A stretch of 64,000 bases of DNA from Brucepastera parasyntrophica (GTDB taxonomy: Bacteria > Spirochaetota > Spirochaetia > Treponematales > Treponemataceae): NCBI RefSeq assembly GCF_022376835.1, contig NZ_CP084606.1, positions 124,001-188,000 on the forward strand, in the 5' to 3' direction. The position numbers and the translations under genes were made by a program. Each line of letters opens with the position of its first letter. Position 1 is the stretch's first letter. The notes beneath the pieces were generated by a model that was given only the letters and a program-made list of their open reading frames with translations, was not told the origin of the DNA and did no database searches. Positions 1-64,000 of this stretch are shown here, piece by piece.

Positions 1-788
<788 letters not shown>

Positions 789-828
789 ATTTAGTGTTAT
801 GAAATCATATTAGTAAAAAAAGGATCAG

Positions 829-1990
829 ATGGGGATGAGTGTTAATTTTATGTATTTTGGTAAAGTTCCTCAATTGAATGGCGCCAGTATTTTTTTTAAA
901 TCATTTATTGATAATAAATTTTTTTTAGAAAGAGAGATTGGGAGTAACATTTCCTTTTTTTACCTCACCGCTATATCCAGTAAAAGGGATTCACCGTCTC
1001 CAAAATACAAAATACGGTTTCGCAATTTTATCATTTCAATAATGAAGAAAACTTCTTTGGGAAGTTATCTGTTATACTATTTATTGTATATTCGCAATGC
1101 AAATAAAGTGTTGAAAAAATTTACATTAAAGGAAAAAAATAAAGATGTATTTATCTTTAATGATTTCTTTATTGCAAACCAATTCATCAAACGATATCCA
1201 CATGAACTGAAACTGTTTCTCATTTTACATAATGATGGCAATCCTTTTAAAATGCTTTTTAATGAATTTCCTCTTTTAAATAATTTTTCAAAAATAAAAA
1301 AGATTTCAATAATGTTATCTTTGCAAGTTCAAAGATTATCCTTCTTTCAACGAAAGCTCTTGACATATTCTGCAACCTTTATCCTCAAAAAAAGACAATG
1401 CTATAAATATAAATAATGGCGTTAAGCTTTTGAATAATGAAAATATAGTACATAAAAATTCAAATGATGATTTTATAGGAATCGCAGTTGGAACTATTTC
1501 ATACCGAAAAGGTTATGATCTTCTTAAAGCTGCGTTATGGAGATTATGTAATAACGGAGTTTTAAATTTAAAGGTTTTTTGTGTTGGGGACATTCTTGAC
1601 AATACTATTGCTGAAAATGTACCACCTAACATGGTCCTTATGGGTGGAATTACAAATAATCAAATATATGAAAAGCTGGTGTTGGCTGATTTTTTTATTT
1701 TGTGCAGTCGTGATGAAGGCTTGCCGCTGTCCATATTGGAGGCAATGCAATGTAAGTTACCTATTTTTGCTACCAGCGTAGGCAGTATTCCTGATATTAT
1801 TACACCTGATGAAGAAGGTGTATTATTCAACCCGAATGAAGAAGAAATATACATGATTTTATCAAATATAGCTGCACACAACTTTGATTTGCTGAAAATG
1901 GGCGAAAACTCATTCAGAAAGTATAAACAGTGCTATTCTTTAGATATTATGTTAACACAATATGTTCGCATTATAAAAGAGGTTGTTTAA
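829..1990 (+). CDS. GT4-family glycosyltransferase, two frameshifts
   Basis: Restored length is about 387 residues. The N-terminal half (FGKVPQLNGASIFFKSF) is the acceptor domain of a GT-B glycosyltransferase. The C-terminal half is a typical Glycos_transf_1 domain, with GTISYRKGYDLL, the E-x7-E region around SRDEGLPLSILEAM, and ATSVGSIPDII. The frame breaks at an A6 run (1296-1301) and at an A7 run (1387-1393). Adding one A to each run gives a continuous protein. AAGGA lies just ahead of the ATG at 829, and ATG 835 is an alternative start. It probably adds one sugar to a lipid-linked surface polysaccharide repeat; the sugar is not predictable. Confidence 0.75.
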
Positions 1991-3028
1991 GTGAATAACA
2001 ATCTTAGACATTTTTTAGTTTCACATCCATTCTTATTAAAGAAAATTTTTTTCATAAAAAGGACAATGGTTTCAAAAAAATTCAATCATGAAGTTTTCGA
2101 AAGGCAGAATACAAACTTATTTAATATTGATCTTCTTTCAGAAGATATGATTTTTTGTCCTTTTGATTATGTTGTGGATAATCATGCCTATGGTATTAAC
2201 GCTACATTGAAATCTTATTCCGGATTGGACGTTTCATTTGAATGCAATTCTGTTTTTATGGAACATGGAGTATATTTTGGTGACTATGTTTCTACAGATT
2301 TGGCGTTTTATAAAAATGTTCCGAAGATTATAACATTTAGTGAAACAAGAGTGAATCATCTCAGAGAAAGTGGCTGCAATAAAACAATATATCCTATTGG
2401 GCCATATATTCAGTATGCTAATAATTTGAAATCTGATGAAGAAAATGCTTGTATTAAAAAAAAGTATGGAAGAATTTTGTTATGTTTTCCGCCTCATTCA
2501 GTCGCAGGTGTAAATTCTGATTTTTCAAAAATGGAATATATTCTGGAAATAAAGAAGATTGCTAAACACTATGATTCTGTTTTTATAAATTTGTATTATC
2601 TTGATGCACAGAAACCGGATGTTGTCCAGTTTTATCAATCTAACAATTTCCATATTGTTACTGCGGGTCATAAAAATGATATAAATTTTCTAAATCGTTT
2701 GCGTACAATTATTGAATTGGCGGATATGACAATGTCAAATGCAGTAGGCACCCACGTCGGATATTGCATTGCTTTAAATAAGCCGCATTATATTTATCCT
2801 CAGGAAACAAAACGATGGTATGGTAACGCAAAAGATGAAAAGCATTTTGCTGCAAATATCAGGCAGGAATCTTCTGTTGTTTATCAGCAGGAAACATCAG
2901 AGGTGAAGAACTCTTTTTCTGTATATAATACATCTATACTTAATAATCAGCTAGAGGTAGTAAAAAAGTACTGGGGACCATTGTCTCCTGTTTCGCAAAA
3001 AGATATTAATACTTTGTTATTGACCTAA
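1991..3028 (+). CDS. uncharacterised polysaccharide-cluster protein
   Basis: A 345-residue soluble protein starting at GTG directly after the preceding stop, with AGAGG upstream. I do not recognise a family with confidence. The mix of short hydrophobic strands and motifs such as FMEHGVYFGDY and SNAVGTHVGYCIALNKP near residue 250 resembles the donor half of GT-B-type transferases, in which a glycine-rich turn follows a region used to test whether a product was abandoned. Tight packing between a GT4 transferase and an EpsG-type polymerase suggests a transferase-like or modifying role in the same polysaccharide pathway. Codon use is AT-rich like its neighbours. No signal peptide or membrane segment is seen. 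Confidence 0.6.
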   Translation: MNNNLRHFLVSHPFLLKKIFFIKRTMVSKKFNHEVFERQNTNLFNIDLLSEDMIFCPFDYVVDNHAYGINATLKSYSGLDVSFECNSVFMEHGVYFGDYVSTDLAFYKNVPKIITFSETRVNHLRESGCNKTIYPIGPYIQYANNLKSDEENACIKKKYGRILLCFPPHSVAGVNSDFSKMEYILEIKKIAKHYDSVFINLYYLDAQKPDVVQFYQSNNFHIVTAGHKNDINFLNRLRTIIELADMTMSNAVGTHVGYCIALNKPHYIYPQETKRWYGNAKDEKHFAANIRQESSVVYQQETSEVKNSFSVYNTSILNNQLEVVKKYWGPLSPVSQKDINTLLLT

Positions 3029-3034
3029 TCACTT

Positions 3035-4107
3035 ATGGTTATCTATATTGCGGTTTTTATTTTCATTTTTTCTTTTGCGGCTTTTTATAAGACAAAGAAC
3101 GAACTGTTTGTTGCTTCTTGTTTGATAACATTTTTTTTGGCATTTTTTACTGCATTCAGGTCTCAAGGACTGGGATGGGATTATAATTCATATTACGAAT
3201 TATATAATAAGGCAAATTTATTGCCATTCTTTTATAATAATGAACTTCATTCTGAAATTGGATATCAGTTTTTAATGGCTGTATTCAAATCACTGAATAT
3301 AAGCTATAAAGGCTTTCTTTTTTTATATCTTGCTTAACCACTGTTCTTATTAGCGTTTCAATATTTAAGATTCAGTATAAATCTTATATATACTCTATCT
3401 TGTTTTATTTTTCATATTTCTTTTTAAGATATCAGTTTAATACAATCCGGCATGGCTTAATGGTTTCTATAGTATGGCTTGGACTGGCTTATCTTTTAGA
3501 ACGAAAGACATTTAAGTTTTTGTGCTGCATTCTTTGTGCTGCAAGTATTCAGTATCTTGGCATCCTTTGTCTGGTACTTTGGCCATTTGCAAAAAAAAAG
3601 ATGCCGCTTTGGTTTGAAATTACTGCCCTGTGTCTTTCTTTCATTTTCGGAAAGTATATAGGTGTTTTTGCAATTTTACAGAAATTATTTCCTGATTTTT
3701 ATTATGTGACAACACATTATTCTAATGCTGCCGCGGCAGCTTCGCCAATAACGCTAGGTTTGCTGATTAATCTTGCCATTTATGGATATATGCGGCTAAA
3801 TAGAAAAAGATATGCTTCTTATAGTGAAAAAGAAAAAATATTTATTAATATACTTTTTTTATCAATTTTGTTTAATTTTATTTTCCTTGAATTCGGTGTT
3901 GTCATTGAGCGACTTTGTGGTTTGCTTAATATTGTTTTAATATTCCTCTTTCCGGTTATTTTGAAACGGTTTTCTGTCCGGAATTCCTATTTTAGGTATC
4001 TGATTTATTTTGGTTTCATTTTTTACTTGTTTTTTTATTTAAGCAAAAATGTATATACATCAATGAATGGTATCTATACTTATATTCCATATTCACTGGA
4101 TTTCTGA
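3035..4107 (+). CDS. EpsG-family polysaccharide polymerase, one frameshift
   Basis: A multi-pass membrane protein of about 357 residues once the frame is restored. The N-terminal part shows hydrophobic helices and the EpsG hallmark RSQGLGWDYNSYYELY. After the break the protein continues LFYFSYFFLRYQF and then NTIRHGLMVSIVWLGLAYL, typical of the EpsG/Wzy-like fold, where a conserved Arg in the RHGL turn is expected to be functional. The frame is lost near a T7 run at 3318-3324; one extra T joins the halves. The likely role is polymerisation of lipid-linked repeat units on the outer face of the inner membrane, in partnership with the Wzz and Wza proteins at 8.8-11.4 kb. Confidence 0.75.
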
Positions 4108-4368
4108 TAATAAATGGCTTTTTACATTTTTTTCTGACAATTTTTATTATATGAAGTATTGTTTTTCTTTTCTTCATTTATATGTGAAATGTATAAGTAT
4201 AAACAATATTTTTTTATATAGTTCCTGATGAGAAGAACGGATACGAAAAACGTATTAGTATATTATTATATGGAAAGTAACAATATTCATGATTTTTATT
4301 ATCCATGTCAATACAGTAGAAGTTTTAATATTTGAAAAAAATGTCAAATAAAATATGGAGAGTCAAAT

Positions 4369-5210
4369 ATGCATAGAGACGAAAGCTATACCATTTCTGC
4401 GTCTATAGTTTTGTTCAAGCCTGATATGAACCAATTAAAGGGTGTTATTGAATCTTTTGCTCCTGCAGAAAAACGATTATTATATTTAATTGATAATTCA
4501 CCTGTAGAAACAGATGTAAAAGCTATATCTTCATCAAATAAATATATTACTTATTATTATACTGGAGAAAATAAGGGGTATGGTGCCGGGCATAATATTG
4601 GTATAAATATGTCCATTAAGGATGGGGCAAAATATCATTGTGTATTAAATCCTGATCTTGCTTTTAATCCTGTAATTATTAATATCATATCTGAGTTTAT
4701 GGATGCGGATGAATCGATAGGTCAGGTTATGCCTAAAATATTGAATGAGAAAGGTGAACTTCAATATCTTTGTAAATTAATTCCAACCCCATTTGATTTA
4801 TTGTTTAAGCGTTTTTTGCCAAGTTTTTTTTCACAAAAATATCTGACCGCTTTCAGTTAAAATTTGCAGATTATAATAAGCAAATGAATGTTCCTTATTT
4901 ATCAGGCTGTTTTATGTTCTTTAGAGTTGCGGCACTAATAACTGAAGGATTTTTTGATGAAAGATTTTTTATGTATCCTGAAGATATTGACATTACAAGA
5001 AGAATACACCGGAAATATAAAACAATGTATTATCCGGACATTTCGATTATGCATATACATGAAGCTGCCTCGTATAAAGATAAAAAAATGTTAAAAATAC
5101 ATATAATAAATCTTATTAGATATTTTAATAAGTGGGGCTGGTTTTTTGATAAAGAACGGCGAACTATCAATAAAAATGTTTTAACTCAATTAGGTTATAA
5201 AAGGGACTGA
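4369..5210 (+). CDS. GT2-family (rhamnosyltransferase-like) glycosyltransferase, one frameshift
   Basis: Restored length is about 280 residues. The start is supported by GGAGAG before ATG 4369. The N-terminus (ISASIVLFKPDMNQL), ENKGYGAGHNIGI and LNPDLAF (the DxD-equivalent metal site) are characteristic of GT2 rhamnosyl/galactosyl transferases. The C-terminal part carries YLSGCFMFFR and FFDERFFMYPEDIDITRR, the acceptor and catalytic-base region. The frame is lost between about 4812 and 4839, where T6, T8 and A5 runs occur; one added base joins the halves through DRFQLKFADYNKQ. It probably acts on a lipid-linked intermediate at the inner membrane face. A 261-base AT-rich gap precedes the gene, so it may have its own promoter. 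Confidence 0.75.
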
Positions 5211-5214
5211 TATA

Positions 5215-6201
5215 ATGAATATTGCAGTTATTGGCGGCTCAGGTTTTGTCGGAACACGGCTTGTTTCAAGACTTCTTGCAGCTGGATATACCGTGAAAAT
5301 ACTAGATAAAAATATAAGCAATTTTTTTCCTGAAATTCATGTATTTGCTGATGTTCGCGAACAGTCTGCCTTAGAGAGAGAATTGACAGGTACTGATATT
5401 GTTATAAATCTTGCAGCAGAGCATAGGGATGATGTTTCCCCAATTTCTTTATATGATGACGTTAATGTGAAAGGTGCGGAAAATGTATGTCTTGCTTGCA
5501 ATAAATTAGGGATTAGAAAAATAATTTTTACCAGTTCTGTCGCAGTATATGGATTTGCGCCAGTCGGTACTGATGAGACTGGCGAAATTAATTATTTTAA
5601 TGCTTATGGCCGAACCAAATGGGAGGCTGAAGGAAAATACCGGCATTGGCTTTCAGAAGATGAAAAAAACAGTCTGACAATTATACGGCCTACTGTAATT
5701 TTTGGTGAAAGGAATCGAGGTAATGTGTATAATCTTTTAAGGCAGATTACAAACGGTGTATTTCCAATGGTTGGAAAGGGGACCAATTTAAAATCAATGG
5801 CATATGTTGAAAATGTAGCTGCATTTATTGAGTATAATCTACATAACAATCCGGGGGAATATTTATATAACTATATAGATAAACCTGATTTTGATATGAA
5901 TACACTCGTTTCTGAAGTATATACTATGATGGGAAAACCAAATCATAAAATTTTTCACTGGCCTTATTGGCTTGGATATTTTGGTGGATTGTGTTTTGAT
6001 TTTTTAGGTAAAGTTCTGCACAAAAAACTTCCAATCAGTTCTATTCGCGTAAAAAAGTTTTGTGCAAATACCATGTTTGAGGCGAACAATATAAAAGCTA
6101 CACAGTTTATTCCTCCGGTTAGTCTGATTGATGGTCTGAAAAATACAATAAAGTATGAGTTTATTGATAAAACCGAAGGTACTGTATTTTATACGGAATG
6201 A
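5215..6201 (+). CDS. NAD-dependent sugar epimerase/dehydratase (extended SDR)
   Basis: An intact 328-residue extended short-chain dehydrogenase. The N-terminal Rossmann motif is IGGSGFVGTRL, the acidic residue after beta-2 is in DKN, NLAAEH follows, and catalytic Ser-Tyr-Lys residues are seen as TSSVAVYG and YGRTKWEAE. GERNRGNVYNLL and the MAYVENVA region are typical of the nucleotide-sugar epimerase branch. It starts four bases after the GT2 stop, so it is in the same operon. It probably interconverts or dehydrates a nucleotide sugar or lipid-linked sugar used by this locus; the substrate cannot be assigned. Confidence 0.85.
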   Translation: MNIAVIGGSGFVGTRLVSRLLAAGYTVKILDKNISNFFPEIHVFADVREQSALERELTGTDIVINLAAEHRDDVSPISLYDDVNVKGAENVCLACNKLGIRKIIFTSSVAVYGFAPVGTDETGEINYFNAYGRTKWEAEGKYRHWLSEDEKNSLTIIRPTVIFGERNRGNVYNLLRQITNGVFPMVGKGTNLKSMAYVENVAAFIEYNLHNNPGEYLYNYIDKPDFDMNTLVSEVYTMMGKPNHKIFHWPYWLGYFGGLCFDFLGKVLHKKLPISSIRVKKFCANTMFEANNIKATQFIPPVSLIDGLKNTIKYEFIDKTEGTVFYTE

Positions 6202-6220
6202 AAAATACTGTTTTAGGATA

Positions 6221-7647
6221 ATGCATATGATTCCAGTAATTTTATCAGGTGGTTCGGGCACGGGATTATGGCCTCTTTCGAGACGGCTTTTTCCAAAACA
6301 GTTTTTGCAATTCCCCGGAGAACACTTAACCTTTTTCCAGAATACGGTACAGCGCTGTAGAGGATTTAAAAATACAAGTGAACCGATTATAGTCTGCAAT
6401 GAGGAACACCGTTTTATAGTCTCCCAGCAATTAATGGAAATACATTCTGAACACCCAACAATTCTGCTTGAACCCTTTACCCGGAATACTGCCCCAGCTA
6501 TCACACTCGCAGTTCTTGAGGCAAAAAAAAGAGCTATAGGTGATGAAGACCCTCTTTTGCTTATCCTTCCATCCGATCATTGGATTACGGAAACAACGGC
6601 TTTTATCAATTCCGTTCAAGAAGGTGTTTCTGCTGCCGAGGACGGTAAAATTGTCATGTTCGGAGTAAAACCCGATAGTCCGGAAACCTCATATGGTTAT
6701 ATTGAAACAGAAAACGGTTCAGAAAAAGAGCCTGTTTCTGTCATTTTGTTCAGGGAAAAACCATCCAGACAGGAAGCACTTTCATGGCTGGAATCGGATT
6801 CATGGTTCTGGAACAGCGGGATTTATCTGTTCCGGGCATCAGTATATCTGGAGGAACTTCAGCGTTTTTCTCCGGATATACTGGAATCCTGTGAAGCAAT
6901 TTTCCAAACCGCATATACAGATCTTCATTTTACAAAATTCGATGCAGATATATTCCTGTCCTGTCCGGCAGGCTCTGTTGACTATGCAATAATGGAAAAA
7001 ACCGACCGGTCCGTTCTTGTAAAACTTGAAACCGGATGGAGTGATATTGATTCATGGGATTCATTCTGGAACCTTATGCCGAAAAATCCGGACAACAATG
7101 TTGTATATGGTGATGCATGTACTATCAATACAAAAAATTCTCTTGTATTCGGGACAGAAAAACGTTTGGTTGTAACGGTTGGTATTGAAGATACCGCTGT
7201 TATTGACACAAAAGATGCCACATTAGTCGTTCCGCTTGCCCGTGTCCAGGAGGTAAAAAAGCTGTTGAAAACCTGGATGCCCGGGACCGCAATGAAATTA
7301 TCTCCCATAAAATAGGTTATCGTCCCTGGGGATTTTATGATTCAATTGATCTTGCTGAGAGATACCAGGTGAAATATATAACAGTCAATCCGGGCGCAAG
7401 CCTGTCCGTTCAAATGCATCATCATCGGTCAGAACACTGGATTATTATCACGGGGACGGCCCTGGTAAGAAAGGGTGAAGAAGAATTCATGTTATCCGAA
7501 AATCAGTCGGTATTTATACCGGTTGGTACAATTCATGCATTGGCAAACCCCGGTAAAATTCCGCTTGAACTAATAGAAGTGCAGTCCGGTTCATATTTTG
7601 GTGAAGACGATATTGTCCGGTTTGAAGACAAGTATGGACGCTGTTAG
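6221..7647 (+). CDS. manC: mannose-1-phosphate guanylyltransferase (type II-like), one frameshift
   Basis: Restored length is about 475 residues. The order is an N-terminal nucleotidyltransferase domain ([43 protein letters not shown]) and a C-terminal cupin domain ([37 protein letters not shown]). I chose ATG 6221 because AGGA precedes it and the conserved domain begins immediately. An A6 run at 7255-7260 breaks the frame before the cupin; with seven A it reads [16 protein letters not shown] and stays open. It makes GDP-mannose from mannose-1-phosphate and GTP. One oddity is that the nucleotide-binding loop reads GSGTG instead of the family's GSGTR. From this gene onward the DNA is less AT-rich. 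Confidence 0.85.
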
Positions 7648-7731
7648 CCGTGAAAAATGCAGGCAATTATACTTTTTTGAACATATGATGTGGATTATAT
7701 ACGAAAAATGTTGTAGAATACCATCATACAT

Positions 7732-8835
7732 ATGCAAACAATAATCCTTGTTCTGGGAATAACATTTGTTGTCGCCTTTATTTCTACTCTTGGGGTTTTA
7801 CTCTTTGCCCGATGTTTTTCCCTCTACGACACTGTAGATGAGCGTAAGATTCATACCGCAAAGACGCCTCGTCTGGGCGGGGTCGGAATTATTGCCGGTT
7901 TTATAACCGGTTTGGTTTTTCTCCTTTTCCTTGATAAAACCGGTGACTATAATAAAACTCATTTGTTTTTTTTATCCGCGGCCTGTTTTCTGATATGTAT
8001 AATGGGTGTATGGGACGATTTAAAGCCCTGGCGCGCACGGTATAAACTTATAGTACAAATTGCAGCCGCTCTTTTGGTTCTTTATGCGGGTTATACCTTT
8101 CACAGAATTTCATTCAGCCCTCTTAATTTTGTCTGGGAAATGGGATGGCTGAAATATCCGATTACTTTTTTCTGGATTATCGGCGTAACAAATGCCATGA
8201 ATCTTTTTGACGGACTCGACGGTCTTGCAGGTTCTTTTTCCATTCTTGCCGCTTTCTGTTATGCAATGTTTTTTATTAACATAGGAAATACATCTTCTGC
8301 CATTCTGTGCTTTATACTGTGCGCCGCAATTATGGGTTTCCTGATGTTTAATCTTCCATTTCCGCGGGCAAAAATCTTTATGGGAGACGGCGGCAGCCAG
8401 TTTCTCGGATTTGCTTTGGCTGTGCTGCCTCTTATACCGCCGAGCGGGTCCCCTCGGACTTCAATCGCGCTGCCTTACGCGGCGGCGGTCCTTATTATAC
8501 CTCTTTTTGATATGATAGCCGCGATATGGCGGAGAATCAGGGACCATAAAGGGATTATGGAACCCGATAAACTGCATTTACACCATAAGTTAATGCTGAT
8601 AGGTTTTTCACGCAGACAGACTCTGCTGTTAATAATAATGTTTCAGCTGGTAATAATACTGTTTCTCATATCAGCCGTATGGAGCAGCGGAACCATCGCA
8701 TTATGCATCTTGACTGCCGTTTATATCATGGCATTGCTCTTTTTTACGGTCATACATATCAGAAAAGAACAGATTATTGAAAGGGAAGAGGTTCCTGAAC
8801 CAGTACCTATGATTCAGGAAAATATATATGAATGA
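7732..8835 (+). CDS. undecaprenyl-phosphate sugar-1-phosphate transferase (WecA/MraY family)
   Basis: A 367-residue polytopic membrane protein with about ten hydrophobic segments. Diagnostic motifs are DERKIHTAKTPRLGG near residue 38, WDDLKPW, NLFDGLDGLAG (catalytic Asp pair), KIFMGDGGSQFLG and DKLHLHHKLM (the C-terminal His-rich loop). Family members transfer a sugar-1-phosphate from a UDP-sugar to undecaprenyl phosphate, starting O-antigen or capsule repeat synthesis. The gene follows a short gap after manC and overlaps the Wzz gene by eight bases, consistent with one operon for initiation, chain length and export. Confidence 0.9.
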   Translation: MQTIILVLGITFVVAFISTLGVLLFARCFSLYDTVDERKIHTAKTPRLGGVGIIAGFITGLVFLLFLDKTGDYNKTHLFFLSAACFLICIMGVWDDLKPWRARYKLIVQIAAALLVLYAGYTFHRISFSPLNFVWEMGWLKYPITFFWIIGVTNAMNLFDGLDGLAGSFSILAAFCYAMFFINIGNTSSAILCFILCAAIMGFLMFNLPFPRAKIFMGDGGSQFLGFALAVLPLIPPSGSPRTSIALPYAAAVLIIPLFDMIAAIWRRIRDHKGIMEPDKLHLHHKLMLIGFSRRQTLLLIIMFQLVIILFLISAVWSSGTIALCILTAVYIMALLFFTVIHIRKEQIIEREEVPEPVPMIQENIYE

Positions 8836-9841
8836 ACGAACCGAACATAACGATGAGGTATCTCTTCTTGATCTTTTTGCGGTACTCTTACGTTATAAAT
8901 GGCTGATACTCTGGGTCACTTTTGCGGCGGCCTTTATTATATTAATTATGTCAATTATTTCTCTGAAACTCCCCCCTGAAAAATCCTTTTTACCGAATGA
9001 ATATACCCCAAAAGCCTTAATGCTTATAAATGATACTTCTTCTTCCGGCGGCTCGCTTTCCTCTATGCTGTCTTCAAGCGGTCTCGGCAGTCTCGCGGGT
9101 CTTGCCGGTGTTTCCGTTTCCGGTGGAGCAACATACAGCGCACTTGCCGTGTATCTCACGGGAACAAATACTTTTCTCGATGCGGTTGTTGATACATTTG
9201 ATTTGGTTACACGGTATAAAATTAAAAAGTTTTACCGCGCGGACAGCCGCAGGGCGCTGAAAAACAATCTGTCTGCATCCTTTGACGATAAAACAGGTGT
9301 TTTCAGCATCAGTTTTACCGATATAGATCCGGAATTCGCCCAGCATGTTGTTAATTTCTGTGTCGAATATATGGAATCATGGTTTGAGCAAATGGGGATC
9401 GACCAGAACAAATTACAAAAGGATAATCTGGAAATAAATATAAAGAATACATATGATGAAATAATCCGTCTTGAAAATGAAAGCAGGAATCTGGAACAGT
9501 CCGTATCCCGTTACGGAGCGGCAAATATTCCTTCCATTATGCTTGAATCGAACCGGATTAAACTTGAACTGGATGCACAGAGAGAAGTATATACCCAGCT
9601 TAAAACACAGTATGAACTTCTCAAAGTGACTATGGCAAGTGAGACGCCGGTATTTCAGGTATTGGAAATGGCTGAAGTCCCTGACAAAAAATCCGGACCG
9701 GGCAGGGGAATGCTCTGCATTATAGTAACTTTTGCGGCATTTTTTATTTCCGTTTTGTTAGCCTTTATCCTGAATGCAATAAAGAATATCAAGGCAGATC
9801 CGTATGCTGTTGCAAAACTGAAGGGCAAAAAACAACCGTGA
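8828..9841 (+). CDS. Wzz/GumC-type chain-length determinant protein
   Basis: A 337-residue inner membrane protein with the usual layout: a cytoplasmic start, TM1 near residues 24-46 (WLILWVTFAAAFIILIMSII), a periplasmic domain with coiled coil at about 190-270, then a proline-rich TM2 region near 285-320 (MLCIIVTFAAFFISVLLAFI). A serine/glycine-rich loop around residues 70-100 follows the Wzz domain start. It lacks a C-terminal tyrosine kinase domain. It overlaps its neighbours on both sides by four to eight bases. The protein should set polymer length together with the EpsG-type polymerase and dock to the Wza-type exporter that follows. Confidence 0.85.
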   Translation: MNERTEHNDEVSLLDLFAVLLRYKWLILWVTFAAAFIILIMSIISLKLPPEKSFLPNEYTPKALMLINDTSSSGGSLSSMLSSSGLGSLAGLAGVSVSGGATYSALAVYLTGTNTFLDAVVDTFDLVTRYKIKKFYRADSRRALKNNLSASFDDKTGVFSISFTDIDPEFAQHVVNFCVEYMESWFEQMGIDQNKLQKDNLEINIKNTYDEIIRLENESRNLEQSVSRYGAANIPSIMLESNRIKLELDAQREVYTQLKTQYELLKVTMASETPVFQVLEMAEVPDKKSGPGRGMLCIIVTFAAFFISVLLAFILNAIKNIKADPYAVAKLKGKKQP

Positions 9842-11385
9842 AAAAAATCTTTTGCATATTTGGATATGTTTTTCTTTTTTCCTGCGTTATTTTTTCGCAG
9901 ACATCGCAAAATTCGCAGACATCGCAAAATTCGCAGACCGCCAGAAACAGAACATCGGAACTTTCAAGAACAGACGGATATCAGGATACATCGCAGCCCG
10001 GACAGCCTGCTTTCAATCCCCAGCTGGCTATGTCAAATTCCGGATATATGGTAACGGCCGGCGATATATATACGCTGGCGTATCTAGCGGGCACGACGCC
10101 GGTCAGTTATATAATACCTGTTGATTCATCATATAAAATCAGGGTTTCAAATCTTGCCGTTATTGACGCAAAAAATAAAACATTTCTTGAAATAAAAAAC
10201 CAGGTTGAATCGATTGTAACAAGGAATTATCCCCTGAGCGGAGTCCAGTTTATGCTGACCACGCCGGGCATTTTTACCGTTCCGGTCACAGGAGAAGTCA
10301 CAAAAACGACAGAAGAACAGGCGTGGGGACTTTCGCGGCTCTCTTCAATAGTTGAAAAAAATCTGACCGATTATTCATCAGTCCGTGATATTACTGTTAT
10401 TTCAGCCGGCGGCGCAAAAAATGATTACGATCTTTTCGCGGCCGAGCGATTCGGTGACTTGTCACAGAATCCCTATGTAATGCCCGGAGACCGGGTAATC
10501 GTAAAGAAATATGCCAGAAGCGTAACTCTGACGGGCGCGGTTGAGCGTCCTGGCACATACCAATTACTTGACGGAGAAAATCTTGAATATCTGATCAGGG
10601 TTTACGGAAGCGGGGTAACACCGGTATCCGATTTATCACGAATTGAACTTGTCCGCCAGGTTGACGCGCGGTCGGAAGCCGGAAACAAATTTTTCCTGAC
10701 GGGGGAAGACATTGCAAAGGATTTCGTTCTGCACAATTATGATACCGTTTATATACCTGATATTACCGATCTGAAACCGGTTGTTTTTTTTGAGGGGGCT
10801 ATAAGCGTTTCATCCGGAAATCAGGCAGGGCTTACCATGGATGCTACGCCGGAAACGTCCGTCAGAATACCGGTGCGTTTTACAGACGGTGAAAATTATG
10901 CTTCGCTTGTCCGGATAAACCGCAACAGATTCGGAGCTGTTTCCGATACGGCAAACGCGTATATTATCCGCGGAAATGAACATATACCCATTAATCTGAA
11001 CCCCATGCTGTATGACGCTACCTACCAGAGCGAATACTTTGTGCAGGAAAATGATACCCTGATTATTCCGTTCAGGCAGTATTTTGTGACCGTATCAGGC
11101 GCGGTAAAAGTTCCGGGCAGGTATCCCTATATTCCCGACCGGAGCTGGGACTACTATGTCGGTCTTGCCGGAGGTTTTGATCCGCTGAAGAATTCATCCG
11201 ACAAGATTACTATTACCGATATTACCGGAAATAAAATGAAGATAACGGATCCCATTTTACCGGAAACACTTATTCAGGCTGAAAATAATGCTTTTGTATA
11301 CTATTTTAACCAGTATGCTCCGATTATAACAACAGTGCTTTCGGTTGTTTCGACTATATTTACTGTAATTGCGGTAACACGGTAA
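9838..11385 (+). CDS. Wza-type polysaccharide export protein (SLBB domains)
   Basis: A 515-residue protein starting at GTG, overlapping the Wzz stop. It has a signal peptide (KKIFCIFGYVFLFSCVIFS) followed by a Gln/Ser/Asn-rich linker, then a polysaccharide-export domain (YMVTAGDIYTLAYL near residue 70) and repeated SLBB beta-grasp modules (VTLTGAVERPGTYQL and VTVSGAVKVPGRYPY). The C-terminus ends in a hydrophobic stretch (IITTVLSVVSTIFTVIAV), as in Wza proteins that form the outer membrane pore with C-terminal helices. No lipobox is obvious. It is the likely outer membrane exit for the polymer made by this locus. Confidence 0.85.
   Translation: MKKIFCIFGYVFLFSCVIFSQTSQNSQTSQNSQTARNRTSELSRTDGYQDTSQPGQPAFNPQLAMSNSGYMVTAGDIYTLAYLAGTTPVSYIIPVDSSYKIRVSNLAVIDAKNKTFLEIKNQVESIVTRNYPLSGVQFMLTTPGIFTVPVTGEVTKTTEEQAWGLSRLSSIVEKNLTDYSSVRDITVISAGGAKNDYDLFAAERFGDLSQNPYVMPGDRVIVKKYARSVTLTGAVERPGTYQLLDGENLEYLIRVYGSGVTPVSDLSRIELVRQVDARSEAGNKFFLTGEDIAKDFVLHNYDTVYIPDITDLKPVVFFEGAISVSSGNQAGLTMDATPETSVRIPVRFTDGENYASLVRINRNRFGAVSDTANAYIIRGNEHIPINLNPMLYDATYQSEYFVQENDTLIIPFRQYFVTVSGAVKVPGRYPYIPDRSWDYYVGLAGGFDPLKNSSDKITITDITGNKMKITDPILPETLIQAENNAFVYYFNQYAPIITTVLSVVSTIFTVIAVTR
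9895..9938 (+). repeat. 18-bp tandem repeat inside the export gene
   Basis: About 2.4 copies of an 18-base unit lie in frame just after the signal peptide and encode repeated Gln-Thr-Ser-Gln-Asn-Ser. An 18-base unit keeps the frame when copy number changes, so it would only lengthen or shorten the linker. Confidence 0.85.
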
Positions 11386-11443
11386 GAAAATCAATATGCG
11401 GGACATTCCGGTTCCCCGGGGAGCTGAATACCGGAAAAATTAT

Positions 11444-11935
11444 ATGACTATCACAAATGTAGCGCCGGCAGAATTGGATATTGCGGTCCGTATATATGAG
11501 CGGGTTATTCAGAATCTGCTGGAAATGGAAATATATCAATGGGACAATTACTATCCTGACAGGCAAACCATACAAAATGATATAATGAATAAACAGTTAT
11601 TCGCCGGAAAAATTGACGGCAGTATAGTTTCACTCTTTACCCTGAACCGTGAATATGATCCTGAATATCTGACTGTCCGCTGGAAATACCGGACTGATAG
11701 CTTTATTATACTGCACCGCTTCTGTGTTGAACCGAATGTACAAAACCAGGGAATCGGAAGCACAACAATAAAACTTGTTGAGCAGGACTTAAAACAGAAA
11801 GGTATTGAAGCGCTGCGTCTTGACGCTTTTTCGCAAAACCCGTTTGCATTAAAGCTTTATGAAAAGCTTGGCTACACAAGGGCAGGGGAGGCGGAATTCA
11901 GAAAAGGATTATTTTATTTGTATGAAAAAAAATAG
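11444..11935 (+). CDS. GNAT-family N-acetyltransferase
   Basis: A 163-residue protein from ATG 11444 (GGAAA upstream). An in-frame ATG at 11396 would add 16 residues that do not look like the family. The acetyl-CoA pyrophosphate-binding loop is seen as HRFCVEPNVQNQGIGSTTI, followed by LRLDAFSQNPFALKLYEKLGY, the usual C-terminal GNAT signature. The acceptor is unknown. It follows the export gene at short distance and ends before a bidirectional terminator, so it could be the last gene of the polysaccharide operon or independent. Confidence 0.8.
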   Translation: MTITNVAPAELDIAVRIYERVIQNLLEMEIYQWDNYYPDRQTIQNDIMNKQLFAGKIDGSIVSLFTLNREYDPEYLTVRWKYRTDSFIILHRFCVEPNVQNQGIGSTTIKLVEQDLKQKGIEALRLDAFSQNPFALKLYEKLGYTRAGEAEFRKGLFYLYEKK

Positions 11936-11972
11936 TCTAGCGGATTATATCTGACATTAAAAGCAATATACT

Positions 11973-12022
11973 AAAAAAGCTGAAAGCTTTTCTCAAAGGA
12001 GATAGGCTTTCAGCTTTTTTTT
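11973..12022. terminator. bidirectional intrinsic terminator
   Basis: An inverted repeat (AAAAAAGCTGAAAGC against GCTTTCAGCTTTTTTTT) separated by about 18 bases has A-runs on one side and T-runs on the other. It lies between convergent genes (GNAT on plus, anchored protein on minus) and can stop both. Confidence 0.85.
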
Positions 12023-12041
12023 AAACTGAATCTCAAGGCAT

Positions 12042-13124
12042 TCAATATTTAATCGAAGTCAGCAGCCGGTTCAGTTTTATTACCGGATCTTCATGTTCAG
12101 TAATCGCAAAGGTCACTTCATATCCCTTATCCGAGACAACTGTAAATGGAAGATTGATACAATCATGGATAATATTTTCCTGATTATACGGGAAATATTC
12201 AGGCTTCAGAATCGCCAGCGTACAGGAAGTTCCGTCATAGCGTATTTCCGCAATATTTGCCGGAAATTTCACCAGGAAAATAAGGAAGTCTGAAGAACCG
12301 CCTCCAATTGAAAGCCGGCGGCCGGCTTTTATCATATGAATATTCCGCTTACCGATATGGGTTGTCTGGTTCTGGACAAACAAATTCAGCATGAGCCTTC
12401 CGTCCTTCTTGACATCAATATGATCTGAAGAACTGGCTCCCGCCCTCGTCTGTTTTTTCACCGCATTGGTATGGTGGGCCGCGCTTGCCGCGCCTGATAA
12501 TACCGAATACCGTTCATTTTTGTCGGATTCCATCCGGTTCGCAAAAGCAGATATGGAATCGTCAAACGTGTTTTTTTCAACAGAATAATGAATCTGTTTA
12601 TCCTTTTTCTCCGCGTTAAATGAAAATTCCTGTTTGTCACGGTTTGCGTTCTGCAGAACATCAATATCGGAACGGTATGCAAAATTTCCGTCAATCTGTT
12701 TATTCTTTTCAACAGAATAATCGGAAATTGTTTTTGTATGATCCTGGGAATTTGCCGACGCGGCCGATAGTACTGCCTGACTTTCAGCCCTGTTGGCCGA
12801 TGTATCCTGGACAGTCTGTTTTTGCGAAAGTCCGTATTCTCCGGTCCTCCCTGATGATGCGGCGTATTTTTCGGGCTGGCGTGCGGAATCTCCGGTTGCC
12901 TGCCGGGCCTGTTTTTTCTCTTCCTCTTCGCCGGATGTATGGACATACAAAGAATGGGAAGCGGACTTCCGGGTGTGGTGAAGAATGAATAAAATCAGCA
13001 CAACTATCAGGACGACCGCGATAACGGCAAGAAGAATCGCAATAAAATAGGCCCGCCTGACCGTATAAGTGTTTTTGCTGAAAAATCTTTTACGGTAATC
13101 TGTATGTTTCCTGTCTGGGTTCAA
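12042..13124 (-). CDS. single-pass membrane protein with C-terminal globular domain
   Basis: A 360-residue protein. A basic N-terminus is followed by one strong membrane helix near residues 26-50 (AYFIAILLAVIAVVLIVVLI), a long low-complexity region (about 55-235) rich in Ser, Gln, Lys and Asp, and a compact C-terminal domain (about 240-360) with RRLSIGGGSSDFLIFL, which loosely resembles a forkhead-associated fold; that resemblance is only a guess. It overlaps the VWA gene by 35 bases and uses a TTG start at 13124, so translation is probably coupled. No catalytic motif is seen. The partnership with a VWA protein suggests a surface or envelope complex. Confidence 0.65.
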   Translation of the reverse strand: MNPDRKHTDYRKRFFSKNTYTVRRAYFIAILLAVIAVVLIVVLILFILHHTRKSASHSLYVHTSGEEEEKKQARQATGDSARQPEKYAASSGRTGEYGLSQKQTVQDTSANRAESQAVLSAASANSQDHTKTISDYSVEKNKQIDGNFAYRSDIDVLQNANRDKQEFSFNAEKKDKQIHYSVEKNTFDDSISAFANRMESDKNERYSVLSGAASAAHHTNAVKKQTRAGASSSDHIDVKKDGRLMLNLFVQNQTTHIGKRNIHMIKAGRRLSIGGGSSDFLIFLVKFPANIAEIRYDGTSCTLAILKPEYFPYNQENIIHDCINLPFTVVSDKGYEVTFAITEHEDPVIKLNRLLTSIKY

Positions 13125-14229
13125 CCCTGAGGTTGTCGGAAAATTCCAGTCTGAAGGAAATTTCCTGAGGCCCTGTCTGCACCGAATCGGGCAGTTTAAT
13201 ATCTGCTCTTAGTGTGGCCCTTTTATTGGGGGATATTTTCAGAAAGGCCGTTTTTTCAAGAATATTTGTACTACCCCAGTAAACCCCCGTAAGCTCCAGA
13301 TTAAGGGACTCCCTTGAAATATTCTGTACCTTAAATGGAATAGTAAAGTATTGACCCTTTTTTCCCATGTTTTCCGGATACGTTATCCGCGGAATTGAGA
13401 AAACGGTATCAACAAAATCCACAACGGTTTCTTCATCCTGGGGCATCGGGCTTGCCGGTATATCCAGTGCATTGGTAAATTCACCGGAAACATCATAATA
13501 CTGTTTTACTTCATCTTCCGTGGCTGCCGCAGTACCCGACTGGCCTTCTGCCGGAGCTGTCGCGGAAGAGGAGGTGCTTCCTGTCTGCTGCGCGGAAGCT
13601 CCGGCGTCTGTTCCTGCGGGACTTCCGTCAGAAACTGCCGCCGGTTCTTTTTTTTCCGAAACGACTGTTCCGTTAAGGCTTAATACTTCCGCGTCATCCG
13701 GGAAGGGGAGCTTTATATAATATACATTCCACCCTGCGCCCCGGATACGCCGCGCAGTTGAAACAATTTCCTCATGCACCTGTTCCGGCGTGTAATTCGC
13801 GTATCGGCTTGAGGACGGCGGGTTAAATATCCCGTCTGAAATGATTATGACAATCTTCTGCCGCTGCTGGTTCAGGGAAGAAATATACTGCCAGGTATAA
13901 TTAAGCCCCGAAAGAAAATCCGAATTCTGTCCGAGGGGAAAGAGCAGCATAAAACGCGATACTATTCTTGAAATGTCCACTTCATTCTGGATCGGCTGGA
14001 CTATTTCAAGATTTACCCTTGAATTAAAGGAAATAAGGTGAAAGGTATCCGTTTGCCTGACAAATCTGCGCGTTATATCAGGCAATACCTGGCTGTTAAT
14101 CTGGTTATACCAGGGAAGCATTGTGCCGGAAGTGTCCATCAACACTACAATATCCGCTCCCGCAGCGAAAGCGGAGAAAAGAGCGCTGCACATAATAATC
14201 AGTGCAAATATCTTTTTTATTTTTAGCAT
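13090..14229 (-). CDS. periplasmic von Willebrand factor A (VWA) domain protein
   Basis: A 379-residue protein with a signal peptide (KKIFALIIMCSALFSAFAAG) followed at once by a VWA domain: IVVLMDTSGTM supplies the DxSxT MIDAS motif, and IVIIISDGIF the second acidic cluster. A Ser/Ala/Thr/Gly-rich linker (about 195-235) leads to a C-terminal beta-rich domain (PENMGKKGQYFTIPFKVQNIS onward) that resembles an Ig-like or CARDB-type fold. GGAGGGAAGG precedes the ATG. VWA domains bind metal-dependent protein ligands, so an adhesive or scaffold role in the envelope is reasonable; no partner is proven. Confidence 0.75.
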   Translation of the reverse strand: MLKIKKIFALIIMCSALFSAFAAGADIVVLMDTSGTMLPWYNQINSQVLPDITRRFVRQTDTFHLISFNSRVNLEIVQPIQNEVDISRIVSRFMLLFPLGQNSDFLSGLNYTWQYISSLNQQRQKIVIIISDGIFNPPSSSRYANYTPEQVHEEIVSTARRIRGAGWNVYYIKLPFPDDAEVLSLNGTVVSEKKEPAAVSDGSPAGTDAGASAQQTGSTSSSATAPAEGQSGTAAATEDEVKQYYDVSGEFTNALDIPASPMPQDEETVVDFVDTVFSIPRITYPENMGKKGQYFTIPFKVQNISRESLNLELTGVYWGSTNILEKTAFLKISPNKRATLRADIKLPDSVQTGPQEISFRLEFSDNLRVEPRQETYRLP

Positions 14230-14253
14230 ATCCTTCCCTCCAAAAATACTGAA

Positions 14254-16935
14254 CTAGAAAGATGCAGCTTTGATGGACTTTATCGTATAATCATAATTAC
14301 GATCGTTAATCGTAAATTTCAGGTTTTCACCTTCCCGGTGGTTAAGAATCGCATTACCGAACGGCGACATATAGGAAATAACCGAATTGTCCGGATCAGA
14401 CTCCCATGGGCCGAGAATTGTGTACGTTTCATCCTCGCCGGCTTCATTATTCTTCAGCGACACAACCGTTCCGAATGAAACCCTGGTTGTCGTGGTAGTG
14501 GTCGGATCAAAGATCTGGGCCCGGTCTATTTCTTCCTGCAGACGCGTAGCGGTTGCATTCAGAATAGTCTGCCGTTCCTTTGCCGCCTTATACTCGGAGT
14601 TTTCGCGCAAGTCACCCAGAGAGAGCGCAAATCCGATTTCCTTTGAGTTGGCCGGAATTTCAACTTCAATAATATTCTGAAGCTGTTTTTTCTTTACCTC
14701 GTACATTTTGGATGTAACAATCAGTCCCTTTGAAACAACGGCTTTTTCCTCTGTCCCGAAGAACTTGAAGCCCTTATGTTTTTCCAGAATTTTGTTGCGG
14801 AGATTCATTTTTATCGCCGGGTCAAGGTCCTTAACATCATCCACAAGCGTATACAGGCGGGTAATTGTGCCGATATCATTCTGGAGAATATAATTTTCCA
14901 GAAGGGAGTCTTTTCCGAACAGTATTCCCAGGACCTGTCTGTTCAGTTTCCTGTTTTCGGTTGTTTCGCGGTGGTTCGCAATTTCCCGGTACGTGAGATC
15001 AAGAATATGGATCAGCGTAATAAGCTGCTTTTCATAAGGAATATCCAGTTCCTTGAACCACTGCTCATCCTGGGCGTTCTTGAAAAACCAGATAACCGCT
15101 TCACGGTAATCGCGATAATTCTCAAAACAGAGCGCCGCCAGTTCTTTTACCTTGTCGCTGTATCCTTCCTTAATAAGGGAATCAATAATGTCAGCTGACA
15201 GAACAGTCGGGAAAAGTTTGATATAATAATCCGCCCAGTCGGGGAGGAATATTTTTATATGCTGAAGGTAGCTTTTTTTCAGATTATTGTCCTTTATTGC
15301 GAGGTACACAACTGAGGGATCATCGATTTCCGAAAACAGCTCGGCAAAATTATACTGGATTCCCGGATTAATGTGCGGGTGCTTTGCGACAATTTGTTTT
15401 ACAACCAGATATGAAGCGATTATCTGCTCATTTACCTGATTGAATGCCTTCAGATATCCGGCAAAATAGCTGAACATTTCCGCGAAATATTCCGAATCCG
15501 GCTCGGCTTTTTCGGAAAAGTCCATCAGAATATCAATGCGGGAAAAGAAATTCTTCTGGGCCTTGAATTCATTGAATAACTTTTCTTCAACGGAAATGGG
15601 CCGGTCGCGGACAATATACATGTCTATATTTGTGGGATCCACGCCGAATCCCGGGTCTTCCTTGAGAATAGTCCTGGCTTTGGAACTCCAGTTTGTCCAT
15701 TCGCCGGGAGTAAGAACAGACGGAACCAGTTCAGCTTTTATGTGCTTGAGGTCACAGCAGTTATCATAGCTCCTGATAATCACTTTAAGGGTCCAGTTCG
15801 GGTCCTTTTTGATTTTTTCAGACAGTTTTTCCTTTTTCCAGATGGATTTCAGTACCCAGATATGGTCCTTGTTCAGGGTCTGCAGGGCGTTCACGCCCAT
15901 TTTCAGACTCATGGAATGGCCGCGTTTTTTTGCGAAGTCAATGGTAATTTCATCATTTTTTACGTTCGCTATCCGGCCCACACCCCATGAACGGTGGTGT
16001 ACAAAATTGCCGGTATCGAATGAGATATGTTTTTCAAATTCAGCTATTGCTTCAAAAACATTCCGCCAGCTCTGATTCAGGTTTGAGGCCTTTATATACT
16101 CATCCAGCTGACTGTGGTCAGCGTACTTTCCGCGGAAACATTCAACTATTTCCTTTCTCGCCCAGGAATCCTTTTCATCATAGGAGAGAATCAGTTTTAA
16201 AATATCTATAGCAGTATTCCAGTCTTTTTTGTTTTTATAATAGGTATACAATTCCTGCAAAAGCATTGCGCTCCGGTCATCGCCCATGACCTTCGCGATC
16301 TTGCGCTGCACATGATAAAAGAAGTCAATTTCTTCCGGAATAAGCGATACAAGGTGCGTCCATATTTCCTTTATGGAACTGACCTGTTTTCTGTTTATAA
16401 ACCGGTACAGTGCCTTTTTGTAGTAATCGACGGCGGTTTCAATATCGCCTTCTTTTTCATATTTTTCGGCCAGAAGCTTTGCGATATCGGCTTCATCGTA
16501 ATCGATTTTTACGAGACGCTCCCATATCTGATACAGTTTTTCGTTATTGTCTTCTTTATAGCAGTCAGCGAGTGTTCTCAGCGCGAATTTCGATTCTCCG
16601 AATTCAAGCATGCGTTCGCACAGATATTCAACAATAGGGGTTTTATGGTTATCAATGAAAATATTGATAAGAGAAACCATGGCCGAATCATCGAGCAGCT
16701 GCCTCGAAAGGGCGCTTATTCCCGACAGATACAAGGCAATAATACTGTTTTTCGTATGAGCCAGGTGTTCATCACACAGCTTTTTAATTTCATCAGTACA
16801 TTTTTCCTGCTGCGCCTGTTTTAAAATGTCGTCAAGTTCCTTAAAATTACTGATTGAATAATTACTTATTGTAGCACGGGTCCACTTTTCTTCATTCAGC
16901 ATATCTTGGACGGTTTTAACCAACGACTCGGACAT
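14254..16935 (-). CDS. giant GreA-domain transcription factor with TPR-like N-terminus
   Basis: A protein of 893 residues, about five times the usual GreA length. The last ~160 residues are GreA/GreB-like: a coiled coil with the acidic tip LGDLRENSEYKAAKERQ (the Asp and Glu that act at the RNA polymerase active site are present), then the FKBP-like C-terminal domain (YTILGPWESDPDN, ISYMSPFGNAIL). The upstream ~700 residues are helical repeat sequence (for example EKYEKEGDIETAVDYYKKAL), and around residues 305-345 there is a small beta module (HHRSWGVGRIANVKNDEITIDF) like an RNAP-binding CarD/SH3-type domain. This architecture is known from spirochaetes. It probably rescues backtracked RNA polymerase. 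GGAGAG precedes the ATG. Confidence 0.85.
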   Translation of the reverse strand: MSESLVKTVQDMLNEEKWTRATISNYSISNFKELDDILKQAQQEKCTDEIKKLCDEHLAHTKNSIIALYLSGISALSRQLLDDSAMVSLINIFIDNHKTPIVEYLCERMLEFGESKFALRTLADCYKEDNNEKLYQIWERLVKIDYDEADIAKLLAEKYEKEGDIETAVDYYKKALYRFINRKQVSSIKEIWTHLVSLIPEEIDFFYHVQRKIAKVMGDDRSAMLLQELYTYYKNKKDWNTAIDILKLILSYDEKDSWARKEIVECFRGKYADHSQLDEYIKASNLNQSWRNVFEAIAEFEKHISFDTGNFVHHRSWGVGRIANVKNDEITIDFAKKRGHSMSLKMGVNALQTLNKDHIWVLKSIWKKEKLSEKIKKDPNWTLKVIIRSYDNCCDLKHIKAELVPSVLTPGEWTNWSSKARTILKEDPGFGVDPTNIDMYIVRDRPISVEEKLFNEFKAQKNFFSRIDILMDFSEKAEPDSEYFAEMFSYFAGYLKAFNQVNEQIIASYLVVKQIVAKHPHINPGIQYNFAELFSEIDDPSVVYLAIKDNNLKKSYLQHIKIFLPDWADYYIKLFPTVLSADIIDSLIKEGYSDKVKELAALCFENYRDYREAVIWFFKNAQDEQWFKELDIPYEKQLITLIHILDLTYREIANHRETTENRKLNRQVLGILFGKDSLLENYILQNDIGTITRLYTLVDDVKDLDPAIKMNLRNKILEKHKGFKFFGTEEKAVVSKGLIVTSKMYEVKKKQLQNIIEVEIPANSKEIGFALSLGDLRENSEYKAAKERQTILNATATRLQEEIDRAQIFDPTTTTTTRVSFGTVVSLKNNEAGEDETYTILGPWESDPDNSVISYMSPFGNAILNHREGENLKFTINDRNYDYTIKSIKAASF

Positions 16936-16960
16936 ATTCTTCTCTCCTAAACAGGATCCG

Positions 16961-17896
16961 CTATGATATATACCTGTTGTATACGTCAGGATCCAATAAT
17001 TTTATTTTCAGTAGCACTTCATTAATTCGGGTTTTATCGTCATTGGAATTCACATAATGATCAATTAACCAAAAATAATGATTAATAAGTTTTGGTACTA
17101 AAAGTACCCTTGATTCAGCCGGGGCTTCTTTTATTTCATTTTCCAGGGCAAAAATTGCCTGTTTCAGCTTGCCGAATTCAAAGGCCCTTAATTCCCTTTT
17201 TACATTCAAAACTCCGTACAATACACCGTACACCGGTATCCATTCGGCAAGTTCGGAACCGGTATACCCAAGCGCTTCGATTTGTGAAACAAGCCGTTTT
17301 ATAATTTCCGATTCCAGAAAATATAACTCGACCCGGGAAGCGTCTTTGAAAAAAGCCTCACGGAACAGAACCTTGGAAATGCGCGTTTCGCCGCAGAGGG
17401 CATAACAGTCTGCAAGTTCCGCAAGAATGGCAGGGGAATCGTCCCGCTCTTTTGCCTGTTCAAGAAACTGCACTGCGTACTCATAATCGCCGAGTTCCTT
17501 GTAACACAGCCCCATTTTACGGTATAACTCAGGATCCTGGGTTATACTGTCTTCACGGTATTGTGACTGATATAGCTGCAGGGCAGTTACAAACGCGCAC
17601 TGCTTTAATGCATACAATATCTGTTCGCGTTCTTCCCCCTGCTTTTTCATATATTCGCTGAAAGACTTCCACTGCGAAACCAGATATTCAGCCTTTTCAA
17701 AGGCTGTTTCCGAAGATTCGAGTCTTTTCAGTTTGTCCGACCAGAAATTTACCCCCGCCAATGCATAAATAACATCAGTGTTGTCAAGATCCTGCTGTAG
17801 AATTATAGTCAATTCACGGTTGGCCTGTTCTATTTCTCCGGTTTTGAGAAGGTCATACACTTGTTGTAATACTCCGTGAACAGGTCCGGTCGTCAT
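16961..17896 (-). CDS. tetratricopeptide-repeat protein
   Basis: A 311-residue soluble helical repeat protein. TPR-like units are visible at about residues 15-60, 125-155 (YRKMGLCYKELGDYEYAVQF) and 160-190. No signal peptide is present, so it is cytoplasmic. It is transcribed ahead of the giant GreA gene (26-base gap) from its own sigma-70 type promoter, and the pair may act together. Its molecular role is unknown; TPR proteins usually act as protein-binding adaptors. Confidence 0.75.
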   Translation of the reverse strand: MTTGPVHGVLQQVYDLLKTGEIEQANRELTIILQQDLDNTDVIYALAGVNFWSDKLKRLESSETAFEKAEYLVSQWKSFSEYMKKQGEEREQILYALKQCAFVTALQLYQSQYREDSITQDPELYRKMGLCYKELGDYEYAVQFLEQAKERDDSPAILAELADCYALCGETRISKVLFREAFFKDASRVELYFLESEIIKRLVSQIEALGYTGSELAEWIPVYGVLYGVLNVKRELRAFEFGKLKQAIFALENEIKEAPAESRVLLVPKLINHYFWLIDHYVNSNDDKTRINEVLLKIKLLDPDVYNRYIS

Positions 17897-17908
17897 AATA
17901 TTACTTCC

Positions 17909-17936
17909 ATTATACTCATTCCTGACGTTTAGTCAA
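17909..17936 (-). promoter_or_regulatory. sigma-70 promoter for the TPR/GreA operon
   Basis: On the minus strand TTGACT (17931-17936) is 16 bases from a perfect TATAAT (17909-17914), with GGAAGT and the ATG of the TPR gene just downstream. It is divergent from the rpe promoter. Confidence 0.75.
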
Positions 17937-17949
17937 TTAATAGGTCGTA

Positions 17950-17978
17950 TTTACAGCTTTGCATGAGTTTGCTACTAT
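17950..17978 (+). promoter_or_regulatory. rpe promoter, apparently leaderless
   Basis: TTTACA (17950-17955), a 17-base spacer and TACTAT (17973-17978) place the expected start of transcription at about the A of ATG 17985. No ribosome-binding site lies upstream. Confidence 0.55.
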
Positions 17979-17984
17979 ACAATT

Positions 17985-18612
17985 ATGTCAAAGTCTTTTT
18001 ACTGTGTCCGTCAATTATCAGCGCCGATTTTTCCGATTTGGGAGCGGCCCTGAAGAAAATAGAAGAAAAAAACGGCGATTGGGTCCATATTGATGTTATG
18101 GATGGTCATTTTGTGCCCAATTTAACAATAGGGGCTCCTGTTGTTAAGGGGCTCCGTTCCCGGACAAATCTTCCTTTTGATGTTCATCTTATGGTGTCAA
18201 ATCCGGCAGAGCATATTGCCCCCTTTGCCGACGCAGGGGCCGATTATCTTACCTTTCATATCGAGGCCGCGGTCCATGCCCACCGGATTATTACCGCGAT
18301 TAAGGAAGCCGGAATGAAGGCGGGAATAAGTCTGGTTCCTTCCACTCCGGTTTCCGCAATTGAGGAAATACTCCCTATTGTTGACCTTGTGCTGGTTATG
18401 AGCGTTAATCCGGGCTTCAGCGGGCAAAAAATGATCAATTTTTGCCTTGAAAAGGTACATAAATTAAAAAAATCAAGCGGGAAGCCGATTATTCATATAT
18501 AGTATCATTAGACGGAGGCGTTAATTCTCAAACACTTCCCGAGGTACTTGAAGCGGGGGCAGAAGCGGTTGTATCAGGTTCCGCATTTTTTACCGGAGAA
18601 TTGACAATCTGA
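17985..18612 (+). CDS. rpe: ribulose-phosphate 3-epimerase, one certain and one inferred frameshift
   Basis: Restored length is about 209 residues. Family motifs run in order: LLCPSIISADFSDL, WVHIDVMDGHFVPNLTIG, FDVHLMV, MSVNPGFSGQ and, after the break, VSLDGGVNSQTLPEV and VVSGSAFFTG. The frame is lost at 18466-18472 in an A run; one more A gives KLKKIKREADYSYIVSLDGG. At the 5' end, ATG 17985 followed by one more T in the T5 run (17996-18000) would give MSKSFLLCPSII, a better family N-terminus than the uninterrupted start at 17963. The enzyme interconverts ribulose-5-phosphate and xylulose-5-phosphate in the pentose phosphate pathway. Confidence 0.88.
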
Positions 18613-18655
18613 TACAGACCCGATACAGGCTGCGTTATCCGTTATGGAGATTCTT

Positions 18656-19609
18656 ATGAAGAAACAGGTGTGTTTTTTGCTGATACTGTCGGCTGTTTTG
18701 ACCCTATCCGCCCAGGACCCGTTAATGACGGGACTTGACGCCTACGCGCGTTCCGACTGGTCAACAGCCATCCTTTCTTTCCGGAAGGCCGCCTCGGAAC
18801 CGGGAGCGGGCGCGGAACCCTGGTACTGGCTGATAATGGCGGAACTGTCGGCTGAGGAATACTCCCGCGCGCTCGCCGATATAGAACGGTTTAATATTTC
18901 ATTCCCCGCGGACGCCCGTATTCCCGATACCCGCTATCAAAAGGGGCGTGTCCAGTTTTTGCTGCGGCAGTACGATGATTCAATCAAAACACTGTATCAG
19001 TTTATAAGCACCTGGCCGTCGCACCCCATGATTTCTTCCGCCTATTACTGGATCGGAGAAAGTCTTTATGCGGTAGGCCGGTTTGATGAGGCTAGAAACA
19101 TCTTTTTGGTAGTGACCGACTCCTATCCTCAGGCTGTTAAGAGGGAAGCCTCCCTGTACCGCATTTCCCTGATCGACCAGAAAGACAAGGAAGAAGAACT
19201 CCTGAAGCTGCTGAAAATGAGCCATGAAGAGTCTCTGCGGGTTATTGAAGACTACCAGAGGCGTGAAAAAACCTATGAACAGGCGATAACCGCCTACCAA
19301 AAACGTATCTCGGATATGATAAAGGATACCCGTCTCGGGGAACTTGAAAAACAGCTTGCTGACGAGAAGGGAAGGACAGCCCTGCTGCAGGACAAAATAT
19401 CCACCTTGGAAATACAGAATGCCGAACTGGTTTCTTCGCTTGCCAGAACAGGCACTCATGTCCCGGCTACCGCAACTACTCCCGATGTTTCGCAGAATAT
19501 AAATTCTCCGGATCCTGATAAAAGACGGCTCGCACTCGAGGCTTTACGCAATAAGGCGCAGGCCTTACAGCATGTGTATGATGAGTTACTGACTGGAGGG
19601 AATCAGTGA
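18656..19609 (+). CDS. periplasmic TPR protein with coiled coil (YbgF-like layout)
   Basis: A 317-residue protein from ATG 18656, chosen because GGAG lies eight bases upstream; an in-frame ATG at 18644 has no such site. There is a signal peptide (KKQVCFLLILSAVLTLSA), then TPR-type units between about residues 20 and 175 (FRKAASEPGAGAEPWYWLIM; YYWIGESLYAVGRFDEARNIF), then a coiled coil (about 200-260). The order of TPR and coiled coil is the reverse of classical CpoB/YbgF. It overlaps the next gene by four bases (GTGA). It is probably an envelope scaffold protein with no assigned partner. Confidence 0.7.
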   Translation: MKKQVCFLLILSAVLTLSAQDPLMTGLDAYARSDWSTAILSFRKAASEPGAGAEPWYWLIMAELSAEEYSRALADIERFNISFPADARIPDTRYQKGRVQFLLRQYDDSIKTLYQFISTWPSHPMISSAYYWIGESLYAVGRFDEARNIFLVVTDSYPQAVKREASLYRISLIDQKDKEEELLKLLKMSHEESLRVIEDYQRREKTYEQAITAYQKRISDMIKDTRLGELEKQLADEKGRTALLQDKISTLEIQNAELVSSLARTGTHVPATATTPDVSQNINSPDPDKRRLALEALRNKAQALQHVYDELLTGGNQ

Positions 19610-20655
19610 AAAAAATAATAACATTCGGATTATGTGTCCTTTTATGCTGCAGTTCATTGCTGTTCGCTGAATCAGTTGAATTGGTCGGCGGTAAGCTGAA
19701 GCTGGTTTTATATCCCAAAACCGGAACTTTTTCCCTGTACCACTTGTCGGATGTGGGAAAAAACAGATACGAACCTCTGTATGAGGACCGGAATGACGGT
19801 ATTACAAACTGGTATTCCGTAAATTCAAACGGCAGAATTTTCAAACTTGAAAAGAAACCGTTCCGGCCGGTAGAAATAGAAGTCACCGAGACAGGGGCAA
19901 AATTCATTTTTACTCCTTCCGATGATTTCCAGGTTGAACAGGAATTTTCATTTGTCAATGATCCTGAAACGGCTATTCCCGCCGCTGTCCGCATTGAAAC
20001 CAGAGTAGAAAATACTTCAGGAAAGGTCGGAACTTTTGCCGTAAAAGCCCTTTATGATACAATTCTGGGGGAAAACCAGGGGATCCATTTTTCAACCGAT
20101 TTGCGCAACCGGGTCTCCACAGAGACAAAATTTGTTGCCGGTGTAAACCCCGACAAGGTTCTTGTTTCTCAGAATAAAACCAATTCCCTGATGTTTTTAC
20201 TGGGCGAGTCCGTTCCGAACCGGCACGAAAGCATGTATGTTGCAAACTGGAACCGCCTTAATACTCATTCCTGGCTGCCCGAATTTGTTGAGGGGCGTTC
20301 TTTTAATACCCAATATTCAATAAACGATTCGGCAGTTTTAATAGTCTGGCCGGAAAGAAAACTTGCCGCGAACCGCAAAATGATTACGGAGCTGATTATA
20401 GGGCCTTACACCCCATCTCTTATTCCCGGATATGTTCCCGGCTCGGCGGCGGAAACGGACCGGCTGGCGGATTCCGAGTATGTATATACCGAAGCTGAAA
20501 TGCTCTCGTTTACTGTTTGGGAAAGACAGCAGGCGATCCTCAGACTTTTTGAACGGATTGAGGAAATAGAAGCAAATCCTGAGTCAGCGACAGATGAAGA
20601 ACTGGTTCAGTTAAATGAAGCTCTGGACTTTTTGCTTGAACAGACACAGGAGTAA
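19606..20655 (+). CDS. uncharacterised exported protein
   Basis: A 349-residue protein with GTG start, TGGAGGG upstream and a clear signal peptide (KKIITFGLCVLLCCSSLLFAE). The mature part is beta-rich (VELVGGKLKLVLYPKTGTFSL; RIETRVENTSGKVGTFAVKAL) and ends in an acidic helical tail with two short helices (about 300-349). I recognise it only as the kind of conserved hypothetical found in treponemes. It is translationally coupled to the TPR protein upstream and followed 9 bases later by another TPR protein, so the three probably form an envelope module. Confidence 0.65.
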   Translation: MKKIITFGLCVLLCCSSLLFAESVELVGGKLKLVLYPKTGTFSLYHLSDVGKNRYEPLYEDRNDGITNWYSVNSNGRIFKLEKKPFRPVEIEVTETGAKFIFTPSDDFQVEQEFSFVNDPETAIPAAVRIETRVENTSGKVGTFAVKALYDTILGENQGIHFSTDLRNRVSTETKFVAGVNPDKVLVSQNKTNSLMFLLGESVPNRHESMYVANWNRLNTHSWLPEFVEGRSFNTQYSINDSAVLIVWPERKLAANRKMITELIIGPYTPSLIPGYVPGSAAETDRLADSEYVYTEAEMLSFTVWERQQAILRLFERIEEIEANPESATDEELVQLNEALDFLLEQTQE

Positions 20656-20664
20656 CATACTGTA

Positions 20665-21768
20665 ATGGGAAAGACTGCGCTGGAAAAGGCAAAACAGGCC
20701 TTTTCCGGAAAAAGATACAGTGATGTTATAACTCTGCTTGAACCCTATGCGCTTGATTCAGATGACGATCAGTACAAGGATTCATTTCAGTTTTATTTGT
20801 ATCTCGGTCTTGCCTGCCTGCACACGGGAGATGCGGGCGGGGCCGCCTCATATTTTGAGCGGGCCAGAAGAATACGCCTCCGTGATCCCGATCTTTTGAC
20901 TGCACAGGCTGCCCTGTATCTGCGGCAGAGGAAGACCAGTCAGGCTGTTGAATATTATCTTGAAGCCCTGCAATACGCGCCTTCCCACCGGCTGGCAAAA
21001 AAATCGCTTGAATTTATCCGTAAAAATGGGGATGAGGATACAATCAGTGAGTTAATTGAAACAGGGAAAATACGCCGTTTTTATCCCCGCCCAAAAGTAA
21101 AGCGCTCCGTTTCTGTTCCGGCTGTTCTTGGCTGCTGTCTGCTTGTTGCCGCCGCCGTTGTTGTTTTTGCCTTTATAGCCAAAAATAACAGTCCTTCCCA
21201 GGAACGCGCCGATTTGTCCGCCTTTGAGCTTAATTCCGACGACAGGAAAGCCCCGGTTGAACTCGGCGGAACCTACCGCTATATTATGACTGAAAGCGAG
21301 GTTCTGCAAGCCTATGCAAAAGTACAGCGGCTGTTTCAGGAATACCGGGACAATGCAGCCCAGGTGGAAATAAACCGCCTTTTATACTCAAACGCCTCCG
21401 CTGAAATCCGCCGCAAGGCCCGGCTCCTCATGGAATATCTGGGCGAACCCGGATTTGACACGATAAGAGACAGTTACAGTTACGCGGAAGTCAATGTTGA
21501 CCCGAATCTGTATCTTGACTGCTGGGTCGTATGGAAGGGTATGGCAACTAACATACGCAGGACCGATAATACGGTGGATTTCGATCTGCTTGTCGGTTAT
21601 GATACCCGCCAGCGTCTTGAAGGAATAGTTCCGGTTCATTTCAATACAGTCCTTGAGGTTGATCCTGACAAACCTCTCGAAGTTCTTGGGCAGCTTACTC
21701 TGGAAAACGGTAAACCGGCCCTGAAGGGCGGCAGTATTTTTCAGACCGGAAGACCCCGTTCAATGTAA
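20665..21768 (+). CDS. membrane-anchored TPR protein
   Basis: A 367-residue protein. The N-terminal ~130 residues form TPR units (FQFYLYLGLACLHTGDAGGAASYF; LYLRQRKTSQAVEYYLEALQ) with no signal peptide. A single membrane helix lies near 150-172 (VPAVLGCCLLVAAAVVVFAFI). The C-terminal ~190 residues are outside and contain a beta-rich domain (DCWVVWKGMATNIRRTDNTV; VDFDLLVGYDTRQRLEGIV). The topology therefore links cytoplasmic TPRs to a periplasmic domain. Function is unknown; it closes the three-gene set that starts at 18656. Confidence 0.7.
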   Translation: MGKTALEKAKQAFSGKRYSDVITLLEPYALDSDDDQYKDSFQFYLYLGLACLHTGDAGGAASYFERARRIRLRDPDLLTAQAALYLRQRKTSQAVEYYLEALQYAPSHRLAKKSLEFIRKNGDEDTISELIETGKIRRFYPRPKVKRSVSVPAVLGCCLLVAAAVVVFAFIAKNNSPSQERADLSAFELNSDDRKAPVELGGTYRYIMTESEVLQAYAKVQRLFQEYRDNAAQVEINRLLYSNASAEIRRKARLLMEYLGEPGFDTIRDSYSYAEVNVDPNLYLDCWVVWKGMATNIRRTDNTVDFDLLVGYDTRQRLEGIVPVHFNTVLEVDPDKPLEVLGQLTLENGKPALKGGSIFQTGRPRSM

Positions 21769-22111
21769 TTCCCTGAACATAATTTCCGCGCACACTTTTT
21801 ATTCGAGGCGAGGGTTTAATCAGCCTGCGGCTGGTTCTGTAAGGTACTGATTTAGCGGTCGCTTCCGCGACCTGCGAATACCCCAGACCGAAGGTCTGCC
21901 CTGCTCTGCGGCGGGGGGGATTTTATACTTTTCCCGGAAAATTGCATGCAATACGTATTTTTCTGTCTGGCAATTAATACAGTTTTGTTGTATCATTGTA
22001 GATACTGATTTTTCCTGTTTCAGGTAAAAAAATATTTTTCAATAACTGAAATTTGGCAAAAACTGAAATCGCACCTATAAAAATATATTATTAGGGTATT
22101 GGGAGGAAAAG
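21769..22111 (+). other. intergenic region with a row of short hairpins, upstream of recA
   Basis: Three perfect short inverted repeats follow one another: CAGCC/GGCTG (21821-21833), GGTCGC/GCGACC (21857-21872) and CAGACC/GGTCTG (21884-21898), with loops of three to four bases. They are followed by a CCCTGC...GCGGCGGGG segment resembling one arm of the dispersed element at 30739 and 61412. No open frame is convincing. The recA promoter occupies the right end. Confidence 0.6.
22053..22081 (+). promoter_or_regulatory. recA promoter
   Basis: TTGGCA (22053-22058), a 17-base spacer and TATAAA (22076-22081), followed by a ~24-base leader containing GGGAGGA before the GTG start. No obvious LexA-type box was seen. 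Confidence 0.65.
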
Positions 22112-23266
22112 GTGGCGAAAGTGGCAGCAGAATCAAAATCAAATGCGGACATGAGTGATAAGCTCAAGGCTCTTGAAGTAGCCCGTCTGCAAATCGAAAA
22201 ACAGTTCGGCCAGGGATCCCTCATGAAACTGGGAACAAGCGCCGATACGGCGGGAATTGAAGTGGTCCCTTCCGGAAGCATACTTCTTGATGAAGCGCTC
22301 GGAATCGGCGGATATCCGCGCGGCCGCGTTATAGAAATATACGGGCCTGAGTCTTCCGGAAAGACAACGCTGGCCCTGCATGCGGTCGCCGAAGCCCAGA
22401 AACTGGGCGGGATTGCGGCTTTTATTGATGCGGAACACGCCCTGGATCCCCAGTATGCAAAGAATCTCGGTGTAAATATTGACGAATTATGGGTTTCCCA
22501 GCCGGATACAGGCGAACAGGCCCTCGAAATTGCTGAAAGTCTGGTACGCTCCGGTGCGGTTGACATAATAGTCATTGACTCCGTCGCCGCTCTTACGCCC
22601 CAGGCTGAAATTGAAGGGGACATGGGCGACTCCCATATGGGCCTCCAGGCCCGTCTGATGAGCCAGGCCCTGCGGAAGCTTACCGGAATCCTGGGCAAGT
22701 CAAAATGCATTATTGTTTTTATTAACCAGATACGTATGAAAATAGGTATTATGTTCGGAAACCCGGAAACAACAACCGGCGGCAATGCCCTGAAATTCTA
22801 CGCATCGGTCCGCCTTGAGGTCCGCAAATTTGAAACAATTGACAAGGGTGAAGAAAACGCCATCGGAAACCGGGTGCGGGTCAAGGTAGTTAAAAACAAA
22901 GTCGCTCCCCCGTTCAGAAAGGTTGAGCTGGATATAATTTTCGGCAAGGGCATTTCCCCGACCGCAAGCCTCCTCGATGCGGCTGCAAAACATGAAATTA
23001 TTGACAAAAAAGGCGCGTGGTATTCCATCGGCGAAGAAAAAATAGGCCAGGGCAGGGAAAATGCGATTACTTTCCTTGACGCAAATCCTGAATTAAAGGT
23101 ATCTATCGAAAAACAGCTGCGTGAAAAGCTGTTCCCGGGGCAGAAACTTAAATATGCAAACGCGGAAGAGACTGCGGCGGCGAAAACAGCTGTTAAAAAC
23201 AGCGTTACTGAACAGCCTGAAGCTCCAAAGAAAACCGCGGCAGCTCCGGACGAAGGATTGTTTTGA
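22112..23266 (+). CDS. recA: recombinase RecA
   Basis: A 384-residue RecA starting at GTG with GGGAGGA upstream. The P-loop [13 protein letters not shown] lies near residue 73, Walker B is [10 protein letters not shown], and [25 protein letters not shown] includes the L2 DNA-binding loop. The C-terminal tail is Ala/Glu/Lys-rich, as in other bacteria. The protein forms the presynaptic filament for homologous recombination and repair. Its stop overlaps the folK start by four bases, giving a recA-folK operon. Confidence 0.97.
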
Positions 23267-23781
23267 TCGAGAAACCGCCTGTTGATACTGTTTTATCCCT
23301 CGGTTCCAATTGCGGAGACTCCCCGGGGATACTGAAAGAGGCGGTTTCCCTGATAGGGGCCTTTTTGACCGGACTGAACATATCGTCAGTGTATAAAACG
23401 GTTCCCCAGGATTGTCCTGACCAGCCTGATTTTCTGAACCTTGCCGTCAGGGGCTGTTTCGCAGAAACAGCGGATATACTGCTCAGAAAAATACAGGGTA
23501 TAGAAACCGGACTGGGGCGGGACCGTAATACCGAAAAACGTTACGGCCCGCGAACCTTGGACATTGATATCATTCTTTTCGGAAACGCGGTAATCCGGCA
23601 GACTGATCTGATTATACCCCATGAAAGAATGAAAAAACGTCAATTTGTATTGATACCGCTTCTTGAGATATATCCCGAAGCTGCCGATCCTGTAAGCGGG
23701 GAACCTTTCCGGATTATTCTGGAAAGCCTTCCTGACCAGGGCGTAACAATGGCCGGCAGTTTGTTTTGTCATACCATGTGA
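23263..23781 (+). CDS. folK: 2-amino-4-hydroxy-6-hydroxymethyldihydropteridine diphosphokinase
   Basis: A 172-residue HPPK with a TTG start overlapping the recA stop. The N-terminal LSLGSNCGD, the substrate loop [17 protein letters not shown], and the diagnostic [15 protein letters not shown] with its metal-binding Asp pair, then [17 protein letters not shown], all match the family. It pyrophosphorylates hydroxymethyl-dihydropterin in folate synthesis. No dihydropteroate synthase lies next to it; the partner must be elsewhere in the genome. Confidence 0.93.
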
Positions 23782-23834
23782 CAAGACCTTCGGGCCTGCC
23801 AGTTGCCGGTAAACAAAACTCCATGGAGTCTATT

Positions 23835-24611
23835 ATGGAAATTGATACAATTGATCAGGCCGCAGAACCGGGAAGTACTTTCAGAATAAAGGATTTTGAA
23901 GGCCCTCTGGATTTACTTCTTTTTCTCATCAGAAAAAATGAAGTAAATATTTATGATATACCTATTGCGAGCATTACCGAACAATATCTGGAATATCTTG
24001 ATTATGCTCTGTCAACCGACCTTGAAAGTCTGACCGATTTTTACGCAATGGCGGCCACTCTTATTTATATTAAAAGCAGAATGCTTTTGCCCGTGGAAAT
24101 TGCTGCGGATGATGAAGATATTGATGATCCTCGCAGGGAACTGATAGATAAACTGATTGAATATCAAAAGTACAAAAAGCTTTCCGAATTAATGGAGCAG
24201 AAAGAAGGCGAGGCTGAATGGATTTTTGAACGGAAAAAAATCCAGCCTGCCCTGCCTTTTTCGGATGATGAGCTCTGGGAAAAAGTCGATACATGGGATC
24301 TTCTCAAAACATTTTCCAATCTGATTTCAACATATAATTCAGAGAAAATACTTGATATGTACGAAGAAGTAACCATAAATGAAAAAATCACCCTTTTAAA
24401 CGAGCTCCTTGAACGGAAAGGAGAATGTTTGTTTACTGATCTGATTGTCAGAAAGGGAAATATAATGGATGTGGTTTGCGCCTTTATGGCGATTCTTGAA
24501 GCAGTAAAATTCCGGATGGCAAGTATCTGGCAAAACAGAATGTTCGGAGACATAAAAATAAAACTTTGGGAAAAAAAATCTATCAATGATATGGAAATAT
24601 CTGTAGAATAA
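23835..24611 (+). CDS. scpA: segregation and condensation protein A
   Basis: A 258-residue protein from ATG 23835, chosen because GGAG lies at the right distance; in-frame upstream starts reach back to 23766 but lack a site. The kleisin N-terminus FRIKDFEGPLDLLLFLIRKN and IPIASITEQYLEYL are diagnostic. A central acidic linker and a C-terminal winged helix (TLLNELLERKGECLFTDLI; VVCAFMAILEAVKF) complete the kleisin, which bridges SMC heads together with ScpB. Confidence 0.92.
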   Translation: MEIDTIDQAAEPGSTFRIKDFEGPLDLLLFLIRKNEVNIYDIPIASITEQYLEYLDYALSTDLESLTDFYAMAATLIYIKSRMLLPVEIAADDEDIDDPRRELIDKLIEYQKYKKLSELMEQKEGEAEWIFERKKIQPALPFSDDELWEKVDTWDLLKTFSNLISTYNSEKILDMYEEVTINEKITLLNELLERKGECLFTDLIVRKGNIMDVVCAFMAILEAVKFRMASIWQNRMFGDIKIKLWEKKSINDMEISVE

Positions 24612-24693
24612 CAGTTACTATATGACAGGGGTTAAATAACCCGGGATTGAAAAATTCCATAATATAGCAAAAAATTACACCGAGAGCGGAGAT

Positions 24694-25239
24694 ATGGAGT
24701 ATTCAATGGAAAAGGAAGCGGCCCTTGTTGAAGCTATATTATTTCTTGAATCAGAACCGATAGATGCGGCTTCTATTGTCCGGATTACCGGATTTTCAAA
24801 AGAACTGGTTGACGAAGTCCTGAAGAAACTTCAGGAACGGCATTCAAATGAAATGCACGGAATTGAGCTGATCCAGATTTCAGGCGGCTGGACCTTCAGC
24901 CCGAAAGAAGAATTCTGGGAAAACCTGAAGGAGCGTTATGGCAGAAAAAATGAAAACCGCCTTTCCCGTGCCGCAATGGAAACGCTTTCCATTATCGCTT
25001 ATTCCCAGCCGATTACCCGTGCGGAAATCGAGGCCATTCGCGGGGTTTCCGCGGATAATATGATCAGGCTTTTAAGTGAAAAGAACCTGATAAAAGAAGT
25101 CGGAAAGAAAGATATTCCCGGAAAGCCGGTCCAGTTCGGGACAACAAAGGAATTTCTCAAGGTATTCAGGCTGAACAGTATTTCAGATCTTCCCAAACTG
25201 GATGAAACGGAAAGTGACAGATTCGAACTTGCAAGATAA
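24694..25239 (+). CDS. scpB: segregation and condensation protein B
   Basis: A 181-residue protein made of two winged helices. VEAILFLESEPIDAASI opens the first, and SRAAMETLSIIAYSQPITRAEIEAIRGV is the most conserved stretch of the family, followed by KKDIPGKPVQFGTTKEFLKVF. GCGGAG precedes the ATG. It dimerises on ScpA in the SMC condensin complex. The 3' end overlaps the next gene by 38 bases, a common scpB-rluB arrangement. Confidence 0.92.
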   Translation: MEYSMEKEAALVEAILFLESEPIDAASIVRITGFSKELVDEVLKKLQERHSNEMHGIELIQISGGWTFSPKEEFWENLKERYGRKNENRLSRAAMETLSIIAYSQPITRAEIEAIRGVSADNMIRLLSEKNLIKEVGKKDIPGKPVQFGTTKEFLKVFRLNSISDLPKLDETESDRFELAR

Positions 25240-25969
25240 CACCGACGGACAGGAAATCCGCATAGGAATCCGGCTGCAGAAGTATCTTGCCCACGCCGGT
25301 ATTGCTTCGCGCAGGACCTCTGAACAGTTAATTGCCTCCGGAAGAATCTCGGTTAACGGCAGGGTTATTACAGAGATGGGGGTCCGGGTAAACGAGGGTG
25401 ATACAGTCTGCCTTGACGGAACTCCAGTGAGCCCTGAAGAGCAGAAAAGGTATATTCTTTTATATAAACCGTCAGGGTACGTATCTTCTCTTTCAGATGA
25501 AAAGGGACGGGGCGTTGCCGCTGACCTTCTTAAAAAAAATTACTCCGAACGCCTCTATAATGTCGGCAGACTCGATATGTATTCATCCGGCGCCCTGCTT
25601 TTTACCAATGACGGTAGTTTTTCCGCAATTGTCGGACACCCTTCATCCGAGATAGAAAAGGAATATATTGCCGAAACAAGCCTGCCTTATACGGATGAAT
25701 TGATCGCTTCATTTAAAAAAGGCATCAGAATAGATAGTGTTTTTTATAAATGCAGGGAGGCTGAACGGCTTTCCTCAAGAAAGCTGAGAATTGTTCTTAC
25801 TGAAGGAAAAAACAGGGAAATCCGCCGGGTAATTGAACATTTCGGATTCAGGGTAAAAAAACTTGAAAGAATACGGATCGGCCCGGTCACGCTTGGCGAT
25901 TTGAATCCGGGTGAATTCCGCGAATTATCAGCCGATGAAATCAGGATTTTAACTGAAAAACCGGAATAA
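25202..25969 (+). CDS. rluB: rRNA pseudouridine synthase, RsuA/RluB family
   Basis: A 255-residue protein. The N-terminal S4 RNA-binding domain reads IRLQKYLAHAGIASRRTSEQ, and the catalytic domain contains YNVGRLDMYSSGALLFTNDG, where the Asp of GRLD is the nucleophile. KNREIRRVIEHFGFRVKKLERI is the usual C-terminal motif. The start at ATG 25202 is within scpB; in-frame GTG 25214 or TTG 25229 are possible, and no clear ribosome site separates them. It probably modifies 23S rRNA; RluB is the best guess because of synteny with scpB. Confidence 0.88.
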   Translation: MKRKVTDSNLQDNTDGQEIRIGIRLQKYLAHAGIASRRTSEQLIASGRISVNGRVITEMGVRVNEGDTVCLDGTPVSPEEQKRYILLYKPSGYVSSLSDEKGRGVAADLLKKNYSERLYNVGRLDMYSSGALLFTNDGSFSAIVGHPSSEIEKEYIAETSLPYTDELIASFKKGIRIDSVFYKCREAERLSSRKLRIVLTEGKNREIRRVIEHFGFRVKKLERIRIGPVTLGDLNPGEFRELSADEIRILTEKPE

Positions 25970-26004
25970 TAACGATATAAATTCCTTTTGCTAAAAGAGG
26001 TATG

Positions 26005-26082
26005 TATAGCCAAATAATCTTAATTATCTGGCTATTTTCGATTGTAAGTGCTTCTGATGTAAAGAATTAACATCAGAAGCTT
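26005..26082 (+). repeat. dispersed two-hairpin element, copy 1 (family R2)
   Basis: Two inverted repeats are separated by a conserved linker. Arm pairs are 26007-26018 with 26023-26034 (TAGCC... against ...GGCTA) and 26050-26060 with 26070-26080 (GCTTCTGATGT against ACATCAGAAGC). A second copy lies at 45484-45568 with base-paired substitutions in both stems. The element sits between rluB and cmk. Confidence 0.7.
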
Positions 26083-26100
26083 AAATTAATGGAGTATACC

Positions 26101-26763
26101 ATGGTTATTGCAATTGACGGTCCTGCCGGATCGGGGAAAAGCACGATAGCAAAGATGATCGCGGAAAAACTCGGAATTGTGTTTATGAATACCGGGAGTT
26201 TTTACCGCGGCGTTACTCTTGCGCTATTGCGTTCCCTGGGCGGCGCTGCTGACGGGTCGGGGAGTGCTGCTCCCGATTTGCAGGACGAAGAAGCCATAAC
26301 CGCTTTTTCCGCAACAGTTCCGCTGGATTATATCAACGGCAGCTTATATATTGGCGATGAAGATGTCGAGCGTTATCTCCGCTCGGATGCTGTAGAGGCA
26401 ATTGTAGCTCCACTGTCCGCAATTGTTGAAGTACGGCATATTGTAAATGATAAAATACGGGAAATAGCCGCAAACCTCAGCCTTGTCTGTGAGGGCCGGG
26501 ATATGACAACTGTTGTCTTTCCAACCGCCGATTACAAGTTTTTCCTTGATGCGTCAGTACAGGCCAGGGCAAAACGGAGGTTTGATCAGGGGACCAGCAG
26601 TATGTCTCTGGCGGAAATAGAAGAGACAATAGCCGCCCGCGATCAAATTGACCGCAATAAAAAGGAAGGAAGTCTTAAAATTGCGCCCGATGCGGTCTAT
26701 TTGGATACATCGGACTTGACCATAAAGCAGGTTTGTGACATGATACTAAGCAAAATTCAATAA
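26101..26763 (+). CDS. cmk: cytidylate kinase
   Basis: A 220-residue protein from ATG 26101, supported by GGAG eight bases upstream. An in-frame ATG at 26089 would leave no site. The P-loop GPAGSGKSTIAKM is at the N-terminus, with NTGSFYRGVT, CEGRDMTTVVFPTADYKFFL and RDQIDRNKKEGSL following as in bacterial Cmk. It phosphorylates CMP and dCMP. Six bases after its stop comes the ribosomal protein S1 leader, the widespread cmk-rpsA pairing. Confidence 0.95.
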   Translation: MVIAIDGPAGSGKSTIAKMIAEKLGIVFMNTGSFYRGVTLALLRSLGGAADGSGSAAPDLQDEEAITAFSATVPLDYINGSLYIGDEDVERYLRSDAVEAIVAPLSAIVEVRHIVNDKIREIAANLSLVCEGRDMTTVVFPTADYKFFLDASVQARAKRRFDQGTSSMSLAEIEETIAARDQIDRNKKEGSLKIAPDAVYLDTSDLTIKQVCDMILSKIQ

Positions 26764-26774
26764 AAGGGTTGGTT

Positions 26775-28495
26775 ATGGATCAGATGGAAGTGGCACAGGA
26801 TGCATCAAAGGACTCCGGGGAAGACATCCAGCAGACACGATTACAGGAGGAGTACCTCAAGTCGTTTCAATCTCTCGAAGAAGGACAGCTTGTAGACGGC
26901 GTTGTTATTCAGGTAACAAACGACCAGGTTTTCGTCGATGTCGGGTACAAGTCAGAAGGGAAAATACCGGTTTCGGAATTTTCAGAGCTACCCAAGGTCG
27001 GTGACACCGTCAGTGTTATCCTTGAAAAAAGGAAAACAAGCACGGAGAGGTTATTGTTTCCAAGCAAAAAGCGGATGTCAAGGTTTTCTGGAAGAACCTG
27101 CGTCAGGCTTTTCAGGATAAAACACCTATTGAAGGACTTATCGAAAAGACCGTTAAAGGCGGTTATGAGGTAAATATGGGCGCAGGTGTGCGTGCCTTCC
27201 TTCCTATAAGCCAGTCCGACAGTCAGAAAGTTGAAAAACCCGAAAAACTTGTAGGAACAAAAAGCTTTTTCTACGTTGAGCGGTTATATTCCGACAACAA
27301 AGTAAATGTGGTGGTAAACCGCCGCAAATATCTTGAAGAACAGACTGAAAAAAACCGCGAGGATTTTTTCAATAATATAAAGATAGGTGATTCCGTTACC
27401 GGTATTGTTAAAAGCTTTACCAGCTTCGGGGCTTTTATCGATCTCGGCGGATTTGATGGCCTGCTTCATATAAATGATATGAGCTGGGGCCATGTTACCA
27501 AGCCGAAGGATTTTGTAAAAAAAGGACAGGAAATTACCCTTAAAGTAATCCGCCTCGATCCCGCTGAAAAAAGAATAAATCTTTCTCTCAAACATTTTAC
27601 GGAAGATCCCTGGCTCCATTTTGAAGATAAATTCCATGTAAATGATATTGTTAAGGGACATGTTACAAAACTGACTGATTTCGGCGCGTTTATTGAACTG
27701 GAAGAAGGCATCGAAGGCCTCGCCCATATCAGCGAATTCAGCTGGATAAAGAAAATAAACAAACCGAGCGATATGGTATCAATCGGACAGGAAGTTGAAT
27801 GCATGATTCTCGGTTATGACATTCAGGCCGGACGGGTATCTCTGGGACTCAAACAGGTAACCGAAAATCCCTGGGAGGATATAATTGAGAAATATCCTGT
27901 AGGAACCAGGCTGACCAGAAAGGTTGTAAAGCTCACCAATGCAGGCGCTTTTATTCAGCTTGAAGACGGTATTGACGGTTTCCTGCATATTGATGACATT
28001 TCCTGGACAAAAAAACTGAAACATCCCGGCGCGGAACTTGCTGTTGATCAGGAAGTTGAAGTGATGGTGATTGAAAATGATCCCGAATCCCACCGCATCC
28101 GGCTTGGAATAAAGCAGCTCTCTGAAGATCCCTGGCAGTCTTTTGCAGAAACCTATACTCCGGGTACTTCCGTTGAGGGTGAAATAACTTCAATTACGGA
28201 TTTCGGTGTATTCCTGAAAGTCGCGGGCGGAATAGAGGGTTTGATAAATAAACAGAACCTTCTTGAAAACCGTGATGAAACATTCGAAGATGCTGTCAAA
28301 AAATATGCTGTCGGTGATAAAATTAAGGCTGTTGTTGTGGAAGTGAGTCCCGAAAAGCAGAAAGCAGCGTTTTCAATAAAGGATTACAAGAAAAAAGCAC
28401 AGCGTGAAGAAATTTCACGGTATATGTCTTCAGAAGAAGATAATGACGACGGAGCATATACACTGGGAGATTTTCTTAAAAATAAGTCAAATTGA
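26775..28495 (+). CDS. rpsA: 30S ribosomal protein S1, one frameshift
   Basis: Restored length is about 573 residues with six S1 (OB-fold) repeats. The first begins LEEGQLVDGVVIQVTNDQVFV, and later ones show GIVKSFTSFGAFIDLGGFDG, HVTKLTDFGAFIELEEG and EITSITDFGVFLKVAGG. The frame breaks after the first repeat at an A6 run (27025-27030); with seven A it reads LEKKENKHGEVIVSKQKADV, as in other S1 proteins. The gene is essential, so a real loss is unlikely. S1 binds mRNA on the 30S subunit. Start ATG 26775 is preceded by AAGGG. Confidence 0.93.
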
Positions 28496-28517
28496 TAGTC
28501 TCTAGGTGAGCGGCTTA

Positions 28518-30037
28518 ATGAAGCAGGAAAGTACAATTGATGCAGAAAAACTCAATACGCTCATAGAGATCAATACTTTAATAAATTCAAACTATTCTGA
28601 TATAAATGTATTGCTGGCTCATATACTTGAGTCGGCAATGCGTCTTATTGACAGTGAATCTTCTTCCATCCTTATTGTTGACCAGAGCAAGGAATTTCTG
28701 CGTTTTGAAGTCGCACTTGGCCCCAAAGGATTGGAGGCCAAAAAGCTGATTGTGCAGATTGACGCCGGAATCGCGGGCTGGGTTGTAAAAAATAACCGGA
28801 GCCTTATTGTAAACGATGTCGCAAATGATCCTCGGTTTAATCCTACCGTTCAGAATATAACCGGTTACGCGACAAAAAATATGCTGGCCGTTCCTATGCG
28901 TGTCAAAAATGAATGCCTTGGTGTTATTGAAATCCTTAACAAGAAAAATGGACTTGATTATACCCAGGTAGATCTGGAAGTTCTTGAAATTATGGCGAAC
29001 CAGGCAGCGATCGCTTACCAGAATGCCTGGCACTTTCAGCGTTCCCGCGAAGAAGTTTTTGTTCTTCAGGACCAGTTGGCAATGGACCGGGGATATCACA
29101 CGCTTATTGCCAAAAGTCCCGCAATACTGGAAAAACTTGAAATAATTGAACGTGTCGCGAAGTCCGATTCTTCAGTTCTTATTCTGGGTGAAAGCGGCGT
29201 CGGAAAGGAATTGTTTGCTGAACAGATTCACTTGAAAAGCAACCGCGTTCAAAAGCCTTTTATCCGTGTAAACTGCGCCGCAATTCCTGAAGGCCTGCTG
29301 GAAAGCGAACTTTTCGGCCATGTAAAAGGAGCTTTTACGGATGCGATCGCTGACAGAAAAGGCCGTTTTGAGGTTGCTGACAAGGGTACTATTTTTCTTG
29401 ATGAAATCGGGGATTTACCCCTGTCCCTTCAGTCAAAACTGCTCCGGGTAATCCAGAATAAAACCTTTGAAAAGGTCGGCTCATCCACTCCGATAACGGT
29501 TGATGTCCGCATAATTGCCGCGACAAACAGGGATATTGAAAAACTTGTTGAGGAACAGAAATTCCGCCTCGATCTGTACTACCGGTTAAACGTTCTTCCG
29601 CTTTATATTCCGCCGCTCCGGCAGCGCCTCGAGGATATACCCGCTCTTATGGACTTTTTTATGAAACGGTTCAGCAGGGAAGTAAAAAAAGAATTCCTTG
29701 GTTTTTCGGAAGGAGCGATGAGTCTCATTCTGTCATATTCCTGGCCGGGAAATATCCGTGAACTGGAAAACGCCATTGAACGCGCCTGTGTTATAGGCAA
29801 GCCGCCGTATATACAGGAAGAAGATCTCCTCCTGAACGTCAAGTCCGTGCCTGACGCCGCGGGACCTCATTTAGTGACAAATCACTGAAAGCCGTTTTAA
29901 ATGTTTTTAAAAAACATTATATTCAAAAAATTCTCGAAGAAAATGACTGGAATCAAACCACAACTTCACAAGTTTTGGATATTCAGCGGACATATTTGTC
30001 CAGATTAATAAAGGAACTGGGAATTAAGGAGAAATAA
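28518..30037 (+). CDS. GAF-domain sigma-54-dependent transcriptional activator, one frameshift
   Basis: Restored length is about 506 residues. Order: a GAF sensor domain (about 30-175; SSSILIVDQSKEFLRFEV, AGIAGWVVKNNRSLIVND), an AAA+ activator domain (about 190-430) with Walker A GESGVGKELFAEQIH, the sigma-54 contact loop GAFTDA, Walker B TIFLDEIGDL and the R-fingers, then a Fis-type HTH. The HTH is reached only after adding one G to a GGG run at 29861-29863, which reads GTSFSDKSLKAVLNVFKK and ends LSRLIKELGIKEK. Start ATG 28518 has AGGTGA upstream. The signal bound by GAF is unknown. Confidence 0.9.
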
Positions 30038-30040
30038 TTT

Positions 30041-30742
30041 ATGGCGCTTAAATTGGCAACAAGTGCACCAAAAAATGTAAAAGACAAAAAGCCTGTTGAT
30101 CAGGCAGTCAATAATTTTTTAACGAAATACAGGAATATAATTTTAATAGTATTTGCTGTATTGGTTTGTTTCCTGATAGTTTTTGCGGTGTCCGTAATTG
30201 TTAGGGAAAATAAAAGCAACACTGCCTTTGACCGGGTTGAACAGCTTGTTTCCGATTTGAATTCAATAAGAAGTTCCTCCAGTGATCAGACTGATCTGCT
30301 TTTAAAAGAAGATGCTATTCTTGAAGAATTGGCCGGAATCGCGGCAAAAAACAAGGGAAATTTCGGCGGAGTCCGTGCGAATATGGTTGCCGCTGATGTA
30401 TACTTTTCCCGGAATGACTGGAAAAACGCCAGAGAAAAATATCTCGCCGCGGGTTCATACCGGCGCAAGGCTTATACCAACGGGCTGAACTATTTTAACG
30501 CAGCTGTCTGCGCGGATGAACTTGGAAACGCCGATGAGGCTGTTGATTTCCTGAACAAGGCGGTTTCATTTGATAATTTTCCCATAAAATCCCGCGCGCT
30601 TTTTAATATCGGAAGAATTGAGGAACAGCGCATGCGGTATGATGATGCAATTACTGCGTATGAAAAATTAACAAGCCAGTATCCCGATGACAATTGGGCG
30701 CTGCTTGCGGAATCAAGAATTATTGCACTTGAAATAAGATAA
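30041..30742 (+). CDS. membrane-anchored TPR protein (YfgM-like layout)
   Basis: A 233-residue protein with AAGGAG before ATG, three bases after the restored activator stop. A short cytoplasmic start leads to one membrane helix near 34-55 (IILIVFAVLVCFLIVFAVSVI), then periplasmic helical repeats (VAADVYFSRNDWKNAREKYL; NYFNAAVCADELGNADEAVDF; FNIGRIEEQRMRYDDAITAYE). The layout matches YfgM-type inner membrane TPR proteins that assist export, but sequence similarity cannot be judged here. Confidence 0.75.
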   Translation: MALKLATSAPKNVKDKKPVDQAVNNFLTKYRNIILIVFAVLVCFLIVFAVSVIVRENKSNTAFDRVEQLVSDLNSIRSSSSDQTDLLLKEDAILEELAGIAAKNKGNFGGVRANMVAADVYFSRNDWKNAREKYLAAGSYRRKAYTNGLNYFNAAVCADELGNADEAVDFLNKAVSFDNFPIKSRALFNIGRIEEQRMRYDDAITAYEKLTSQYPDDNWALLAESRIIALEIR

Positions 30743-30898
30743 AATACCCTGCCGCAGAGCAGCGGGGTATTTCGTTCTCCCGTGGAATTGGTCTCAGGTC
30801 TAATACAATGAAACCTGCAAAAACTAATATTTGTGTATAGGTTTCTTATAAAAAACGCCGCACAGCGGCGGGGTATTAACGATCACCGCGGATAAATT
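30739..30898 (+). repeat. dispersed intergenic element, copy 1 (family R1)
   Basis: About 160 bases. A 5' hairpin (30742-30749 with 30765-30772) is followed by a conserved core at 30773-30806, a variable stretch and a 3' hairpin CGCCGC/GCGGCG at 30856-30870 with the tail GGGGTATTAA. A second copy lies at 61412-61572; the core differs by about one base and the 5' stem shows paired changes. It separates the TPR gene from the cyclase and probably also acts as a terminator. Confidence 0.75.
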
Positions 30899-30922
30899 TT
30901 GAAATGCTTCAGGAGGGTGAAA

Positions 30923-33199
30923 ATGATAAAGGATAAATACCGGCGGTTATTCAAAACCCGGAACTTTGGTCTTATCATAGGCTTTATTTTTGCCCTGCTG
31001 TTTTGCATGATCGGTTCTGTTTCAGGTTTTTTTGCCGGCATAGAAGCAAAGCTCCTTGATACCTATTTTTCACTGTCAACCAAAAATGATGACAGAAAAA
31101 TCGCTGATCAGAAAGGCGCATGGTATACAGCCTCAGATGAGAATATTTCCGATGATATCCTGATTTTGGGTATTGACCTTAAAACGCTGCAGCGCTTCGG
31201 CATGTGGCCCTTTTCGCGGTCTGTGCATGTTGATCTGATCAATACCATTTCCAGGATAAAAGACCCGTCTGAACGTGAAAAAGTTCTGTTCCTTGATATT
31301 TTCTTTATTGACAATTCAGTAACCGATCCCGAAGTCGACCAATTGCTGGCGGAAACCATAGCGGAATCCGGCACGGTATTTCTTGAATCCATTCTGGATT
31401 TTTATTCTTTCGGCGAAGTTATTGATGAAGAAATGTTTGCCCGCCAGAGTATCCTTTTTGAAAATATCGGGCTGGTCAGCAATATAAAGGGCGACTGGAA
31501 AAAAATCCTGCCCTATTATGGTTTGCAGACGAACCTGCCTGAAATAAATGCCGGGGCAAGCGGTTATGGGGCTGCAAATATGTCCTCGGCATATATTGAT
31601 AATGTTGTGCGTAAACAGCCCCTGGTTTTAAAATATTCAGTGCTGCTGGGCGAAGCTCCGGTTGAAATGCTTGAACCCGGTTACCCTGTGGATGAATCCC
31701 TTTTTCAGCGCCTGGCCTGGTTTGATAAAAAAAATGTTGAACATCAGATAGAACTTCCTCTGACGGAAAAGTCCCTTGAAAAACTGCAAAAGCAGATGTA
31801 TAAGTCGGCCCCGCCGCTTTATTACTACCTTGATGACGGGATTACGGAGCAGGAAACAAGAGTAGTCGGTGTTTTTGAAGATTTTTTTGTTCCGTCAATT
31901 ACCTTTTCAATGGCTTTAAAATACTGGGGCGCCACGTATGATGACTGTGAGGTTGTGCCCGGAAAACAGATTACTGTTAACAGGCCGTCAGGTGATCCCA
32001 TTATTATTCCCGTTGATGATCAGTGCGCTATCTTTATCAATTTTGCGGGACCCGCGTCTTCGCTTGCGGCGGATGGCGTTAAAACATTCCCGGTACGTTC
32101 ATATTCCGGCTATGTCCGCGACACATCCGATGATCCTGAAACCTGGCCGGAAACCGGCGGGCTCAAAAACAAGCTGGTTATGGTCGGCGCCTTTGATAAG
32201 GGTATGGCTGATGACGAAAAACAGACGCCCTTCGGGATGATGTACGGAATTGAAATTCACGCAAATTCACTGAATACAATGCTTACCGGTAATTATATAC
32301 GGTATATACCTTCCTGGCTGAACACGCTGGCAATTTTTGTGTTGATAATGCTGATTGCGTTTATTGCATCACGGATAGGCAATTTCTGGTCCCTTCCTGT
32401 TTCTCTGGTATTGGCGGTCGTGCTTTTCTTTGGCTGTTCAGAACTGTTTGACCGGACCAGCTATTTGTTTAATTATACGATTCCCTTTGTGGGAATGGTT
32501 TTTACCTACGTAGCAATTATCCTGTACCGTTCATCAACTGAAGAACGGGAAAAGCGGAAAATCCGGGCAATGTTCGGAAAATATGTCAGTCCCGATGTTG
32601 TTTCACAAATGATTGATCACCCGCCGGAACTGGGCGGCATTGACCGCGAGCTGACTGTTTTCTTCTCCGATATACGGGGTTTTACTTCTCTGTCAGAAAC
32701 GCTCACTCCACAGGAACTGGTCAAGCACTTGAATGTGTACCTGTCGGCAATGACCGATATTATTCTCGAAACCGGCGGAACGCTTGATAAATACGTCGGC
32801 GATGAGATTATGTGTTTTTGGGGAGCTCCGCTCGAAGTCCCCGATCACGCGGCCCGTGCCTGCAGGTGCGCCCTGATGCAGAAAGTCAAACTTGCGGAAC
32901 TGAACGCAGCCTGGCCGCCTGAAAAACAACTCGCTATAGGAATCGGATTAAATACAGGTATTATGACCGTTGGCAATATGGGGTCCGAAGGGAGAATGAA
33001 TTATACCCTGATGGGGGATAATGTGAATCTGGGCGCCCGGCTGGAAGGAACAAATAAGGTTTACGGAACCATGATCATTGTAAGTGAATATACATATGCA
33101 ATGGTAAAAGACCAGTTTGTTTTCCGCGAATTGGATACAATCCGCGTAAAGGGAAAAAACAAACCGGTTGTGATTTATGAACTGGCGGGTGAATTATAA
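30923..33199 (+). CDS. CHASE2-sensor adenylate/guanylate cyclase
   Basis: A 758-residue receptor cyclase from ATG 30923 (AGGAGGGTGA upstream). An N-terminal membrane helix (about 8-35) precedes a large extracytoplasmic CHASE2 domain (about 60-440; ILGIDLKTLQRFGMWPFSRSV, LFLDIFFIDNS, GLKNKLVMVGAF). Three membrane helices follow (about 450-540), then a class III nucleotidyl cyclase domain (about 565-755) with metal-binding Asp in FFSDIRGFTSL and YVGDEIMCFWGAP and NLGARLEGTNK for the catalytic Asn/Arg. All core residues appear present. It should make cAMP in response to an unknown periplasmic signal. The gene sits directly upstream of two lipoprotein genes. Confidence 0.92.
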   Translation: MIKDKYRRLFKTRNFGLIIGFIFALLFCMIGSVSGFFAGIEAKLLDTYFSLSTKNDDRKIADQKGAWYTASDENISDDILILGIDLKTLQRFGMWPFSRSVHVDLINTISRIKDPSEREKVLFLDIFFIDNSVTDPEVDQLLAETIAESGTVFLESILDFYSFGEVIDEEMFARQSILFENIGLVSNIKGDWKKILPYYGLQTNLPEINAGASGYGAANMSSAYIDNVVRKQPLVLKYSVLLGEAPVEMLEPGYPVDESLFQRLAWFDKKNVEHQIELPLTEKSLEKLQKQMYKSAPPLYYYLDDGITEQETRVVGVFEDFFVPSITFSMALKYWGATYDDCEVVPGKQITVNRPSGDPIIIPVDDQCAIFINFAGPASSLAADGVKTFPVRSYSGYVRDTSDDPETWPETGGLKNKLVMVGAFDKGMADDEKQTPFGMMYGIEIHANSLNTMLTGNYIRYIPSWLNTLAIFVLIMLIAFIASRIGNFWSLPVSLVLAVVLFFGCSELFDRTSYLFNYTIPFVGMVFTYVAIILYRSSTEEREKRKIRAMFGKYVSPDVVSQMIDHPPELGGIDRELTVFFSDIRGFTSLSETLTPQELVKHLNVYLSAMTDIILETGGTLDKYVGDEIMCFWGAPLEVPDHAARACRCALMQKVKLAELNAAWPPEKQLAIGIGLNTGIMTVGNMGSEGRMNYTLMGDNVNLGARLEGTNKVYGTMIIVSEYTYAMVKDQFVFRELDTIRVKGKNKPVVIYELAGEL

Positions 33200-33885
33200 G
33201 TGAAACGGGTTATTTTTTTGCAGCTTTATTTTTGTTTTTTTGTTCATGCGGTATAGACAATTATATCTATCTGTATCCGGTAACCCTGCTGCTGCATTCG
33301 GCAAATACTGATGATGAGCTGAATAATTTTATATCATTCAGGACCCGGGATGAAACCAATCAGGCTGAGAATTCAGCCTATTTTAAGGGATTTGTATTAT
33401 ATTACCGGATTTACAATAACAGCTCGACCCGGTCTTCCGACGTTTCGTCCATAAACAATTACAATGAAGATTATCCCGCTACAGCCTATAACTATCTGAT
33501 CACCACAAAGAGTTACAGAAAACTGACGGCTGAAAACAGACGGGGACTTGATCCCCTGATCCCCGCGGCCTCAAATAACCGGGATGTTGTAATCAGGTTA
33601 ACCTATTATGATGACGCTACACCAATTGAACTGTCGGTCGGTTCAACAAGCTATGGCAAGGCGCTCCGCGCCGACAGCCTGGGTCTTCCAAGCATTTTGT
33701 TTGAGTTTGATGAAATAAATGATTCCGATGATGATGTTTCCTATAATACAAGATGGGATGATGAAAACGAAAAAAAATGGTATGTCCAGTTTTATGTTAT
33801 GGCATACGGCTATGATGAAAGCTACAAGTCCCTGTACAGCGAAGTTTTTAATCTCGGATACATTACCATAAAAGATGATACATAA
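33200..33885 (+). CDS. lipoprotein, tandem paralogue A (start inferred)
   Basis: About 228 residues. Homology with the second copy begins exactly at GTG 33200, which directly follows the cyclase stop. With one extra T in the T7 run at 33213-33219 this start yields MKRVIFFAALLLFFCSCG, a textbook lipoprotein signal with Cys at the lipobox. Without the extra base the frame has only unusual starts. The mature part is acidic and Tyr/Asn-rich (DETNQAENSAYFKGFVLYYR; YNEDYPATAYNYLI; WYVQFYVMAYGYDESYKSLY). I know no family for it. It is probably co-transcribed with the CHASE2 cyclase. Confidence 0.7.
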
Positions 33886-34064
33886 AAAAACGTTTCCGGT
33901 TCTGTATTTGCCTGAGGCTCTTACTCTGCCGGAAACCGTTCAGGTAGTTGAATGTGCTGTCTGCCGGCGCTGTGATTACGTATAGTTAATAACCGGTTTT
34001 GGTTGTGCGGACCGGATACAATCCGTGTAAAGCGATTGTAGGTTATGTTGGTGGATGATAAAAA
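33886..34064 (+). other. duplication junction with relic of the cyclase 3' end
   Basis: The stretch GGATACAATCCG at 34014-34025, followed by GTAAAG, matches the cyclase gene at 33132-33150, and the bases up to the second GTG resemble the end of the cyclase gene with about 17 bases lost. The duplicated unit therefore started inside the cyclase 3' end. No gene is seen here. Confidence 0.65.
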
Positions 34065-34744
34065 GTGAAACGGGTTATTTTTTTGCGGCTTTACTTCTGT
34101 TTTTTTGTTCATGCGGTATAGACAATTATATCTATCTGTATCCGGTAGTTCAGGCGCTTAATATTCCTTCGGATGTAGATGAAGTATATAATTATGTATC
34201 ATTCAGGACCCGGGATGAAACCAATCAGGCTGAGAATTCAGCCTATTTTAAGGGATTTGTATTATATTACCGGATTTACAATAACAGCTCGGCCCGCTCT
34301 TCCGACGTTTCGTCCATAAACAATTACAATGAAGATTATCCCGCTACAGCCTATAACTATCTGATTAGTATAAAGAGTTACAGAAAGCTGACGGCTGAAA
34401 ACAGACGGGGACTTGATCCCCTGATCCCCGCGGCCTCAAATAACCGTGATGTTGTGATCAGCCTGATCCATCATGACTTACGGCCTGATGGAATAACTGT
34501 CGGTGCCGCAAACTATGGTATGGCGCTCCGCGCCGATAACCTGGGCCTGCCAAGCAATCTGTTTGAGTTTGATGAAATAAACGATTCTGATGATGATGTT
34601 ACTTACAACACAAACTGGGATGATGAAAATGACAAAAGATGGTATGTCCAGTTTTATGTTATGGCATACGGCTATGATGAAAGCTATAAGTCCCTGTACA
34701 GCGAAGTTTTTGATCTCGGATATATTACTATAAGAGACCTGTGA
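34065..34744 (+). CDS. lipoprotein, tandem paralogue B (start inferred)
   Basis: About 226 residues, clearly homologous to paralogue A along its length, with identical blocks such as YFKGFVLYYRIYNNSS and AENRRGLDPLIPAASNNRDV. It differs most at about 30-45 after the lipobox and at 140-160. GTG 34065 plus one more T in the T7 run (34078-34084) gives the lipoprotein signal; an uninterrupted ATG at 34055 is possible but adds non-homologous residues. The divergence pattern suggests selection on two surface-exposed segments. Function is unknown. Confidence 0.7.
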
Positions 34745-34801
34745 TATCCGGCTTCCGGATTCTCCATGGATTATTTTTCTGAAATATCGGCTGTTTTAAA
34801 T

Positions 34802-34830
34802 TTGACAGAAGGAAAATAAAATCTTAAATT
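34802..34830 (+). promoter_or_regulatory. promoter of candidate small RNA
   Basis: TTGACA (34802-34807), 17-base spacer, TAAATT (34825-34830). The nearest downstream coding start is almost 300 bases away and a terminator intervenes. Confidence 0.5.
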
Positions 34831-34836
34831 TAAGAT

Positions 34837-34998
34837 ATAGTCTTATTTAGTCCTGAAAAGTATTTTTTCCAGTTTTTAATAATCTGTTTCCCGTTTCTGT
34901 TTTATCTGTGCCGGCACAATTGTTGGAAACAGACAATTAAAAATATTGTATTTAAAAAATTGCCAGAAATTAATACGTTAATTTCTGGCATTATTTTT
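34837..34998 (+). ncRNA. candidate small RNA between promoter and intrinsic terminator
   Basis: About 160 bases from the predicted start to a 13-bp perfect terminator stem. No ORF of note and no recognised RNA family (not tRNA, and no obvious 6S, tmRNA, SRP or RNase P signature). The terminator could instead belong to read-through from the lipoprotein gene. Confidence 0.35.
34961..34998 (+). terminator. intrinsic terminator
   Basis: A perfect 13-bp stem (34961-34973 with 34978-34990) with a TACG loop is followed by TTATTTTTTG. Confidence 0.8.
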
Positions 34999-35047
34999 TG
35001 ACCGGACAGGAGGTATCCGGCTTCACATATAAAAGCAATACCGGCTA

Positions 35048-35076
35048 TGGAAATTCAGAAAAAAAAATGATATACT
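35048..35076 (+). promoter_or_regulatory. promoter of the acyl-ACP thioesterase
   Basis: TGGAAA (35048-35053), 17-base spacer, TATACT (35071-35076), about 50 bases upstream of the ATG at 35129, which has GAGG before it. The -35 is weak. Confidence 0.45.
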
Positions 35077-35128
35077 GAATTTCTGATCATTAAATAATAA
35101 AAATTGAAAAATAATACGAGGTTAATTT

Positions 35129-35836
35129 ATGTACACTACAATGGCGCGGGTTTGCGCGAGCCATACGAATTCTGACGGAAGATTGAAATTTGTGTCCGCA
35201 ATCGATATGATGCAGGACTGTTCTCAAATGTGGATGGAATCGGAGCCCTCGGTTGAAAAGTATTTCCGCGAGAATAATCTTTCGCAAATGCTTGTTTCGC
35301 GGCAGGTTGATGTAAAACGGACTCCCCGTTATGGTGAAAGACTGGTTGTCCAGACCAGCGTATATGAGTGTAAGGGCTTTCAGGGATACCGGAATACTGT
35401 TGTATATGATGAAAAAAATACTCCCTGTTTTGTCAGCTGGAGTACCGGCGCCTTTGTGAATCCGTCCGACGGTAAGCCGGCAAGGGTCCCCAGGGACATT
35501 CTTGACAATCTTGTTGTGGATGAAAAAGTGACTATGGAATATCTTGGCAGAAAAATACCCCTTCCTGACAGGGAATGCCGGAATTTTCCTTCTGTCACGG
35601 TCAAAAAACACGATATCGATTTTAACCGGCATATGAACAATGCGCGTTACGTACAGATCGCAGTTGAATACCTGCCTCCCGATTTTGAAATAAACCGGTT
35701 CAGGATAGAATACAAAACGCCGGCAAAATACGGCGAGGTCCTGCATCCCAGAATGATACAGATTGATCCCGGAACCATATATATAATACTGCTTAATGAA
35801 AATGCAGATTCTTCCGCGGTTATGGAATTTTCCTGA
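35129..35836 (+). CDS. acyl-ACP thioesterase (double hot-dog)
   Basis: A 235-residue protein with two hot-dog domains. The first (about 1-135) has LKFVSAIDMMQDCSQMWMES on the long helix and FVSWSTGAFV. The second (about 150-235) has KHDIDFNRHMNNARYVQIAVEYLP, where the Asn/His/Asp set matches the FatA/FatB-type catalytic region. Family members release free fatty acids from acyl carrier protein in the cytoplasm. GAGG precedes the ATG. No fatty-acid gene lies beside it. Confidence 0.85.
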   Translation: MYTTMARVCASHTNSDGRLKFVSAIDMMQDCSQMWMESEPSVEKYFRENNLSQMLVSRQVDVKRTPRYGERLVVQTSVYECKGFQGYRNTVVYDEKNTPCFVSWSTGAFVNPSDGKPARVPRDILDNLVVDEKVTMEYLGRKIPLPDRECRNFPSVTVKKHDIDFNRHMNNARYVQIAVEYLPPDFEINRFRIEYKTPAKYGEVLHPRMIQIDPGTIYIILLNENADSSAVMEFS

Positions 35837-35893
35837 AACCGCAGTTTTAATCTGCTGCTGGGCCGGTAAGGTTACCGGTTTGAAGCAGCTATA

Positions 35894-36790
35894 TTGGACA
35901 GGAGGCGGATTATACTTATTTTTGATAATATCTCCGCACAGAATACGATGACGCTGGTATCATATTTGCGGAATGAAAAAACGAAAAACCGGATTGTTGC
36001 CCTGATAACGGAATGTATTTCATATTTCCGGAGCATAAGCAGCCGTGAGGATTTACAGTATTTTTCCGCATCTGTGTATAATTGGTTTTTCAGGGAATGT
36101 ATGGTCAAAAATCAATATGTTATTTTCTCGGAAAATCAGTATGCGGAAATAAAAAAGCTGTATGAAAAACTGGTTTTTGATCTGAAAAAAAAAGCGGATG
36201 AGCGTGCCCATATTCCGGTTGAAAAAATTGTAAGCCTGCACAGAAATTCCCTCATTGGAATACTGGGCCATTCAGGCGGCTCGGCTGCGCCGTCTCCTGC
36301 AATCTGTTCGGAATACACTTTGGATCTGCAGGAAAAAATACTGCACCTTCAGATTTCTTTTTTGGCGGAACCGATTCTGGATATCGGCTGCGGTGAACAG
36401 GCCCTGCTTACAAAGGAGCTGAGGAAAAATAATAAAACCGTGATAGGAATAGACCAGTTTTTTCATTCGGATGCGGCTGACTATCTTTTGTGCAAAAACT
36501 GGCTTGAGTTTGAATATCAAAGCTGTTCATGGGGAAGTATTGTATCGCATATGGCCTTTTCAAATCATTTTATCCATCACCTGAGCGGACAAACTGGTAT
36601 GGCCGGAAAATATGAAGAGGTCTTTTTTGCTATTCTGGATTCGCTGAAACCGGGAGGGACCTTCTATTACGCTCCCGCCATTCCGTCCATTGAGAATAAA
36701 GTCGATACGGAAAAATACAGCATAAAACGATATGAAACTGTTTATAATGCACAGGTTTTTTCCGTGACGCATATCCGGAAGTGTATATAG
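35894..36790 (+). CDS. SAM-dependent methyltransferase-like protein
   Basis: Up to 298 residues. A C-terminal Rossmann methyltransferase region shows motif I as PILDIGCGEQALLTKEL, an acidic residue after the second strand (GIDQF) and SLKPGGTFYYAPAIP as a post-II/III motif. The N-terminal ~130 residues are helical and not recognised. The start is uncertain: TTG 35894 lies before a strong AGGAGG, which would better serve a start near 35912 where no start codon is found, and ATG 35947 has no site, so an undercalled base near the 5' end is possible. The substrate is unknown. Confidence 0.65.
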   Translation: MDRRRIILIFDNISAQNTMTLVSYLRNEKTKNRIVALITECISYFRSISSREDLQYFSASVYNWFFRECMVKNQYVIFSENQYAEIKKLYEKLVFDLKKKADERAHIPVEKIVSLHRNSLIGILGHSGGSAAPSPAICSEYTLDLQEKILHLQISFLAEPILDIGCGEQALLTKELRKNNKTVIGIDQFFHSDAADYLLCKNWLEFEYQSCSWGSIVSHMAFSNHFIHHLSGQTGMAGKYEEVFFAILDSLKPGGTFYYAPAIPSIENKVDTEKYSIKRYETVYNAQVFSVTHIRKCI

Positions 36791-36838
36791 TCCACACTCT
36801 TCTTCAATATTCTCTCGCTTCCCATTCATTTCCGCGAA

Positions 36839-36873
36839 ATAATATACGTTTAAGTTAATAAACGCATATTATT
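36839..36873 (+). terminator. AT-rich hairpin after the methyltransferase
   Basis: A 14-bp inverted repeat with one mismatch around AGTTAA, in the short gap between methyltransferase and pirin genes. It lacks a clean T-tract, so termination is only a possibility. Confidence 0.4.
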
Positions 36874-36942
36874 CAATATTCATAAAAGAGCCATTTATGC
36901 TTTTTTCTGTTTATTATGTATATTTACGGTATGGAGGTTTAC

Positions 36943-37788
36943 ATGCACGAAAGAAAGATACTGAAGACCGTAAAAGGACAAAAAACTATAGATGGTGCTG
37001 GTGTCCATCTTGTCCGGGTATAGGGTTTGCGTACTGTACAGGACTTTGATCCTTTTCTGATGCTGGATTCCTTTGATTCCGATAATCCGGAAGACTACAT
37101 AAAGGGTTTTCCACTTCATCCTCACAGGGGAATCGAAACCATTACATATCTCATTCAGGGAGAAATCGAACACCAGGACAGTCTGGGAAACAGCGGGGTT
37201 ATCCGGTCGGGTGAAAGCCAGTGGATGACCGCGGGAAGCGGTATTTTGCACCAGGAAATGCCCCAGGCCGCGCCCCGTATGCTCGGCCTGCAGATATGGC
37301 TTAATCTGCCGAAAAAATCGAAAATGACACATCCTGCCTATTTTGATATTACCGCAAAAATGATCCCTGAAATAAATGAGAAATTCGGGACAGTAAGGAT
37401 CGTTTCGGGGGAATACGCGGAGAAAAAAGGCGTCAACCCGCCCCATATACCGGCTACAATGCTGGACATTACGCTTAATGCGGACAGGGAACTCCTGCTG
37501 CCGGTAAACCCGGATGAAACTGTTTTTGTTTTTCTCATTGAAGGAGACGCCATAGTCGGCGGGCTGCCTCAGGATGAAAAAACCGCTGTTCTTTTTGATG
37601 CCGGCGACGCTATACGGATACGGGCGACGGAAACGGCTCCGTCGCGCTTTATGTTTTTTTCCGGCAAACCCCTGCACGAACCCGTTGCCTGGGGCGGCCC
37701 TATTGTTATGAATACCCGGGAAGAGCTTGAGTCCGCCTTCGACGAACTGAATGACGGTACCTTTATCAGGCATAATGCAAAAGAATAG
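36943..37788 (+). pseudogene. pirin-family protein with an in-frame amber codon
   Basis: The gene starts at ATG 36943 with GGAGG seven bases upstream. The first 26 residues (KTVKGQKTIDGAGVHLVRV) and the rest (GLRTVQDFDPFLMLDSFDSD, FPLHPHRGIETITYLIQGE with the metal-binding His pair, AGSGILHQEMP, LQIWLNLP) are continuous pirin sequence in one frame, but codon 27 is TAG (37021-37023). No homopolymer is involved; TTG or another sense codon is expected. Pirins are cupin metalloproteins, some with quercetinase activity. Translation could only restart at TTG 37027, losing the first strand. It may be a real nonsense mutation, a substitution error or a suppressed stop. Confidence 0.8.
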
Positions 37789-37827
37789 CCGCTGGCGTAT
37801 AACCGGGTTTTATTGTATAACCGTAAA

Positions 37828-38729
37828 ATGAACTGCAAACTGTCCAGTAAAATTCCCAAACAGTCAGGAAGAAAATATATTGCTATTTTCTTCTTCGCGG
37901 TTTTTCCGGCGTTTCCCGCATTTCCCCAATATGCTCCGAATATTCTCGATGAATCCTATGAACATGATAAATGGGGAACGCTTCCTCATGACATACTGTT
38001 CTATTTTGCTGCCTATACCGTCAGTTTTGACAGCGAGGATGATGATAACGGCGACGGTATGCCTGATCTGTGGGGTATACCTGAATGGGTTTCCTTTGAA
38101 ATCAAAAAAACGGACAAAAAATATCCCCTTGCCGGCCGCCCTAAATGGATGACCGACAGGGAGTTATACAACGCCGGTATAGCCCCGGACGACGAGTCTT
38201 ATGCTGTCCCCGGAGCAAATAGTCTGAAAGAAGTAAAAACCGATTACCGCTTTGTCCGAGGCCATATGTGTCCGAAAGACACCGCGGAACGGATAAGCCG
38301 GGATGCGGCTTACAATACCCATACATTACTGAACGCCGTACCCCAGCTCCAGTGGCAGAATAACGGCATATGGAAAAAAATAGAAAATCTGTGTACTGAC
38401 TGGGCCGATATATATGAACGCGTATGGGTGATATGCGGGCCGGTGTTTTTTAATAAGAGTCCCTCACTCTGGCTTGGCCAGGGGAAGAAAAGAAGGTCGC
38501 GGTTCCGGACGCTCTTTTTAAGATTATAATCAGGGAGGACAGCGAAATGACCGTAAGGACGATAGCTTTTCTTATACCGAACATCCTTCCGAAGGAATAC
38601 ACAGACCCGCGTGATTTTATCACCACAATTGAACGGATTGAAACGCTTACCGGGCTTACCTTTCTCTCGGCGTTTGATATTCCGCCTGCCGGTCTTAAAA
38701 CCGTGAGCGGCGAACTTACTGAATGGTAA
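37828..38729 (+). CDS. secreted DNA/RNA non-specific endonuclease, one frameshift
   Basis: Restored length is about 300 residues from ATG 37828. A signal peptide (YIAIFFFAVFPAFPAFPQY) precedes a beta-beta-alpha-metal nuclease of the NUC1/EndA type. DYRFVRGHMCPKD holds the catalytic His (RGH), and NTHTLLNAVPQLQWQNNGIWKKIE the metal-binding Asn region. The frame is lost at GGGG 38481-38484; with five G it runs GEEKKVAVPDALFKIIIRED and ends DPRDFITTIERIETLTGL, the normal family C-terminus. It probably acts outside the inner membrane, degrading nucleic acid for nutrition. An Asp/Asn-rich insert (about 70-80) is unusual. Confidence 0.82.
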
Positions 38730-39137
38730 GGAAGACCCCGCCATTCAGCAGTCAACTGTTATTTTATGCGGATATACATCCGAAGGCCCGGATGCATATC
38801 CCACTGTCCTAAAAGATAAACTTTTTTACATTTTTATTCTTAAATGGGCGCCGGTTACTCCGTGTAGTTCCGGAATAACCGGCAAAAAGGCTGGCTTCGT
38901 CAAGCGAAGAAGCCCGATTATTTTTTTAAAAACTCCTTTTTGTTATGTCCTCATCCTACTTAATATTCTACTTTCTTTTTCATCTTTTACAATAATATTT
39001 TGGTACTATTTCTCATGAGAAAGGTACTGTCTGAGTCTAATCGGGAGCTAATCGTATCCCGGTAAGATAAAACAATTAGCTTGACGAATACATTTGGCGG
39101 ATTTATAATTCAGAAAATTAATTGTTGAGGAGTTTTT
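38730..39137 (+). other. 408-base regulatory intergenic region
   Basis: Contents in order: inverted repeat GCCGGTTA/TAACCGGC (38850-38883); a terminator-like stem (38889-38914) followed by CGATTATTTTTTT; a perfect 14-base palindrome TTTCTCATGAGAAA (39009-39022) flanked by GGTACT direct repeats; and the promoter of the next operon at 39081-39109. No gene is seen. Confidence 0.65.
39081..39109 (+). promoter_or_regulatory. strong sigma-70 promoter for the membrane-regulator operon
   Basis: TTGACG (39081-39086), 17-base spacer and a perfect TATAAT (39104-39109), giving a ~22-base leader with GAGGAG before ATG 39138. Confidence 0.8.
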
Positions 39138-39701
39138 ATGAAAAACAGCGATTCTTCAGTATTGGCTCTGTCGGTTGCGGCCGCCAGCAACACCGACCAG
39201 TCGTGGACTGAACTTTGCAACTGTATTGCGGAAACATTCAGATTCACGGAAGATGAAAAAGTGTCATTTTCCATGAACAGGGTTGCGAAACTGATTGCCG
39301 CAATCCCGTTTGCAGCAGGCTGTGATGAACCCGCGCGCACGGCCCTTGGACACCTGGCGGTGTACATGACAGAACTTCGGGGCGGTTCCATTATCGGCGG
39401 TCACAATCCCTCTGATAATGAAGATATCTTTACCCGGCTCCGCCTTCTTTCCTCATATAAGGGCGGAAATCAGGAAATCATCTCTCACGGCATGCACCAG
39501 CTTGCCCTGGTTATGATTGTCGGCTACGAAAAAAGCATGGATAAGGATGAATACCTTGGCGTATATAATCCTTTAAATGATGGATCATGGAACGCGGAAG
39601 AAATGAAACTGGACATTTTACGTGAATTAAAGAAATCTCCCAACACAATTCTGGATTCCATCGTTCCGGGCAACCTTGATGATTTAGTATTTATATGGTA
39701 A
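39138..39701 (+). CDS. uncharacterised protein paired with membrane LuxR-type regulator
   Basis: A 187-residue protein with no signal peptide or membrane helix. It is probably soluble and all-alpha in the first half (TELCNCIAETFRFTEDEKVS), with AGCDEPARTALGHLAVYMTE and HGMHQLALVMIVGYE further on. I do not recognise a family. Its stop overlaps the start of the regulator gene by seven bases, so the two are co-translated and their products may interact. Composition here is higher in GC than in the regulator gene, so the pair may be of mixed origin. Confidence 0.7.
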   Translation: MKNSDSSVLALSVAAASNTDQSWTELCNCIAETFRFTEDEKVSFSMNRVAKLIAAIPFAAGCDEPARTALGHLAVYMTELRGGSIIGGHNPSDNEDIFTRLRLLSSYKGGNQEIISHGMHQLALVMIVGYEKSMDKDEYLGVYNPLNDGSWNAEEMKLDILRELKKSPNTILDSIVPGNLDDLVFIW

Positions 39702-40486
39702 ATGACGCAACATATAAACTAGCTTGGCGTTTCGCAGCTGTTCTCTCTTGCTGCGTTTGGATTATTGTACTGATAATAAATTTTGCATACTTCAGTACTC
39801 AGAAAACAGGAGTATGGGCGAAAGATTTATTCAATAACATTGCAGCAATATTACTCTATGGTTCGACTGTTATTGCTTCTGTTGTTTTGATTGTAATACC
39901 GCTAAGCTTTTATATTTATGCGTTCTTTTGTTGTCTTCATGGAATTGTACATCTTGTTGATCGAGGAAGTGCGCCGGGTGTATTAATGTATCTTCTTGGC
40001 GTAGCCTTCGCTTTCAAACAAGGATTCTTTGAAAAAGATAAACAAATAAAAATTACTGGATTAATTCTTATTCTTGTTGCAGCAATTCTTTCTCAAATCA
40101 GGAAAGGCTTTCTTCCCTTAATAACTACTACCTTACAATGTCTTTCAGTCTTTATGATCGGCTTTTTACTTGTAATGATTTTCCTTCCGGATCTTCAAAA
40201 AATCATGAAAACCAAAGAGACATCTGTTTTACGCCTTTCACCGACTTTGTTTACATATCGGGATGCAAAGATTCTACAGGATATTATTGTCGGAAAGAAA
40301 TATGAAGCCATAGCAAGTGAACACAATATTGCAGTCAGTACTCTGAAGAATAATCTTTCTTCGCTGTACAAGAAACTTGGCGTCAGCAACAGAAACGCTT
40401 TTCTTGCGAAATATTCCAACTACACAATTAAGCTGGATATTCCCGATCCTGCACCAGGAACCAAACCTTCTTCATGGAGCGAATAA
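39695..40486 (+). CDS. membrane-anchored LuxR/GerE-type transcription regulator
   Basis: A 263-residue protein. The first ~165 residues hold about five or six hydrophobic helices (FAAVLSCCVWIIVLIINFAY; NNIAAILLYGSTVIASVVLI; CLSVFMIGFLLVMIFLPDL). The last ~75 form a cytoplasmic LuxR-type HTH (LFTYRDAKILQDIIVGKKYE, then AIASEHNIAVSTLKNNLSSL and YKKLGVSNRNAFLAKY), with the recognition helix in STLKNNLSSLYKKLGV. It should be a one-component regulator that senses a membrane-associated signal and acts on DNA while anchored. The gene is AT-richer than its partner upstream. Confidence 0.8.
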   Translation: MVNDATYKLAWRFAAVLSCCVWIIVLIINFAYFSTQKTGVWAKDLFNNIAAILLYGSTVIASVVLIVIPLSFYIYAFFCCLHGIVHLVDRGSAPGVLMYLLGVAFAFKQGFFEKDKQIKITGLILILVAAILSQIRKGFLPLITTTLQCLSVFMIGFLLVMIFLPDLQKIMKTKETSVLRLSPTLFTYRDAKILQDIIVGKKYEAIASEHNIAVSTLKNNLSSLYKKLGVSNRNAFLAKYSNYTIKLDIPDPAPGTKPSSWSE

Positions 40487-40492
40487 GAACCG

Positions 40493-40523
40493 GCTGTTCA
40501 GGCAAACCCTGAACAGCTTTTTC
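40493..40523 (+). terminator. intrinsic terminator of the regulator operon
   Basis: A perfect 10-bp stem GCTGTTCAGG/CCTGAACAGC (40493-40502 with 40508-40517) is followed by TTTTTC. Confidence 0.88.
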
Positions 40524-40917
40524 ATTATAGCATAATCAGACCAATATGCGTCTGTTTCACCGGTTTGCTACAACCCCAGGTACTCCATAGTTTTTATCAA
40601 TAGATATATCTTAATGTCACAGGTTTCGCAGGCGGAACCCGCCGGATTATATCCTGGCAGGTCAAGACTGCGGTATTTTGCCGATACCGGTGAAAGGGAA
40701 CGGACAGGGGAGAATCAGGGCTGTTTTTACAGGCAAACCACCCCTGCCTTACAGCAGACCCGGAAACAGAGTAAAAATTACCGGGAAAAGTTGGATAATA
40801 CGCAGGAATGGGCTACAATATATACAGCGGCGGCGGAAAATGTCTCCATATTCCTGAAAGCCGCTGCGTCAGGTTCACCGGCTGCCGGCCGGGATGAATC
40901 AAGGGAGATAGTGAAAC
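40524..40917 (+). other. 394-base gap with one promoter
   Basis: An open frame over part of this stretch has no initiation site and atypical composition, so I do not call a gene. The right half carries the promoter at 40791-40819 and GGGAGA before the next start. Confidence 0.5.
40791..40819 (+). promoter_or_regulatory. promoter of small lipoprotein gene
   Basis: TTGGAT (40791-40796), 17-base spacer, TACAAT (40814-40819), about 100 bases ahead of ATG 40918. Confidence 0.55.
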
Positions 40918-41310
40918 ATGTTAAAACGTATATTATTTGCAGTAGGTATAATAGTCCTGTTTTCTTCCTGTGAAGTCTGGGAAGAATTCTATGACATACT
41001 GAACGCGGTAGACATGGAAGTTGAAAATACATCTTATGCGTTTTCCATTACGGATATTGTTGTAATGAATACCTCGGATCTCAGCTATGTACAGGTATAT
41101 GACAAAAAGACAAACCAGTATGGTTTTCATACTGTTTCTCCGGGCGGAACAGGTTCTTTTTCACTTTCGGGGCTGAGCCTGTATACTACTTACAGAATTA
41201 CCGTTTTCGACAGCTGGAATGACAGCTGGTATTTTGATGTTACCCATAACAACATTTCAGAAATAAGTATAAAATATGACGGATATAATGTAACATACAA
41301 TGCATTTTAA
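40918..41310 (+). CDS. small lipoprotein
   Basis: A 130-residue protein with GGGAGA before the ATG and a lipoprotein signal (KRILFAVGIIVLFSSCE). The mature part is a small beta-rich domain with TDIVVMNTSDLSYVQVYDKK and LYTTYRITVFDSWNDSWYFD, reminiscent of fibronectin-III-like or spectrin-like sandwich folds, but no family is recognised. It is monocistronic. It is probably attached to the outer face of the inner membrane or to the outer membrane. Confidence 0.7.
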   Translation: MLKRILFAVGIIVLFSSCEVWEEFYDILNAVDMEVENTSYAFSITDIVVMNTSDLSYVQVYDKKTNQYGFHTVSPGGTGSFSLSGLSLYTTYRITVFDSWNDSWYFDVTHNNISEISIKYDGYNVTYNAF

Positions 41311-41647
41311 TCCGCTGATAATCTGTATGCAGCAAAAACAGGCCGCCTTTTTATCATTTCTATAGTAATCCCGCTCTGCCAGTGATTCCATTCTTAATGA
41401 AAAATGAAATACAGGAGGCGAGGGAAGGTTGCTTCAGTTTTACAGACGGAGCTGTGCAGTCTGGCGGCCTCGGCACATTGGGGTATTTATTGAGGGTCCA
41501 AGAACCGGCCGGTCGCGGTTCTTGGTGATATATATCTTTCGGCGTACAGTGAGCTGTTCTGTACTTCCAGGGGAAGTATCTTTTCCCCTGGCCTGAACCC
41601 AAAAATATATTGACCTTTTTTTCCGTTTTCTATATAGTAATCCCATT
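41311..41647 (+). other. 337-base gap upstream of tRNA-Val
   Basis: Overlapping minus-strand open frames exist but none has a ribosome site or a recognisable product. Two inverted repeats (around AAGAACCGGCCGGTCGCGGTTCTT and around CCAGGGG/CCCCTGG) could be structured RNA. The right end carries the tRNA promoter. Confidence 0.5.
41610..41638 (+). promoter_or_regulatory. promoter of tRNA-Val
   Basis: TTGACC (41610-41615), 17-base spacer, TATAGT (41633-41638), with the mature tRNA 5' end ten bases downstream. Confidence 0.85.
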
Positions 41648-41720
41648 GGGCGCTTAGCTCAGCTGGTACGAGCGTTTGGTTTACACCCAAAATGTCGGGG
41701 GTTCGATCCCTCAGCGCCCA
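41648..41720 (+). tRNA. tRNA-Val, anticodon UAC
   Basis: A complete cloverleaf: acceptor stem GGGCGCT/AGCGCCC with discriminator A at 41720; D arm GCTC/GAGC; anticodon arm TTTGG/CCAAA with loop TTTACAC (anticodon TAC); T arm GGGGG/CCCTC around TTCGATC. The 3' CCA is not encoded. It has its own promoter and a terminator nine bases after the end. It forms the left edge of an integrase-bearing segment, as expected for a tRNA attachment site. Confidence 0.95.
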
Positions 41721-41728
41721 TCCTCAAA

Positions 41729-41757
41729 AGCCGTCAATGATAGACGGCTATTTTTTT
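41729..41757 (+). terminator. intrinsic terminator of tRNA-Val
   Basis: A 7-bp stem AGCCGTC/GACGGCT (41729-41735 with 41743-41749) is followed by A and seven T. Confidence 0.9.
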
Positions 41758-41889
41758 GCCCTGAAAGGATTTACGCAGCCAATTACCCACGGCTGTATCA
41801 GTCCAAACCTGAAAAAGCAAACATATAGCCTGCTTTCTGTGAAAAACGTCAACAGAAAGACAACAAAAAATTTTCATTTTGGAGGCTGT

Positions 41890-42968
41890 ATGTACAAATT
41901 ATTCAAACGGAAATTTAAAAAAAACGGAAAAGACGTCTATTACTGGTACTACTGGTATTATGATGAGTCCGGCAACCGTATACCAAAAGCCTGTAAAAAT
42001 CCTGACGGTTCCGGGAAAGTGACATTAAAGCGTAATGCGCAGTTGTATATTGATATGCTGAACGTAACTCAAATACCGGAGATAAAGCCTGTCCAAAGCC
42101 CTGTAAACACGCCTGGAGTCGATTTACAGCCGACCTTCGCCGAGTTCACGCACGGAATGTTCCGCCCCGGAGCCGAACATCTTGACCGCTGGTCCCAGCA
42201 TGGAAAAGTATTAAAAGATTCCACTCGGCGGGACCACCGGGACCATCTGGACAAGTTTCTTGTTCCCTGGCTGGGCCATTTGACCTTTCCCGACATTACC
42301 GCGGAACTGGTGGACGATATACTGGTATCTCTCTACAAGACAAATAAGGCGGGGGAGCAGATCGGGCCGTACTCCGCAAGCAAGAAAAACAATATTCTGT
42401 ATACCCTGAACTATGTATTCGCGGAAGCAAAGCGGGCCAAACTGATTCAGTATGCCCCGGATTTTGAAACCTTCCGCCGGCCGAAAACCGGACAGGATAT
42501 TTTACTGGACAGCGAACTTGAATTACTGTTTCCGGAAGATCCGGAACAGCTGGAACATATCTGGTCGTTGACAGGTCCAAGTTTGCGGGATTATCCCGGG
42601 GTAGGGCTGATGCCGGGCGCCCTGAGCTGGTTTGCCGTTTCGGCGGGATTGCGGAGCGGAGAAGCGAGGGGAATGCACTATGATCAATTATATCCCATTT
42701 ATACGGTATTATTGTTGATAAGGCGCTGGATGAGGATGAAAATCTGACGCACTTGAAAAAGGGATCGGAGGCGGACCCGAGGTACCGGGTGGTAATAGTA
42801 CCGGAAAGGACCTGGAGTATACTTGATAAGTACCTCAGTATACTCGGGGTAGTACCAGGGTACTTATTCATGTACAAGGGAAAGTACCTTACTCAGTCCT
42901 TTTTGCAAAGCCGGTTTGCCCGCGCTATGAAAAAGGCGGGTAAATCTATAGGTCATAAAACATATTAG
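41890..42968 (+). pseudogene. tyrosine integrase, truncated before the catalytic C-terminus
   Basis: Starts at ATG 41890 with GGAGG upstream, about 170 bases after tRNA-Val. The N-terminal arm-binding region (YYWYYWYYDESGN), a SAM-like core-binding domain (about 75-200) and the start of the catalytic domain (AVSAGLRSGEARGMHY, holding the first catalytic Arg) are present. One base is missing near 42694-42700; restored, it continues IIVDKALDEDENLTHLKKG. The protein then stops at KKAGKSIGHKTY, so the His-x-x-Arg box and the catalytic Tyr are gone: about 359 residues instead of more than 400. This second loss is not a homopolymer slip, so the enzyme should be inactive. Confidence 0.8.
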
Positions 42969-43453
42969 TCCCGGTGAAAAAGACCGGGAGACATATATAA
43001 TAACACAACTTTCTTTTCTCTTTCATTTGCCAGTAATGTAATATAGCCGTCTGTGTATAACCATTGAACCGTCTTCGTTTTACCGGTATTCCCGGAAGAT
43101 ACTGGAGTTCCATATACAACAGATAATTTCAAAGCCAAATCATCGAATATGGTATTTAAAGCACGCATATTTTTACACTTTATAGAATATGAGCCAGATA
43201 CAAGTCTTGATAGAGAAAATACTGCAATCATAGTAGTTTCATATCCAGAAACTTCTATTTTTTCGTATTTTATTGACTGAAATTCATCCTGATTTTCCGT
43301 TTTATACGGTATGCCTTCTTTTGCAATAAAGTCTTGCATAGTAGTGCCCCAGGAGAAATCCCTGAACTTTACTTCAACTTGTTTCTCGGGCATACCTTCG
43401 CTGAAGGCTTTTACGGATAAAAGGAGAAATAGTACCGGTACTATTTTTTTCAT
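42965..43453 (-). CDS. small exported protein
   Basis: A 162-residue protein on the minus strand, convergent with and overlapping the integrase stop. It has a signal peptide (KKIVPVLFLLLSVKAFSEG). The mature part has FRDFSWGTTMQDFIAKEG, a pattern common in small spirochaetal exported proteins of unknown function, then beta-rich sequence (TMIAVFSLSRLVSGSYSI; TVQWLYTDGYITLLANER). No catalytic motif is seen. It lies within the tRNA-linked segment and may be cargo. Confidence 0.65.
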   Translation of the reverse strand: MKKIVPVLFLLLSVKAFSEGMPEKQVEVKFRDFSWGTTMQDFIAKEGIPYKTENQDEFQSIKYEKIEVSGYETTMIAVFSLSRLVSGSYSIKCKNMRALNTIFDDLALKLSVVYGTPVSSGNTGKTKTVQWLYTDGYITLLANEREKKVVLLYMSPGLFHRD

Positions 43454-43666
43454 GGCATGCCCCAGTATTTAAAAAGTATATTTACAGAAAATTTATTAAA
43501 CGCGGCTTTATTATTCTTTCTTAAACATCGCTTCAACTATTAATTTTTTTTGTCGTCTTTTATCTTGTATTTCAGTTTCTTCTCGAGGATTCTGACAGCC
43601 CCTTATTTTGACACTTTCACTATCAAAATAATTGTTATTTCATTATCCCAATGACTCCATATACTT

Positions 43667-44134
43667 TTATATTTCTATTTCAAATTCTATTTCATCCCTT
43701 ATTTCTATTCCATCTTCCATTTTTGGTATTTCCGGTTTTATTTTCCGTGCTTTTTCCATAGCTTTTATATATATATTTGAGATATGAAAACCTCTTTTTT
43801 GATAAAATCCTAATGCGTGAATATTAGCATTTGATGTTACCAGCCAGACTCTTTTGCACTTCCTTGTTTTTGCAATTTCTTTTATTCTTTCAATTATGCG
43901 TGTTCCGATTCCCTGATTATGAATAAATGTTTCCAGTAAGACTATTTCACAATCTTTTTTTATCATGTAAAGTCCTAATCCGACAATTTTTCCATTATCA
44001 TACGCTAATATTCCATTTAAATCCTGTGCTCTGTATATTTTGCCCCTTGCAACAATTATATCAGAGCCCCAGCCCTTTATTATATCCAATACGGCTTTAT
44101 CATCATTTTGTGTCTTTTCAATAAATTCCATCAT
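43667..44134 (-). CDS. GNAT-family N-acetyltransferase
   Basis: A 155-residue protein with GGGGAAA before the ATG on the minus strand. LLETFIHNQGIGTRIIERI is a close variant of the acetyl-CoA-binding Q/R-x-x-G-x-G/A loop, and VWLVTSNANIHALGFYQKRGF is the C-terminal GNAT signature. The Lys/Glu-rich tail (about 135-155) is unusual. The acceptor is unknown. Its codon use is AT-rich, consistent with accessory DNA. Confidence 0.8.
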   Translation of the reverse strand: MMEFIEKTQNDDKAVLDIIKGWGSDIIVARGKIYRAQDLNGILAYDNGKIVGLGLYMIKKDCEIVLLETFIHNQGIGTRIIERIKEIAKTRKCKRVWLVTSNANIHALGFYQKRGFHISNIYIKAMEKARKIKPEIPKMEDGIEIRDEIEFEIEI

Positions 44135-44289
44135 TTTCCCCTTATATTTTTATATTATAACATGGAGAAATATGGATATGAAATATTTTTCCGGCAGACA
44201 TTCCCGGCTTTGACAGAAAAAAGCCAAACATATAGCCTTGCCTGCTTTTTCGTGATAAAAGTATTATACAAAAAAAGGCGGGATACTAT

Positions 44290-44760
44290 ATGAAAGTGCT
44301 GCTGGTAAACGATACACAACTGGTAAAAATGAAAAGAGAAATAGTGTTTGCGGTGTTAATACTGGCTTTTTTTATTATCGCATCCAGTTCAGGTTCAAAA
44401 AACACTGTACTCGTTTTATCATTAGTATTACTCATTGGCATTTTTCTTTTCAGTTTTTTGTTCAAGAAGAAAATAGAAGTTGATTTATCCGCCAAGACAT
44501 TACTGGTCTATAGTCTGTTCGGTAATATTGAAAAAAAAATACCGCTCATGCAAATCAGGAAAATTATTATAACTGATAAGGACCGGCTCAATAGTTTTGG
44601 AAAGAATAATTATAATACGGAGATTATCTCTTTTTACGATATAAATGATGAGCCGCTCTTTACATACCGGACCAGGGATATACATATTGAAGCGCTGGAG
44701 GAAATCAAAAAAATTGATGACAAAATAACTTTTGAATATATTCAGGATGACCGAATCTGA
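44290..44760 (+). CDS. small membrane protein with PH-like domain
   Basis: A 156-residue protein. Two membrane helices (about 17-34, IVFAVLILAFFIIASSS, and 39-58, VLVLSLVLLIGIFLFSFLF) are followed by a cytoplasmic domain of about 95 residues, mostly beta (KIEVDLSAKTLLVYSLFGNI; KKIPLMQIRKIIITD), ending with a helix; this layout matches bacterial PH (bPH) proteins. No enzyme motif is present. It lies in the accessory segment between minus-strand genes, with a plus-strand orientation of its own. Confidence 0.6.
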   Translation: MKVLLVNDTQLVKMKREIVFAVLILAFFIIASSSGSKNTVLVLSLVLLIGIFLFSFLFKKKIEVDLSAKTLLVYSLFGNIEKKIPLMQIRKIIITDKDRLNSFGKNNYNTEIISFYDINDEPLFTYRTRDIHIEALEEIKKIDDKITFEYIQDDRI

Positions 44761-44811
44761 ATAATCGTTTGAGCAGCTATTTCGGGCCGGTGCCTGAGTT
44801 CCTGTTTCCTT

Positions 44812-45360
44812 CTATTTTTTATCCGCTGTCAAAACTGTGTAGTACTTTTCCCCGTCGTTTATAAAATTCATCGGGTTCATAAGATATATTCTTTCCTTCA
44901 GCTCGGAACTGATAACATCCGCCGGATTTCCGCTTGCCTTCCGTAAACTGAAATTGCTGAAATTTGAAGGAGCGCCTTTGGTATCACCGAATTCATTGTT
45001 TTCGGGAGCGGCACTCTGGCCGAGAACTCCCAGCTGATCAAAGGCCGGCGGGGTTTTGAGAGGCTGTTTGCCCGCAATATAATTAAGATAGACAGCAAGG
45101 TCCATGTCCAGCACAAACTCGCCGGGTGACCCACGGAAGTCAGTATTCAGTTTTATTCCGGTATTGTCCGGTATGTCAAAACCGGCATCCCTTGCTTTCT
45201 GGACGGATTGTATCAGGAATGACTTGAGATAATCCAGGTAATTTGAATCTGTAAGAATAATCCCGTCCGCAGTTTTAAGTTCAAAGCTGTTCAGATAAGC
45301 AGGATACAGGGCCGCAAGCTCTTTTGAGAGCGCATTTTGTCCGGAAGTGATTAAATCCCA
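44812..45360 (-). pseudogene. C-terminal relic of a subtype B tannase/feruloyl-esterase-type hydrolase
   Basis: About 182 residues read open on the minus strand, beginning directly after an in-frame TAG and without a credible start codon. Segments such as LAVYLNYIAGKQPLKTPPAF, GAPSNFSNFSLRK and RIYLMNPMNFIND match the C-terminal part of bacterial subtype B tannase-like alpha/beta hydrolases. The N-terminal ~300 residues with the nucleophilic Ser are absent, and the C-terminus is cut short as well (YYTVLTADKK). A decayed import or a deletion remnant is the best reading. Confidence 0.7.
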
Positions 45361-45483
45361 CTATTTTTAAAGTAATAACCGCATTTTAATTAAGTCAAGA
45401 AATTCCGGGTCTGATCACAATACGGAGCATCATTATAGATATTCTGCTTTCGGAACGGCAGGAAAATACCGACAAGATAAATA

Positions 45484-45568
45484 TAGTCAAATAATTCAGA
45501 TTATTTGACTATTTCTGATTCTAAGTGTTTCTGATATAACGAATTAGTTAATCCGTTATATCAGAAAC
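45484..45568 (+). repeat. dispersed two-hairpin element, copy 2 (family R2)
   Basis: Arm pairs are 45484-45495 with 45500-45511 (12 bp, perfect) and 45527-45541 with 45554-45568 (15 bp, perfect). The linker (GATT-TAAGTG core) and order match copy 1 at 26005-26082. It lies upstream of the DUF2721-like gene. Confidence 0.7.
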
Positions 45569-45613
45569 GTAACGTAAAGGTGTATAGTACTTACTTTATC
45601 AAGGATATTTACT

Positions 45614-46015
45614 ATGGAATTCAATATTACGACTCCGGCACTGTTATTTTCTGCCATTTCACTTTTACTGCTTGCCTATACAAACCGTTTTTTAACCCTG
45701 GCAAGTCTGGTCCGGCAATTTGTTTCACTGTATGCAGAAAAGAAAGAAGATAATATCCTCAAACAAATCAGTAATTTCAGAATCAGGCTGACTCTGATTA
45801 AATATACCCAGCTTTTGGGGGTGCTCAGTTTTCTGTGCTGCGTTTTCTGTATGTTTTTAACCCTGTTCGGAAAAGTCTTCATCGCCGAGCTTATTTTCGC
45901 CCTGAGCCTTATTCTGATGATGGCGTCATTGCTGTGTTCTCTGTTTGAGATATTCATTTCGATCGGGGCCTTAAAACTTGAATTAACACATATATACGAA
46001 GAAACCCAAAAATGA
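45614..46015 (+). CDS. DUF2721-like small membrane protein
   Basis: A 133-residue protein with CAAGGAT before the ATG. The N-terminal TTPALLFSAISLLLLAYTNRF is typical of DUF2721 proteins; two further membrane helices follow at about 62-82 (LGVLSFLCCVFCMFLTLF) and 88-115, with a basic loop between. Function is unknown. The upstream two-hairpin element lies within 50 bases of its start and may affect its expression. Confidence 0.7.
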   Translation: MEFNITTPALLFSAISLLLLAYTNRFLTLASLVRQFVSLYAEKKEDNILKQISNFRIRLTLIKYTQLLGVLSFLCCVFCMFLTLFGKVFIAELIFALSLILMMASLLCSLFEIFISIGALKLELTHIYEETQK

Positions 46016-46038
46016 ATACACTGACAGATTCAGGCATA

Positions 46039-46106
46039 TGTACTTAGAGTACAAAAAAAAGTACTTTGGTATATTTAGAGTTAAAAAAGGTACTTCCAAA
46101 GTACAA
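46039..46106 (+). promoter_or_regulatory. cluster of GTAC-containing inverted repeats
   Basis: A perfect 15-base palindrome TGTACTTAGAGTACA (46039-46053) is followed by three further GTAC sites, two of them forming GTACTT-cc-AAAGTAC. They lie upstream of uvrA and look like operator sites, but no cognate regulator can be named. Confidence 0.4.
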
Positions 46107-46192
46107 ATCTGAGTTATAATAGTATACCGGCCTGTTTTTCCGGTTTTACTATGCTTTTTGTATGTAAAAACTGCCGGATATCCTGGGGTTTA

Positions 46193-46221
46193 TTGACCGC
46201 GGGGACAACAACAGGTATTAT
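46193..46221 (+). promoter_or_regulatory. uvrA promoter, apparently leaderless
   Basis: TTGACC (46193-46198), 17-base spacer, TATTAT (46216-46221), then only six bases to ATG 46228. No ribosome-binding site is present. Confidence 0.65.
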
Positions 46222-46227
46222 TTGTCT

Positions 46228-49152
46228 ATGAAAAGTCGTAATACATCCCGCGCATCTTCAGAAGAAAAAACAAAAGCTGCCGAGACTCCTTCCGGCGGTT
46301 TGAATAAGCTGATTGTAAAAGGCGCCCGTGAGCATAACCTCAAGAATATTGATGTTGTACTGCCAAGAGACAAGCTTATTGTTATTTCAGGGCTTTCCGG
46401 ATCCGGCAAAAGTTCTCTTGCCTTTGATACTATTTTTGCCGAAGGCCAGCGGCGCTATGTTGAATCACTGTCGGCCTATGCCAGACAATTTCTCGGAAGA
46501 ATGGATAAGCCTGATATAGACTATATTGAAGGCCTTTCCCCTGCTATTTCCATAGAACAGAAAACGACCCATAAAAATCCCCGTTCAACGGTTGGAACCG
46601 TAACGGAAATATATGATTATTACAGGCTCCTTTATGCCCGCATAGGGTCGCCCCATTGTCCTCAATGCGGAAAGCCGATCCGGGAACAGTCTGTAGACCA
46701 GATTATTAATACCCTGATGGGATGGCCGGAGGGCACGAAAATACAGCTTTTGGCGCCTGTTATCCGGGGTAAAAAGGGCGAACACCAGAAAATTATCCAG
46801 GATGCCAGAAACGCGGGTTTTGTCCGCGCCCGGATTGATGGGCTTCCGGTCAGCCTCGATGAGGATATCAAACTTGATAAACAGAAAAAGCATACTATAG
46901 AAATTATAGTTGACCGTATTGTTTTAAAGCCCGATGTACGGAGACGCCTGGCGGAATCGGTTGAAACGACGCTTGCCAGTTCCGGAGGTATTCTGGTTGC
47001 AACCCGCCAGGACGCTGAGCCGCAGGGGAGAATCATGACGCAAGGGAAACGGAAGTTTTCTTCTCCCAGAAAAGCGCCTGCCCGGACTGCGGAATTTCCA
47101 TACCCGAACTGCAGCCCCGGCTTTTTCCTTCAATAATCCCTACGGGGCCTGCCCTGATTGTACCGGATTGGGCGCACGGCAGGAATTTGATCCCGCTTTA
47201 CTTATGCCGAACCTGGAAATTTCTTTCTATGACGGCGGGATTGTGCCGTATAACCCTGACAGTAATTGGAACCGCAGCCGTTTTGAGGCCCTTGCCGATA
47301 AATATCATTTTTCCCTGTCCGAGCCGCTGAAAAATATTCCAAAAAAAATCATGCAAATAATTATGAACGGTTCGGGAGACGAGACAATAGATTTCGTGTA
47401 TGAAAACAGGGACGGAAGCCACCGGAGCAAATATCATCAGAGCTGGCCCGGAATTATAAGTGATTTAAAACGGCGGTATAATGAAACATTCTCCGAAGGT
47501 CAGAAAGAATATCTGGAAAAATTCATGTCGAACCGGGAATGTGATGTCTGCCATGGCAAACGGCTGAGGCCCGAGGCCCTTGCTGTTACAGTAGGCGGGA
47601 AAAATATTTATGAACTTTCAACCCTTTCTGTAACAGATTCCCTTGAATTTTTCTCTTCAGTCAGACTCACGGAAACCGAACGGCAGATTGCGGAGCAAAT
47701 ACTGAAGGAAATCAATGCCAGGCTCAATTTTATGAAAAATGTCGGACTCGATTATCTTACCCTTGAACGGAAGGCAGCCACGCTTTCCGGAGGCGAGGCC
47801 CAGCGTATCCGTCTGGCAACCCAGATCGGCTCAAGCTTAATCGGGGTATTATATATCCTTGATGAACCATCAATAGGGCTTCACCAGAGGGACAATCAGC
47901 GGCTTATCGATACGCTTCTGTACCTCCGGGATATCGGAAATACTCTGATTGTAGTTGAACATGACGAACAGACTCTCAGGACAGCCGATTATATTGTCGA
48001 CCTCGGTCCGGGCGCCGGTGTACATGGCGGCTATATTGTTGCGGAAGGAACTCCCGAAGATGTTATGAATGCCAAGGCCAGCCTGACAGGCCAGTATCTC
48101 GCCGGTACTCTGAATATGACAGTGCCGGAAGAACGGAAAAGCGGAAACGGTCATTCAATAAAGCTCTCGGGGATCACCGAACATAATTTGAAAAATATTG
48201 ATGTGGAAATACCTTTGGGAGCTTTTACCTGTATTACCGGTGTTTCAGGTTCAGGAAAATCAACACTCCTGTCCGATGTTTTATATCCTGCCGTTTCAAA
48301 CAAGGTTTCAAGAACAAATTACACGGAAGGCGCGTACAGAAAAATTTCCGGCATTGAGCATGTTGATAAAATAATAAATATAGATCAAAGCCCCATCGGA
48401 AGGACCCCCCGGTCAAATCCGGCAACCTATGTCGGAGTCTTCACAGGAATTCGGGATTTATTCGCGAGCCTGCCCGAATCAAAGGCGAGGGGATACCGCT
48501 CAGGACGTTTTTCCTTTAATGTAAAGGGCGGCCGCTGTGAACACTGTATGGGCGACGGAACAATAACCATTGAAATGAATTTTCTTCCCGATGTGTATAT
48601 AACCTGTGATGTCTGTCATGGCAGACGGTTTAACAAGGAAACGCTCGATGTGCGCTATAAAGGAAAAAATATTGCGGACGTACTTGAAATGACCATTGAG
48701 GAAGCAACCGACTTCTTCATACATATTCCCCATATTGCCCGTAAAATGGAAACGCTTCTTTCGGTTGGTCTGGGTTATGTAAGACTCGGGCAGTCTGCAT
48801 TAACGCTTTCGGGGGAGAAGCCCAGCGGGTAAAACTTGCAAATGAGCTGGCGAGACGTTCGACAGGAAAAACACTGTACATTCTTGATGAACCGACTACC
48901 GGACTGCATTTCGCGGATGTAAAACAGCTTATGCAGGTAATAAAACGGCTGGTCGATCAGGGCAATACTGTTGTAATGATTGAACACAACCTGGATGTTA
49001 TTATGCAGGCGGACAGGATAATTGATCTCGGCCCCGAAGGCGGTATACGGGGCGGTACTGTTATCGCTACCGGAACACCGGAAGCAATTGCCGGGTGCGC
49101 AAAATCATATACCGGATATTATTTGAAAGAAATGCTTGAAAGGAATAGATGA
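46228..49152 (+). CDS. uvrA: excinuclease ABC subunit A, three frameshifts
   Basis: Restored length is about 975 residues. The first ATPase domain has [18 protein letters not shown], then the first zinc region (CPQCGKPI and, after the break, [10 protein letters not shown] with CPDCTGLG), the first signature [17 protein letters not shown], and the second ATPase with [35 protein letters not shown] and LDEPTTGLH. Frames are lost at GGGG 47025-47028, T5 47122-47126 and GGGGG 48811-48815; one extra base in each restores everything. It is the DNA-damage recognition subunit of nucleotide excision repair. I start at ATG 46228 because the promoter sits immediately upstream. Confidence 0.95.
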
Positions 49153-52100
49153 TCCGCAGATTTTTAGTTTCTGTAATTGTTTTTTTTCTAATTCCGGCTT
49201 TTTTCTACGCTGCGGACCGGGTTGTAACAATTGAATCAGCCCGGTTTACGGAATATATAAAACTGGATCCTGCAACAGATACTGAAATTCTTGTCCCTCC
49301 TGATCATTCCGGAACAGTTGAAAAAATACGTTTTACCGGCAATGTAGTCATCGTCGTTACTGAAGGTTCTTCAGTTTCACGGATCGGCGCGGATGAAATA
49401 ACCTATGACAAATCCCGCGACATGCTTGAGGCCAGCGGTAATGTCTCATATGAACATACCACAGGGAAAAGTGGTTCAGAAAAATTTTCAGGAACAGCCC
49501 TTTTGTTTAATATCAGAACACAGGAAGGCGTCTTTTTGGGCGGTTCAGTAGTCCAGGATTCCGGACGAAAAGACGGAGACCCCTATACTATTCACGCGGA
49601 AGTTTCCGGCCGAGACTCAAGTTCGACAATGGCTTTTAAGAACGGTGTTATGACCACTTGTGATGAGGAAGACCCGCACTGGTCGATTACCGCTTCCCGT
49701 ATCTGGATTTTGCCGGGAAATGAAATCGCCATACTGAACGGCGTCTTTTTTATTGGACCTCTTCCTGTCTTTTATATACCGGCGTTTTATTATCCGAGTG
49801 ATGAAATGATTTTTCATCCTGTATTCGGATACCGTAACCGGGAAGGAAATTTTATCCAGACCACAACCTATCTCATCGGGCGGAAACCCCTTGCCTCAAA
49901 ATCAAGTTCATCGTCCGGTACGTCTTTCGCTGATTTTCTGCAAAGCGATACATTAAAAGAACAGAAGCGGGAAGGTCTGTTTCTCCGCAACACAAATGAA
50001 GATGCTACAACAGCCAACTCAAATCACCTTAAGCTCCTTCTTGATGGGTATTCAGGGCTTGGCGCAATGATCGGGGTCGACGGACTGTTCCGTCCCACAA
50101 AAGGGTATGTCCGCTCAATTTCATTTTACGCCAACTTCGGATTTTCACGGACGCTTTATAGCCCGCAGTCGGGAATTTCCTATACTACCTATGATTCCAA
50201 TGGTGATCAAAACTGGAATTCAGGATGGTTTTTCGGCAACAAACTCCCGTTCCGGTATAACGGAAATCTATCCATGCAAATGGACAGGGCTCCGTTTGCC
50301 ATCAGTGTTTCAATTCCTCTTATTTCAGACTCAAAATTCAGGGCTGATTTTCTGGACCGCGGCGAAGACTTGAACTGGTTTAATTTTCTTATGAACCAGG
50401 CAGAACTCGCGAAGGGCAGCGATATTTCGGATGAAACATCCTATTCATGGAATATTTCGGGTTCCATCAGGCCCACTATGTCCGTTACAAGACCCTGGCT
50501 CGAAACATTTTCTATAACCTCACTTACCGGGCTTTTGACATTTAACTCGAAAACCAACTTGAGTCTCTCCGGCGAGGAACTTGCATACTCACCCGAGCGG
50601 ACCTTTTTCTATCCCGAAGTTATAAAGCCTTCAATGAACATTTCTCTGGGAGGGACTCTGTTATCCTCCACAAAAAGGTCCCAGACGACCCAGACAAAGA
50701 CTGTTTCGCCCGATATGAAGGACATATTCAATCCTTTTGCGGAAGCGGCAAATATTGATAATCAGGCGGAAAATTCAAACGACAGTCTTCCGGACAAGGC
50801 TGATGTGGACCGGTTTATCAAACTGCCGGGAATAACTCCGAAAATAGCCGCGACATCCGGCCTGTCATCATATTCCGTGACCTGGTCCATGGACCCCAGT
50901 TTTATATATGAGGCCCGGTATAATGCAACCGACTGGCTGGCCCCCGATGAAATTCAATGGGACGAGTTTTCATCGCTTTATTACCAGGTAAAACTTCCGG
51001 CGAAAATTCAGGGGTCCTATAAATGGGACAGCAACTTCTTTTCGGCGACTTCTTCCCTGAATTTTTCCAGCCTGATACAGGACCATCCCTGGCTTTCCGA
51101 CTCTGTATATACTACCCAGTCCGCGAAAGATACTATAAAAGTAAACAATTACAAGGCCACTATGTACAGTATTTCCACAACAGAAAATATAAGTATTGTA
51201 CCCTTTAACCGGAATGATTTTCTGAAGCCCATATCCGCTTCATGGAATTTTACCGGCAATATTGTTAAATCGGAATTTACAGGAACAGCCGATGACCCGG
51301 AATGGGACAGCAATCTGATGAAATGGGACAGAGACTATATTACAACACATTCAGCTACCGGTGTCGTCGGCGTCGCCTTTGGCAATTATACGCAGAGAAT
51401 TTCAGTAACGAGCAATTTGCCCCCGCTCCTTGAATCATATACGGGTTCGGCCTCTTTTGCCTGGCCGTATACCACCGTAACGGTAAATACAAAATTTTAC
51501 GAAAAGGAAACTTCAGGACAAACAGACTGGATATGGGACCCGCTCCGGACCAGTATAAGATTTACTTTTCCGTTTAATCTGTCTTTGGGACAGGATTTTG
51601 TATACAATATCGAAGATAATGAACCGTCACGTCTTCATATTACCGCCGGCTACAAGAACCTGAGTGCATATTATACCCTGAATACCACTATTCCCTATAA
51701 ACTCGTAGAAGGACAGGGCTGGCTTCAGGATGGTACGGAAACCAAATTCATTCCTTCGGACGCAGGATTTTCCTATACGAATAGCCCCCTCAAACTGAAT
51801 TTCTGGAAAAACAGGATATCCATTGAACTTCGTGTTTCCACTAACCTCAAATTTGACCTTCTCCGGCTGACCTCCAGCAGTTTCACTTTTACACCGGGAA
51901 TAACCATAAAAATTCTGGATTTTCTTGATTTTACCTTCAGTTCAAACAGTACAAATGAAGTTATCGCGAGATATTTTCAGGACTGGATGGATTTACCGGC
52001 TCCGCTTCCCGGCGAAACCAATATTCTGGTGGATTTGTTTAAATCTTTTAACTTTTTCAATGAACAGGACCGGATGAATTCAGGTTTTAAGCTGAAAAGA

Positions 52101-52319
52101 CTGAATATGGAGCTGAAACATTATCTGCATGACTGGACTATGTCATTAAAAGTCGCCATTGCTCCGGAACTTAAGACAAGCGGCGGTAATTACCGTTATG
52201 AGTTTTCTCCGACAATTACCTTTGTTGTTGAATGGAAGCCTATCTCCGATATAAAAACTACCGTAAAAACGGAATCAGGCGTATTCTCTCTGAATACTAC
52301 CGATGATGATGACGATTAA
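49149..52319 (+). CDS. LptD/OstA-like outer membrane assembly protein
   Basis: A 1056-residue protein overlapping the uvrA stop (ATGA). A signal peptide ([20 protein letters not shown]) precedes an OstA/LptA-type domain (about 40-185) with [20 protein letters not shown] and [38 protein letters not shown] marks the LptD junction, and the long remainder is beta-barrel-like with aromatic-rich alternating strands, ending in a short acidic tail (DDDDD). In Gram-negatives LptD inserts lipopolysaccharide; treponemes are said to lack classical LPS, so the cargo is an open question. It may export another lipid or a lipid-linked polymer. Confidence 0.8.
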
Positions 52320-52378
52320 GGGCTGTGCGGCTTGACGGTACAGCCTGCTTATATGTAAACTGTTGGAAAGGGGATTAT

Positions 52379-53326
52379 TTGGAGACTGGTTATACTATTG
52401 TTTTCAGTGACAAGGAAACACTTTCAGCTTTATGCGGTGTAAACGACGGAAATCTGGAAACAATTGAAGAATATCTGGGAGCTCCCGTCGTAATCAGGGG
52501 TAATGAAATGACTGTGGTTACCTCGGATGACGATACCTGTGTAAAGTTCCAGACGCTTATTGACAGGGTTTTGTCAGAACATCCTGAAAAAGTACAGAAT
52601 TCTTCGGACATGATTTTTTCTCTGATTTCACGCCTGAAAACGGATCCGGTCACCGGACTCGAACATACCTATATTCAGATACCTCACGGATTTTTCCGTA
52701 TTTATCCCAAAACAGCCGGTCAGGCGGAATTAATCTCAAAACTGTATAAACACCCCATTGTTTTCTGTCTGGGGCCGGCCGGTACCGGAAAAACCTTTCT
52801 TGCGGTGGCCCAGGCTCTCAAAATGGTTCTGAGCCATGAGGTCAGAAAAATCGTATTAACCAGACCTGTAGTTGAAGCGGGCGAAAACCTCGGTTTTTTG
52901 CCGGGCGATCTTGAACAGAAAATCAATCCCTACCTCCGGCCCTTATACGATGCGATGGAATTGCTTGTTTCTCCGGAAATAGTAAAACGGATGGAAGAAT
53001 CCCATATGATAGAAATTGCCCCTCTGGCCTATATGCGCGGCCGCAGCCTTGATAACGCTGTGGTTATTCTTGATGAGGCCCAGAATACTACCCGGGAACA
53101 GATGAAAATGTTTTTAACCAGGCTCGGGTGCAATGTAAAAGCAATTATCACCGGCGATATAACGCAGGTAGATCTGCCGCCGAAGCAGGAATCCGGCTTA
53201 TCCCATGCGGTACGCATATTGCAGAATGTCCCGGAAATTGCGATAATTTCACTTGGAAATCAGGATGTTGTCAGAAATCCCTTGGTAAAAAAGATAGTGC
53301 AGGCCTATGAACAGGAAAAAGTTTAA
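52379..53326 (+). CDS. phoH: PhoH-like ATPase
   Basis: A 315-residue protein. I prefer the TTG at 52379, preceded by AAAGGGG, over an in-frame GTG at 52325, which has no site. An N-terminal KH-like region (LSALCGVNDGNLETIEEYLG) is followed by the PhoH ATPase: Walker A FCLGPAGTGKTFLAVAQAL, then TRPVVEAGENLGFLPGDL, YMRGRSLDNAVVILDEAQN (Walker B) and ITGDITQVDLP. PhoH proteins act in RNA metabolism and often sit next to ybeY, as here. Its stop overlaps the HD gene by 20 bases. Confidence 0.9.
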   Translation: METGYTIVFSDKETLSALCGVNDGNLETIEEYLGAPVVIRGNEMTVVTSDDDTCVKFQTLIDRVLSEHPEKVQNSSDMIFSLISRLKTDPVTGLEHTYIQIPHGFFRIYPKTAGQAELISKLYKHPIVFCLGPAGTGKTFLAVAQALKMVLSHEVRKIVLTRPVVEAGENLGFLPGDLEQKINPYLRPLYDAMELLVSPEIVKRMEESHMIEIAPLAYMRGRSLDNAVVILDEAQNTTREQMKMFLTRLGCNVKAIITGDITQVDLPPKQESGLSHAVRILQNVPEIAIISLGNQDVVRNPLVKKIVQAYEQEKV

Positions 53327-55568
53327 TATTTTTGAAAATAAATATGTATTTTCATTTCTCGGAAACTTACATAAAAACAGTAAAATTCTGCTGCTTCTCG
53401 CTATTGCCTTTCTCCTGTTGATTACCGTCACGTATCTCAGCAGTATTGAAGAAAGCGGACTCGGGCGGCTGAACCTTTCCGACTTTGAAATAGGAATGGT
53501 GGCAGACCGGGATGTAATAGCCTCCCATGAAATATCGTATATAGACGAAAAGGCCACAAATATCCGAAAAGAGGCTCGAAAGCAGACTGTAACCGCTATT
53601 TTCCAGTATAACCGTGATTCCGCGGCTATGATAACGGATTTTTCCGCTTTTATTACCTTCCTGAAAACAAAAATGCAGAATATGACAAGGTTTGACCAGT
53701 TTCTGCTTGAAGTACAGCAGGAATATCCGGGATATTTTCAGCCGGAACAGCTTGAAGCTCTCTATGAATCCTCAAACCGCAATGATATTCTGTCGACTGC
53801 GCAGGATATTTATACCCTTGCGATAAATGAAGGCATCGCGGCCTTTCCTGATCAGGGAATGGAACGGTTCAACCAGAATGATATCGAGATTATCCGTTAC
53901 ATCAATAACGTTCCGGACCGTTCCGAAGTTTCCAAAAAATCGGTATTAACCCTTGATAATTTTGAACCCTGGGTAAAAACAGAGCTTTCAGCAATGAACA
54001 AACCTGCTTCATTCCTGAATATGGTCCTGATGCTGACAAAGCCCTTCCTGAAGGAAAATCTCATATACCAGAGTAAAGAAAGCGATCTGAAGCTTGAAAA
54101 CGCCGTAAAGCTGGTGGCTCCGGTCGTTGTGGTAATTCCGGCGGAACAGAGAATAATCAGAAGAGGCTTTGTTATTTCCGAAGAAAACTACAGGCAGCTT
54201 GAGGCCCTTGCGAAGACGGGCGTCTATATAAATTTGCAGCGTTTCTGGGGGCCGTATTATTTTTGCTGGTCCTTGCCATTGCAGCTTTCTTTGTTTTTTC
54301 GGCAGGAACCTCAGGCCCTTCCTATGAATTCAAATTTCTTGTTTTTATGGTGGTCCTGTTCTGCATAATTTATCTTGCCGTCCTCGCCGTGATGCGCCTC
54401 GAAGCCTTTGATACTCCTCTGAAAATCGCCCTGCTTATGCCGGCGGCCATGGCCGCAATGCTGGTAACCGTTCTTCTTAATCAGCAGACCGCTATACTTT
54501 TTGTGGTCATGCTGTCGCTGGGTATTCTGTGCGCCTCGAATTTCATGCTGGCGCCGACCCTGTTTGCTTTTTTCTCCGGAATAGCAGGGGTCAGCGTTAT
54601 CAGGAATATGCGCAAAAGATTTGATCTGGTAAAATCCGCCTGCATCCTCGCGCTTATAAATCCGCTTATTATTATAGTGATTTCCGTTGCCCTGCCTGAT
54701 CCGGTGAACGACCTGTCCTTTTTGATCGCTATGGCCTCGGTTAACGGATTTATGGGCGGAATCCTTGTTATAGGATTTTTACCCATACTGGAAACCGCGC
54801 TCAATACTTCGACAAGTTTCCGTCTCATGGAATTTTCAGACCTGAACTCGCCGATAATGAAAAAGATGCTTTTAACAGCTTCCGGTACATATAATCATTC
54901 AATTATGGTCGCTACTCTCGCGGAAAGTGCGTGCCGGGAAATAGGCGCGGACCCGCTGGTTGCAAGAGTAGGGGCTTATTATCATGATATAGGAAAAATG
55001 GAGCAGAGCGAATATTTTGTTGAAAACCAGGTCGACGGGAACAAGCATCTGGCGCTTAATCCAAGGCTGTCCGCAACCGTTATACGGAGTCATGTCAAAC
55101 AGGGTGTTGAAAAAGCAATACAAATGAGGCTGCCCCGTCAGGTTGTTGATATTATTGCGGAACATCATGGAAACAGTGTTATCTCCTATTTCTATAATGA
55201 AGCGAAAAAACTTGACGAAACGGTTGACCCCGAAAACTTTACGTATCCGGGAAATCCTCCGCGTTCCAAGGAATCGGCTGTGGTTATGCTTGCCGACGTT
55301 GTTGAGGCCGCCTGCCGCACGCTCGAGAAACCTTCCGTACCGCGGCTTGAAAAATTCATAACGGAACTGGTAAACAAAAAATAGAAACTAACCAGCTGGA
55401 TAATTCCGAATTGACTTTTCACGAAATAGGAATTATTAAAAAAACATTTGTTAATATTCTTGCCGGATATTATCATTCGCGTATAGAGTATCCGAATCAG
55501 AAAGACCCTGACGAGGCTCCTGCAAAAAACAGGGAAGGCTCAAACGGAAAGAAAAAAATGAGCAATAA
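53307..55568 (+). CDS. 7TM-HD phosphohydrolase (PgpH/YqfF family), two certain frameshifts
   Basis: Restored length is about 754 residues. Order: N-terminal membrane helix (about 25-45), extracytoplasmic 7TMR-HDED domain (about 60-310), seven membrane helices, and a cytoplasmic HD domain (TASGTYNHSIMVATLAESAC; VGAYYHDIGKMEQSEYFVEN, with HD intact). Breaks are at 54242-54251 (T3 or G5 run) and A6 55376-55381; the restored C-terminus is TFVNILAGYYHSRIEYPNQK, usual for the family. Whether it then reads into YbeY or stops at 55568 depends on the A7 run at 55552-55558. Related proteins hydrolyse cyclic di-AMP. Confidence 0.88.
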
Positions 55569-56028
55569 CAGCATTACCATTACTTCCGAACCGCCTGTCC
55601 CGGCCCAAAAATGGTTTGCAGACGCAGAATTATTCATATCAAAAATTCTTGATTATCTTGATATAGATAATTGGGAAATTTCCATACTCTTCTGCGATGA
55701 CGCTTTTATCAGCTCGCTGAATGCGAAATACCGCGGTATTGATTCTCCGACCGATGTTCTTTCTTTTGAGCAGGGAGATGAGTATATTGATGATAATGAT
55801 ATTACCTGGTTTAATGCCGGAGATATTGCAATCAGTCTTGACACCCTGCGCGCCAACTCGGAACATTTTTCTGTTGATATTAATGAAGAATTAAAACGTC
55901 TGCTGGTTCATGGAATACTGCATCTTGACGGTATGGACCATGATGACAATTCACCTGAGCAGGATATGCTCCAGTTTCAGGAACATATCCTTGCCGGATT
56001 TGCAGACGATGTTGTATTTAAGGAATAA
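55558..56028 (+). CDS. ybeY: endoribonuclease YbeY
   Basis: A 156-residue protein from ATG 55558. The family motifs are ISSLNAKYRGIDSPTDVLSF and the zinc-binding LLVHGILHLDGMDHDD (HGxLHLxGxDH). It processes 16S rRNA ends and controls ribosome quality. Its start lies inside the C-terminal tail of the HD gene. As printed, the frame is continuous with the HD protein; one more A in 55552-55558 would make the HD protein end NEQ-stop and give an ordinary overlap. Confidence 0.92.
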   Translation: MSNNSITITSEPPVPAQKWFADAELFISKILDYLDIDNWEISILFCDDAFISSLNAKYRGIDSPTDVLSFEQGDEYIDDNDITWFNAGDIAISLDTLRANSEHFSVDINEELKRLLVHGILHLDGMDHDDNSPEQDMLQFQEHILAGFADDVVFKE

Positions 56029-56031
56029 AAC

Positions 56032-56816
56032 ATGGGATTATTTGGTAAACTTGGAAGTAAAAAAGGCAATGATACGTCGGTGGTTTTAAGCGAAGATATT
56101 GCCGAATCTCTGAATGAAGAAAAACGTGATATGATACAGGGGGTTGTTGATTTATCAGAAACCTCCGTCAAGGAAGTTATGGTCCCGAGGATTGACGTTG
56201 ACTTTCTTTCAATAGATACCGGCGGAACAGCCCTGCTGGCAAAGGTTGCTGAAAGCGGACATTCCCGTTTTCCTGTTTACGGTGACTCCATAGATAATGT
56301 TATCGGAGTTCTGTATGTAAAGGATTTGATTCAGCTGATTGCCCGGAAAGAGGAAATCAACCTTGAAAAGATTATACGGAAGCCTTTTTTTGTGCCTGAA
56401 TCAAAACGGATAGACGCTCTTTTACGGGAATTCAAGCGCCGGCATGTTCATATTGCCATCGCAATTGATGAGTACGGCGGCGTATCCGGTATTGTTTGCA
56501 TGGAAGACATAATAGAGGAAATCGTCGGAGATATTCAGGATGAATTTGATAACGAACGCGAAGATGTGCTGCCCATAGGTGACGGTGTATGGCTTTGCGA
56601 CGCGCGGGCAAGTCTGGATGATCTCACGGATGTGTTTCAGGAAGAAATGCCGGTAAATGAAGAATTTGAAACCCTGGGAGGTTTTGTCTTTGACCTGCTC
56701 GGTAAAATACCGGTAAAATATGAAAAGGTTTCCTGGAAAAATTTTGACTTTATTATTCAGGATATGGAAGGTCACCGTATAAACACGGTTAAGATTGTAA
56801 GAAAAAAGAAGGATAA
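56032..56816 (+). CDS. CorC/TlyC-type CBS-pair protein
   Basis: A 261-residue restored protein. A CBS pair (about 45-170; VKEVMVPRIDVDFLSIDTG, HSRFPVYGDSIDNVIGVLYV, IDEYGGVSGIVCMEDIIEEI) is followed by the CorC_HlyC domain (LPIGDGVWLCDARASLDDL; EFETLGGFVFDLLGKIPV). There are no N-terminal membrane helices. As printed the frame runs on to 56886 through 27 odd residues over the signal peptide of the next gene; one more A in the A6 run 56802-56807 gives VRKKEG-stop at 56814-56816. These proteins are linked to Mg/Co efflux; TlyC in treponemes is called a haemolysin on weak grounds. Confidence 0.88.
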
Positions 56817-56818
56817 AT

Positions 56819-58798
56819 ATGCTGAAAAGAAGTGTAAGCGCTTTCTTCTTTTTCTGTATAAGTTCTCTTGTAATGGTTTTTGCTGATCCTGTCGCGCTGT
56901 ACACTACAGGCAAACAGTTTCAGGACCAGGGGAACTGGTACCGGGCTATTGAAAATTACCAGGAAGCTCTCCGGGAAAATCCTTCATACGGACTGGTATA
57001 CCAGGGCCTTGCTGAATGTTTTTATGCGCTCAACGAGTATGAACAGGCTCTGGATCAGGTAATAAAAGCCGAAGGTTTTAAACGGAATGATCCCGGCCTG
57101 CTTGATCTGCACGGTTTTATTCTGATCGGACTGGGCCGGCTTGAAGAAGCGACCGGCATATTTAACCGCGTCCTGCAAACCTGGCCCAATGATATTCAGG
57201 CGAGATTCGGTACCGCTGAAATAAATCTTTTTTACGGCCGGGTCACCCTGGCGGCGGAACATTACCGCGAAGCCCTCAGCCGGTATCCTGAAAACAGAAA
57301 AGCCCTTTTATCTCTGGCACTGGTAAGCCGGGAGCTTGGAAATACCGCGGCGGAAAAAGAATATATTTCAAAGGCCCTGCAGTTCCACGGCGATAATCCC
57401 CAGGTTTTCTATTACGCTGCCTGGCTTGCTGCCCTTGACGGCAAGCTTGAAGAGGCGGAGGGCAGGGTCCGTTCCGCCCTGGCCAGGGACGCTTCCTATG
57501 ATGACGCCTATGAATTACTGGCCGCAATTCTGTATCAGGCAGGAAGATTTACCGAGGTTATTGACGTCTGCGATATCCGTATAGCGGCCCGAAGAAACAG
57601 TCCCAGCGCATGGTACCTGAAGTCTCTGGCTTACGAGAAACTGGACCGGTATGAGGACTCGATCAGGACGGCCCAGACAGGTCTGGAGATTGCTCCCGAA
57701 GATGAGATTCTCCGTCTTTTTATGGAAACTGTTGTTATAAAACATCTTTCAGTTGAAGATGCCCGACGCGCTTCCTGGGCCCAATATCATATAAGAAAGG
57801 CCGCTGAATTCCAGCAGAGGAATATGTCGGAACAGGCTCTGTATGAATACCGGCGCGCTCTTAAAATATATCCGTATGATACTGAGACAAGATTCAGCTA
57901 TGCGAAGCTGCTGTTAACCAGGGGCTATCCGTCCCGCTACATAGAACAGCTTGAATTTATCCAGTCTCTCGGAAAGAGTACAACGGCCATTAATGATGCG
58001 GTTGAAAACTACAATAAACTGCTTGTCAATTCCGTACAGTCAAAGTGGCAGATCAATCCCCTGTATCTGGAAAAGGACCATTGCTCAATCCGTATATTTT
58101 ACCAGAATGATTCCGGAAACATTCTGCATCCTGCGGCTGAAAAAATTACCGCCGTACAGATTTCCGATATTTTCAGCTATGAGCAGCGCTTCAATGTTAC
58201 TGCACATGAAACACCGGTACAGAGTTATTCTGAAGCGTTCAGACTGTCACGTACGCAGGGTGATGATTATTTTGCCCTGGTCACATTCAGTGAAAATGCA
58301 ACAGACGTTCAGATTAATCTCGATATGTATGTTTCAAAAACAGGATCACAGGCCGGGACCTTTAAAGTCTTCCGTACGGGAAATAACCGCTACTCAAACG
58401 CTCTCCGGCGGCTCGTACAGATCACCGCTGCGGCGATTCCGCTAAGGGGAGAAATACTCACGCGCCACCAGAACAATGCGGTAATTGATCTGGGCCGGGT
58501 CGACAACATATTGGTTGATCAGGTCTTTGACATATTTCCCGAATCCGCCGTAACAGTCAAGAATGAGGGCATCGGACTGGTATATGATTCATCCAAGGTT
58601 CTGGGTACTTTTACAGTAACGGAACTTGACGGTGATATAGCCCAGGGCAGACTCCAGCGCAAAGGTTTTTTTGACAGGATAAACGCGGGAGACACCGTAG
58701 TACTTGGCCCCACGGAAACGGAGGCTGGAACAGCTTCCTCTGCTTCAGACGAACAGTCTGCGCCGGCGCTTTTATCGCTGATACGGAAAATCAGATAG
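56819..58798 (+). CDS. large exported TPR protein
   Basis: A 659-residue protein with GAAGGA before the ATG and a signal peptide (VSAFFFFCISSLVMVFAD). Roughly nine TPR units run from about 25 to 400 (YRAIENYQEALRENPSYGLV; LYEYRRALKIYPYDTETRF). The C-terminal ~250 residues are a beta-rich domain with LYLEKDHCSIRIFYQNDSGN and FALVTFSENATDVQINLDMY. TPR proteins of this size in spirochaetes are envelope components of unknown partner. It closes the phoH-HD-ybeY-corC block. Confidence 0.75.
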   Translation: MLKRSVSAFFFFCISSLVMVFADPVALYTTGKQFQDQGNWYRAIENYQEALRENPSYGLVYQGLAECFYALNEYEQALDQVIKAEGFKRNDPGLLDLHGFILIGLGRLEEATGIFNRVLQTWPNDIQARFGTAEINLFYGRVTLAAEHYREALSRYPENRKALLSLALVSRELGNTAAEKEYISKALQFHGDNPQVFYYAAWLAALDGKLEEAEGRVRSALARDASYDDAYELLAAILYQAGRFTEVIDVCDIRIAARRNSPSAWYLKSLAYEKLDRYEDSIRTAQTGLEIAPEDEILRLFMETVVIKHLSVEDARRASWAQYHIRKAAEFQQRNMSEQALYEYRRALKIYPYDTETRFSYAKLLLTRGYPSRYIEQLEFIQSLGKSTTAINDAVENYNKLLVNSVQSKWQINPLYLEKDHCSIRIFYQNDSGNILHPAAEKITAVQISDIFSYEQRFNVTAHETPVQSYSEAFRLSRTQGDDYFALVTFSENATDVQINLDMYVSKTGSQAGTFKVFRTGNNRYSNALRRLVQITAAAIPLRGEILTRHQNNAVIDLGRVDNILVDQVFDIFPESAVTVKNEGIGLVYDSSKVLGTFTVTELDGDIAQGRLQRKGFFDRINAGDTVVLGPTETEAGTASSASDEQSAPALLSLIRKIR

Positions 58799-59160
58799 CT
58801 TCATCCCCATGAGGTTACCCGCCGGTTCCTCAACCTGTTCATACTCTAATAATATAGTATAACGATATAGTATATTATTAGACCATTGCTGATTTTATTT
58901 TTGAATAACAATAAAACATATGAGCCCTGGTTTTACCATTAAAGACAGCCGGATATTAATCCTGCTCGGAGCATCCTTTTAAACAACGGTTATCCGGAAA
59001 GCGCTCTGTTCAGCTTGTTTTTTGCGGAAAACCGGAAATAATCCGGCTGGCTCCTGCATCCGTATTTTAAAAATAACAGGAAATAATGAATAAAGATTTT
59101 TCTTCGGAAACGGGCGGTATATAATTGTGATTAATGAGAAAGCATTGTATACTGTAGGTT
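58799..59160 (+). other. 362-base gap with AT-rich palindrome and promoter
   Basis: A nearly perfect 36-base AT-rich hairpin (58846-58881, outer arms of 11 bp and inner TATA arms) lies mid-gap and may end transcription of the TPR gene. The protease promoter is at the right end. No coding frame is convincing. Confidence 0.6.
59125..59153 (+). promoter_or_regulatory. protease promoter, apparently leaderless
   Basis: TTGTGA (59125-59130), 17-base spacer, TATACT (59148-59153), then seven bases to ATG 59161 and no usable ribosome site. Confidence 0.65.
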
Positions 59161-61151
59161 ATGAAAAGAAATGTCTCAATTTTATTGTTTCTGGTGGTTT
59201 TGGGCAGCGTCCTTGTTCTTTCATGTGCGTCCGCTCCCGCGCAGAATTCCGCGGGGCTTCCGCCAAAGGTTATGGATCTGGTACGGACCGCGGTTTTTGA
59301 GGTATTGGTGGAAAAACCGAAAGATGATCCTACCGTATATGAAAAGGAACTTGACTGGAGCGTTATTCCCTATGCTATCAGGTCTGATGAATATTACTCT
59401 ATTGGAACGGCTTTTGCGATTTCCAAAACCGAGCTTGTAACTGCCTTTCATGTAATAAACCTCGGCAGCGAAAGTCTGGTATTTGACAAGTATTTTATCC
59501 GGGATTCCGACGGTAATGTCAGCGAAATTGATACTATTGTCAGCGGATCAAATGAAAGGGATTTTCTTATATTTACCGTTAAAAATAAAACATTCAGTAA
59601 TTTTTTCAAATTTGAAGAAAAAACTGTTCCTGGAACCGCTGTTTTCAGTATAGGAAACGCTCTTGGCGAGGGGATTATTGTAAGAAACGGGCTTATTCTG
59701 GGCACTGTTCCTGAAAATGAATCAGGCCGCTGGCAGCTGTTAAAATCATCCGCTGACGGGAATCCCGGAAATTCCGGCGGACCGCTGGTTACCGAAGACG
59801 GAAGGGTGGTCGGCGTGGTAATCGGGCTTCGTGACAATATCCTGTATTCTGTTCCGACTGAAGTCGTTCTGGGGGTTAAGGAAAACACACTTGATTACCG
59901 CCAGAGAAATACATACGGGCATCTTATTCTGCCCGATAGCATAACTGAAGTATTTGAGACGGAGGTTCCGCTGCCGGCGGGATATCGGGCGGTCCGGAAA
60001 ACTCTGGCTGATTCCTATGATAAAGCCTATTCCAATTACATGGAAAAGCTGTTTGCATCTGCGCCGGAATATCTTACCGGGCCCAACAATTTGTATCTGC
60101 TGGACGCGACCCTGTATTCGGATTTTCCTGAACTTGATTTTGTCGATAAAAATGACAATCAGTGGACGCTTTCAGATTTGAAAGTATCGAATTATAATCT
60201 GCCGGATGACGGAAGGCTTTCGCAGGCAACTGTCTCAGGATTCAATATTATTAAAATTAAAAGTCCAAAGTCTGTCCCGGTATCGAAGATCAACAATGAT
60301 CCAAAATACATAATGGATCTTATACTGGAAACTATCCGGACGGACCGTACCCTGTGGGGCAATCACAAGTACCGGGTCCTTTCTTTCGGTGACCCCGCAT
60401 CGGTCGGCGAATACAGGGACAGTCAGGGACGCGACTGGAAAAAGGTCCACTGGGTAATCGGCTTTGATGACAAGGTTCTGCTTATGTATATTCTTCCGCT
60501 CCCGAACGGGCCGGCGGTTATTATGAATATCCAGTCTTCTGATCTGATGAAAATCTATCAGTGGGATATCGAGAAATTATGTGACCATACCCATGTTGCC
60601 TATGCGGCGACTTTTGATGAATGGGAAGATTTTGTATCCGGTGAAGACGAATCAGTTCCCGATTTTCTGCAGGATTTTACCTTTGACTGGCAGGATACAG
60701 CTAAAACTGTCAGCTTCAGTTTTCCGGAACAATCTTTTTCCATAAACTCTGATGTTTTGATTGGACCGGAAATTCCCAGCTGTTTATTGCGCCCGGCTAT
60801 TCCAGAATAGATGATGCGGTCGTTTTCGGCGTTACTAAAATTAATATTCAGCGTGATATCAGGGGGAGGGATTATGTCGTCTTTTATAAGGTTCTAAGGC
60901 CCGATTCCCGGCTCGGTACAAAATCGGCCGAAGACTGGGAAGATATAGTCCGCGCGAAATATCCCTTTGACGGCACACCGGGAATTGCGACAAAGGAAAA
61001 TACCGGATCGGTCGGCGCGCTTGTTTCCGCGGAAAATCCGCATCCGGATATCCGGTATACGATCTATCTTTCAATGGAAGATCCGAAGACTGAAGAAAGC
61101 CTGAGCCGTCGCCTTGAGGCACTGAAGTCCGGAATAAAAATAGAACGATAG
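59161..61151 (+). CDS. trypsin-like serine protease lipoprotein, one frameshift
   Basis: Restored length is about 663 residues. A lipoprotein signal (LLFLVVLGSVLVLSCASA) precedes a trypsin-like domain (about 60-260) with the triad visible as TAFHVINLG, NERDFLIFTVKN and GNPGNSGGPLV. The C-terminal ~400 residues are a separate beta/alpha region without a PDZ signature. The frame breaks at TTTT 60755-60758; one more T gives SDVFDWTGNSQLFIAPGYS and continues to TAG 61149-61151. The protein should sit anchored at the envelope and cleave an unknown substrate. Confidence 0.8.
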
Positions 61152-61166
61152 CAATCGATATGAATT

Positions 61167-61211
61167 AAAAAGGATATGCTTTTGGTTGTCACACTACAGC
61201 ATATCCTTTTT
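61167..61211 (+). terminator. intrinsic terminator of the protease gene
   Basis: AAAAAGGATATGC (61167-61179) pairs with GCATATCCTTTTT (61199-61211). Confidence 0.85.
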
Positions 61212-61256
61212 GTAGTATTCCGGACTTTGCCGCATGGATTGCATAACCCGGATGAT

Positions 61257-61362
61257 AATAATACGATGCGCCATCGTATCGTATTATTTCAGACACACGA
61301 TCCCGGAAAATACCGGGATCGGCTGTAAGAATCAAATCAGGAATCCGAGGCTGCCTGATTTG
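61257..61362 (+). repeat. cluster of three inverted repeats
   Basis: Outer arms 61257-61267 with 61278-61288 compete with an inner stem ACGATG/CATCGT (61263-61268 with 61272-61277). Two more stems follow: GATCCCGG/CCGGGATC (61299-61306 with 61313-61320) and CAAATCAGG/CCTGATTTG (61333-61341 with 61354-61362). Confidence 0.7.
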
Positions 61363-61411
61363 AAAAATAGAGCATTGGGCGGAGCCTTGCAAAAAAAAAC
61401 AAACTATGAAA

Positions 61412-61572
61412 GAATAAAATATCCCGCTGCTCTGCGGTGGGATAACTCGTTCTCCCGTGGAATTGGTCTTAGGTCTAATACCATAGAGCCAGTACAAACT
61501 AAAATTTGTATAGACTTTTTATAAAAAACGCCGCAGAGAGGCGGGGTATTAATCCTCTCCACGAATAAATTT
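61412..61572 (+). repeat. dispersed intergenic element, copy 2 (family R1)
   Basis: Matches copy 1 at 30739-30898 in order and length. The core at 61448-61480 is nearly identical, the 5' stem differs by paired substitutions, and the 3' hairpin is weaker (CGCC/GGCG). It lies 145 bases upstream of the transferase start. Confidence 0.75.
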
Positions 61573-61716
61573 ATCACTTGAATAGCCTGTGTTTAAATCA
61601 ACAAAGTGATACCGCATATAATACGTTTTTGTGATTCAAACAGGGAAGCTGCATGAGTAAAAAAGCCAAAAACGCAGATACCATCCGTCTGATTGCCGGA
61701 AAAAACCGGAGCATAC

Positions 61717-62937
61717 ATGTTTTTATATATTGATCCCGGCACAGGGAGTATGCTCTTTTCCATTCTGATAGGCCTGCTCGCGACACTGTATTTTCTGGCA
61801 AGGGCTTTTTTTATAAAGCTCAAATTCCTCATTACAGGAAGGAATACGTCGGCTGTCAAAAAAGAACATTCCATTGTAATTTATAATGAAGGCATCCAGT
61901 ACTGGAATAACTTTAAGCCTGTACTGGAATCGCTGGAAAGAAAAAAAATTGCGGCTGCCTATCTGACATCAGCTGAAAATGATCCTTTTTTTACTGAATC
62001 TTATGAATACATATCAGGGGAATTCATAGGGAAGGGAAACAAGGCTTTTGCGCGGCTTAATTTTCTTGAGGCCGATATATGCCTCATGACAACACCGGGC
62101 CTGGAAGTTTATCAGCTGAAGCGCTCGAAAGGCGTCAGACATTACGCTCATATGCTTCATGATACAGGTGATGCCACCTGTTACCGTCTTTTCGGTATAG
62201 ACTGGTTTGATTCAGTGCTCCTGAGCGGAGACTATCAGGCCGAAGATATCAGGACCCTTGAAAATATCAGGGATACGCCAAAAAAGGAACTGCCGGTTGT
62301 GGGCTGTACCTATCTCGATGTACTTGGACAGAAAAAAAAGACATTGCCGCCGATTGAAAGCAAACCATTTACCGTACTTGTTTCTCCGTCGTGGGGTCCC
62401 GGTTCGCTGCTTCAGGCATTCGGAGAAAAACTCCTGGATCCTCTTGCGGAGACGGGCTGGCATATTCTGCTCCGTCCTCATCCCCAGTCCCTGACAGCGG
62501 AAAAAGATATGATCGACAGACTCAGCCAGAGGTATGACGGATACCGGAATATCGAATGGGATTTTTCACCTGAAAATCTTAATTCCCTGGCCCGGGCCGA
62601 TGTAATGCTTTCTGATTTTTCCGGCATTATTTTCGACTATACATTTCTTTTTGACAGGCCCGTTTTATACAACAACAGTTTTTTCAATATCGAGATGTAT
62701 GACGCCAGCGACCTGGACCATATGCCCTGGCGTTTTGAAATTCTGAAAAAACTTGCGCGGGAGCTGGATGAATCCTGCCTTGCAGATATCAAACAGATAA
62801 TTACAGAAAGCGTCCAGGATTCCGAACGCGCGGATATCCGGAGGCAGGCAAGGGATCAGGCCTGGCAGTATGCAGGGCAGAGCGGTGACAGGGTCACGGA
62901 ATATCTTCTTGAAATCCGGGAGCGCATTCACTCATGA
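61717..62937 (+). CDS. CDP-glycerol glycerophosphotransferase-like protein
   Basis: A 406-residue protein from ATG 61717 (GGAG five bases upstream). An N-terminal membrane helix (about 10-32; IDPGTGSMLFSILIGLLATL) is followed by a GT-B-like fold of the CDP-glycerol/ribitol transferase type: GVRHYAHMLHDTGDATCYRL, VLVSPSWGPGSLLQ, WHILLRPHPQSL (His-Pro) and VMLSDFSGIIFDYTFLFDRPV with the conserved Ser-Asp-Ser pattern. Family members add polyol-phosphates or similar units. It overlaps the next gene by four bases (ATGA). A role in making a phosphopolymer or modified surface glycan is likely. Confidence 0.8.
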   Translation: MFLYIDPGTGSMLFSILIGLLATLYFLARAFFIKLKFLITGRNTSAVKKEHSIVIYNEGIQYWNNFKPVLESLERKKIAAAYLTSAENDPFFTESYEYISGEFIGKGNKAFARLNFLEADICLMTTPGLEVYQLKRSKGVRHYAHMLHDTGDATCYRLFGIDWFDSVLLSGDYQAEDIRTLENIRDTPKKELPVVGCTYLDVLGQKKKTLPPIESKPFTVLVSPSWGPGSLLQAFGEKLLDPLAETGWHILLRPHPQSLTAEKDMIDRLSQRYDGYRNIEWDFSPENLNSLARADVMLSDFSGIIFDYTFLFDRPVLYNNSFFNIEMYDASDLDHMPWRFEILKKLARELDESCLADIKQIITESVQDSERADIRRQARDQAWQYAGQSGDRVTEYLLEIRERIHS

Positions 62938-64000
62938 TAGTTTTTGATATAATCATTTATCCGATAAAACTGATTATTGAAATCATTTATATGATTTTCA
63001 TCTGGGTATTCAATAGTAATGTTGGTATCGCAATCGCCGGTGTAAGTATTACTGTAAATCTGTTTTGTCTTCCGCTGTATACAAAGGCAGAGGCGCTCCA
63101 GAAAAAAGAACGGGACATCCAGAGCAAACTCGCTAAGCGGGTAGCCAGCATAAAAAAATGTTTTAAGGGTGACGAGCAGTATATGATTCTTTCAATGTAT
63201 TACCGGGAGAATCATTACCATCCAATTATGGCCCTGCGGAGTTCAATCAGTATTCTGATTCAGGTTCCTTTTTTTATCGCGGCCTATTCTTTCCTGTCAC
63301 ACCTTGACGGCCTTCAGGGGAAGCCACTGTTTTTTATCAATGATCTGAGTATGCCTGACGCCCTGTTTTCCGTGGGCGGATTTTCAATCAATATTCTTCC
63401 GATTCTGATGACAGTGATCAATCTCATAGCAGGTGTTGTATACAGCAGGGGATTCCCGTTCAAAGATAAAATACAGTTATATCTGATGTCTCTGCTTTTT
63501 CTGGTTATTCTGTATAATTCACCGTCAGCCCTTGTTCTGTACTGGACACTCAATAATATTTTTTCACTGGTAAAAAATATACTGATGAAATTGAAAAATC
63601 CCGGAAAGATTGTTTATATTCTGGGCTGCACGCTTCTTGCTGTTTTTATGATTTATGTACTTTTTATAAGGTATAACGCGCCGAAGCGGGCGCTGAGAAA
63701 TAAAACGCTCGCGGTACTTGTATTCTTTCTGTATGCCGGGATTCCGCTTTATATACGTTTTGCAAAATATATTGCGAAAAAATGGTTTTCTTCCGTCACT
63801 GATAATAAAACATTCCGGACTGTTTTTTTTCTTTCATGCGCGGGATTATGGATACTGCTCGGTATGGTGATTCCCTTTAATCTGGTTGCATCAGACCCGC
63901 AGGAATTTGCGCTGATCAGTTCTTCCGGTTCTCCTTTTTCCCTGCTTGTGAATCCTGCTTTTCAGGCCCTGGGATTATGCGTATTCTGGCCTGTATATTT
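62934..64000 (+). CDS. YidC/Oxa1-like domain in a longer multi-TM protein, partial
   Basis: The gene starts at ATG 62934 and runs open past the window end, with over 355 residues visible. The first ~240 residues look like a YidC/Oxa1 core: an N-terminal helix, a cytoplasmic coiled hairpin rich in Lys/Glu (EALQKKERDIQSKLAKRV), and the helix pairs MALRSSISILIQVPFFIAAY and SALVLYWTLNNIFSLVKNIL, which carry the Oxa1 features. Beyond about 245 come further hydrophobic helices (VYILGCTLLAVFMIYVLFI; FLSCAGLWILLGMVIPFNL) that ordinary YidC lacks. Coupled translation with the CDP-glycerol-type transferase argues for a dedicated partner rather than the housekeeping insertase. Confidence 0.75.
   Translation, partial: MIVFDIIIYPIKLIIEIIYMIFIWVFNSNVGIAIAGVSITVNLFCLPLYTKAEALQKKERDIQSKLAKRVASIKKCFKGDEQYMILSMYYRENHYHPIMALRSSISILIQVPFFIAAYSFLSHLDGLQGKPLFFINDLSMPDALFSVGGFSINILPILMTVINLIAGVVYSRGFPFKDKIQLYLMSLLFLVILYNSPSALVLYWTLNNIFSLVKNILMKLKNPGKIVYILGCTLLAVFMIYVLFIRYNAPKRALRNKTLAVLVFFLYAGIPLYIRFAKYIAKKWFSSVTDNKTFRTVFFLSCAGLWILLGMVIPFNLVASDPQEFALISSSGSPFSLLVNPAFQALGLCVFWPVY

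Follow-up and report, generated by a model that had tools for sequence, protein, structure and literature searches.

What kind of sequence is it that occurs twice within 64,000 nucleotides of the Brucepastera parasyntrophica genome (the whole stretch of DNA analysed here, hereafter the window), once before cmk and once before a DUF2721 gene, and that folds on both occasions into two hairpins whose paired letters differ? The initial annotation saw in it a two-copy element in which the paired differences pointed to selection on RNA or cruciform structure rather than to chance. Reading and alignment bear out that both segments are present and share order, spacing and linker, and that the three paired differences are real (in stem 1, C:G against T:A; in stem 2, C:G against T:A and G:C against A:T), and the genes are those that it had named, since the one following the first copy matches PF02224 (E 5e-68) and the one following the second matches PF11026 (E 2e-32). 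The number of copies, in turn, had to be corrected, as covariance models find at least 116 of them in the 3,239,032-base (3.24 Mb) genome among the best 150 candidates scored. We consider that the sequence probably belongs to a spirochaete family of small mobile DNA elements, non-autonomous and about 105 bp long, which would be recognised by their hairpins, insert at TA and bring a Shine-Dalgarno sequence with them.

Extent and distribution of the element

In the sense orientation, the approximately 105 bp of the element are made up of hairpin 1, the linker TTCCGATTRTAA, hairpin 2 and a tail ending AAGGAGTATA (Table 1). It is longer than had been supposed (26005-26082 and 45484-45568), because it includes a conserved tail that ends in AAAGGAGTATA. 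The linker consensus is the best-conserved single-stranded motif of the family. Aligned with copy 2, copy 1 has 11 bases missing from the tip of stem 2, and both copies fold much more stably than dinucleotide shuffles, with z values of -5.5 and -7.7 on the + strand, and -7.9 and -10.8 on the - strand.

Table 1. Coordinates of the two element copies, their parts and the neighbouring genes within the window (E-values of the home-built model R1 are rough)
Feature	Position	Strand	Remarks
Putative native Shine-Dalgarno of cmk, AAGAGG	25995..26000	+	displaced left of the element; from position and family-wide enrichment
Element copy 1	26005..26098	+	directly 5′ of cmk; R1 family; R1 match G000:C1:150005-150101, E 2.5e-16
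Copy 1, hairpin 1	26006..26035	+	13 pairs, loop CTTA, single A.C mismatch
Copy 1, linker	26036..26049	+	reads TTTCGATTGTAAGT; family consensus TTCCGATTRTAA
Copy 1, hairpin 2	26050..26080	+	11 pairs GCTTCTGATGT/ACATCAGAAGC; tip shortened
Copy 1, right end	26088..26098	+	AATGGAGTATA; Shine-Dalgarno-like GGAG 26091-26094, 7 nt 5′ of ATG; terminal TATA
cmk (cytidylate kinase)	26101..26763	+	ATG 26101 preferred; in-frame ATG 26089 falls inside the element
Element copy 2	45482..45586	+	complete; 27 nt 5′ of the DUF2721 gene; R1 match G000:C1:169482-169589, E 2.9e-19
Copy 2, hairpin 1	45483..45512	+	13 pairs, all perfect; loop TCAG
Copy 2, hairpin 2	45527..45568	+	15 outer pairs GTTTCTGATATAACG/CGTTATATCAGAAAC and three inner pairs
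Copy 2, right end	45576..45586	+	AAAGGTGTATA, GGTG variant
Putative native Shine-Dalgarno of the DUF2721 gene, AAGGA	45601..45605	+	in place, downstream of the element; from position
DUF2721 gene	45614..46015	+	

The set of 116 is a lower bound, formed by the matches of a covariance model (R1) after removal of overlaps, together with one pattern match. R1 was built from 16 copies and has matches in its own genome down to E 1e-20, and a second model (R2), for which only copies of a subfamily with other stems were used, recovers most of the B. parasyntrophica copies, which were unseen when it was made, and adds six of another subfamily; the E-values of both are rough. A pattern representing stem 1, with up to three mismatches allowed, gives 90 matches per strand genome-wide, the pattern being a palindrome, and the reversed control gives none. 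For the family as a whole, therefore, chance is set aside, while two copies by themselves were weak evidence of this. The many copies found by covariance model upstream of unrelated genes are the outcome for which the initial annotation had foreseen a mobile or regulatory family, and they point to a mobile one.

The relatives in which conservation was to be sought have turned out to be other than the nearest. R1 gives no match in any of 58 other genomes drawn from its family and order, and a search of 274 genomes of the family finds none in genomes other than B. parasyntrophica; the element does appear in the Breznakiellaceae and in four further families. Breznakiella homolactica RmG30, with about 12 to 14 copies, was found through a pattern scan of GTDB contigs; the R1 search of the order yields another 18 carriers, of which 17 belong to the family of Breznakiella and one to another; and R2 extends the list of carriers within the class by three families, which makes six spirochaete families overall, with 84 R2 matches in genome G461, 75 in G400, 32 in G448 and 27 in G425. 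Stem 1 of B. parasyntrophica is also that of Breznakiella, though their families differ, and as no other searched member of its own family carries the element, a horizontal origin in B. parasyntrophica is likely, to judge from these sequences. Pattern scans of viral contigs give no element. The family is apparently undescribed, as we found no earlier description in the open literature (most subscription journals lie outside it), and Rfam 15 at the gathering score recognises in the window one tRNA only, the element matching no described RNA family.

Pairing and letters in the stems

The differences between the two window copies are also seen elsewhere in the genome, where the stem-1 pair is C:G in 6 of 93 and the stem-2 pair is G:C in 5 of the 16 aligned; they are therefore inherited subfamily variants, and not compensations that arose at the two window sites. 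At the level of the family, pairing is conserved in a much broader manner. In the R2 alignment, 93% of the paired cells hold standard pairs and in 15 pairs both partners have changed, values of pairing and double change that none of 500 shuffles reaches and that drop to about half or less when the structures are slid along the alignment. Double changes occupy 37 cells, as against 5 for one-sided changes. When 14 genomes are represented by a single copy each, the arms of the two stems are complementary within a copy at 10.7 and 10.6 out of 11 positions, whereas between genomes, even with five registers allowed, this falls to about 5.9 of 11; and while the stems turn over in this way, the linker and the end RGWGTATA remain almost invariant.

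Thus, what had been read as selection on structure stands insofar as the structure is kept while the sequence changes, but not insofar as RNA is concerned. RNA of the sense strand tolerates G.U, and selection on it should leave an excess of G.T mismatches, yet the B. parasyntrophica copies contain 54 G.T and 73 A.C. Given this lack of excess, the paired changes speak for hairpins in the DNA that movement requires and not for selection on RNA, and double changes with almost no one-sided intermediates fit DNA hairpins as well; the perfection of the stems may in part be maintained by template-switch correction. Stems that are wholly different between genomes, beside a fixed linker and a fixed end, point to a structure-reading enzyme. 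Such an enzyme would act in trans, recognising both hairpins by their structure as DNA, along with the linker and the end; the active master copies of each lineage would have to keep perfect stems while the letters of these drifted, and old insertions would decay without any bias as to the RNA strand.

Some copies depart from the common form. In five of them (G000:C1:2492898, 3201752, 3098083, 863691 and 2314520) one hairpin has been exchanged for an unrelated hairpin, with the linker and right end kept, and that at 3098083 is a chimera, with stem 2 and tail from another subfamily. A short form of about 60 bases, consisting of hairpin 1, linker and GGAGTATA end without hairpin 2, recurs in two genomes (G000:C1:715974, 1814489, 2124297 and 2918483; L175).

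Position relative to genes

The copies are oriented with respect to what follows them and not to what precedes them: 91 of the 116 point at a downstream gene on the same strand (p 5e-10; 25 have none), and the upstream genes are divided evenly, 58 to 58, gene context being given by open-reading-frame calls only in the stretches around copies. They also lie very close to start codons, as for 32 of 109 the distance from the end of the element to the start of an open reading frame is at most 6 nt, compared with 5.3% of shifted positions (p 1e-15), and a Shine-Dalgarno-like motif stands just left of the element in 20 of these 32, compared with 16 of the other 77 (p 5e-5). The arrangement at most of the start-adjacent copies is native Shine-Dalgarno, element, and AAGGAG-TATA-NN-ATG, and it is also found in other families (L170, L253). 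By eye, the GGAG and GGTG variants of the right end show no clear split between start-adjacent and other copies. As regards the window, the copy before cmk has this arrangement, with AAGAGG to its left and its own GGAG ahead of the start codon, and cmk read from ATG 26101 gives a full cytidylate-kinase match; the copy before the DUF2721 gene has come to lie upstream of the putative native Shine-Dalgarno.

If we accept that the element moves, this placement could be understood as follows. The target would resemble the interval between a Shine-Dalgarno and a start codon, by which many insertions would fall exactly there, and the right end, AAGGAG-TATA, would then offer a Shine-Dalgarno at the proper distance in replacement of the one displaced; the element's own motif would be the one used for translation. 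Insertion beside a start codon would be tolerated because the element supplies this replacement. Small mobile repeats are usually tolerated by avoiding genes; here, the tolerance would extend to the most sensitive point of the gene, since the element brings what it displaces. In its widest form, which we hold tentatively, as somewhat short of an even chance, the proposal is that of a class-wide family of spirochaete hairpin DNA elements, moved by an enzyme, acting as a mobile 5′ leader that swaps translation-initiation regions without disabling the host genes. Should its Shine-Dalgarno work, some thirty genes in a single genome, among them cmk and aroC, would have received the same new leader, and nature would thereby have provided an experiment on how expression depends on the leader.

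Further along in the window, the rpsA-like (ribosomal protein S1) frames at 26769-28495 and the uvrA-like frames at 46222-48832 are each split by a frameshift. The genome is rated 88% complete, the splits probably result from indel errors in its assembly, and single-base indels in the copies are therefore not to be over-read.

Possible means of movement and related systems

Mobility is indicated by two observations taken together, near-identical copies at unrelated sites and an empty paralogous site with a TA junction. The G461 copies examined are near-identical with unrelated flanks, that is, recently spread, and the one empty site resolved, which comes from a paralogous repeat in this genome, reads CGAAAC[TATTCTC...GGAGTA]TAACCG in L211 and CGAAAC-TAACCG in its uninterrupted paralogue L218. 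The B. parasyntrophica genome offers, beyond self-matches and matches to other copies, one short weak candidate for an empty site (3098083, E 0.1). TA is found at both ends in more than 90% of the B. parasyntrophica copies, and at both junctions against a single TA at the empty site, an outcome that would look identical whether TA is duplicated or carried by the element. Six bases before the left TA stands a G in 61% of the B. parasyntrophica copies preceding a start codon and in 66% of its other copies; the share is 70% in G400, 75% in a mixed set and only 33% in G461. The preferred site of insertion would thus be a TA that in most cases has a G six bases before it, and TA would be left at both junctions. 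A second palindromic repeat in G461, GTTTTGGAACAAGCTC (L211, L206, L218), is a target of the element, and insertions within the loop of a terminator-like hairpin (L212 and L215 in G461; G000:C1:57184) hint at single-stranded DNA as the target.

There are other readings of these data. One is a family of cis-regulatory RNAs of 5′ untranslated regions, similar to riboswitches, thermometers or protein-binding leaders, spread by duplication of leaders and kept for regulation; the position of most copies 5′ of same-strand genes and the Shine-Dalgarno that in many of them closely follows hairpin 2 would agree with it, as would the conserved stems and the possible pairing of the linker TTCC with the GGAG of the right end (alignment 34-35 with 99-100). 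We nonetheless regard it as improbable: it is set back by the symmetry of G.T and A.C and by the recent dispersal in G461, and furthermore by the TA-flanked empty site, by the 25 of 116 copies that lack a same-strand downstream gene, by the silence of Rfam, and by stems whose sequences vary between genomes and so hold no common binding sequence. In another reading, the paired changes would come mainly from template switching in replication, one arm of a quasi-palindrome rewriting the other, and the hairpins would be by-products that nothing recognises. The preponderance of double over one-sided changes and the wholly replaced hairpins at 2492898, 3201752 and 3098083 are what it would produce, but the joint maintenance of two hairpins, linker and right end across six families, and the dispersal at TA sites, would go unexplained, for which reason we give it very little credence as the main cause, though the process may act alongside the mobile element that we favour.

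As to known mobile systems, the element resembles MITEs and REP systems in its manner of working, falls outside the definition of a REP by its length, tag and want of a linked RAYT, and agrees with that of a MITE only in part, its terminal repeats being imperfect and no autonomous partner having appeared in the stretches around copies. With about 105 bp, no coding capacity and at least 116 dispersed copies, it lies within the MITE range (under approximately 600 bp). TA duplication is characteristic of Correia and ERIC. That it is a classical MITE of an IS630/Tc1-mariner-type DDE transposon, similar to Correia, would suit the TA seen at the two ends as well as at the empty site, and the weak terminal repeats TATAGTCAAATAAT / TATACTCCTTTAAT, short and imperfect with 10 of 14 positions in agreement (about the outer 5 bases only in other subfamilies); but the target motif is one-sided, the G standing on the left only, and PF13358 is absent from the three richest genomes, B. 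parasyntrophica, G461 and G400, and from Breznakiella, which led us to reject an IS630 partner and makes this origin, too, improbable. Correia and other TA-flanked bacterial MITEs are, like this element, short, non-coding, high-copy, foldable and mostly just 5′ of genes, whose expression they alter (PMC10969869). Correia has long terminal inverted repeats and sigma-70 promoters, whereas the sense strand here shows no promoter or terminator above shuffles, and the Shine-Dalgarno that it carries has no counterpart in the review of MITEs, where ribosome-binding sites are not mentioned (PMC10969869). Unlikely, although a little less so, is a REP/REPIN system, in which palindromes are moved as single strands by a RAYT, a Y1 tyrosine transposase, since lost here. 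The likeness resides in the high copy number of hairpin units mostly outside genes, the lineage-specific stems, the conserved unpaired motifs, the insertions inside loops of other hairpins and, by supposition, the recognition of hairpins as single-stranded DNA (PMC2817692, PMC3733652, PMC8266576), and RAYT-like Y1 genes are present in 8 of 18 carrier genomes tested. REPs, in contrast, are palindromes of 20-40 bp marked by a GTAG or CGTC tag (PMC3733652); the present element folds into two long hairpins (13 and up to 19 pairs), has no such tag at the stem foot, which reads TATAG, TATTC or TATAC, and possesses the linker and the GGAGTATA end. Moreover, Y1 (HUH) transposase PF01797 is absent from the richest carrier, B. 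parasyntrophica itself, and from G400, G425, G437, G370 and G390; no element accompanies the Y1 genes of G448 and Breznakiella, and Y1 loci are not flanked by it, save in L270, where a weak match lies at a distance of 1.4 kb. An IS200/IS605 or RAYT partner, absent from the B. parasyntrophica genome and unlinked where present, was rejected on these grounds. The element also recalls the non-autonomous elements of IS200/IS605 type in its hairpin near each end, the guide-like motif 5′ of hairpin 2 and a G-rich motif common to target and right end, and differs from them in that hairpin 1 starts at the very end, TA is found at both junctions and its own genome has no Y1.

The mobile element, in our reading, would therefore be moved in trans by an enzyme that recognises its DNA hairpins. 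Neither an IS200-type nor an IS630-type transposase turns up in the B. parasyntrophica genome, whose transposase inventory, built on the stretches around copies, is incomplete. A scan for half-elements, looking for an autonomous version in the stretches around copies, gives only decayed copies or copies without hairpin 2. Two RAYT-like Y1 genes, in a Breznakiellaceae genome and B. homolactica, lie at L261 1027-1869 (-) and L265 1474-1977 (+), the element not flanking them. A further likeness is to the Rickettsia palindromic elements (RPE), mobile palindromes that insert in frame into genes that keep working (PMC10969869); in both cases a mobile palindrome would be tolerated since the host gene stays functional, but the RPE inserts inside reading frames, and the present element in leaders, where it is predicted to restore the ribosome-binding site.
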